From Pseudomonadota bacterium (lineage in GTDB: Bacteria > Pseudomonadota > Alphaproteobacteria > ATCC43930 > CGMCC-115725): a DNA stretch of 34,316 bases. How positions within the stretch are numbered: the stretch's first letter is position 1; each line of letters begins with the position of its first letter. Under the pieces are notes generated by a model. It made no database searches. It worked only from the letters and a program-made list of their open reading frames with translations, and was not told where the DNA came from. The translations under genes were made by a program, and so were the position numbers. The stretch covers positions 1 through 34,316 of the forward strand of contig JAKAOO010000007.1 of assembly GCA_021812165.1 (NCBI GenBank), written 5' to 3'. Shown in pieces: positions 1 to 34,316 of the stretch.

Positions 1-773
1 TCGTGTTCCTCCTGCGTCGGGTAGAGCTTGGCCGTCCCCGGGCTCAAAGTGAGGCCGCGCGGATGGGTGAGAAGCCGGATGCGCGAGCGGTCCTCGATCC
101 ACGGGTCGAAAATATTGGGCAGCCATTCCGGGCAACGCTGCAGAATGCGCACAAAGCCGAGCCCCTTGTGGCGGAACGCCCTCTTGATGAGGTCGTAGAG
201 GACGTCGGGGATCCAGTCGGCGGCCTGCGCCACGAACGAGACGTTCTGCACGCCGAGCGTGACGGAAAGGGGATTGAGCGCGTCGAGATAGGCGCCGCGC
301 GGCGTGGTGTTGCTTTTGAGGCCGAGCGGCGAGGTCGGCGACACCTGCATCTTGGTGAGGCCGTAGATCTGGTTGTCGTGCAGCATCACCGTCAGGTTCA
401 TGTTGTAGCGGATGGCGTGGATCCAATGCGCCGCGCCGATGCTGCAGCAGTCGCCGTCGCCCGTATTGACGAAGACGGCGAGATCGGGCCGCGCCATCTT
501 GACGCCCTCGGCGATCGGCAGCGCGCGCCCGTGGATGCCGTGGAGGCCGTAGGTCTTCATGTAGTGCGGGAAGCGGCTCGAACAGCCGATGCCGGAAATG
601 AAGACGGTCTTTTCGGGCGCCAAATCCTCGTCGCGGCACAAACGCTGCACGGCCGTCAGGATGGCGCTGTCGCCGCAGCCGGTGCACCAGCGCGGCACGC
701 CGCTCTGATAATCCTCGAGCGCGTAATGCTCGTCGTGCAGCCGCAGCAGGCATTCGGTGGCGGAGGTGGACAT
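1..773 (-). CDS. korB: 2-oxoacid:ferredoxin oxidoreductase subunit beta, 3' end truncated by the window edge
   Basis: Hand translation of the minus strand from the ATG at 773: MSTSATECLLRLHDEHYALEDYQSGVPRWCTGCGDSAILTAVQRL...FVNTGDGDCCSIGAAHWIHAIRYNMNLTVMLHDNQIYGLTKMQVSPTSP... The CxGCG motif and TPP-binding GDGD are typical of KorB/PorB. Absent from the ORF track because it has no stop inside the window. Confidence 0.93.
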   Translation of the reverse strand, partial: MSTSATECLLRLHDEHYALEDYQSGVPRWCTGCGDSAILTAVQRLCRDEDLAPEKTVFISGIGCSSRFPHYMKTYGLHGIHGRALPIAEGVKMARPDLAVFVNTGDGDCCSIGAAHWIHAIRYNMNLTVMLHDNQIYGLTKMQVSPTSPLGLKSNTTPRGAYLDALNPLSVTLGVQNVSFVAQAADWIPDVLYDLIKRAFRHKGLGFVRILQRCPEWLPNIFDPWIEDRSRIRLLTHPRGLTLSPGTAKLYPTQEEH

Positions 774-787
774 CGGCGCCTCTCTTC

Positions 788-2689
788 TCAATTCTGGCGC
801 AGTTTTTGGAGAATCGCGGCGCGGATGACCGCGGGCTTCATCGGCTGGCCCTTCACCTCGCACCAGCAATCGACATCGATGAGATAGCGCGCGCGCAACA
901 GCATCGCGAGCGCACTGTAGCGGCGGTTCGTCTCGTCGATCAGCGCGTCCTCGGGCTGGTCGCACCAGTTGCCTTCGATCGTCATCACCCGGCCGAAGCC
1001 GGCCATGATCTCCTTGAGGCCCGGCGCCATCGGCTGCAGGAAGGTCAAGTGCACCGAGGAGACCCTGTGCCCTTCCGCTTGCAGCCGCTCCACCGCCTCC
1101 TCGATCGCGCCGCGCGTGCTGCCCCAGCCGACCACCAGAAGATCGCCGCTCGCCGGCCCGAACACCGCCGGCGGCGCCAGAGTCTTTTGCAGCGCCGCCA
1201 GTTTGAGGCTGCGCGCATGGATGCTTTTCTGGTTGGTCTCGGCGTCGTAGGCGACGTGGCTCCGATCGTCGTGAGCAAGCCCCGTCACCGTATGCACGCC
1301 GCCCGCCTGGCCGGGCACGATGCGGCGCATGAGCCCCGTGACGGGATCCCAGTCGTAGGGCTTGGCGCCGGCGGGAAGGCTGCCCTCGTCGGCCGGCGGC
1401 GCGAGCCAGGCGGGATTGAACTGCGGCCGCGGGATCGGCTGCTGCGAGGTCGCGAGCGCCGCGTCGGAAAGCACCACCACGACCATGTTGAAGGTCTCGG
1501 CGATCTTGCGCGCGGTGATGACGGAATAGAAACAGTCTTCGATCGTGGAAGCGGCCATCACCACCTTCGGCGCGTCGCCGTGGCTGCCGAACATGGCGGA
1601 GAGGAGGTCGCCCTGCTCCGCCTTGGTCGGGAGCCCGGTGCTCGGACCGCCGCGCTGCACGTTGACGACGACGAGCGGGATCTCGCCCATGACCGCAAGC
1701 CCGATGCCTTCCTGCTTCAGCGAGAAGCCGGGACCGGAGGTGATGGTGACCGTGCATTTGTTGGCATAAGAAGCGCCGAGGGCGAAGGCGCAGGCGCTGA
1801 TCTCGTCCTCCGCCTGGTGCACCACGCCGCCCACCTTTTCGAACACATCGGCGAGATAATGCGAGGCGGAGGTCGCGGGGGTGATCGGGTACATGGCGCA
1901 AATCTCCATGCCCGAAGCGAGAATGCCCAAGGCGAGCGCGGTGTTGCCGTTGACGACGATCTGCGGCTCGTTCGCGCGCAGGGCGGGAATGCGGTACTGG
2001 AAGGCGAGATTCGATTCCGCCCACGCCGCGCCGGCCTCCAAGAGCCGCAGATTGGTCTCGACCACCTTGGCGTCCTTCTTGCCGAAGACGAGCGCCACCT
2101 GATCGGCCGCGAGCTGCATGTCGAGGTCGTAGATGTTGCAGAGGACGCCAAGGGCGAACATGTTCTTGCCGCGCCGCGGGTCGCTGACGATGGCGCGGCA
2201 TTCCTTCTCCATCGGGATCTCGTGCACGGCGTAGCCGGCCGCGACGAGCTCGTCGTACATCTCGCCGTAGGAGGCGGCGATCGCCGTGTTGCGGTCTTCG
2301 CGCCACATGTTTTCCATGAGGATCGTCGCGCCCGGTTTCAATGCGCCCTCGCGCACGCGCCCCAAAAGCACCTGCTCGTTGAAGGCAATGATGAGATCGG
2401 TCTCGTTGCCGCCATTGGTGATGCGGCGCGAGCCGAAGCGGATGCGGTTGCCGGAGGCGCCGGCAACGCTCCTCGCGGGCGGGCGGATTTCGGCCGGAAT
2501 GATCTCGACCGTCCACACGCCGTAACCCATGCGCGCGGCGATGGCGCCGAGGCACTGGCCGCAACGCTGCGCTCCCTCGCCGGAATCGCTGATCACTTCG
2601 ACGATGTGTTCGGAGGGCGTCGAGAGCGTCCTCGCGCGGGCGCCCTTGGGCGAGATGAGGGGTCGTTCAAGGAGAGTGGCTTCGTTCAT
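788..2689 (-). CDS. korA: 2-oxoacid:ferredoxin oxidoreductase subunit alpha (fused gamma-alpha type)
   Basis: 633 aa. N-terminal gamma-like domain (SDSGEGAQRCGQCLGAIAARMG...ITNGGNETDLIIAFNEQVL) followed by the alpha domain (GNTALALGILASGMEICAMYPITPATSASHYLA...QAEDEISACAFALGASYAN...GPGFSLKQEGIGLAVMGEIPLVVVNVQRGGPSTGLPTKAEQGDL). Confidence 0.94.
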   Translation of the reverse strand: MNEATLLERPLISPKGARARTLSTPSEHIVEVISDSGEGAQRCGQCLGAIAARMGYGVWTVEIIPAEIRPPARSVAGASGNRIRFGSRRITNGGNETDLIIAFNEQVLLGRVREGALKPGATILMENMWREDRNTAIAASYGEMYDELVAAGYAVHEIPMEKECRAIVSDPRRGKNMFALGVLCNIYDLDMQLAADQVALVFGKKDAKVVETNLRLLEAGAAWAESNLAFQYRIPALRANEPQIVVNGNTALALGILASGMEICAMYPITPATSASHYLADVFEKVGGVVHQAEDEISACAFALGASYANKCTVTITSGPGFSLKQEGIGLAVMGEIPLVVVNVQRGGPSTGLPTKAEQGDLLSAMFGSHGDAPKVVMAASTIEDCFYSVITARKIAETFNMVVVVLSDAALATSQQPIPRPQFNPAWLAPPADEGSLPAGAKPYDWDPVTGLMRRIVPGQAGGVHTVTGLAHDDRSHVAYDAETNQKSIHARSLKLAALQKTLAPPAVFGPASGDLLVVGWGSTRGAIEEAVERLQAEGHRVSSVHLTFLQPMAPGLKEIMAGFGRVMTIEGNWCDQPEDALIDETNRRYSALAMLLRARYLIDVDCWCEVKGQPMKPAVIRAAILQKLRQN

Positions 2690-2740
2690 GGCCTGGTCAA
2701 AGCGCTCGGGTTGATCTCAAGCGGGCGCGGCTTTAGAAGC

Positions 2741-2971
2741 TGCGGAAAAACCTCCTGTCATTCCGGGACGGCCCGTGAGGGCCGGGCCCGGAAACCATGA
2801 ACACAGGCCAAGCCATCGATTTCTCGGGCCTGTGTTTATGGATTCCGGGCTCGCGTCCGCGGGCGACGTGCCGGGCACAGCCGCCGGAGGTTCGCTGCGA
2901 AGGCCGCGCAAGGCTGATAGCCCGCGGATCGACCGCGCCCCGGAATGACGACATTCCAGCATTTTTCCGCA
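2741..2971. repeat. MITE-like or repetitive extragenic palindromic element
   Basis: Terminal inverted repeats TGCGGAAAAA (2741-2750) and TTTTTCCGCA (2962-2971). Internal TGTCATTCCGGG / CCCCGGAATGACGACA inverted pair. Internal hairpin with stem CCCGGAAACCATGAACACAGGCC (2787-2809) against GGCCTGTGTTTATGGATTCCGGG (2827-2849). Flanked by a 13-bp direct repeat TAGAAGCTGCGGA (2734-2746 and 2975-2987). Confidence 0.75.
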
Positions 2972-2973
2972 TC

Positions 2974-4464
2974 CTAGAAGCTGCGGATCCGGGCGAAGTT
3001 GCGTTCTCCGGCGGGGATGCCGAAGTGGCTCGCGGCGATGGCGCCGATCGGCTCCGGCTCCGAAATGCCGAGATACGCCTTCATGGCGCGCGCCGCCTTG
3101 CGGCCGGCGCCCATCGCCTCGATCACGGTCGCCGCGCCGGTGACGATGTCGCCGCCGGCGAAGACGCCGGCCATCGACGTCGCGAGCTCCTCGTCGGCCT
3201 CGATGTAGCCGCGCTTATTGAGCCCGATCTTCGAGGTCTGGCCGATGATCGGGTTGGCGTTGGTGCCGATGGCAAAGACCACCTGGTCGCATTCCACCTC
3301 GTGCTCGCTGCCGGCGACGGGCACGGGCCGCGCGCGGCCGGAGGCGTCGGGCTCGCCGAGCTCCATCGCGATGCACCGCAGCGCGCGCACATTGCCGCCC
3401 TCGTCGCCCAGAATTTCGGTGGGCGCCGTCAGCCATTTGAACACGATGCCTTCCTCTTCGGCGTGATGGACCTCCTCGGCGCGCGCCGGGCATTCGGCCC
3501 GGCTGCGGCGATAGACGCAGGTGACGCGCTGGGCGCCGAGACGCAGCGCGACGCGCATCGCGTCCATGGCGGTGTTGCCGGCGCCGACGACGGCGACATT
3601 CTTGCCGAGCGGGATCGGCGTGTCGTAACGGGGAAAGTCGCGCGCCCGCATCAGGTTGCAGCGGGTCAACAGCTCGTTCGCCGACAAGACGCCGTTCAAT
3701 GATTCGCCGGGTATGCCGAGCATCGCCGGAGTGCCGGCGCCGGTGCCGATGAAGACGGCGTCGAAGCCCAGATCGTCGAGCATCTCTTCGATCGTGAAGA
3801 GCCGCCCGATGAGGGTGTTGCACCGGAACGTGACGCCGAGCCGCCGCAGATTCGCGATCTCGGCGTCGACGACCGCGTTCGGCAGGCGGAAGTCGGGGAT
3901 GCCGTAGCGCAACACGCCGCCCGGCTCGTGAAACGCCTCGAACACGGTCACCTCGCAGCCGGCCTTCGCCATGTCGGCGGCGCAGGCCATGCCCGCGGGA
4001 CCGGAACCGATGATGCCGACCCGCCGCCCGCAGGGCTCGATATGCGGCAGGTTCACCCAGCCCTCGACGATGGCGCGGTCGCCGACAAAGCGTTCGAGAC
4101 GGCCGATCGCCACGGGTTCGAGCGTCTCGCCGACGACGCAGACCCCTTCGCACTGAGTCTCCTGCGGGCAGACGCGGCCGCAGACGGCGGGGAGGAGATT
4201 GGTGCGGCCGATCACCTCCCAGGCGCCGCGGAAGTCCTTCATGCCGATGCGCTCGATGAACCCGGGGATGTCGATGCCGACGGGGCAGCCTTCGATGCAG
4301 ATGGGATCGGGGCAAAAGAGGCAGCGCTCGCTTTCGACGAGCGCCGCCTTTTCGTCATAACCGAGACTGACCTCGCCGAAATTGGCGGCGCGCTCGCCGG
4401 CCTTCTGTTCGGAAACCGAAGTGCGGCTTTGCGGGATGGTGCGGATCGTTCGTTTCTTCGCCAT
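2974..4464 (-). CDS. NAD(P)-dependent oxidoreductase, glutamate synthase small subunit / NfnB / SudA-like
   Basis: From MAKKRTIRTIPQSRTSVSEQKAGERAANFGEVSLGYDEKAALVESERCLFCPDPICIEGCPVGIDIPGFI; two N-terminal Fe-S cysteine clusters, FAD motif GSGPAGMACAADMAKAG, second dinucleotide motif GAGNTAMDAMRVALRLGA. The ATG at 4464 fits better than the ORF-track start at 4686. Confidence 0.92.
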   Translation of the reverse strand: MAKKRTIRTIPQSRTSVSEQKAGERAANFGEVSLGYDEKAALVESERCLFCPDPICIEGCPVGIDIPGFIERIGMKDFRGAWEVIGRTNLLPAVCGRVCPQETQCEGVCVVGETLEPVAIGRLERFVGDRAIVEGWVNLPHIEPCGRRVGIIGSGPAGMACAADMAKAGCEVTVFEAFHEPGGVLRYGIPDFRLPNAVVDAEIANLRRLGVTFRCNTLIGRLFTIEEMLDDLGFDAVFIGTGAGTPAMLGIPGESLNGVLSANELLTRCNLMRARDFPRYDTPIPLGKNVAVVGAGNTAMDAMRVALRLGAQRVTCVYRRSRAECPARAEEVHHAEEEGIVFKWLTAPTEILGDEGGNVRALRCIAMELGEPDASGRARPVPVAGSEHEVECDQVVFAIGTNANPIIGQTSKIGLNKRGYIEADEELATSMAGVFAGGDIVTGAATVIEAMGAGRKAARAMKAYLGISEPEPIGAIAASHFGIPAGERNFARIRSF

Positions 4465-4493
4465 GACCAATGACCGGGTTCTTGCGATCGCTC

Positions 4494-5375
4494 TCACGCT
4501 CTGCCGCCGAGGCTCGTCATGCGGCAGTTCTCCGACCAGTGCTCGAGCGCCCTTTTCTCCTCCTCGCTGTAGCGCTTGAGGCGCCGCATCAGATCGTCGA
4601 AGTCGACAAGGTGGCCGTCGAAATCGGGCCCGTCGACGCAGGCGAATTTGACCGCTCCGCCGAGCTTGACGCGGCAGCCGCCGCACATGCCGGTGCCGTC
4701 GACCATGATCGGGTTGAGGGAGACGGTGGTCTTGATGCCGGAGGGACGCGTCACCTCCGCGCAGGCTTTCATCATGATGGGAGGACCGATCGCCACCACC
4801 TCGTCGATGTCGGGATGCGCGGCGAGGGCGGAGCGGATGCCGTCGCTGACAAAGCCTTTCATCCCCGCCGAGCCGTCATCGGTGCAGAGGATCACCTCGT
4901 CGCAGAACGCGCGAAACTTCTCTTCCCAGAAGATTAATGCGCGGTTACGGAAGCCGAGAATGCCGATGACATAGGCGCCCTTTTCCTTGAACGCGCGCAG
5001 CTGGGGAAAGATCGGCGCCACGCCGAGGCCGCCGCCGACGCAGGCAACCTTTTTCACGGTGCCGATATGCGTCGGGGTGCCGAGCGGCCCCACCAGCGCG
5101 TGGAGGCGCGCGCCCGCCCGACAGGTCTGCTGCATCTCGCGGGTGGTCTTGCCGACCGCCTGAACGACGAGGGTGACGGTGCCTCGGGCGCGGTCGAAGT
5201 CCGCAAGGGTGAGCGGAATGCGCTCGCCCTCTTCATGCAGCATGACGATGACGAATTGTCCGGCCCGCGCCGCCTTCGCCATCAGCGGATGGCGGATTTC
5301 GAGGAGATAGGTGACGTCGGAAAAATCCTGCCGGCGGACGATCTCGAAGCCATACTCTTCTAGGACGTCGTTCAT
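4494..5375 (-). CDS. Sulfide/dihydroorotate dehydrogenase-like FAD/NAD-binding protein (NfnA/SudB-like)
   Basis: MNDVLEEYGFEIVRRQDFSDVTYLLEIRHPLMAKAARAGQFVIVMLHEEGERIPLTLADFD...; PyrK-like C-terminal [2Fe-2S] motif MCGGCRVKLGGAVKFACVDGPDFDGHLVDF. Confidence 0.91.
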   Translation of the reverse strand: MNDVLEEYGFEIVRRQDFSDVTYLLEIRHPLMAKAARAGQFVIVMLHEEGERIPLTLADFDRARGTVTLVVQAVGKTTREMQQTCRAGARLHALVGPLGTPTHIGTVKKVACVGGGLGVAPIFPQLRAFKEKGAYVIGILGFRNRALIFWEEKFRAFCDEVILCTDDGSAGMKGFVSDGIRSALAAHPDIDEVVAIGPPIMMKACAEVTRPSGIKTTVSLNPIMVDGTGMCGGCRVKLGGAVKFACVDGPDFDGHLVDFDDLMRRLKRYSEEEKRALEHWSENCRMTSLGGRA

Positions 5376-5464
5376 TGTCCCTGGTCCTCGGCCCTCGCGA
5401 ATGAAGGCCGGTCGCAAATGAAGCCGTTGCGACTGCCCACTAAGCCAAAAGCCGGCGCGGGCAA

Positions 5465-5478
5465 TTGATATGGATCAA
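5465..5478. promoter_or_regulatory. FNR/FixK-type binding site (TTGAT-N4-ATCAA)
   Basis: TTGATATGGATCAA is an exact match to the FNR/FixK consensus. It lies ~90 bp upstream of the NfnA/SudB-like start codon (5375), with a weak -10-like TTAGTG at the class II spacing on the minus strand. Confidence 0.7.
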
Positions 5479-5638
5479 GATGTCCCGCGCATAGCTGGCG
5501 CGCGACCCAGACCCAGACCCATCCTTCCCGGCACGCTGACGGGAAAGAAGGCTGCGCTCCGCAGCTCCCGCCCGCGCGGCTTTGGCGAAAGAAGATGCCC
5601 GAAATTTTCCTCTTGTTTTCTTGCCGCTCCGGAGTAGG

Positions 5639-6007
5639 ATGCGAACAATTCTCGTTTGCATCAGCAGCCGGAGACATCCCGTGCGGCCTCTCGCCCAATT
5701 CCTCGCTTTTGCGCTTTTCGCCTTTCCGGCCGCGGCGCTCGCCGCCACTCCGCAGTTTTCGATCGCATTGAAGGCGCACCAATTCGTCCCGAAAGAACTG
5801 GAAATCCCCGCCGGCAAAAAGGTCGAACTCAGAGTCCGCAACAACGACCCCGCTCCCGCGGAGTTCGAAAGCACCTCGCTCCATCGCGAAGAAGTCGTTG
5901 TCGGCGGCGGGGAGATCCGCGTCTTTCTGGGGCCTCTCGATCCCGGACGCTACACGTTTTTCGACGACTTCCATCCTTCGACGCGCGGCACGCTCATCGT
6001 CAAGTAG
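5639..6007 (+). CDS. Cupredoxin-domain periplasmic protein
   Basis: Signal peptide then ATPQFSIALKAHQFVPKELEIPAGKKVELRVRNNDPAPAEFESTSLHREEVVVGGGEIRVFLGPLDPGRYTFFDDFHP; cupredoxin_1-like pattern. Confidence 0.82.
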   Translation: MRTILVCISSRRHPVRPLAQFLAFALFAFPAAALAATPQFSIALKAHQFVPKELEIPAGKKVELRVRNNDPAPAEFESTSLHREEVVVGGGEIRVFLGPLDPGRYTFFDDFHPSTRGTLIVK

Positions 6008-6024
6008 CGGCGGGCGGCATCGCG

Positions 6025-6780
6025 ATGCGTCCGCCGGTCGCCGCGATTCTCTTCGCACTTCTGACGTTCCTCTTCGGTGCCTCGCGCGCGCTTGCCGATT
6101 TCAAGGTGTGGCAGCCCGACGCCGAGTTCGGCGAAACGGCGCTCGAAACGGTCGGCGACTGGGGCTACGATCCCCTCTCCAAAAAAAGCGACGAACGAAG
6201 CTTTACGGAAGAATTCGAACGCGGGGTGACGCCCTTCTGGCGCACGGAACTCGAACTCGAGGAAAACCGCCTTCCGGGACCCGACAATTCGACGAATTTC
6301 GCCCAAGCGACCTCCGAAAACCTGTTTCAGTTTACGCCCCGGGGGGAATATTGGCTCGATGCCGGGTTCTTCTTCGAGTACGGCCAATCGATGCTGCCCG
6401 ACACCCCCAGCGAGACCACCTTCGGTCCCGTACTGCGCAAGGAGATCTTTCACACGATCGACACCGTCAACCTCTTCATCGAGAAGGATCTCGGCAATTA
6501 TGCTGGCGGGAGGCCCAATTTTCTCTACGCCTGGGAGACGCGCATCGACCTCGGAACGAGCATCGAGCCGGGCTTCCAGGCGTATGGCTTCGTCGGCCCT
6601 TTGACCCATTTGACGCCGCTCCGGGAAGAAGACCATCGCCTTGGACCAATGCTCTTCGGCACGATTGTCGCGCTCGGCCCCGGGGCTTTGCGTTGGAACG
6701 GCGGGGTCCTGTTCGGCCTGACCGCGCCCGCGCCGCTCGTCACGCTGCGCTGGCAGGCGGAATACGAGATCCATTTCTGA
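6025..6780 (+). CDS. Putative secreted/outer-membrane beta-barrel protein of unknown function
   Basis: MRPPVAAILFALLTFLFGASRALADFKVWQPDAEFGE...; signal peptide, alternating aromatic/hydrophobic strands, C-terminal EYEIHF. Directly follows the cupredoxin. Confidence 0.7.
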   Translation: MRPPVAAILFALLTFLFGASRALADFKVWQPDAEFGETALETVGDWGYDPLSKKSDERSFTEEFERGVTPFWRTELELEENRLPGPDNSTNFAQATSENLFQFTPRGEYWLDAGFFFEYGQSMLPDTPSETTFGPVLRKEIFHTIDTVNLFIEKDLGNYAGGRPNFLYAWETRIDLGTSIEPGFQAYGFVGPLTHLTPLREEDHRLGPMLFGTIVALGPGALRWNGGVLFGLTAPAPLVTLRWQAEYEIHF

Positions 6781-6940
6781 GAGCGGTCGACGGGCGAAGA
6801 AGATTGCGGGCCGGCGCCGGACCTGCCGCGGCGGGAGGTCCACAGTCCCCAGGGGCCGGCCCGCTCTCCCCCTACCGCTGACCCGACGGGACCGGGGCCC
6901 CCCGAAGCGAGCGAACTCTTCGCAAACGGCAACCCGTCGG

Positions 6941-8392
6941 CTAAGTGGCGGCGCGGCGCGCCGTCAGTTGCTCTTCGATCGCCTCGATCGAGCGCCCCTT
7001 CACCTCAAAGCCGAGAACTGCGTAAGCGAAACCCGCCAAAAGGGACCAGCCGGCCAGATAGATAAAGGCCGGAAGGATGGCGGAGACGGTGGCTTGCGGG
7101 GTGACGATATTCGACACGCCGGCGATGAGTGCAAGGCCCAAGGGGCCGATGATCTTGCCGATGCCGCCAAAGCCATAGGCCGAACCCATGCCGGTGGTGC
7201 GCAGGCGCGCCGGCCACACCTCGGCCGCATAGGGACCGACGATGGCAAAGCCGCCATCGGCGAAGAAATCGGTAAAGATGAGGAGAAGCCAGAAGAGGGA
7301 GGTCGTCCCGATCATCACATCACGAAATACGGCCGCAAGCACGAGGCCGAGGGCCGCACCGATGCCGAGGAGCCCGCCCGAGGCGCGCCGGCCGATGGCG
7401 TCGGACAAAAAGGAAAAGGCAATCCGCCCGAGGAGGCCGCCGGAGGCGATGAAAAACATCAGCCAAAAGGCCTTTGGCGGCGGGATCTTGAGAAGGAGAA
7501 CGAGAAGGCTCGGCGCCCACAGGGTAAGGCCGTAAACGCTCGTCTGAGCGCCAAGATTGCCGAGCCATGAGACGAGAAGGCTGCGCGGGTAGAGAAAGAG
7601 TTCGGAAAAGCGCGCCTTCTCCACTGCCGGAGCCGCGATCGCCGCGAGCGGAATGCTTTCCGGCGCGACCTCGAGCGCCCAGGCCAGCGATCGCCGGGCC
7701 TCCTCGGTGCGGCCTTGACGCGCCAGCCAACGCGGCGATTCCGGGACCCAGACGCGGATGAGGAGAGTGAGAAGGGCCGGGATCATGCCGACGGCGAACA
7801 GGCCTCGCCACCCTATCCAGTGCGTCAGTGTCGCCGCCAGAAGCGAGCCCAGCATGATGCCGAGAGGGATGAAGACCGTGACGAGACCGCCGATCACCCC
7901 GCGTTTGGAAGTCGGCACGAATTCCTGCACCAAAGGCAGATCGACCGAATAGAGCCCGCCGACGCCGAACCCTGCAATAAAGCGAAAGACTACAAGAAAC
8001 TGCCAGTTGTGGTGCGGTGTCAGGGCGAGGATGCCGGTGGCGATGGAGAAGTTGAGCACCGTCGCGATGAAAACGCTTCTGCGGCCGATGCGGTCGGCAA
8101 TATGGCCCCAGACAAAGGCGCCAAAGATGGCGCCGACGCCCGAAGAGAGAAAGACCATCGCCGCCTGCCCATAAGTCAGTTTCCACGGGCCGACGATGAC
8201 GATAAAGACAAAGGCGATGACGAAGTAGTCGAAGAATTCCATCATATCGCCGAGGATCGCGGCGAGGATGATCCGGTACTGGTTGCCTTTGAGCCGGGTT
8301 TGGCGATCGAGGATCGCCATCATCGAATCCGCCGCCGCGGCTGCGGGCGCGGCCCGCGCCGATCCGGAACTCCCGCTGCCTCGATCTGTCAT
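6941..8392 (-). CDS. MFS transporter (sugar/aromatic acid:H+ symporter-like)
   Basis: 483 aa, ~12 hydrophobic segments; MFS motifs GHIADRIGRRSVFIATVL, RFIAGFGVGGLYSVDLPLVQEF, PESPRWLARQGRTEEARRSL. Confidence 0.9.
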   Translation of the reverse strand: MTDRGSGSSGSARAAPAAAAADSMMAILDRQTRLKGNQYRIILAAILGDMMEFFDYFVIAFVFIVIVGPWKLTYGQAAMVFLSSGVGAIFGAFVWGHIADRIGRRSVFIATVLNFSIATGILALTPHHNWQFLVVFRFIAGFGVGGLYSVDLPLVQEFVPTSKRGVIGGLVTVFIPLGIMLGSLLAATLTHWIGWRGLFAVGMIPALLTLLIRVWVPESPRWLARQGRTEEARRSLAWALEVAPESIPLAAIAAPAVEKARFSELFLYPRSLLVSWLGNLGAQTSVYGLTLWAPSLLVLLLKIPPPKAFWLMFFIASGGLLGRIAFSFLSDAIGRRASGGLLGIGAALGLVLAAVFRDVMIGTTSLFWLLLIFTDFFADGGFAIVGPYAAEVWPARLRTTGMGSAYGFGGIGKIIGPLGLALIAGVSNIVTPQATVSAILPAFIYLAGWSLLAGFAYAVLGFEVKGRSIEAIEEQLTARRAAT

Positions 8393-8409
8393 GGTGTTTC
8401 TCCCCGCCG

Positions 8410-9393
8410 CTATTTGATTGCCAGAGGATTGACGGGCGACCCGACCGCCCCCGTGATCGGCAACGCCGGTGCGACGAACAGGAACTCGTAGCGCCGGTCC
8501 TCGGCGCAGTCGTTTGAAAGCTCCGCCAGATGGAAGATCTCGCCCACCGAAAGGCCCATCATCGGGATCGCGATCCAGTGCCAGGGCTGGGCGGCGTCGA
8601 TCGTCTGGTTGGGTCGGACCTCGACGCCCCAGGTGTCGGTGGCGATGGCGGCGACCTCTTTCTCACGAAGCCAATCAAGCGTTTCGAAGGCGAGGCCCGG
8701 CGCATCCCCGCCGGCATAACCGTCCCAATTGCCGGCGGCGAGTTTCGCCTCGATCTGGCCGGTGCGCACGAGAAGGAAATCGCCGCGCTTGACGCTTACC
8801 CCGAAATGCCGCTCGGCCCGATCGAGGAGCTCGTTGGTGATGCCGAAGGCGTCGGGAAGGGTCTCCATCCCCAGCATCCGGGCGATGTCGAGCAGGACGC
8901 CGCGGCCGACCATTTTCGCCTTCGTCTGCTCGATCCCGCATTTCTGGGCGCCGAAACTCGAGACGGTGCGGCAGTCGCGCCCGTTCCACATGTTCTCGCC
9001 GAAAAAGATGTGGCCGAGACCGTCCCATTGCGTGCCCGCTTGCAGCGGCATGATGACGATGTCGTCGGCGCCGCGGATCTTGCGGTAATCGAGGGCGCCC
9101 GAATAGGCGTCGCTGCCGTCGCGCAGCATGACGTGGATCGGGTTGAAGCGCCCGATCGCGCCATAGCCGGTCTGCGCGCCCTGCGGTCCCTTGTCGTCGA
9201 AGGGAAGGGCGAGCGAGAAGACCCGGCCTTTTCTGACGAGCCGGGCGGCGGCGGCGATGTCTTCGGCGCTCGTGTAATTGAGCGTCCCGATCTCGTCATC
9301 GGCGCCCCATTTGCCCCAATTCTTGAGCCGCTCGGCGGCGGCGCGAAGGTCCTCCAGGCTGAGCCTCGGAAGTGCTGGCGCGTCCTCCGGCAT
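8410..9393 (-). CDS. Cyclase-family protein (kynurenine formamidase-like hydrolase)
   Basis: 327 aa. GTQWDGLGHIFFGENMWNG metal-binding region, GRGVLLDIARMLGME, and a C-terminal ATDTWGVEVRPNQ...PWHWIAIPMMGLSVGEIFHLAEL region typical of the PF04199 cyclase family. Confidence 0.88.
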   Translation of the reverse strand: MPEDAPALPRLSLEDLRAAAERLKNWGKWGADDEIGTLNYTSAEDIAAAARLVRKGRVFSLALPFDDKGPQGAQTGYGAIGRFNPIHVMLRDGSDAYSGALDYRKIRGADDIVIMPLQAGTQWDGLGHIFFGENMWNGRDCRTVSSFGAQKCGIEQTKAKMVGRGVLLDIARMLGMETLPDAFGITNELLDRAERHFGVSVKRGDFLLVRTGQIEAKLAAGNWDGYAGGDAPGLAFETLDWLREKEVAAIATDTWGVEVRPNQTIDAAQPWHWIAIPMMGLSVGEIFHLAELSNDCAEDRRYEFLFVAPALPITGAVGSPVNPLAIK

Positions 9394-9477
9394 GATCTTG
9401 CACCCTTTCTTGCAATCCGGAACGAAGATTGCGTTTGTTCCAAATCTAATATTGAGCGCCTGACGGCGCGGCGGGAA

Positions 9478-9491
9478 CTGATTTAGATCAA
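9478..9491. promoter_or_regulatory. FNR/FixK-like site, one mismatch from consensus
   Basis: CTGATTTAGATCAA; reverse complement TTGATCTAAATCAG. Located ~85 bp upstream of the cyclase start (9393), a placement similar to the site at 5465-5478. Confidence 0.45.
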
Positions 9492-9613
9492 GCCGGCAAG
9501 AGTTTGTAAAGAGGCGCCGCGCGCCGCGCCTGAGCGAGATCGCTTCTTCGCCCCGCTCGTCGCGATGACGGAAAATCGTGTCGCAACCTTCTCCTTCGGG
9601 ACACTCGCGCCAG

Positions 9614-11227
9614 CTACTGTCCCTCTCGTTCCGCTTGCCGGGGCAGAGGAAAGGCGGCGCCGCGCGGCGCGGCTTCGGGGAGGGAGACCGCGGCTCTCAG
9701 AGGCGGATTGGCGGCGCGTTGCGGGGTGCACCAGGAGAGCGTATCGAAACCGCCGCAAGAGGGACAGAGGGCGTCCCATTCGAGGCTTTCGCCGCCGCAA
9801 TCGCCGCAGACATAGAGCGGATCGGGCGCCGCCGCGAGCGCCTTCTCCCGCCAGTCGCGCGCCCGCGCGCTGTCGCCGTATTCCGCCTCTTCCAGTCGCG
9901 CCATCAAGAGGCAGAGCCGCAGGGTCGGCCTTGGGCTCTCCTCCCCTATTCCCGCATCGGCAAAAGAGAGGGCGCCCAAAGCCGTTTCATGGAGAAGTTG
10001 CCGGTTCGGCAATCCGCGGATCGACTGCGGGCCATGGGTGCCGGGGGAAGGCCATGAATCGACGAGCCCGCCTGATCCCTCTTCGAGCGGGCTGCCGCGG
10101 CTCGCCCGCGACCGCCCCACCGGCGCCGCTCGCTCGGGAAAGCGCAGCGGAGGCGCTGCGGCGAGCGCTGTTTCGAGACTGTGGCGCGCCTGGCCCCACA
10201 ACTCGGCCGCAAGCGCGGCTTCGGCGAGGGCGATCCGGCTCTCGCGCGCCTCGGGATTCTGCGCGGCCAGCCGCTCGAAGCGTTTGACCCTTTGAAGCGC
10301 CGGCTCGCCCGCGAAGATCGTGCCGTAAAGGCGCGACAGTTCGGGCGTGGGCGCGGTGCGCCAGGCGCTCTCGACGACCCGTGCGGCAGCCTTTGCGCGG
10401 CCTGCTTCGAGAAGGAGCCGGGCGTGGTGCGCGGCGGGCGCGGCGAGGTCGCGGCAGAACGCCTCGGCGCTGGCGGCGAGCGTCAGGGCGCGCCGGCGAT
10501 CGCCCGCCTTCTCCGCCTCCCGGCTCAGCTCGTAAAGGAGAACCCCGCGGTAATGCCGCGCCCGCTCCGCGGGAAAGACCTGCTGCGCCGAGGCATCGGC
10601 GAGCACGCGCTCGGCCTCTTGCCACCGTCCCTCGCGCGTTTCCAGGTCGAAGAGGCTCCTCGCGACCCACGGCGCGCGGGCAGAGAGAGCCTTCGCGCGC
10701 CGGGCGAAGCCGCGCGCGGCCTCGCGGTCGCCTTCGCCGAGCGCCCTCCTGAAAAGCCCGCGCAGGCCCAAGAGCTCGGTCTGCGGCTCTTCCAGCATCC
10801 GCGTCCAGTACCTCTCTGCCGCGATCTCGTCGCCTTCGAGCTCTGCCGCCCGCGCACTCAAAACGAGGCTTGGCGGTGCGCCGGCGAGCAGAATCTCCGC
10901 TCTTCGGGCAAGGCGCGCCCCTTCTCTCGGATCGCCCGCCGCAAGCGCAACGAAGCCGTCCGAGAGCGCCCGATACCCTTCCCGCCGCCGCTTCTCGCGC
11001 CGCGCGGCAAGCCATTGCCGCGGGGCTCGGATGATGGCCCGTGCCGCCAGCAGGAAAAACGCGAGGGCGAACGCGGCGAAGAGGGTCGCCCCGGCGAGGA
11101 CGCCGACCGAGGTGTCGACGCTCCAGCCCTGCCAGCGGATGGCGACCGCGCCCGGGTGGCCGGCGAAAAAGCCCGCTAGAAGAGCGAGCGCAAGGATCGC
11201 GAGAGCGACAAGGATCGCGCGCATCAC
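9614..11227 (-). CDS. hemY: HemY-type protein (heme biosynthesis associated, TPR)
   Basis: N-terminal two-TM region MMRAILVALAILALALLAGFFAGHPGAVAIRWQGWSVDTSVGVL then TPR-like helices; C-terminal zinc-ribbon-like VCGDCGGESLEWDALCPSCGGFDTLSW. Located downstream of hemD and a mitofilin-like gene, the usual alphaproteobacterial order. Confidence 0.9.
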   Translation of the reverse strand: MMRAILVALAILALALLAGFFAGHPGAVAIRWQGWSVDTSVGVLAGATLFAAFALAFFLLAARAIIRAPRQWLAARREKRRREGYRALSDGFVALAAGDPREGARLARRAEILLAGAPPSLVLSARAAELEGDEIAAERYWTRMLEEPQTELLGLRGLFRRALGEGDREAARGFARRAKALSARAPWVARSLFDLETREGRWQEAERVLADASAQQVFPAERARHYRGVLLYELSREAEKAGDRRRALTLAASAEAFCRDLAAPAAHHARLLLEAGRAKAAARVVESAWRTAPTPELSRLYGTIFAGEPALQRVKRFERLAAQNPEARESRIALAEAALAAELWGQARHSLETALAAAPPLRFPERAAPVGRSRASRGSPLEEGSGGLVDSWPSPGTHGPQSIRGLPNRQLLHETALGALSFADAGIGEESPRPTLRLCLLMARLEEAEYGDSARARDWREKALAAAPDPLYVCGDCGGESLEWDALCPSCGGFDTLSWCTPQRAANPPLRAAVSLPEAAPRGAAFPLPRQAEREGQ

Positions 11228-12525
11228 CCGGGCTTTCCCGGGTTTGCGCCGGGCGGACTGGTAGTGGGCAAAGCAGAGCCCGAGCCGAAGGCGGCGGGCG
11301 CAGAAGCGGGGATTGCGGCGCTGATTTCAGCGACGAGGAGGTCTCGCAGACGGTGCAGCGCGCTGTCGGCGCGAAGGCGCCCCTCGGCGGCGGCGACCCA
11401 GGCCTTTACCGCCGGCGCGCCGCGCAACGGCTCCAGAGCGGCGACGGCGCCTTTGAGATCGCTGCGCGAGAGGTCGTGCCGGGCCGTCGCGATCGCCTTT
11501 TCGAGAGCGGGCTCGGGCCGAGTGCCGGTCCTCCGGATCCGCACCAGAGAACGCAGATGCGCGGCGATCCGCTCCGCCCAACTCGATGCCTTGGGCGCCT
11601 TTTGAGCCACCTTCCTCGGAGAAAGCGTGCCGAGGCGCTGCGCGAGCGCGGCAAGGCTCGGTACGCCCTCCTCGGCGAGCGGAGCAAGCATCGCGGCGCT
11701 CGCCGCAATCTCCGGGTCGCGCCTGAGGCGAGGCCGCTCATGGATCCGCGCCATCAACGCCTCGTAGGAATCTTTGAAGGGACGGCCCGCATCGACGGCC
11801 TCGCGCATCTCGATGAGCGCCAGGAAGATCCCCGCCTCGTTCCGCCGGGCGCCGAGGCGCGCGCCCAGCTCTTTGGCGAGTTGCGGCACGCGGTCGGCAA
11901 GGCTTGCGGTCACGGCGTCGATGCGCGCCACATCCCGCTCGATCTTGGTGATCGCGGCGTCCTCAGCGGCTGCCTTTTCCTCCCATTTTTTCTGGAAAGC
12001 CGCGAGCCTTTTGTTGAATTCGCCGACTCTTGCCGACGCCGCCTGCGGGGCGGGAGCCGCTCTATTCGCGTGCGGCGCCGCAGGAGGCGCTTTCGATGGG
12101 GGTGTCGCAGGGGCGGAAACGCCCTTCGCGAGACGTTTCTGCAAAGCCGCGATCCGGGCGGCGTTCTCGCGGCTCCGATGAACATCGGCGGCAAGCGAGC
12201 GGAGGCGCTCGCTTGCTCCCTCGACGCGCGATGTGAGGTGGGCGAACTCGCGGTTCATCCGCACTTCGAGCGCTCTAACACTCGCCGCAAGGGCGGCAAC
12301 GCGGTCCGGGGACGCCGTCGGCTTGGCGCTCCATGGCAGGAACGGCATCAAGAAAGGCGCCCAATAGGGCGAGGATCCGACGCCGCTCAAGACGAGAAGA
12401 AGAACGAGCGCGAGCGCGAGCGAGAGCCAGAAAAGGCCCCTTTGCCGGACCGGCGGGCCTGCTTCTTGCCGGGCCGGCTCCTCCCTTTCTTTTCCGCTCT
12501 CTTCCTCGGGCATCGTCACATTCAC
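11224..12525 (-). CDS. Mitofilin/HemX-like inner membrane protein
   Basis: 433 aa. Single N-terminal TM (GLFWLSLALALVLLLVLSGVG), long coiled coil, C-terminal helical domain; overlaps the hemY start and lies between hemD and hemY. Confidence 0.85.
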   Translation of the reverse strand: MNVTMPEEESGKEREEPARQEAGPPVRQRGLFWLSLALALVLLLVLSGVGSSPYWAPFLMPFLPWSAKPTASPDRVAALAASVRALEVRMNREFAHLTSRVEGASERLRSLAADVHRSRENAARIAALQKRLAKGVSAPATPPSKAPPAAPHANRAAPAPQAASARVGEFNKRLAAFQKKWEEKAAAEDAAITKIERDVARIDAVTASLADRVPQLAKELGARLGARRNEAGIFLALIEMREAVDAGRPFKDSYEALMARIHERPRLRRDPEIAASAAMLAPLAEEGVPSLAALAQRLGTLSPRKVAQKAPKASSWAERIAAHLRSLVRIRRTGTRPEPALEKAIATARHDLSRSDLKGAVAALEPLRGAPAVKAWVAAAEGRLRADSALHRLRDLLVAEISAAIPASAPAAFGSGSALPTTSPPGANPGKPG

Positions 12526-12541
12526 CCCCTATTCGCGGAAC

Positions 12542-13258
12542 TCAGCGCCGCAGGACAATATCGAGCGCGTCCAAAAGCGCCAGCAGGTTCGGACTCGCGG
12601 CGACGCGGCGATCGCGCCAGCCGAGCCGCGCGAGAGCCGCATCCGTGGCGGCGCTCAGGGAAAAGGCGCGGATCGTCTCGAGATCGGAAGCGACACCTGC
12701 CTTTTCGGCAAGGCCTATGAAGGTTGCGGCCGTGCGCGGCGAGAAGAAAAAAGCGAAATCGAGCGCGCGCGAGGCCAGAGCAAGGCGCGCCTCTCGGCTG
12801 AGAGAAGAGGAAGGCCGGGCCTCGTAAAGAACGACCCTCTCGACGGCAAACCCGCACGCCTCGAGTTCGCCTTTGAGATCGCCCGCGACCGCGCTTCCGG
12901 CGACATGAACGAGCCGCCCCGCTTGCGGTTGCAAAAGCCGGCAGGCGAGCGCGACGAGGTCGCCGACGTTTCCCGCCGCGCTTTCGACGCGCGGGAACCC
13001 GAGAGCGCGGGCCGCTTCGGCGGTGGCGTCGCCGACGGCGAGGAGCCTTACCTCGCGCACCGCGGTGAGGCGCGCCAAAGCCCGCACTCCATTGGCGCTC
13101 GTGGCGAGGATCGCCTGCGCCCCCCCGACATCGGGAGCGGGGAGGGACAAGAAACGGATTGCGATCAGGGGTTCGAGGAGCGCGCCGATGCCGCGTTCGG
13201 CGAGCGCCGAGACCAGGCTTCCCGAATCCTCGAGGGGACGCGTGAGGAGCGCCTTCAT
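12542..13258 (-). CDS. hemD: Uroporphyrinogen-III synthase
   Basis: MKALLTRPLEDSGSLVSALAERGIGALLEPLIAIRFLSLPAPDVGGAQAILATSANGVRALA...; HemD architecture, with RPLEDS and ATSANGVRAL motifs and adjacency to mitofilin/hemY. Confidence 0.9.
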   Translation of the reverse strand: MKALLTRPLEDSGSLVSALAERGIGALLEPLIAIRFLSLPAPDVGGAQAILATSANGVRALARLTAVREVRLLAVGDATAEAARALGFPRVESAAGNVGDLVALACRLLQPQAGRLVHVAGSAVAGDLKGELEACGFAVERVVLYEARPSSSLSREARLALASRALDFAFFFSPRTAATFIGLAEKAGVASDLETIRAFSLSAATDAALARLGWRDRRVAASPNLLALLDALDIVLRR

Positions 13259-13326
13259 GCCTTCCCGTGGAAATTTTCGATCCTTCTCGATAATAATGGC
13301 GCCTCCACCCGCAAAGGAGAAATCCG

Positions 13327-13449
13327 ATGGCATCGACTGAGGCTCGCAGGCGCTTTGTCTCGGAAATTTCTTTCGAGCGCCTGCCGGCCGCCGCCTGTTC
13401 GGCGCTGCGCCGTCTCGCTCGGGCGCGCGCCCTCACGGCGATTCCCTGA
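13327..13449 (+). CDS. Putative 40-aa small ORF
   Basis: AAAGGAG Shine-Dalgarno (13313-13319) 7 nt before the ATG; encodes MASTEARRRFVSEISFERLPAAACSALRRLARARALTAIP. An AT-rich GATAATAAT segment lies just upstream. Not in the ORF track. Confidence 0.45.
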   Translation: MASTEARRRFVSEISFERLPAAACSALRRLARARALTAIP

Positions 13450-13465
13450 GGTGGGGGAGCGGCCG

Positions 13466-14203
13466 ATGAAAGGCTTTGCTCTCGCGCTCGCCCTCTTTCT
13501 CGCATCGGCGCCGGCGGGCCTCGCCGCCCGGCCGGCCGATCCGCCTCCGCCGCCGCCGCCGCCGCCGGGGCCGGCGATGACGGTCCTCACCTTGCGCCAG
13601 ACCGCCGAAAAGAGGGTCGTCCGCGATCGCCTGAAGGCCGCTTTGAGGGTGGAAAAAGAAGGCGCCGACCCGCAGGCGATTGCCGCCGCGATCAATACCG
13701 ACATGGCACATGCGCTCGCTCTCGCCCGCAAGGTTCTCGGCGTCGAAGCCGAAACCGGCTCCTACTCGATTTACAAGGTAGAGCCGCAGAACGCCCCCGC
13801 CTTTTGGCGAGGAGACGAGTGGCTGACCCTAACGGGCACCGATACGGGCGCGCTTTTGAAGCTTGCCGGCAAGCTGCAGGCCGCGGGACTGCTGATGGAT
13901 TCTCTCGCCTACGAGGTATCGCCGGACACCGTGCGCAGCGTCGAAGACGACCTGACGGCAAGCGCGCTTCTGGGGCTCAACCGCCGCGCGCAATTGATCG
14001 CGAAAGAATTGGAGATGCGGGTCGTGGGCTATCGCGATTTGCACGTCGGCAGCGCCGAGACGGGCGCCCCGCCGATGCCGATGTTCCGGGGAGTGGCGCT
14101 CCAGGCCGCCAAGGTGATGCCGCCGCCCGTGGCCGCGCCCGGGCGCGCGAGGGTCCGCGTCACGGTCAAGGCCGACATCCTGCTCGCGCCGCGCCACCCG
14201 TGA
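13466..14203 (+). CDS. SIMPL-domain (DUF541) secreted protein
   Basis: MKGFALALALFLASAPAGLAARPADPPPPPPPPPGPAMTVLTLRQTAEKRVVRDRLKAALRVEKEGADPQAIAAAINTDMAHALALAR...; signal peptide, polyproline linker, SIMPL-like pattern. Confidence 0.8.
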   Translation: MKGFALALALFLASAPAGLAARPADPPPPPPPPPGPAMTVLTLRQTAEKRVVRDRLKAALRVEKEGADPQAIAAAINTDMAHALALARKVLGVEAETGSYSIYKVEPQNAPAFWRGDEWLTLTGTDTGALLKLAGKLQAAGLLMDSLAYEVSPDTVRSVEDDLTASALLGLNRRAQLIAKELEMRVVGYRDLHVGSAETGAPPMPMFRGVALQAAKVMPPPVAAPGRARVRVTVKADILLAPRHP

Positions 14204-14829
14204 GCCGGCTGCCACAGCCTCCCCTTCTCGTCATCTCCGATCGCCGTCAGGCGCGCCGGCCGCTCGAGGAAATCGCCCATTCCATCTTCGCCGGCGGTTG
14301 CCGGTGGCTCTCCCTCAGGGAAAAGGATCTGCCGGCGGGCGAACGGCGCGACCTCCTGCGGGCGCTCGTCGCACTCGGCCGCCCGTTTGGCGCGGTCGTC
14401 ATGGCGCATGAGGACATCGAGGCGGTTTGGGCGGCGGGGGCGGCCGGCCTCCATCTGCCGGCCGGAGCCGATCCCGCTGCGGCGCGCGCCCGGCTTCCGC
14501 AGGCCCTGATCGGCGCCTCGACACACAGCGCCGAGGAAGCCTCGGCTCTCTTCCGCGCGGGCGCCGATTACGTCACGCTCTCTCCGATCTTCGCAAGCGA
14601 AAGCAAGCCCCGATACGGCCCGGCCTTGGGCCTCGAAGGCCTCGCGCGGGCGGTCCGCGAGGCGCCGGGAGCGATCGTCGCGCTCGGCGGCATCGATCCC
14701 GCAAACGCGGCGGCGGTCCTCGCCGCCGGCGCCTCGGGCGTCGCGGTCATGGGCGCGGTCATGCGGGCGCAAGAGCCGCAAGACATGGTCGAACGCCTCA
14801 TCGCCGCCATTGCCGGCCACGTAGGATGA
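14200..14829 (+). CDS. thiE: Thiamine-phosphate synthase
   Basis: GTG start overlapping the upstream TGA (GTGA). LLVISDRRQARRPLEEIAHSIFAGGCRWLSLREKDL...AAGLHLPAG...IGASTHSAEEASALFRAGADYVTLSPIFASESKPRYGPALGLEGL...IVALGGIDPANAAAVLAAGASGVAVMGAVM. Confidence 0.92.
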   Translation: MSRLPQPPLLVISDRRQARRPLEEIAHSIFAGGCRWLSLREKDLPAGERRDLLRALVALGRPFGAVVMAHEDIEAVWAAGAAGLHLPAGADPAAARARLPQALIGASTHSAEEASALFRAGADYVTLSPIFASESKPRYGPALGLEGLARAVREAPGAIVALGGIDPANAAAVLAAGASGVAVMGAVMRAQEPQDMVERLIAAIAGHVG

Positions 14830-14873
14830 ACGGGCGAGCGGCTTAATCGCGACCGAGCGGAGTGTCGCCGAAC

Positions 14874-15080
14874 TCCCTTGCAAGGGAACCGCTTTCCTCT
14901 TCGCCGCGCGGGATGAAGCGCGGGAGACGCGGCGTCCGGCAGCGTTTCCGATTCGCCCGTGTCGCGCCTCCGAACCATCGCGATCGCGGCGAAGAGGGCT
15001 CGCTGGCGGCCGCGGCTTCGACGCTCGATTCCCTGGATTCCCGCGAAGGGACTCGTCGTCGGCGCCCCCCAACTCTCGCG
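14874..15080. repeat. Candidate intergenic palindrome-rich repeat
   Basis: Perfect palindrome TCCCTTGCAAGGGA (14874-14887) followed by further inverted segments, including TTCCCTGGATTCCCGCGAAGGGA. The intergenic gap is long (14830-15194) with no convincing gene. Reported by eye only. Confidence 0.35.
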
Positions 15081-15194
15081 CCGAGGTTGAGGGCTTGCGG
15101 GGCAGCCGTCAATGGCGCAAGGATAAACGCGCGCCGGTCGTCCGGGGTCTTTGCGCGCCATCCCGAAGAGGGGAGCGAAAGCGGGGAGGTTACG

Positions 15195-15386
15195 ATGCGG
15201 CTTATCCATTGGCTCGCGGTCATACCGTTTATCGGGATGCTGATCGGCCCGGTCTTGCACAACCGGGTCCATCCCCTTCTTCTGGGGATGCCCTTCCCGC
15301 TCGGCTGGATCAGCATCTGGGTGGTGCTGACGGCGCTCATCATGGCGCTCGTCTATGTTCTCGACCCCCGCAACCGCGAGGAGTGA
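15195..15386 (+). CDS. DUF3311 small membrane protein
   Basis: MRLIHWLAVIPFIGMLIGPVLHNRVHPLLLGMPFPLGWISIWVVLTALIMALVYVLDPRNREE; two TM segments, immediately upstream of the SSS symporter. Confidence 0.85.
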   Translation: MRLIHWLAVIPFIGMLIGPVLHNRVHPLLLGMPFPLGWISIWVVLTALIMALVYVLDPRNREE

Positions 15387-15389
15387 GCC

Positions 15390-16823
15390 GTGAGCGCCTT
15401 GATCCTCATCGCGCTCGCCGCGCTCATCGCACTCGGTCTCGGTCTCGCCGCACGGCGCGGCTACGACATGGGCCTCGAAGAATGGACGGTGGCCGGGCGC
15501 AGCTTCGGCTGGATCTTCGTGTTCCTGCTTCTGGCCGGGGAGATCTACACCACTTTCACCTTCCTCGGCGCCTCCGGCTTTTCCTACGGGCTCGGAGCGC
15601 CGGCCTACTACATCATCGCCTACGGCTCGCTCGCCTACGTCATCGCCTATTTCCTTTTGCCGCCGGTCTGGAGCTATGCCCGCGAGCATCACCTGGTCTC
15701 GCAGCCGGACTTCCTCGTGCACAAATACGACAGCCCGGCTCTCGGCGTGCTGGTGGTGGTGGTCGATATCGTGGCGCTCGTTCCCTATCTGGTCCTTCAG
15801 CTGACCGGCCTCGGGATCATCGTTGCGGCGGCGAGCTACGGCGCGGTGTCGGAGGATGCGGCGATCTGGATCGGGGCGGCGATCGTCACCGTCTACATCA
15901 TGGTCTCGGGCATCCGCGGTTCGGCCTGGACCGCGGTCGTCAAGGACGTGCTGATCCTGGCGGTGGTGGTGTTTCTCGGCCTTTATCTGCCGATCCACCT
16001 CTACGGCGGCATCGGCGCAATGTTCGAGAAGATCGCCGTCGCCAAGCCCGGATTCCTCGTCTTTCCGGCCAAAGGTACCAGCGTCAGCTGGTTTGTCTCG
16101 ACCGTCCTCTTGACCGCGCTCGGCTTTTTCATGTGGCCGCATGGCTTTGCCGCCGCCTTTTCGGCACGCGACGCGCGGGTGTTCCGGCGCAATGCGATCA
16201 TGCTGCCGATCTACCAGCTGATCCTGTTATTCGTGTTCTTTGTCGGCTTCGCCGCCGTGCTCAGCGTCCCCGGTCTCAAGGGAGCGGCCACCAACCTCGC
16301 CCTCTTCAAGCTGGCGACGGCGCAGTTCCCGCCGCTGGTGGTGGGCATCATCGGCGCCGCCGGCGTGTTCACGGCGCTCGTTCCGGGCTCGCTGATCGCC
16401 ATGACGGCGGCCACTCTCATCTCCCGCAACCTCTACGGCGCCGCGCGGAGAGACGCCGATCCGCAGCAGATCGTCACTCTCGCCAAGTGGCTGGTGCCGG
16501 TGGTGATGCTGGTCGCCGTCTACTTCACCGTGACCGGAAGCTCGACCATCGTCGCCCTGCTTCTCGTGGGCTACAGCTTTGTCACCCAGCTGTTTCCGGC
16601 GGTGGTGGCGAGCCTCTGCCGGGTCAACCCGGTCACCCGCGCCGGCGCCTTCGCCGGCATTCTGGTTGGAGTGGTGGTGGCGGCGGTCCTCACCTTCACC
16701 CACGCCAGCCTTGGCGGCATGCTGCCGTTTCTGCCGCAGACTTTGAAGGACCTCAATGTCGGCATCGTCGCCCTCGCCGCCAACGTCGTCGCGCTCTTTG
16801 CGGTGAGTGCGGTGACCCGCTGA
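15390..16823 (+). CDS. Sodium:solute symporter family protein (MctP-like)
   Basis: 477 aa, ~13 TM. GRSFGWIFVFLLLAGEIYTTFTFLGASGFSYGLGAPAYYIIAYGSLAYV...; typical SSS sequence paired with DUF3311. Confidence 0.9.
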   Translation: MSALILIALAALIALGLGLAARRGYDMGLEEWTVAGRSFGWIFVFLLLAGEIYTTFTFLGASGFSYGLGAPAYYIIAYGSLAYVIAYFLLPPVWSYAREHHLVSQPDFLVHKYDSPALGVLVVVVDIVALVPYLVLQLTGLGIIVAAASYGAVSEDAAIWIGAAIVTVYIMVSGIRGSAWTAVVKDVLILAVVVFLGLYLPIHLYGGIGAMFEKIAVAKPGFLVFPAKGTSVSWFVSTVLLTALGFFMWPHGFAAAFSARDARVFRRNAIMLPIYQLILLFVFFVGFAAVLSVPGLKGAATNLALFKLATAQFPPLVVGIIGAAGVFTALVPGSLIAMTAATLISRNLYGAARRDADPQQIVTLAKWLVPVVMLVAVYFTVTGSSTIVALLLVGYSFVTQLFPAVVASLCRVNPVTRAGAFAGILVGVVVAAVLTFTHASLGGMLPFLPQTLKDLNVGIVALAANVVALFAVSAVTR

Positions 16824-16972
16824 GCGTCCTCCGCTCGGAAAGCCGGCCCGCAATTCGGTCCTTGACCGCCTTCCGCGCGGCCGGCGCCGCCGCGTCGCGG
16901 CTTGCCCGGCGAGAATGAACGGATTGCCTCCGTGCGCCGTATAAGAGGATAGGACAGCGATGGAGGTTCGCC

Positions 16973-17200
16973 ATGAGAAAGCTGCTTTTAGCGGCGATCG
17001 CGGCAGCCGGGCTCCTGAGCGCCGGTGCCGGCATGGCGCCGGCGGCCCATGCCGCCGTGCGGCGGTGCTGGTGGACGGGACCCGTCCGCCACTGCAACAT
17101 TTATCACCCGGGCTGGAGGTACCATACGGCATGGTGGTGGCGTCACCATCATTGGGCATGGTGGCAGCATCCTCACCCCTGGCGGTGGTATCGCTACTGA
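16973..17200 (+). CDS. Small secreted His/Trp-rich protein
   Basis: MRKLLLAAIAAAGLLSAGAGMAPAAHAAVRRCWWTGPVRHCNIYHPGWRYHTAWWWRHHHWAWWQHPHPWRWYRY; clear signal peptide. AGGTTCGCC precedes the ATG, and a TATAAG-like element lies upstream. Confidence 0.7.
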   Translation: MRKLLLAAIAAAGLLSAGAGMAPAAHAAVRRCWWTGPVRHCNIYHPGWRYHTAWWWRHHHWAWWQHPHPWRWYRY

Positions 17201-17276
17201 CGAGCCGCTCAAAGGGCCGGTCGGCGGCGACGAGCCGCTGACCGGTCTGCGCCCGCTGCGCTCCGGCCGCCGCTTT

Positions 17277-18770
17277 TCAGCGCTTTGAAGCTTTGCCGGC
17301 GCTCGTTCCGGCGATCTTGCCGAAGACCGAGCCCGAGACGAGGCCGGTGCCGCCGGGATAATTGAAGTAAAAGAGGCCGCCGACCAGCTCTCCGGCGCCG
17401 TAAAGGCCGGAGATCGGACGCTCGGCGGTGTCGAGAACGCGCGCGCTCGTATCGACTTTGAGGCCGCCAAAGGTAAAGGTGACGCCGCAGGTCGTGGCGT
17501 AGGCCTCGAAGGGCGGAGTGTCGATTTTGACCGCCCAATTCGATTTCGGCGGGTCGATGCCGGCCGTGCCTTTCCCGTCGAGGGCCGTTGGATTGTAGGG
17601 CACGTCCTCCCGCACCGCCTCGTTGTACCGGCGTATCGTTTCGAGAAAGCGCGGCTTGTTGACCGGGGCGTATTCGGCCATCTTGTCGGCGAGTTCCTCG
17701 ATGGTCGCTGCCGTCACCTTCGTCACCCGGCGGATGCGGTATTCGTCGCGCTGGAGGTGAACGGTCTTCTTGTCGAAGATCTGCCAGGCGAATTGATGCG
17801 GCTGCGCAAGGATGAGCCGCCCGTATTTGGCATAGGTGTAGTTGCGAAAATCCGCGCCCTCGTCGCAAAACCGCACCCCATCCGCATTGACCATGATCGC
17901 GAAGGGGTAGCTGTGCTTCTGGAAATTGTCGCCGACCGCGAGGTCGCCGAATTCGGGTGCGTTCAAGTCCCAGCCGACGGCATGGCAGCCCGACCAGTTG
18001 CCATAAGGCATGGCGCCGATCTCGAGCGCCATATTGATGCCGGCTCCGGTGTTGAAACGCGTCCCGCGCACCTTCGCGAGATCCCAGCCGGGACCCAAAT
18101 AGCGCGTGCGCATCTCGGCGTTTGATTCGAAGCCGCCGCAGGCGAGGATGACGGCCTTCGCCCGGATCGAGGTCGTCTTGCCGGAAAGCTTGGCGACGAC
18201 GCCGTGGACGCCGTCGTCGTCGGCGATGAGGGTTTGCCCGGCGGCCTCGTAGGCGATCTCGATCTGACGGTCCTCCGCCGCCTTGTAAAGCCCGTCGATG
18301 AGGCCCGGGCCGCCGCCCCAGGCTTCGAGCGCAAGGCCGCCCCAAAAGCGGAACTTACCTTCGTGCTTGAAGGCCTGGCGCGAATACATGGGCGCGAAGC
18401 GGACCCCCTGGCCGCGCATCCACAGGAGCGTCTCCTGGCTCTTCGTGATGAGGAGTTCGGCGAGATCGGGGTGGCTGCGATAATCGGTGAGGCGGCCCAG
18501 ATCGTCATAATACTGGTCGCTCGTATAGCTGCCGAACTCGCTCGTCTTGAGCTCGGTCTCCGAGAGGTCGCAAAGCTTCAAAAGGTCGTCGACCCCGTTA
18601 TAGACAAAGCGCATCGCCCCCGCGGTGTAGCGGCTGTTGCCGCCGCGCTCGTCGAAGGGCGCCGCCTCCAGAACGAGGACGCGCGCGCCCGCTGCGCGCG
18701 CCGCGAGCGCGGCGCACATCCCGGCGTTGCCGGCGCCGACGACGACCACATCGTATTCCGCGGCTACCAT
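17277..18770 (-). CDS. tcuA: FAD-dependent tricarballylate dehydrogenase TcuA-like flavoprotein
   Basis: MVAAEYDVVVVGAGNAGMCAALAARAAGARVLVLEAAPFDERGGNSRYTAGAMRFVYNG...GLYGAGELVGGLFYFNYPGGTGLVSGSVFGKIAG; FAD_binding_2 family. Confidence 0.88.
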   Translation of the reverse strand: MVAAEYDVVVVGAGNAGMCAALAARAAGARVLVLEAAPFDERGGNSRYTAGAMRFVYNGVDDLLKLCDLSETELKTSEFGSYTSDQYYDDLGRLTDYRSHPDLAELLITKSQETLLWMRGQGVRFAPMYSRQAFKHEGKFRFWGGLALEAWGGGPGLIDGLYKAAEDRQIEIAYEAAGQTLIADDDGVHGVVAKLSGKTTSIRAKAVILACGGFESNAEMRTRYLGPGWDLAKVRGTRFNTGAGINMALEIGAMPYGNWSGCHAVGWDLNAPEFGDLAVGDNFQKHSYPFAIMVNADGVRFCDEGADFRNYTYAKYGRLILAQPHQFAWQIFDKKTVHLQRDEYRIRRVTKVTAATIEELADKMAEYAPVNKPRFLETIRRYNEAVREDVPYNPTALDGKGTAGIDPPKSNWAVKIDTPPFEAYATTCGVTFTFGGLKVDTSARVLDTAERPISGLYGAGELVGGLFYFNYPGGTGLVSGSVFGKIAGTSAGKASKR

Positions 18771-18980
18771 CTTCGCTCCTTCCGCCTTTTCCCTCCCGGG
18801 AACGAGTACGCGAGGCGCAGGAGAGAGGCAAGGGGCGAGGCGGCGGGAAGCGACGGCAAAATCCGCTTCGCGGGGTGCGACATTTTGTGCTATGCTGTAA
18901 AACGTTTGCGGCCGGCCCGACCGCAAGCCCAACCGCGAGCGATGACTGCGGCCGGCCGCACGAAGCTTTGCGAGGCGGCC

Positions 18981-19412
18981 ATGAATGTCGAGGCGATCCT
19001 CAAGAGCAAAGGCCGGTCGGTGGCGACGATCCGGCCGCAAGAGACGATCGGAGACGCGGTCAAGGCGCTGCGCGCGCAGAATATCGGGGCTCTCGTCGTC
19101 AGCGAGGACGGCGAGAGCGTCGAGGGGATCTTGTCGGAGCGCGACATCGTGCACGCGCTCGCCGATGACGGGGGGCGCCTCTTATCGGCGAGTGTGGAGG
19201 CCGTGATGACGCGCCTGGTGATGACCTGCGAGCCGGCCGACAGCATCAGCGATCTGATGGCCGAAATGACGCATCACCGCGTGCGCCACTTTCCGGTCGT
19301 GTGCGGCGGGCGGCTCTGCGGCATCGTCAGCATCGGCGATCTCGTCAAGAGCCGGCTCGACGAGATCGAATACGAGGCCCGCTCGCTGCGCTCTTTCATC
19401 CTCGGCTGCTGA
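18981..19412 (+). CDS. CBS-domain pair protein
   Basis: MNVEAILKSKGRSVATIRPQETIGDAVKALRAQNIGALVVSEDGESVEGILSERDIVHAL...VMTRLVMTCEPADSISDLMAEMTHHRVRHFPVVCGGRLCGIVSIGDLVKSRLDEI; two CBS repeats. Confidence 0.93.
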   Translation: MNVEAILKSKGRSVATIRPQETIGDAVKALRAQNIGALVVSEDGESVEGILSERDIVHALADDGGRLLSASVEAVMTRLVMTCEPADSISDLMAEMTHHRVRHFPVVCGGRLCGIVSIGDLVKSRLDEIEYEARSLRSFILGC

Positions 19413-19439
19413 AGAGCGCGCGGCCCCGCCTTCAGGGTT

Positions 19440-19865
19440 TCAGTCGCGGCGATAGGGGTAGCAGCGCCCGCGTTCGAGCGAGAGCGCGAAATGCTGGCCG
19501 AGCACGCGGATCGCATCGGCATGGTCGATATAGGGATCGCTGTTCGCCATGCCGACGATGATCGAACGGAAACTCCTGTCGTCGCGCCCTCGGGGCGGAA
19601 GCATGGCGGTGGCGAGCGGATTTCCGTCGCCGTCGCGCAATGTCAGAAACAGCGGCATCTCCCGCTGAATGTGCGCTTTCAATCCAATCTCCTGCTCGAA
19701 ATACACCTTGGAGATCGGCTGATAGGTTTGCGCAGCCTTTTCCTGCTCTCGGCGAAAGAACTTTTCGACCGCATGATGCATGATGTCCGATTCTGTGACA
19801 GCCTCGGCTTCGGTCTCGATCCGGAACCAGGTTTTTCCGCCCGGGGCATCACAGACGTATCTCAT
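19440..19865 (-). CDS. Hypothetical protein, 141 aa
   Basis: MRYVCDAPGGKTWFRIETEAEAVTESDIMHHAVEKFFRREQEKAAQTYQPISKVYFEQEIGLKAHIQREMPLFLTLRDGDGNPLATAMLPPRGRD...; balanced globular composition, unlike the antisense ORFs. Confidence 0.75.
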   Translation of the reverse strand: MRYVCDAPGGKTWFRIETEAEAVTESDIMHHAVEKFFRREQEKAAQTYQPISKVYFEQEIGLKAHIQREMPLFLTLRDGDGNPLATAMLPPRGRDDRSFRSIIVGMANSDPYIDHADAIRVLGQHFALSLERGRCYPYRRD

Positions 19866-20147
19866 GCGTCCTCCAAGATTGCCTCTCGCCCGTCATCGCC
19901 CGTGAAGGGGCAGCCTTTTTTGGGAAAACGCCGCGCACTTCAAGGCATTGATATTCCTATAACCTCGTCCCGCCTGCGCCGCCGCCGCACGCATTGACCC
20001 GGCGGCGCCCTCTGCGGACTGCCCCCTTCCGAACTCTCGCCGGACCATGGCAGCGCCGTTACGATAGGCGATCAAAGCCGCTTTGTCATGGCCGGATTGC
20101 CGCATCTTTGGCGAGAAGAGAGAGGCTCGGCTGCCGGCGAAAAGAGA

Positions 20148-21329
20148 TCATCGGCGAATTCTCGCCCTCCTCTCTCTGACCTTCCGCAGGCGAGCCGCCG
20201 CGGCCGCACGCGTACCGGTCGCGTCGCGCCACAGCGAGGCGAGCGCCGCCATCACCGCCGGCCCCAGAAAGAGCCCCAGGATTCCGAACGTCTCCAAGCC
20301 TCCGAGAATCCCGAGCAGCACGGCGAGAAACGGCAGATGCGCCGCCCCGCCGATGAGGATCGGACGCACCCAGTGATCGGCGAGGAAGACGACAAGGAAG
20401 CCGACCGCGAGGACGGCAACGGCCGACACCAGCGCGCCCGTGCTGAAAAGATAGAGAGCCGCCGCGCAAAAGACGACGGGCGCGCCGAACGGGATGAGCG
20501 CGAGCACCCCTGTCAAGGCCGCGATCGGCACGGCGCTCGGCAGCCCCACGACGACATAAACGATGCCGATCAGGACCCCTTCGGCAAAGCCGATGAGGAC
20601 GAGACCGTAGACCGTACCCTGAACCGCCGAGATCATGTGAGCGGCCGTCACATCGCCGCGCCGGCCGAAGAGGCGGTGGTTGAGCCGGGAGAGCTGGTTG
20701 CTGAGCGTTGCGCCATCGCGCAGCACGAAAAACAACGCGAAAAGCATGAAGAAGAAGATCGTCAAGCGATGGACGACCTCGCCGCCGAGCGCCCGCGCCG
20801 TTTCGGCCAGAGTGGCCGTGTTGATCTCTGAGAGGAGCGCGCGGGCGGCGTAGGGATCGCCGAGGTAGTGGTGCCACCATTTGGCAGCCTGTCCGCCGAT
20901 GAACGGCAATCGTCGAAGCCAGTCGGGCGTGGCGATCCCGCTCTTGCGCAATTCGGTGACGAGCGCCACGGCCCTGTGCATCTCGCGCGCGATCTCGAGC
21001 CCGAGGAAGCTCAGCGGAACCGCAAAGAGCAGCCCGAGCGCGAGCGTGAAGAGAAGCGGCGCGACCGCCCTCTCGGCCCCGTTCGGGAGGGCGCGAACGA
21101 GGCGCCGGTAAAGCGGCCACGAGGCGATCGCGAAAACCGCGGCCCAGGCAAGCGCCGCAAGAAAGCCCTTGAGAATCCAGAGCCCGAGCCCCAGAAGCCC
21201 AAGCGCCGCCGCGATGCCGCCGATCCGCTGCGCGCTGCCGGAAGGGCTCTGCAGCATCCCTTGGGAGGGAAGAGGATCGGGATCGGCGGTCTTTGCCGGT
21301 TCGGAAATTGCCGGAGGGGTTTTTGCCAT
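20148..21329 (-). CDS. AI-2E family transporter/permease
   Basis: MAKTPPAISEPAKTADPDPLPSQGMLQSPSGSAQRIGG...ILKGFLAALAWAAVFAIASWPLYRRLVRAL...GLPSAVPIAALTGVLALIPFGAPVVF...LGILGGLETFGILGLFLGPAVMAAL; typical PF01594 motifs. ATG at 21329 preferred over 21359. Confidence 0.88.
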   Translation of the reverse strand: MAKTPPAISEPAKTADPDPLPSQGMLQSPSGSAQRIGGIAAALGLLGLGLWILKGFLAALAWAAVFAIASWPLYRRLVRALPNGAERAVAPLLFTLALGLLFAVPLSFLGLEIAREMHRAVALVTELRKSGIATPDWLRRLPFIGGQAAKWWHHYLGDPYAARALLSEINTATLAETARALGGEVVHRLTIFFFMLFALFFVLRDGATLSNQLSRLNHRLFGRRGDVTAAHMISAVQGTVYGLVLIGFAEGVLIGIVYVVVGLPSAVPIAALTGVLALIPFGAPVVFCAAALYLFSTGALVSAVAVLAVGFLVVFLADHWVRPILIGGAAHLPFLAVLLGILGGLETFGILGLFLGPAVMAALASLWRDATGTRAAAAARLRKVRERRARIRR

Positions 21330-21462
21330 CCTCACTCTCGCGACCCCCACTCTCGACACCCCCCCACTCTCGCGATCTTGTGCGCGATTGTCTATGGCGA
21401 TAGCTTCTTGGCGCCGGCGGAAGAAACGCGCGGCATCACCCAGGGACAGAGGAGGTCGATCG

Positions 21463-21978
21463 ATGGGATACAGTCTTGAAGAATTCGCGAACGCTTGCCA
21501 TACGGCCCTCGCTCAAGAGCCGGGGGTCGCGGGGCGCAAAAAAGTCTGCGCGCTCGTAAAAGAGGTCCTCCAGGACGACGCCTTCGTCGCCCGTTACCTC
21601 GGAAACGACTTGCCGGAACGCAAGATCCTCTACGAAGACCCGGAATTCGGATTCTGCATCCTGGGTCACCTCTATCGTGGCGCCAAGGAAACGGCTCCTC
21701 ACGACCATGGCCCGACCTGGGCGATCTATGGCCAGGCAAAGGGAGAGACGGTGATGACGGATTGGGCTCTCGTCGAGCCGGCGAGCGAAGAGGAGCCGGG
21801 GAAGGTGAGGAAAGTGCGCGAATACACGCTCACTCCCGGGGAAGCCCATGTCTATAACGAGGGCGACCTCCACTCACCGCGTCGAACCGGCCCGACGACG
21901 CTCCTGCGCATCGAGGGCAAGAACGTCGAGAAGATCCGCCGCCTCGCCTTTCTGCCGGTCGAGACCGCGGGGGTCTGA
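21463..21978 (+). CDS. Cupin / cysteine-dioxygenase-like protein
   Basis: 172 aa; metal-site-like TAPHDHGPTWAIYGQAKGETVMTDW and EAHVYNEGDLHSPRR; AGGAGG SD upstream. Confidence 0.75.
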   Translation: MGYSLEEFANACHTALAQEPGVAGRKKVCALVKEVLQDDAFVARYLGNDLPERKILYEDPEFGFCILGHLYRGAKETAPHDHGPTWAIYGQAKGETVMTDWALVEPASEEEPGKVRKVREYTLTPGEAHVYNEGDLHSPRRTGPTTLLRIEGKNVEKIRRLAFLPVETAGV

Positions 21979-22154
21979 GGGGTATTCGCGCCGGCGCGCC
22001 CTTTCGACGCATCGGCTAGGCGGGTTCCAGCCGATTGTCGTCTTCCGGCGTGGCCCGGCGAAGACCCTCGGCAATTTCCGGAAAAAAGGCGATAGGGACG
22101 CAAAGCGCCGGCCACAACCGCCGCGCCGGATTTGCCGAAGGAGGAGCATCCCCG

Positions 22155-23051
22155 ATGACGACGCGCATCGACGACGGCCTCTGGGCCTGGAAGCAGCCCG
22201 ACAACAACAACCACATGGTCGCGCTTCAAGAGGCGAAACAGACGGAGGAGGCGGACCCGACGATCGAGCTCGCCTATTTCGGCGGCTCCGCCTTTCGGAT
22301 CACTTCCCCGGCGGGCCTCTCGCTGATGATCGATCCGTGGCGCAATCCGCCCTGGGGCGGCTGGGACTGGTATCTCTATGACTTTCCGCCGGAGCGCGTC
22401 GATATCGCGCTTTCGACGCATGCGCATTTCGACCATGACGCGCTGCATTGCCTCTCCGCCAACGTCATCCTCGACCGTCTCGTCGGAACCTACGCATTCG
22501 CGGATGTGACCATCACCGGGATCGCCGAAAAGCATGTGAGCGACAGCAGTCACAACCGCTATGACTGGGCCGAGATGACGCGCCGGCTGACCCCGGTGCG
22601 CACCGATCCGCCCGACAACTGGCGCTCGTTCGACAACAGCCTCTTCGTCATCGAGACCGCGGGATTGCGCATCCTGCACTGGGGCGACAACCGTCCGGAC
22701 CCGCCCGAATGGGTGTGGCGGCGTCTCGGCACGATCGATATCGCGCTGCTTCCCATTGACGGGTCCGAGCACATCCTGAGCTTTGCCCAAGTCGACCGGG
22801 TCGCCGAGCGGCTCGGGGCGCGCATCATCGTGCCGCATCATTATGCGATCTGGGATGTGACGACGCGCGGCTCGACGCTGCTCCCGCCCGACGCCTGGAT
22901 GGCTGGCCGGCCGGATCGCCGCTCGCTCGACCAGGGCAGCATCACCTTGCGGCGGAGCGAGGTGCGGGCTCGACGCGGCCTCGCGCTCTCTTTCGGCGAG
23001 AATGTCGCCTTTGACAAGGCGGCGCGGCGCGGGACGCGGATCGGCGCCTGA
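22155..23051 (+). CDS. MBL-fold metallo-hydrolase
   Basis: 298 aa; IELAYFGGSAFRITSPAGLSLMIDPW, HAHFDHDALH metal motif, LLPIDGSEHILSFAQ, IVPHHY. Confidence 0.88.
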   Translation: MTTRIDDGLWAWKQPDNNNHMVALQEAKQTEEADPTIELAYFGGSAFRITSPAGLSLMIDPWRNPPWGGWDWYLYDFPPERVDIALSTHAHFDHDALHCLSANVILDRLVGTYAFADVTITGIAEKHVSDSSHNRYDWAEMTRRLTPVRTDPPDNWRSFDNSLFVIETAGLRILHWGDNRPDPPEWVWRRLGTIDIALLPIDGSEHILSFAQVDRVAERLGARIIVPHHYAIWDVTTRGSTLLPPDAWMAGRPDRRSLDQGSITLRRSEVRARRGLALSFGENVAFDKAARRGTRIGA

Positions 23052-23331
23052 ACGGGGAGTACGACACGGTTCATCCACAAGAAGGCGCCGGGCTTGATGC
23101 GAAGAGCGCCGTGGAGCATCCCTCAGAACGAAGCTCTCTCCGGTTTCTCGGGGGCAACTCCCGCGAGCCTCCGCAACCAACCCCGGCGATCACGGCGCCC
23201 TTCTCGCGGGCACTTGCGTAGAGGCGCGAGCGCGGCGAGGATGCCGCGATGAACCCACGCACGGCGATTTCTGTGATCGGCTCTTCGACCGCTTTTGCGG
23301 TGCGCCGCAAGATTCCACGCGATCGGCGCCC

Positions 23332-24288
23332 GTGAGCGTCGGACCCCTTTTCCTCGCCTTCTTCCAGGTTCTCATAGCGGGGCTGCTCGTCGGCGCGATC
23401 TACGGGCTGATGTGCGTCGGGCTCGGGCTCATTTTCGGCGTGATGCGGGTCATCAACTTCGCCCAAGGCGATTTCTTGATGCTCGGCATGTACTTTACCT
23501 TTTACGTGGTGAGCGCCTTCGGCGTCTTCTCCTTTCTGGGGCCGCAGGCGGCGCCGATTGCCGGGGCCCTTCTCGCCGGTCCGGTTCTCTTCGCCGGCGG
23601 CTGGATCCTGCATCGGCTTCTCATCTCGCGCGTCACCGGAACCCGCGCCGCGGCCGAGCGGGAGGCGGGTCAGGCGCAACTCATCCTGACCCTCGGCATC
23701 GCCCTCATCCTCGAAAACGGCGCGCTCATCGTTTTCGGCTCGACCCCGACGGCCGTCCACACGCCTTTGTCATGGAGCGCCTGGATGATCCCGTTTTTCG
23801 GCGGGGCCTCATCCGTCCTCTTCGTCAACAAGGCGCGCGCCGTCGCCTGCGTTGTCTCGGTTCTGATCGGCGCCGCGCTTTACTGGTTCATCGGCCGCAC
23901 TCGCCTCGGCAAGGCGTTGCGCGCCGCCGCCGACAATTCGGAGGCGGCGCTTTATATGGGGATCGATGTCGATCGCGCGCACAGCGTCGCCTTCGGCATC
24001 GGCACCGGCATCACCGCGATCGCGGGCGGCCTCGTCGCCACCTACTACACCTTCCAGCCTTATGTCGGCTTCGACTTCGTCATCATCATGTATGCGGGGG
24101 TCGTCCTCGGCGGCTTGGGAAGCATCTTGGGCGCATTCTGGGGTGGGATGACGATCGGTCTGGTGCAGCAGCTCGCCACCCTCGTCCTGCCGATGCAATT
24201 GCAGAATGCCGCGATCTTTGTCGTCTTCCTTCTGGTCGTCCAATTGCGCCCGCAAGGCTTTTTTGGACGCAGCGCGGAGCGGGTCTGA
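23332..24288 (+). CDS. livH: Branched-chain amino acid-type ABC transporter permease (LivH-like)
   Basis: GTG start; LIAGLLVGAIYGLMCVGLGLIFGVMRVINFAQGDFLMLGMYFTFYV... and GLGSILGAFWGGMTIGLVQQL. Confidence 0.9.
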   Translation: MSVGPLFLAFFQVLIAGLLVGAIYGLMCVGLGLIFGVMRVINFAQGDFLMLGMYFTFYVVSAFGVFSFLGPQAAPIAGALLAGPVLFAGGWILHRLLISRVTGTRAAAEREAGQAQLILTLGIALILENGALIVFGSTPTAVHTPLSWSAWMIPFFGGASSVLFVNKARAVACVVSVLIGAALYWFIGRTRLGKALRAAADNSEAALYMGIDVDRAHSVAFGIGTGITAIAGGLVATYYTFQPYVGFDFVIIMYAGVVLGGLGSILGAFWGGMTIGLVQQLATLVLPMQLQNAAIFVVFLLVVQLRPQGFFGRSAERV

Positions 24289-24291
24289 GCG

Positions 24292-26082
24292 ATGGCGACC
24301 GCCCGGCGCGGCATTCTCGTGCCGCTCGCCATCATCGGCGCACTCTCGTTTCTCTGGATCGGTTTGGGACTGCTGGTGGGCAACCCCTATTACCAGCTGA
24401 TGCTGACCCTGGTGCCGATCTGGGCGGTGATGGGTCTCTCCTGGAATCTGCTTTCGGGATATACCGGTTATATTTCCTTTGGACACGGCTCGTTTTTCGG
24501 GCTCGGCGCCTACACCGTGACGCTCGGGCTCGTGCTTTTCAACATAACCCCCTGGTTCGGCATCCCGATCGGCATGGTGGTGGGCGCGCTCGCCGGAGCC
24601 GCCATCGGCTATCCGACGTTCCGCCTGCGCGGCCATTACTTTGCTTTGGCGATGCTGGCCTACCCCTTGGCGCTCCTTTACGTTTTCGAATGGCTCGGCT
24701 ACCAGGAGGTGGCGCTGCCGATGAAGCGCGCGGCGCCCGCCTGGTTCATGCAGTTCAGGGATTACCGCGCTTATATTGCGATCGCGGTCGCCATGCTGGC
24801 TGCCGCGCTCGTCATCACGCTCGTCGTCGAGCGCACGCGCTTCGGCAATTCGCTTCTCGCGATCAAAGAGAACGAAGGCGCGGCCGAGGCTGCCGGCATC
24901 GATACCCTTTATTGGAAGATGCTGGCGATCGTGCTTTCGGGCGCCCTTGCCGCCGCCGCCGGCGGGCTTTATGCGGTCGTGCTTCTGGTGGTCACGCCCG
25001 ACAGCGTCTTTGGGCTTCTGGCTTCGGCGCAGGCCTTGATCGTTGCCCTTTTCGGCGGCGTCGCAACGCTGTGGGGTCCGTTGATCGGCGCGGCCGTGCT
25101 CGTGCCTCTCTCCGAAACCTTGCGAGCCGAACTCGGCAATATCCTCCCCGGCATCCAGGGCGTCGTGTACGGTTCCGCCATCATCCTCGTCATTCTTCTG
25201 GCGCGGGAGGGGATCTATTGGCGGATCCGCGACGCGCTGACGGCGCGGCGCCGCACCGCGCCATCGCCCGCGCCGGCAGCGCTTCCCGTCGCGGTGCTTC
25301 CCCTCGCAACACCCGCGCCGGAAGCGCGCCCGCTTCCCTCGATGCGCGATTCTCCGCTCCTCGCCGTCGCCGGACTGTCCAAATCCTTCGGCGGCCTCAA
25401 CGCGGTCGCCGAGGTCGCTTTCGACGTCGCCGAAGGGACGATCCTCGGGATCATCGGACCGAACGGGGCGGGCAAGACGACCCTCTTCAACCTTTTGAAC
25501 GGGTTTCTTCGCCCCGACGCCGGGCGGGTTCTGTTCGGCGGCCGCAATCTCGTCGGCCTCAAGCCCAACCAGATCTGCCGCCTCGGCATCGGCCGCACCT
25601 TTCAGGTCGTGCGCGCCTTCGCCAGGATGTCGGCGCTGGAGAACACGACCGTCGGCGCCTATGTCGCAGAGCGCTCGGATCTCGCCGCGCTTGCGGCGGC
25701 GAGAGCGGCGCTCGCCCGCGTCGGCCTTCTCGCGCGGGCGCAGCGGGTCGCCGGCGCCCTGACGACAAAGGAATTGCGCCTCATGGAGCTTGCCCGCGCT
25801 CTCGCCGGGCGGCCGCGCCTCCTCTTGATGGACGAACCCTTGGCCGGGCTCGGCGGCGGCGAGATCGAGGAGCTTCTGGCGATCATCCGCACCCTTGCGG
25901 GCGCCGGCATCACGATCGTCATCATCGAGCACACGATGCAGGCCGTGGTTCGGCTCGTCGACCGCCTCATCGTCCTCGATCACGGGCGCGTCATCGCCTC
26001 CGGGCGACCCGATGCGGTCACTCGAGACCCGCAGGTGATCGAGGCTTATCTCGGCCGCAAATGGGCGGCTCTCGATGCTTGA
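24292..26082 (+). CDS. Fused LivM-type permease / LivG-type ATPase
   Basis: 596 aa; LivM part YYQLMLTLVPIWAVMGLSWNLLSGYTGYISFGHGSFFGLGAYT, then an ABC domain with Walker A GPNGAGKTTLFNLLNGFLRPDAG, LTTKELRLMELARALAGRPRLLLMDEPLAGL. Confidence 0.93.
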   Translation: MATARRGILVPLAIIGALSFLWIGLGLLVGNPYYQLMLTLVPIWAVMGLSWNLLSGYTGYISFGHGSFFGLGAYTVTLGLVLFNITPWFGIPIGMVVGALAGAAIGYPTFRLRGHYFALAMLAYPLALLYVFEWLGYQEVALPMKRAAPAWFMQFRDYRAYIAIAVAMLAAALVITLVVERTRFGNSLLAIKENEGAAEAAGIDTLYWKMLAIVLSGALAAAAGGLYAVVLLVVTPDSVFGLLASAQALIVALFGGVATLWGPLIGAAVLVPLSETLRAELGNILPGIQGVVYGSAIILVILLAREGIYWRIRDALTARRRTAPSPAPAALPVAVLPLATPAPEARPLPSMRDSPLLAVAGLSKSFGGLNAVAEVAFDVAEGTILGIIGPNGAGKTTLFNLLNGFLRPDAGRVLFGGRNLVGLKPNQICRLGIGRTFQVVRAFARMSALENTTVGAYVAERSDLAALAAARAALARVGLLARAQRVAGALTTKELRLMELARALAGRPRLLLMDEPLAGLGGGEIEELLAIIRTLAGAGITIVIIEHTMQAVVRLVDRLIVLDHGRVIASGRPDAVTRDPQVIEAYLGRKWAALDA

Positions 26083-26782
26083 GATCGAAAGGCTCTCTGT
26101 CAGCTACGGCGGCCTCTCGGCGCTCAGGGAAGTCTCGCTTCGCGTCGGCGCAGGCGAGTTCATCGCGCTGGTGGGGCCGAACGGCGCCGGCAAGACGACG
26201 CTCTTCAAGGCCATCTCGGGCACCGTCGCGCCGGCCTCGGGGCGGATCCGTTACGAGGGCCGCGACCTCGTTTCCGCCGCGCCTTCCGAGCGCGCGCATC
26301 TCGGCATCGCCCATGTCCCGGAAGGGCGGCAGGTTTTCCCCTCGCTCACGGTTCTCGAAAACCTCGAAATGGGCGCCTATGCGGCGGCCGGGCGAGGCGG
26401 CCTCGAGAGGAGCCTCGAACGGATCTTCGCGCTCTTTCCGATGCTCGCCGACCGGCGCCGGCAGCTCGCCGGCACGCTTTCGGGAGGGGAGCAGCAGATG
26501 CTGGCGATCGGCCGCGGCATCGCCTCTCTGCCGCGGCTTTTGATGCTCGACGAGCCCTCGATGGGCCTCGCGCCGACGGTCGCCGACCTCATTTTCGAGC
26601 GCATCGCCGAACTCCATCGCGACGGCGGGTTGACGGTGCTCCTTGTCGAACAGCGGGTTGCCGAGGCTCTGCAATCCTGCGACAAAGGCTATGTGCTCGA
26701 AACCGGGCGCATCGTTCTCGAAGGCCCTCGACAGGCGCTGCTCGCCGATGACCGCGTGCGCCGCGCCTATCTGGGGATGTGA
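26075..26782 (+). CDS. livF: Branched-chain amino acid-type ABC transporter ATPase (LivF-like)
   Basis: LEIERLSVSYGGLSALREVSLRVGAGEFIALVGPNGAGKTTLFKAISGTV...LSGGEQQMLAIGRGIASLPRLLMLDEPSMGLAP; overlaps the upstream CDS by 8 bp. Confidence 0.93.
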   Translation: MLEIERLSVSYGGLSALREVSLRVGAGEFIALVGPNGAGKTTLFKAISGTVAPASGRIRYEGRDLVSAAPSERAHLGIAHVPEGRQVFPSLTVLENLEMGAYAAAGRGGLERSLERIFALFPMLADRRRQLAGTLSGGEQQMLAIGRGIASLPRLLMLDEPSMGLAPTVADLIFERIAELHRDGGLTVLLVEQRVAEALQSCDKGYVLETGRIVLEGPRQALLADDRVRRAYLGM

Positions 26783-26803
26783 ACAAAATCCCGAAAAAGG
26801 AGA

Positions 26804-28057
26804 ATGCCGATGCCTAGGGGAATGGATCTCTCGCGGCGCTCGCTTTTGCTGGCCGGCGCCGCAACGATGACGATGGGGCGGGCGTGGGCCGCGACGGAAT
26901 CAAAGCCGGTCGAGATGGCGTTCGTCCTGCCGCTTTCGGGGCCGTGGGCACGCGACGGCCTTTTGGAGCGCGAAGGCGCCGAGATGGCCGTCGACGACGT
27001 CAACAAATCGGGCGGCATCAAGGCTCTGGGCGGGGCCAAGATGAAACTCATCATCGCCGACGCCGGGGACACGCCGGAAAAGGCGAAGGACGCCACGCAG
27101 CGGGTCATCTCCCAATATCCGGGCCTCGTTGCCGGCGCCGGCTGCTGGCTCAGTTCCCTGACGCTCGCGGCGACCGAAGTGAGCGAGCGCGCCCATCTGC
27201 CTTGGCTCACCCTCTCTTACGCGGATTCGATCACCGACCGCGGCTTTCACTACGTCTTCCAGACCTCGCCGCCCGGCAGCACGCAGGCGCGACAGACGCT
27301 TCCGGCGGTCATCGCGGTTGCCGTGGCGGCCACTGGCAAGAAGCCGGCGACCACCATGATCATCACCGACAACACGGCGGCGCCTCTCTCCGTCGTAAAG
27401 CCGATGGTAGAGGGCGGGCTCCTCAAAAAAGCCGGCGTCAAGCTGCTCGCCGAGGAGATCTTCACCCCACCCCTTTCCGACGCCACGCCGCTCGCCCAGA
27501 AGGTGCGCGCGCTGCGGCCCGACTTCCTTTTCCAGTTTACGAGCAACGTGCCGGACGACGCGTTGATGCTCGAAACCTTGACCGAGATGGGCCTGCCGCG
27601 TTCGGTTTTGCCGGTGGTCGGCAACGGCGCCCATATCGTCACTCCCGAGCTCCTCAAAGTCGCCGGCAAGAACATCATGGACGGGGTCATGACGGGCGTC
27701 GGCAACTGGCCGACAAAAAAGGCCGAGAGTCTGGTCGAGCGGTTCAAGAAACGAACCGGAGAGCCGTGGATGGGCCAGGACAGCATCTCCGCCTACGGCC
27801 ACGTGATGATCGTCAAATGGGCGCTCGAAAAGACGAAAGTCGCCAATCGAGAAAAAGTCAACGCCGCGATCCATGCGATGGGCACCTCGACCGGTCCCGC
27901 AGATTATTTCCCCGGAAAGGTGCTCAAATTCGACGCCAACGGCCGCCGCAGCGGAGCGCCTCTCGTCATCGTGCAATGGCAGAATGGCACCCCCGTCACC
28001 GTCGGCCCGCCGGAATTCGCCGTCGCCAAGGCGATCTGGCCGAAAAAGGCGGGGTAG
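26804..28057 (+). CDS. ABC transporter substrate-binding protein (Leu/Ile/Val-binding family)
   Basis: Tat-like MDLSRRSLLLAGAATMTMGRAWA signal, VEMAFVLPLSGPWARDGLLEREGAEMAVDDVNKSGGIKALGGAKMKLIIADAGDTPEKAKDATQRVI. Confidence 0.91.
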   Translation: MPMPRGMDLSRRSLLLAGAATMTMGRAWAATESKPVEMAFVLPLSGPWARDGLLEREGAEMAVDDVNKSGGIKALGGAKMKLIIADAGDTPEKAKDATQRVISQYPGLVAGAGCWLSSLTLAATEVSERAHLPWLTLSYADSITDRGFHYVFQTSPPGSTQARQTLPAVIAVAVAATGKKPATTMIITDNTAAPLSVVKPMVEGGLLKKAGVKLLAEEIFTPPLSDATPLAQKVRALRPDFLFQFTSNVPDDALMLETLTEMGLPRSVLPVVGNGAHIVTPELLKVAGKNIMDGVMTGVGNWPTKKAESLVERFKKRTGEPWMGQDSISAYGHVMIVKWALEKTKVANREKVNAAIHAMGTSTGPADYFPGKVLKFDANGRRSGAPLVIVQWQNGTPVTVGPPEFAVAKAIWPKKAG

Positions 28058-28078
28058 GTCGCTGCCGCCGCCGCTTGG

Positions 28079-28096
28079 ATGTCATAAATCTGTCAT
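28079..28096 (+). promoter_or_regulatory. PHO box (PhoB-type site)
   Basis: ATGTCAT-AAAT-CTGTCAT: two heptamers at an 11-bp period matching CTGTCAT-N4-CTGTCAY. A -10-like TATAGT (28107-28112) lies 10 bp downstream, ahead of the CYTH/CHAD gene. Confidence 0.8.
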
Positions 28097-28142
28097 CGGG
28101 AAAGGCTATAGTCGGTACGCGGCGATCGGACGGAGATTTTCC

Positions 28143-29783
28143 ATCGGGACCGAGGTCGAACTGAGGTTCGCGGCGGCGGCGGCCGATTTGCAAAAATTGC
28201 GGGATGCGCTGCTCGTCATGGCACCGGGCGCCACCCCCTCGCGGTCGTGTCTCTGCGCGACCTATTACGACACCGCGGATCGTGCCTTGAACCGGCGCGG
28301 GATGAGCCTCAGGGTGCGCGAGGCCGACGGCCGGTTCGTGCAAAGCGTCAAAGCCGACGGCACAGCCGATGCGGGCGTGCCGATGCGGGGTGAGTGGGAG
28401 GACGAGATCGCGGGCGGCAAGCCCGATCTCGAGGCGCCTCTTTCCGGCGGCCGCCTGCCGCCGGGAATCGCCGACCATCTCAAGCCTCTTTTCGCGACCG
28501 CGGTCACGCGAACGACGATCGCCCTCGAACCCTCCCCGTCGCTCCTCATCGAGGCGGCGATCGAGGAGGGCGAGATCCGCGGGATCGCGTCTGCGGCCGC
28601 CGAGGAAATCGCCGAGGTCGAGCTCGAATTGAAGCGGGGCGAACCGGCCGCCCTCCTCGACGCCGCACTCCAATTGCTGCGGGCGGCGCCCCTTCATATC
28701 GAGGTGCGCAGCAAGGCCGAACGAGGCTACGCCGCCATTGCCGGCAGCGGGGAGGCGGCGCCGGCGGTGCACGCCCCGCCGATTGTCCTCGGCCGGGCGA
28801 TGCCGGCCGAGGCGGCCCTCAAAAGCATCGGCCGCGCCTGCGTCCTCCATCTTCTGCGCAACGAGAGGGCCGTCCTTGCGGGCGAACCCGAGGGAGTGCA
28901 TCAGATGCGGGTCGCGTCGCGGCGAATCCGGGCGGCGCTCCGGGCTATGAGGAAGGTGCTCTCCGGCGCAGAACGGCAGCAGGTCAAAGCCGAACTCGAC
29001 CGGCTCGACGAGGTCCTCGCACCGGCGCGCAACCTCGACGTGTTCGCGGGCGATCTCCTCTCGCCGGCCCGCGCGGCGCTCTGCGAGCCCCCTTCCGCGA
29101 AAGCCGGGGAGGCCGGTCTCGGCCACCTCGCCTTGGCGGTAGAGACGGCCCGCCAAGCCGCCCATGAGGGCGTCAGGGAGCTTCTCGCCTCGCCGCGCTA
29201 CACCGAGGCCGTGCTGCGCCTGTTGCGCTCTTTCGAGGCCGTCGGGGCGCCCCGCGAAGGATTGCCTCGCGGGCAACCCGGCCGGCGCGGCGCGCCGGGG
29301 CCCTCCGAGCCCATCGGCACTCTCGCGCCGCGGCTCTTCGATCGCTGCCTCAAAAGCGTCAGGAGGCGCGGCAAGGGCTATCGCCAAGCGAGCGCCGGAG
29401 AGCGCCACAAGCTGCGGATAGCGGTCAAGGAGTTGCGGTATGCGGGCGAGCTTTTGGCGAGCCTTTTCGATCCGGAACTTGTTCGCAGCTTCGGCAAGCC
29501 TTTGCGAACGCTGCAAGCCGATCTCGGCTACGAGAACGATGTGCGCGTCGGGCGCGAGCTTCTGGGCGAGATCGCTGCGCAAGCCGCCGACCGGGAGGCG
29601 ATTGCCGCCGAGGGAGCCTCCATGCTCGGTTGGCACGAGGAGCGGGTCCGTGAGAGGGAGCGCAAGGTCGCCAAGCACCTGAGGCGGCTGAACCGGGCCG
29701 AGCCGTTCTGGAGATCGGCGCCCTCGGCGGAGGCGCCGTCGCCCGACCCGCCTACCGACGCGGCGCCCCCGGCCTTGCAGTAG
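28143..29783 (+). CDS. CYTH and CHAD domain-containing protein (probable polyphosphate-binding)
   Basis: CYTH signature (I)GTEVELRF, then CHAD domain EGVHQMRVASRRIRAALRAMRKVL...RNLDVFAGDLL...GERHKLRIAVKELRYAGELLASLF. No ATG/GTG/TTG at the expected N-terminus; ATC at 28143 inferred (SD-like ACGGAG just upstream). Confidence 0.88.
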   Translation: MGTEVELRFAAAAADLQKLRDALLVMAPGATPSRSCLCATYYDTADRALNRRGMSLRVREADGRFVQSVKADGTADAGVPMRGEWEDEIAGGKPDLEAPLSGGRLPPGIADHLKPLFATAVTRTTIALEPSPSLLIEAAIEEGEIRGIASAAAEEIAEVELELKRGEPAALLDAALQLLRAAPLHIEVRSKAERGYAAIAGSGEAAPAVHAPPIVLGRAMPAEAALKSIGRACVLHLLRNERAVLAGEPEGVHQMRVASRRIRAALRAMRKVLSGAERQQVKAELDRLDEVLAPARNLDVFAGDLLSPARAALCEPPSAKAGEAGLGHLALAVETARQAAHEGVRELLASPRYTEAVLRLLRSFEAVGAPREGLPRGQPGRRGAPGPSEPIGTLAPRLFDRCLKSVRRRGKGYRQASAGERHKLRIAVKELRYAGELLASLFDPELVRSFGKPLRTLQADLGYENDVRVGRELLGEIAAQAADREAIAAEGASMLGWHEERVRERERKVAKHLRRLNRAEPFWRSAPSAEAPSPDPPTDAAPPALQ

Positions 29784-29866
29784 TGGCCCTGGCGCTGCGA
29801 TCGGGACGATAGGGGGGCGGTCACTCGGAGGGGGCGCCGATGCGTCTGCGCCGCCCGCCTGCGCGT

Positions 29867-30958
29867 TCAAGACGCTGGGGAGCGGGTGACGGCACCCCGC
29901 TCGTACCATCTGCGCGTCCGCCGCACGATCCGCACCACCGAGAGCATGACGGGCACTTCCACGAGCACGCCGACGACGGTCGCGAGCGCCGCCCCGGACT
30001 GGAAGCCGAAGAGCGCGATCGCCGCCGCAACCGCCAGCTCGAAAAAGTTCGAGGCGCCAATCAGCGCGGAAGGGCAGGCGACGGTGTACGGAACCCGCAG
30101 CATCCGGTTGAGCGTATAGGCGATCGCCGCGTTCAGATAAACCTGGACCACGATCGGAACGGCGAGGAGCGCGATCACGGCCGGCTGCCGGAGGATCTCT
30201 TCCCCCTGGAACCCGAAGAGGAGAACGAGGGTGGCCAAGAGCGCGAGGAGAGAGACCGGTTGGAGCCGCCGCATGGTTCCGGCCAGAGCCGCCTCGCCAC
30301 CGGCCGCCACGAGCGATCGCCGCCACAATTGCGCGGCGATGACCGGCACGACGATGTAGAGGACGACCGAGAGGAAGAGCGTCTCCCACGGCACGCGGAT
30401 CGCGGAGAGGCCGAGCAGAAGGCCGACGATCGGTGCGAACGCGAACACCATGATCGTGTCGTTGAGCGCGACCTGGCTCAGGGTGAAGTTCGGGTCGCCG
30501 TCCGTCAGGTTCGACCACACGAACACCATCGCCGTGCAAGGCGCGGCGGCAAGGAGAATGAGGCCGGCGATGTAGCTGTCGATCTCTGCCCCCGGCAGCC
30601 ACGTGCGAAAGAGATAGCCGATGAAGAGCCAGCCGAGCGCCGCCATGCTGAACGGCTTTATGAGCCAGTTGACCCCAACCGTCACCGCGATGCCGCGCCA
30701 TTCTTCGGCAACCCGACGCAAGGCCCCGAAATCGACCTTCATCAGCATCGGCACGATCATCAGCCAGATCAGCACCGCAACCGGAATGTTGACCGCGGCC
30801 ACCGTCATGCGGCCCAGATCCTCGAACGGGCCCGGCAGAAGCCGGCCGAGCGCGATGCCGGCAAGGATGCAGAGCGCGACCCAGAGCGTCAGGTAACGCT
30901 CGAAGGCGCCGAGCGCGGGAGTGGTAGGGCGCGGTGGTGCATCGACAACCGAACTCAT
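29867..30958 (-). CDS. acr3: ACR3-family arsenite efflux permease
   Basis: FERYLTLWVALCILAGIALGRLLPG...IPVAVLIWLMIVPMLMKVDFGAL...LILLAAAPCTAMVFVWSNLTDGDPNFTLSQVALND; characteristic ACR3 motifs. Confidence 0.94.
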   Translation of the reverse strand: MSSVVDAPPRPTTPALGAFERYLTLWVALCILAGIALGRLLPGPFEDLGRMTVAAVNIPVAVLIWLMIVPMLMKVDFGALRRVAEEWRGIAVTVGVNWLIKPFSMAALGWLFIGYLFRTWLPGAEIDSYIAGLILLAAAPCTAMVFVWSNLTDGDPNFTLSQVALNDTIMVFAFAPIVGLLLGLSAIRVPWETLFLSVVLYIVVPVIAAQLWRRSLVAAGGEAALAGTMRRLQPVSLLALLATLVLLFGFQGEEILRQPAVIALLAVPIVVQVYLNAAIAYTLNRMLRVPYTVACPSALIGASNFFELAVAAAIALFGFQSGAALATVVGVLVEVPVMLSVVRIVRRTRRWYERGAVTRSPAS

Positions 30959-31031
30959 GGTTCCTCCATCAGGGCGCAGGGGCCGATCTCGTCGGCGCCG
31001 CTCCAGCGTCTTGGACTTGCGTAGAAATTCA

Positions 31032-31075
31032 GCGAAGGAACGGGCCGAGCCGTCGCCGCGGCTCGGCCCCTTCGC
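31032..31075 (-). terminator. Strong hairpin, candidate terminator/attenuator between the phosphoesterase gene and acr3
   Basis: GCGAAGG-AAC-GGGCCGAGCC-loop-GGCTCGGCCC-CTTCGC, a perfect inner stem of ~10 bp plus an outer stem. On the minus strand it is not followed by a long T-run. Confidence 0.5.
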
Positions 31076-31106
31076 TCTCCTTTTTGAAACGGGCACAATG
31101 AAGCGG

Positions 31107-33017
31107 CTAATTCCGGCCGAAGCTGAACATGCCCGTCAGGTTGCCGATCGCCGGGCTGTTTTCGGGGACATAGGGGTTGTTTTTCGCGGCGATCGGGTTC
31201 GGGAGGTTGTCGCGGCTGTCGGCCGAGATCGTCTGGCCGATATTCCAGTTTCTCTCGACAAACTTGTCGAAGGAGACGTGATCGTAATAGGTGTGCACCA
31301 TCCCGACGCCCTTCGACAGAGGCGAAACGACAAGGAGCGGGACGCGCGTGCCGTCGCCGAAGAAGTCGATCGGCTGGATATAACCGGAATCGTAATATCC
31401 GCCGCCCTCGTCGAAGGTGATCATGATCGCGGTGTGCCGCCAAAGCGACGGGTTGGCTTGGATCATATCGATGATCTTGCGCGAGAACCCTTCGAGCAGT
31501 TCGAGCTTGGAGGAGGCCGGGTGGCCGTCGAGGAAGCCGTCCGGCTTGACGATCGAGACTGCCGGCAAGGCATTATTCTGGATATCTGCATAAAGCTGGT
31601 GAATGCCTTGCAGGTTCTGGCGCAAGGCCGGGTTGGTCATGATCTGCGTCGAATAGAGGAAGGGATCGCAGATGTTGCAGTAGCCGCCGCTGCCGTTGTA
31701 TTTTTCCCCGTCCTCTTTGCCGCCGTCCCAGCCTTCGCCATAATATCTCCACGAGATGTCATGCGCCGTCAAAAGCAGGCCGAGATTGGGCTCCTCGCTT
31801 GGCGGAATCGTGAAGTCGGTGGCTCCCAAAGGCGCCGGGGTGCCGTTCCCGAGGTAACCGGGATTATAGTTGTTGACGAGATAATACGCGTTGCTCTCGC
31901 AATCGCCGCCGTTGAACGGCTGGTAGGGGAGCGAGGTCAGATAGCCCATGACGGGCGCGACGCCCGGCTGGGTCGGGTCGGAGCAACCGACATAAGAACC
32001 GCCCCCGTATCCGTCCTCGGTGTACCAGTTGTTCGTTCCCGCCATCGGATTGGGATTCTCGATCTGGTTCGAGGGCGGCGTGCCGGGAGTGCCGCCGGGA
32101 TTGGCGTAAAAGATCGTCGTGCCGAAGCCGAAGGCGATGTGGTTCGCCCCGGTGCCGCCGAGGATCGCCTGATGGTAGTTGTCGGCAAGCGCATATTCGT
32201 GGGCGAGTTTGGTAAAATAGCTCACGTCGCCTGCCGCCACATTGTAAAAGCCCATCGAATTGGCGCCTTCCTCGGTGCTCTCGTCGGTAAAGGGCGAGGG
32301 CGGAGGGTTGCCGTTGCCGCCGGTGCCGACCGTGACTCCAACCCATGGGAAAAGGTCGTTTTTGCAGCCGCTCGGGTTCTGTGCGGTCGCTGTGGTCCCG
32401 TCGCAATCGATCTCCTGCCACATCTGGAAGAAGCGATGCACGATGTCGCCCGTGTAATCGTCGTAGGAAACCGAGCTTGTCAGGTCGAACGGGCCGTTCG
32501 GCAAATTCGAGGGAAAGCGGCTGTCGGCCGAATTCGCAGGCAGACCCGTTCCGCCGATCGTCAGGAGGTTATAGGCGTTGTTTGGAAGCGCCGGCTCGAC
32601 CGATTGCGCAGCGGCCACGGAAGGAAAGGGCGCGCTGATGTGGGCGTAGTTGGTATTTGGCTGCGGCAGGACGCCGAAGGGCGAAGTCTTGGTGGGGTGG
32701 ATCGAATACGTCCCTGTGTCGGAGGCCTGCCATTGTTGGGCTGAAGCGAAATTAGGCCCGGGAGTGCCGTCGGCATTGACGATGCCTTCGGAAAGCAGGT
32801 TCCAAACCGTCTGTCCCTTGTTGGGGACAAAGGTGCCGAAAACGTTGTCGAACGTGCGATTCTCCCCGATGATCAGGATCACGTGCTTGATCGGGGTCCT
32901 TGTCGCGTCGTCGCCACGCCCTTCCTGCGCGTAAGCCTGCGGCGCGGCAAGCGCCCCGCCCAGCACGCCGGCAAGCATGAGAGGGGCGAGCCATATCTTA
33001 GAGCGCTGTGCTTTCAT
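31107..33017 (-). CDS. Secreted phospholipase C/acid phosphatase-type phosphoesterase (PF04185-like)
   Basis: MKAQRSKIWLAPLMLAGVLGGALAAPQAYAQ signal peptide; IKHVILIIGENRTFDNVFGTFVP, LADNYHQAILGGTGANH, ITFDEGGGYYDSG, RVPLLVVSPLSK, YDHVSFDKFVERNW motifs. Confidence 0.92.
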   Translation of the reverse strand: MKAQRSKIWLAPLMLAGVLGGALAAPQAYAQEGRGDDATRTPIKHVILIIGENRTFDNVFGTFVPNKGQTVWNLLSEGIVNADGTPGPNFASAQQWQASDTGTYSIHPTKTSPFGVLPQPNTNYAHISAPFPSVAAAQSVEPALPNNAYNLLTIGGTGLPANSADSRFPSNLPNGPFDLTSSVSYDDYTGDIVHRFFQMWQEIDCDGTTATAQNPSGCKNDLFPWVGVTVGTGGNGNPPPSPFTDESTEEGANSMGFYNVAAGDVSYFTKLAHEYALADNYHQAILGGTGANHIAFGFGTTIFYANPGGTPGTPPSNQIENPNPMAGTNNWYTEDGYGGGSYVGCSDPTQPGVAPVMGYLTSLPYQPFNGGDCESNAYYLVNNYNPGYLGNGTPAPLGATDFTIPPSEEPNLGLLLTAHDISWRYYGEGWDGGKEDGEKYNGSGGYCNICDPFLYSTQIMTNPALRQNLQGIHQLYADIQNNALPAVSIVKPDGFLDGHPASSKLELLEGFSRKIIDMIQANPSLWRHTAIMITFDEGGGYYDSGYIQPIDFFGDGTRVPLLVVSPLSKGVGMVHTYYDHVSFDKFVERNWNIGQTISADSRDNLPNPIAAKNNPYVPENSPAIGNLTGMFSFGRN

Positions 33018-33088
33018 CGCGATTTCCCTTCTTTTGATGAAACCGCGCGAAAGATAGAGTCTCGTGGTTACACTATTTTGTCGGAAAA

Positions 33089-33106
33089 AAGTCAGTGCGA
33101 TGACGG
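33089..33106 (-). promoter_or_regulatory. Weak PHO-box-like site upstream of the phosphoesterase gene
   Basis: Minus strand CCGTCAT-CGCA-CTGACTT (11 of 14 heptamer positions by eye) followed 10-11 bp later by AAATAGT. Confidence 0.35.
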
Positions 33107-33198
33107 CCGGTCGCTTTTGCAAAGCGCTGCGGGCGGGGCCAGGGGCTTCGCTCGCGCCGGCCGGCGATGCAGCGAGGAGAGCGCTCACGCTTTTTCCG

Positions 33199-33696
33199 TC
33201 AGAGGCGCCGGCCGAGCGCATCGGCGCGGCGCTTCAGAGACAGGCGGTCGAGCTTGTCGATCGGCAGCGCGAGGAAGAGCTTGATCCGCGTCTCGAGCCG
33301 CCGGCAGGCGTTATCGAAGGCTTGCCTGCGCTCCTCTGCCGTGCCCTCGACGGCAGCCGGGTCGGGCACGCCCCAATGCGCGGTGACGGGATTGCCCGGC
33401 CAAAGGGGGCAGGCTTCGCCGGCCGCCTCATCGCAGACCGTAAAGACGAAATCCATGACCGGCGCGCCCGGCCGCGTGAATTCCTCCCAGCTTTTGCTGT
33501 AGAGCCCGCTCGTGCGCAGACGGCGCCGTTCGAGCAGCTCGAGTGCGAGCGGGTGCACGGCCCCCTTCGGGAAGCTTCCGCCGCTATAGGCTTTGAAGCG
33601 TCCCTTGCCCCAATGGTCGAGCAGGGCCTCGGCAAGGATGCTTCGCGCCGAGTTGCCCGTGCAGAGAAAGAGAACGTTGTAGACATTGTTGCTCAT
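33199..33696 (-). CDS. arsC: Arsenate reductase ArsC (low-molecular-weight protein tyrosine phosphatase family)
   Basis: YNVLFLCTGNSARSILAEALLDHWGKGRFKAYSGGSFPKGAVHPLALELLE...; CX5R-type active site CTGNSAR. Confidence 0.93.
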   Translation of the reverse strand: MSNNVYNVLFLCTGNSARSILAEALLDHWGKGRFKAYSGGSFPKGAVHPLALELLERRRLRTSGLYSKSWEEFTRPGAPVMDFVFTVCDEAAGEACPLWPGNPVTAHWGVPDPAAVEGTAEERRQAFDNACRRLETRIKLFLALPIDKLDRLSLKRRADALGRRL

Positions 33697-33721
33697 TTGG
33701 GCCGGCCGAGGATCGGCGCCG

Positions 33722-34081
33722 TCACGCTGCCGTGGTCTTCGGTTGGGAATCCGCGACCGCAGCCGCGGGGTTGCAGAGGGGCCTCGATGCCGCCCCGTCT
33801 CGGCCGCAGCAGTTTTCGGTCAGGTAGGCGAGGAGCGCGTTCATCGTTCCGTATTCGGCCGAATAGAGGAGCTGCCGGCTTCTGCGGCGCTGCGCGATGA
33901 GTCCGCAGTGGACGAGCTGCGCCAGGTGAAAGGAGAGCGAGGAGGGATGGACGCCAAGGCGTTTCGCAATGATCCCCGCGGGCAAGCCTTCGGGGCCGCA
34001 TGCGACGAGCAGCCGATAGAGTTCGAGCCGGGTCTCCTGGGCGAGCGCGCCCAAGGCGGCGATTGCCCGGATTCGATCCAT
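33722..34081 (-). CDS. arsR: ArsR/SmtB-family transcriptional regulator
   Basis: AALGALAQETRLELYRLLVACGPEGLPAGIIAKRLGVHPSSLSFHLAQLVHCGLIAQRRRSRQLLYSAEYGTMNALLAYLTENCCGRD; wHTH plus a C-terminal Cys pair. Confidence 0.93.
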   Translation of the reverse strand: MDRIRAIAALGALAQETRLELYRLLVACGPEGLPAGIIAKRLGVHPSSLSFHLAQLVHCGLIAQRRRSRQLLYSAEYGTMNALLAYLTENCCGRDGAASRPLCNPAAAVADSQPKTTAA

Positions 34082-34190
34082 GGGACGTCACATTCCGATT
34101 CTTCAGCAAGTATCAAAATAATAGCCGCCGTCATGCGAGTCAACGATAATTCTCAAAATATCGGAGGATGCGATCCTACCACCGCCGAGA

Positions 34191-34208
34191 GGGTCATAAA
34201 TCTGTCAT
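34191..34208 (+). promoter_or_regulatory. Second PHO box
   Basis: GGGTCAT-AAAT-CTGTCAT; shares 18 identical nt (GTCATAAATCTGTCATCG) with the box at 28079-28096, with CTAGGGT at the same 10-bp spacing. Confidence 0.72.
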
Positions 34209-34278
34209 CGAAGGACGCTAGGGTGCCGCTCGCTTTCGGGGGGCCGAGAGCGCGCTCCGCTTGTCGCGGTGCGAGGCA

Positions 34279-34316
34279 TGACAGATGAAATGACAGATGA
34301 AAGGAACTTTTTCGAT
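34279..34316 (+). CDS. 5' end of an unidentified gene running off the window
   Basis: ATGACAGATGAAATGACAGATGAAAGGAACTTTTTCGAT = MTDEMTDERNFFD, open to the window edge, downstream of the second PHO box. Alternative starts at GTG 34270 or ATG 34291. Confidence 0.4.

Follow-up and report, generated by a model that had tools for sequence, protein, structure and literature searches.

The question raised by this locus is why a gene for a predicted exported phosphoesterase lies within an arsenic resistance operon, between arsenate reduction and arsenite efflux. In the window, by which we mean the whole stretch of 34,316 nucleotides that was analysed, the order is arsR-arsC-phosphoesterase-acr3, all on the minus strand, with 181 bp (33018-33198) between arsC and the phosphoesterase gene and 148 bp (30959-31106) between that gene and acr3, the latter gap holding a GC hairpin. 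This is the order given in the preliminary description, and both gaps are exact. The presence of arsR, arsC and the arsenite efflux gene acr3 in a common orientation makes this an ars operon, and the ars genes on either flank of the phosphoesterase gene are intact. The features are as follows.

33722-34081, minus strand: arsR, ArsR/SmtB-family repressor, 119 aa (NF033788, 56 bits against a 55-bit cut-off)
33199-33696, minus strand: arsC, thioredoxin-type arsenate reductase of the LMWP fold (PF01451; TIGR02691 match under its cut-off)
33078-33106, minus strand: PHO-box array CCGTCAT-CGCA-CTGACTT-TTTT-CCGACAA, upstream of the phosphoesterase gene (motif scan and shuffles)
31107-33017, minus strand: phosphoesterase, PF04185, predicted to be exported, 636 aa (Pfam profile; Sec-type signal peptide by eye)
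31038-31073, minus strand: strong, terminator-like GC hairpin 3' of the phosphoesterase stop codon (93% complementary arms, 6-nt loop)
30955-31006, minus strand: remnant (scar) of an arsC 3' end, ...ADEIG...MEEP*, its TGA overlapping the acr3 ATG (match to the arsC/acr3 joint of relatives)
29867-30958, minus strand: acr3, arsenite efflux permease (TIGR00832, 377 bits against a 283-bit cut-off)

By sequence, ArsR has a C-terminal Cys-Cys...Cys arrangement as in arsenite-sensing types, and ArsC has both the P-loop CTGNSAR and the cysteine pair VC...ACP.

The phosphoesterase matches PF04185 with 169 bits against a gathering score of 23, and is thus a member of the AcpA/PLC superfamily. It had been described as of phospholipase C type, which holds at the level of the superfamily and no further: it scores 119 bits against the cut-off of 580 for phosphocholine-specific phospholipase C (TIGR03396) and 138 bits against the cut-off of 363 for the Burkholderia-type acid phosphatase (TIGR03397). 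The Sec-type signal peptide ends in AYA, with cleavage placed after AYA by eye. Across 22 homologues the motifs ENR, GGTGANH, DGHP, DEGGGYYD and DH show little or no variation, and we take the catalytic roles of ENR, the (G)GT nucleophile loop, HP, DEG and DH to be those of AcpA and the PLC enzymes. An AlphaFold model (mean pLDDT 73, which is moderate; pTM 0.83) has Francisella AcpA (2d1g) as its best fold match, with probability 1.00 and 17% identity, and the top matches are AcpA and PlcN/PlcH-type enzymes. As the pLDDT is moderate and the global superposition on AcpA and PLC structures loose, we go no further than to predict an exported phosphomonoesterase or phosphodiesterase. Its subfamily is little described and is annotated as "alkaline phosphatase family protein", and there are at least three further PF04185 genes in the genome.

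With regard to regulation, three PHO half-sites at 11-bp spacing, the period by which the PHO box is defined (PMC4415409), lie suitably placed upstream of the phosphoesterase gene and make it a candidate member of the Pho regulon. The array is imperfect, with 6 mismatches in 21 positions, and its 18-mer has 3 mismatches to CTGTCATN4CTGTCAT, but when the upstream region was shuffled 500 times with dinucleotides preserved, neither the two-site nor the three-site score of the array was reached once. An AAATAGT sequence lies about 10 bp beyond the second half-site. The preliminary description had noted both elements and called the PHO-box-like sequence weak; they are real, and the array is stronger than that word implies. 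Among homologues the arrays are enriched (27 upstream regions against 351 others, p 9e-8 for three sites and 2e-6 for two), kinship among the homologues making these values overstate independence, and congeneric copies have clearer ones, CTGTCAT-CGAA-CCGTCAT-CATA-CCGTCAA in genome G005 and GCGTCAT-TTGA-ACGTCAT-CTCA-CTGTCAT in G007. There is no array upstream of the nearest homologue (75% identity), that of locus L037 in Centralia_MAG_294.

The hairpin in the 148-bp gap was also correctly recognised, at about -32 kcal/mol in a 44-nt slice, though no U-run follows it and it was not among the sites given by a scan for intrinsic terminators. Hairpins 3' of the homologues are unusually strong (mean -26.4 against -20.4 kcal/mol, p 6e-7), and some have T-runs. 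The earlier proposal that the phosphoesterase gene is its own transcription unit within the operon is supported by the PHO-box promoter and this hairpin. Since both elements recur in the homologues, we suggest that the gene is normally a single, predicted Pho-controlled unit and that it came into the ars operon as such.

The pairing with ars genes is not recurrent. A homologue of the phosphoesterase (E<=1e-20) is present in 22 of the 39 genomes of the GTDB family, and a sample of 385 genomes of the class gave only 4 matches at E<=1e-60, so that the distribution of the subfamily is patchy. In the survey of ars loci that had been proposed, about 20 further acr3 loci from the order (four of them viewed within 1.5 kb only) all lack the gene beside acr3, and ars genes are beside the homologue at none of about 30 loci, which include L037 and three plasmids (of Paraburkholderia, Methylocella and Bradyrhizobium), with varying flanks and some short contigs. 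L037 has neither an ars nor a pst neighbour, and the closest approach is in genome G022, with a homologue and acr3 about 17 kb apart on one contig. The family and order survey, the class sample and the plasmid neighbourhoods together rule out the phosphoesterase as a recurrent ars gene, which makes a conserved arsenic role for it unlikely; the nested arrangement was seen in one MAG-like genome only. In most relatives with both arsC and acr3, arsC directly precedes acr3, and their operons often have arsM or an ArsI-like glyoxalase-family gene further upstream, as identified by sequence inspection. By the same means an AqpS-like aquaglyceroporin gene was found beside arsC in the place of acr3 at four loci (L094-L097, in G004, G026, G036 and G017). 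Homologues of the phosphoesterase also occur as tandem pairs, at L048 (G005, 2522-6657) and L058 (G006), and the members of the G005 pair belong to different clades of the tree and each have a PHO array.

How the gene came to its present position can be read in part from the DNA before acr3. The 52-bp scar matches the 3' end of the arsC that abuts acr3 in relatives, CGACGAGATCGGCC, coding for ADEIG, and for five relatives its score was equalled by none of 300 shuffles. It thus marks an ancestral arsC/acr3 joint that was interrupted, with the insert running from about 33198 to about 31007. As a complete arsC, 73-75% identical to the acr3-adjoining arsC of relatives, is present as well, the scar stems either from a duplication of the arsC end during insertion or from another arsC of which most has been lost. 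Transposon-like ends were considered for the phosphoesterase cassette and ruled out, there being no terminal repeats. In the tree the phosphoesterase groups not with the copies of its congeners but with L037 of a distant genome (support 100/99), and its GC content is 60% against 66-67% for its neighbours, and it was thus probably acquired horizontally.

The operon is itself part of a larger insertion, described by the following features.

26804-28057, plus strand: livK-type binding protein, adjoining pstS on its left where the site is empty (profile search; comparison with sister genome G008)
28079-28096, plus strand: PHO box copy 1, ATGTCATAAATCTGTCAT, 1 mismatch, the best in the genome, upstream of the CYTH-CHAD gene (genome scan)
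28081-34210, no strand assigned: segment of about 6.1 kb between 18-bp direct repeats GTCATAAATCTGTCATCG, missing from the livK-pstS gap of G008
28143-29783, plus strand: CYTH-CHAD protein with domains related to polyphosphate, start codon probably ATC (profile search; orthologue comparison)
34191-34208, plus strand: PHO box copy 2, GGGTCATAAATCTGTCAT, promoter of the divergent pstS (identical 18-mer at C50:6631-6648)
34191-34316, plus strand: overlap of 126 bp with contig C50, the pstS upstream region (equal to C50:6523-6648)

The repeat copies of the segment start at 28081 and 34193, and its five called genes are those for CYTH-CHAD, Acr3, the phosphoesterase, ArsC and ArsR, with no transposase or integrase among them. 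In G008 the site is empty: a PHO box, GGGTCACAAATCTGTCATCG, and pstS (80%) come immediately after livK (83%). The empty site and the two repeat copies indicate that the segment entered at the pstS PHO box, either with duplication or via PHO-box recombination. Copy 1 of the box now lies upstream of the CYTH-CHAD gene, with TATAGT 10 bp behind it. Within the genus, the orthologues of this gene lie at other places and lack a PHO box, which rules it out as an ancestral Pho gene; it has probably acquired its box at the pstS promoter. In the family the orthologues mostly have ATT or ATC behind GGAGG at the start position (window 28079-28160), so that a rare start codon may be conserved.

On the other side of the segment the pstS ATG starts at about 34315, and the gene continues on C50 as pstS-pstC-pstA. 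C50 ends 9 bp past the overlap in TTCCGATCT (C50:6523-6657), which we take to be the end of Illumina adapters, so that the break between it and the window's contig (C24) appears artefactual; we join the two on the assembly overlap and on synteny. arsR is thus divergent from pstS at a distance of 233 bp, and the PHO box in this interval faces pstS. A genome-wide scan for the PHO-box pattern with up to 3 mismatches gave 78 matches against 33 in a reversed control. Window position 28079 ranks first, with its 1 mismatch, and window 34191 and C50:6631 are among the five sites with 2 mismatches, C50:6631 belonging to the promoter of the sole pstS detected in the genome. Repeats of CTGTCCTGAGCCTGTCGA on contigs C105, C128 and C129, spaced at 24 bp on C128, mimic a PHO box with 3 mismatches and are likely a dispersed repeat. 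No relative of this PstS on plasmids was above 54%. A phoB gene is present, above its curated cut-off, and lies with a phoR-like kinase gene, pstB and phoU, these three identified by reading the sequence, on contig C111 (9500-18000, locus L209); pstSCA is absent there, being at the ars locus instead. The ars locus thus has a phosphate context beyond what the preliminary description could see, given by pstSCA divergent from arsR and by the empty site in the sister genome. Arsenate defence is here joined physically to the acquisition of phosphate, and the empty site, the scar and the duplicated PHO boxes show how the only detected pst importer, the phosphoesterase gene and the ars operon became one locus.

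We think it probable that a self-contained phosphate-starvation phosphoesterase unit was inserted into an ars operon that had itself been placed, with the CYTH-CHAD gene, in the pstSCA promoter region. Arsenate is a phosphate analogue and enters via phosphate importers, so that phosphate-starved cells are the most exposed. At low phosphate PhoB would bind the PHO boxes and turn on pstSCA, the way in for arsenate, as well as the exported phosphoesterase, which would act outside the cytoplasm to free phosphate from organic phosphates or phospholipids, and probably also the CYTH-CHAD gene. With ArsR in control, ArsC would reduce the arsenate that enters through Pst and Acr3 would expel it, and the combination may be of benefit. 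The PhoB regulon of Caulobacter includes a phospholipase C (PMC11208175), in keeping with this reading.

The main competitor, which we regard as possible but the lesser candidate, is that a Pho-regulated phosphoesterase gene, mobile or prone to duplication, arrived here by chance and that its position has no functional meaning. The absence of the pairing from the other acr3 and homologue loci fits this well, as do the occurrence of homologues in tandem and in unrelated neighbourhoods, the sister-branch relationship with the copy of a far genome and the low GC content. However the locus is Pho-linked at both sides, with two strong PHO boxes and pstSCA, and the flanking ars genes have stayed intact, both of which speak against a chance passenger. 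A different view gives the insertion a regulatory effect, with read-through from the phosphoesterase PHO promoter adding phosphate-starvation induction of acr3 to its control by ArsR. There is no promoter-like site in the 148-bp gap ahead of acr3, the two genes are on the same strand, the hairpin has no U-run and the arsenate importer next door carries a PHO box. We nevertheless hold this to be unlikely, as the intervening hairpin is very strong and the hairpins of homologues seem to act as terminators; the insertion may, on the contrary, have separated acr3 from the control of arsR. More doubtful still is a full feed-forward circuit, in which PhoB at phosphate starvation would simultaneously switch on Pst, through which arsenate enters, an exported phosphatase that makes the cell less dependent on Pst and, via read-through, Acr3. 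If true, arsenate detoxification would be armed before arsenic is sensed, and the locus allows a direct test of whether promoter insertion can put arsenic defence under phosphate-starvation control.

An assembly chimera has to be considered for a metagenome-derived genome in 312 contigs with one contig break from adapter sequence, but we find it very improbable: the arsC scar, the complete arsC end and the conserved Acr3 start would be hard to obtain that way, and livK-pstS synteny with the sister genome supports the outer joints. The suggestion that the enzyme acts on arsenolipids or organoarsenicals would explain its position, which is the only point in its favour, but the family is otherwise outside ars loci everywhere and is PHO-boxed, and where the ars operons of relatives include arsM or ArsI-like genes, no phosphoesterase gene accompanies them. 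This idea finds no support, the distribution of the enzyme family being against it, and is the least credible of the readings. Having weighed these, we keep to an inserted Pho unit in a pst-linked operon, most likely a phosphate-scavenging gene under Pho control that an ars island linked to pst has captured.

Exported, Pho-regulated phospholipases C of the PF04185 family are known in Pseudomonas as PlcN and PlcH. The enzyme of the window shares the family with them, and its export and Pho control are predicted; unlike the Pho-regulated phospholipases C it falls under the NCBIfam cut-offs of both named subfamilies. With AcpA it has the active-site motifs in common as well as the fold, but it differs in overall sequence, in its larger insertions and in the looseness of the superposition. 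The closest parallels for the locus are the arsenic islands with pst, pho or phn genes of Agrobacterium tumefaciens 5A, Sinorhizobium sp. M14 and others (PMC3834237, PMC7965956, PMC7533571). Li et al. (2013) use the term for aioBA arsenite oxidase genes with ars and pst, and there are no aio genes among those scanned in the window and C50. Most of what is known of Pho/Ars cross-talk comes from arsenite oxidisers, and here we have a locus without visible aio genes. In A. tumefaciens 5A, ArsR1 represses the nearby pstS1 and phoB1 (PMC7965956), and by analogy ArsR may also act on the pstS adjoining the window. As in those islands, ars genes are beside a pst operon and the Pho and ArsR controls meet. 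In contrast to them, the adjoining pstSCA includes the sole pstS detected in the genome and is no accessory pst1, and a PHO-boxed phosphoesterase gene within the ars operon has no counterpart in the passages on them that were consulted. A literature search of partial coverage gave no report of such a gene inside an ars operon. The linkage of Pho and ars genes is already known from these systems, and it is the nested phosphoesterase arrangement that is new.
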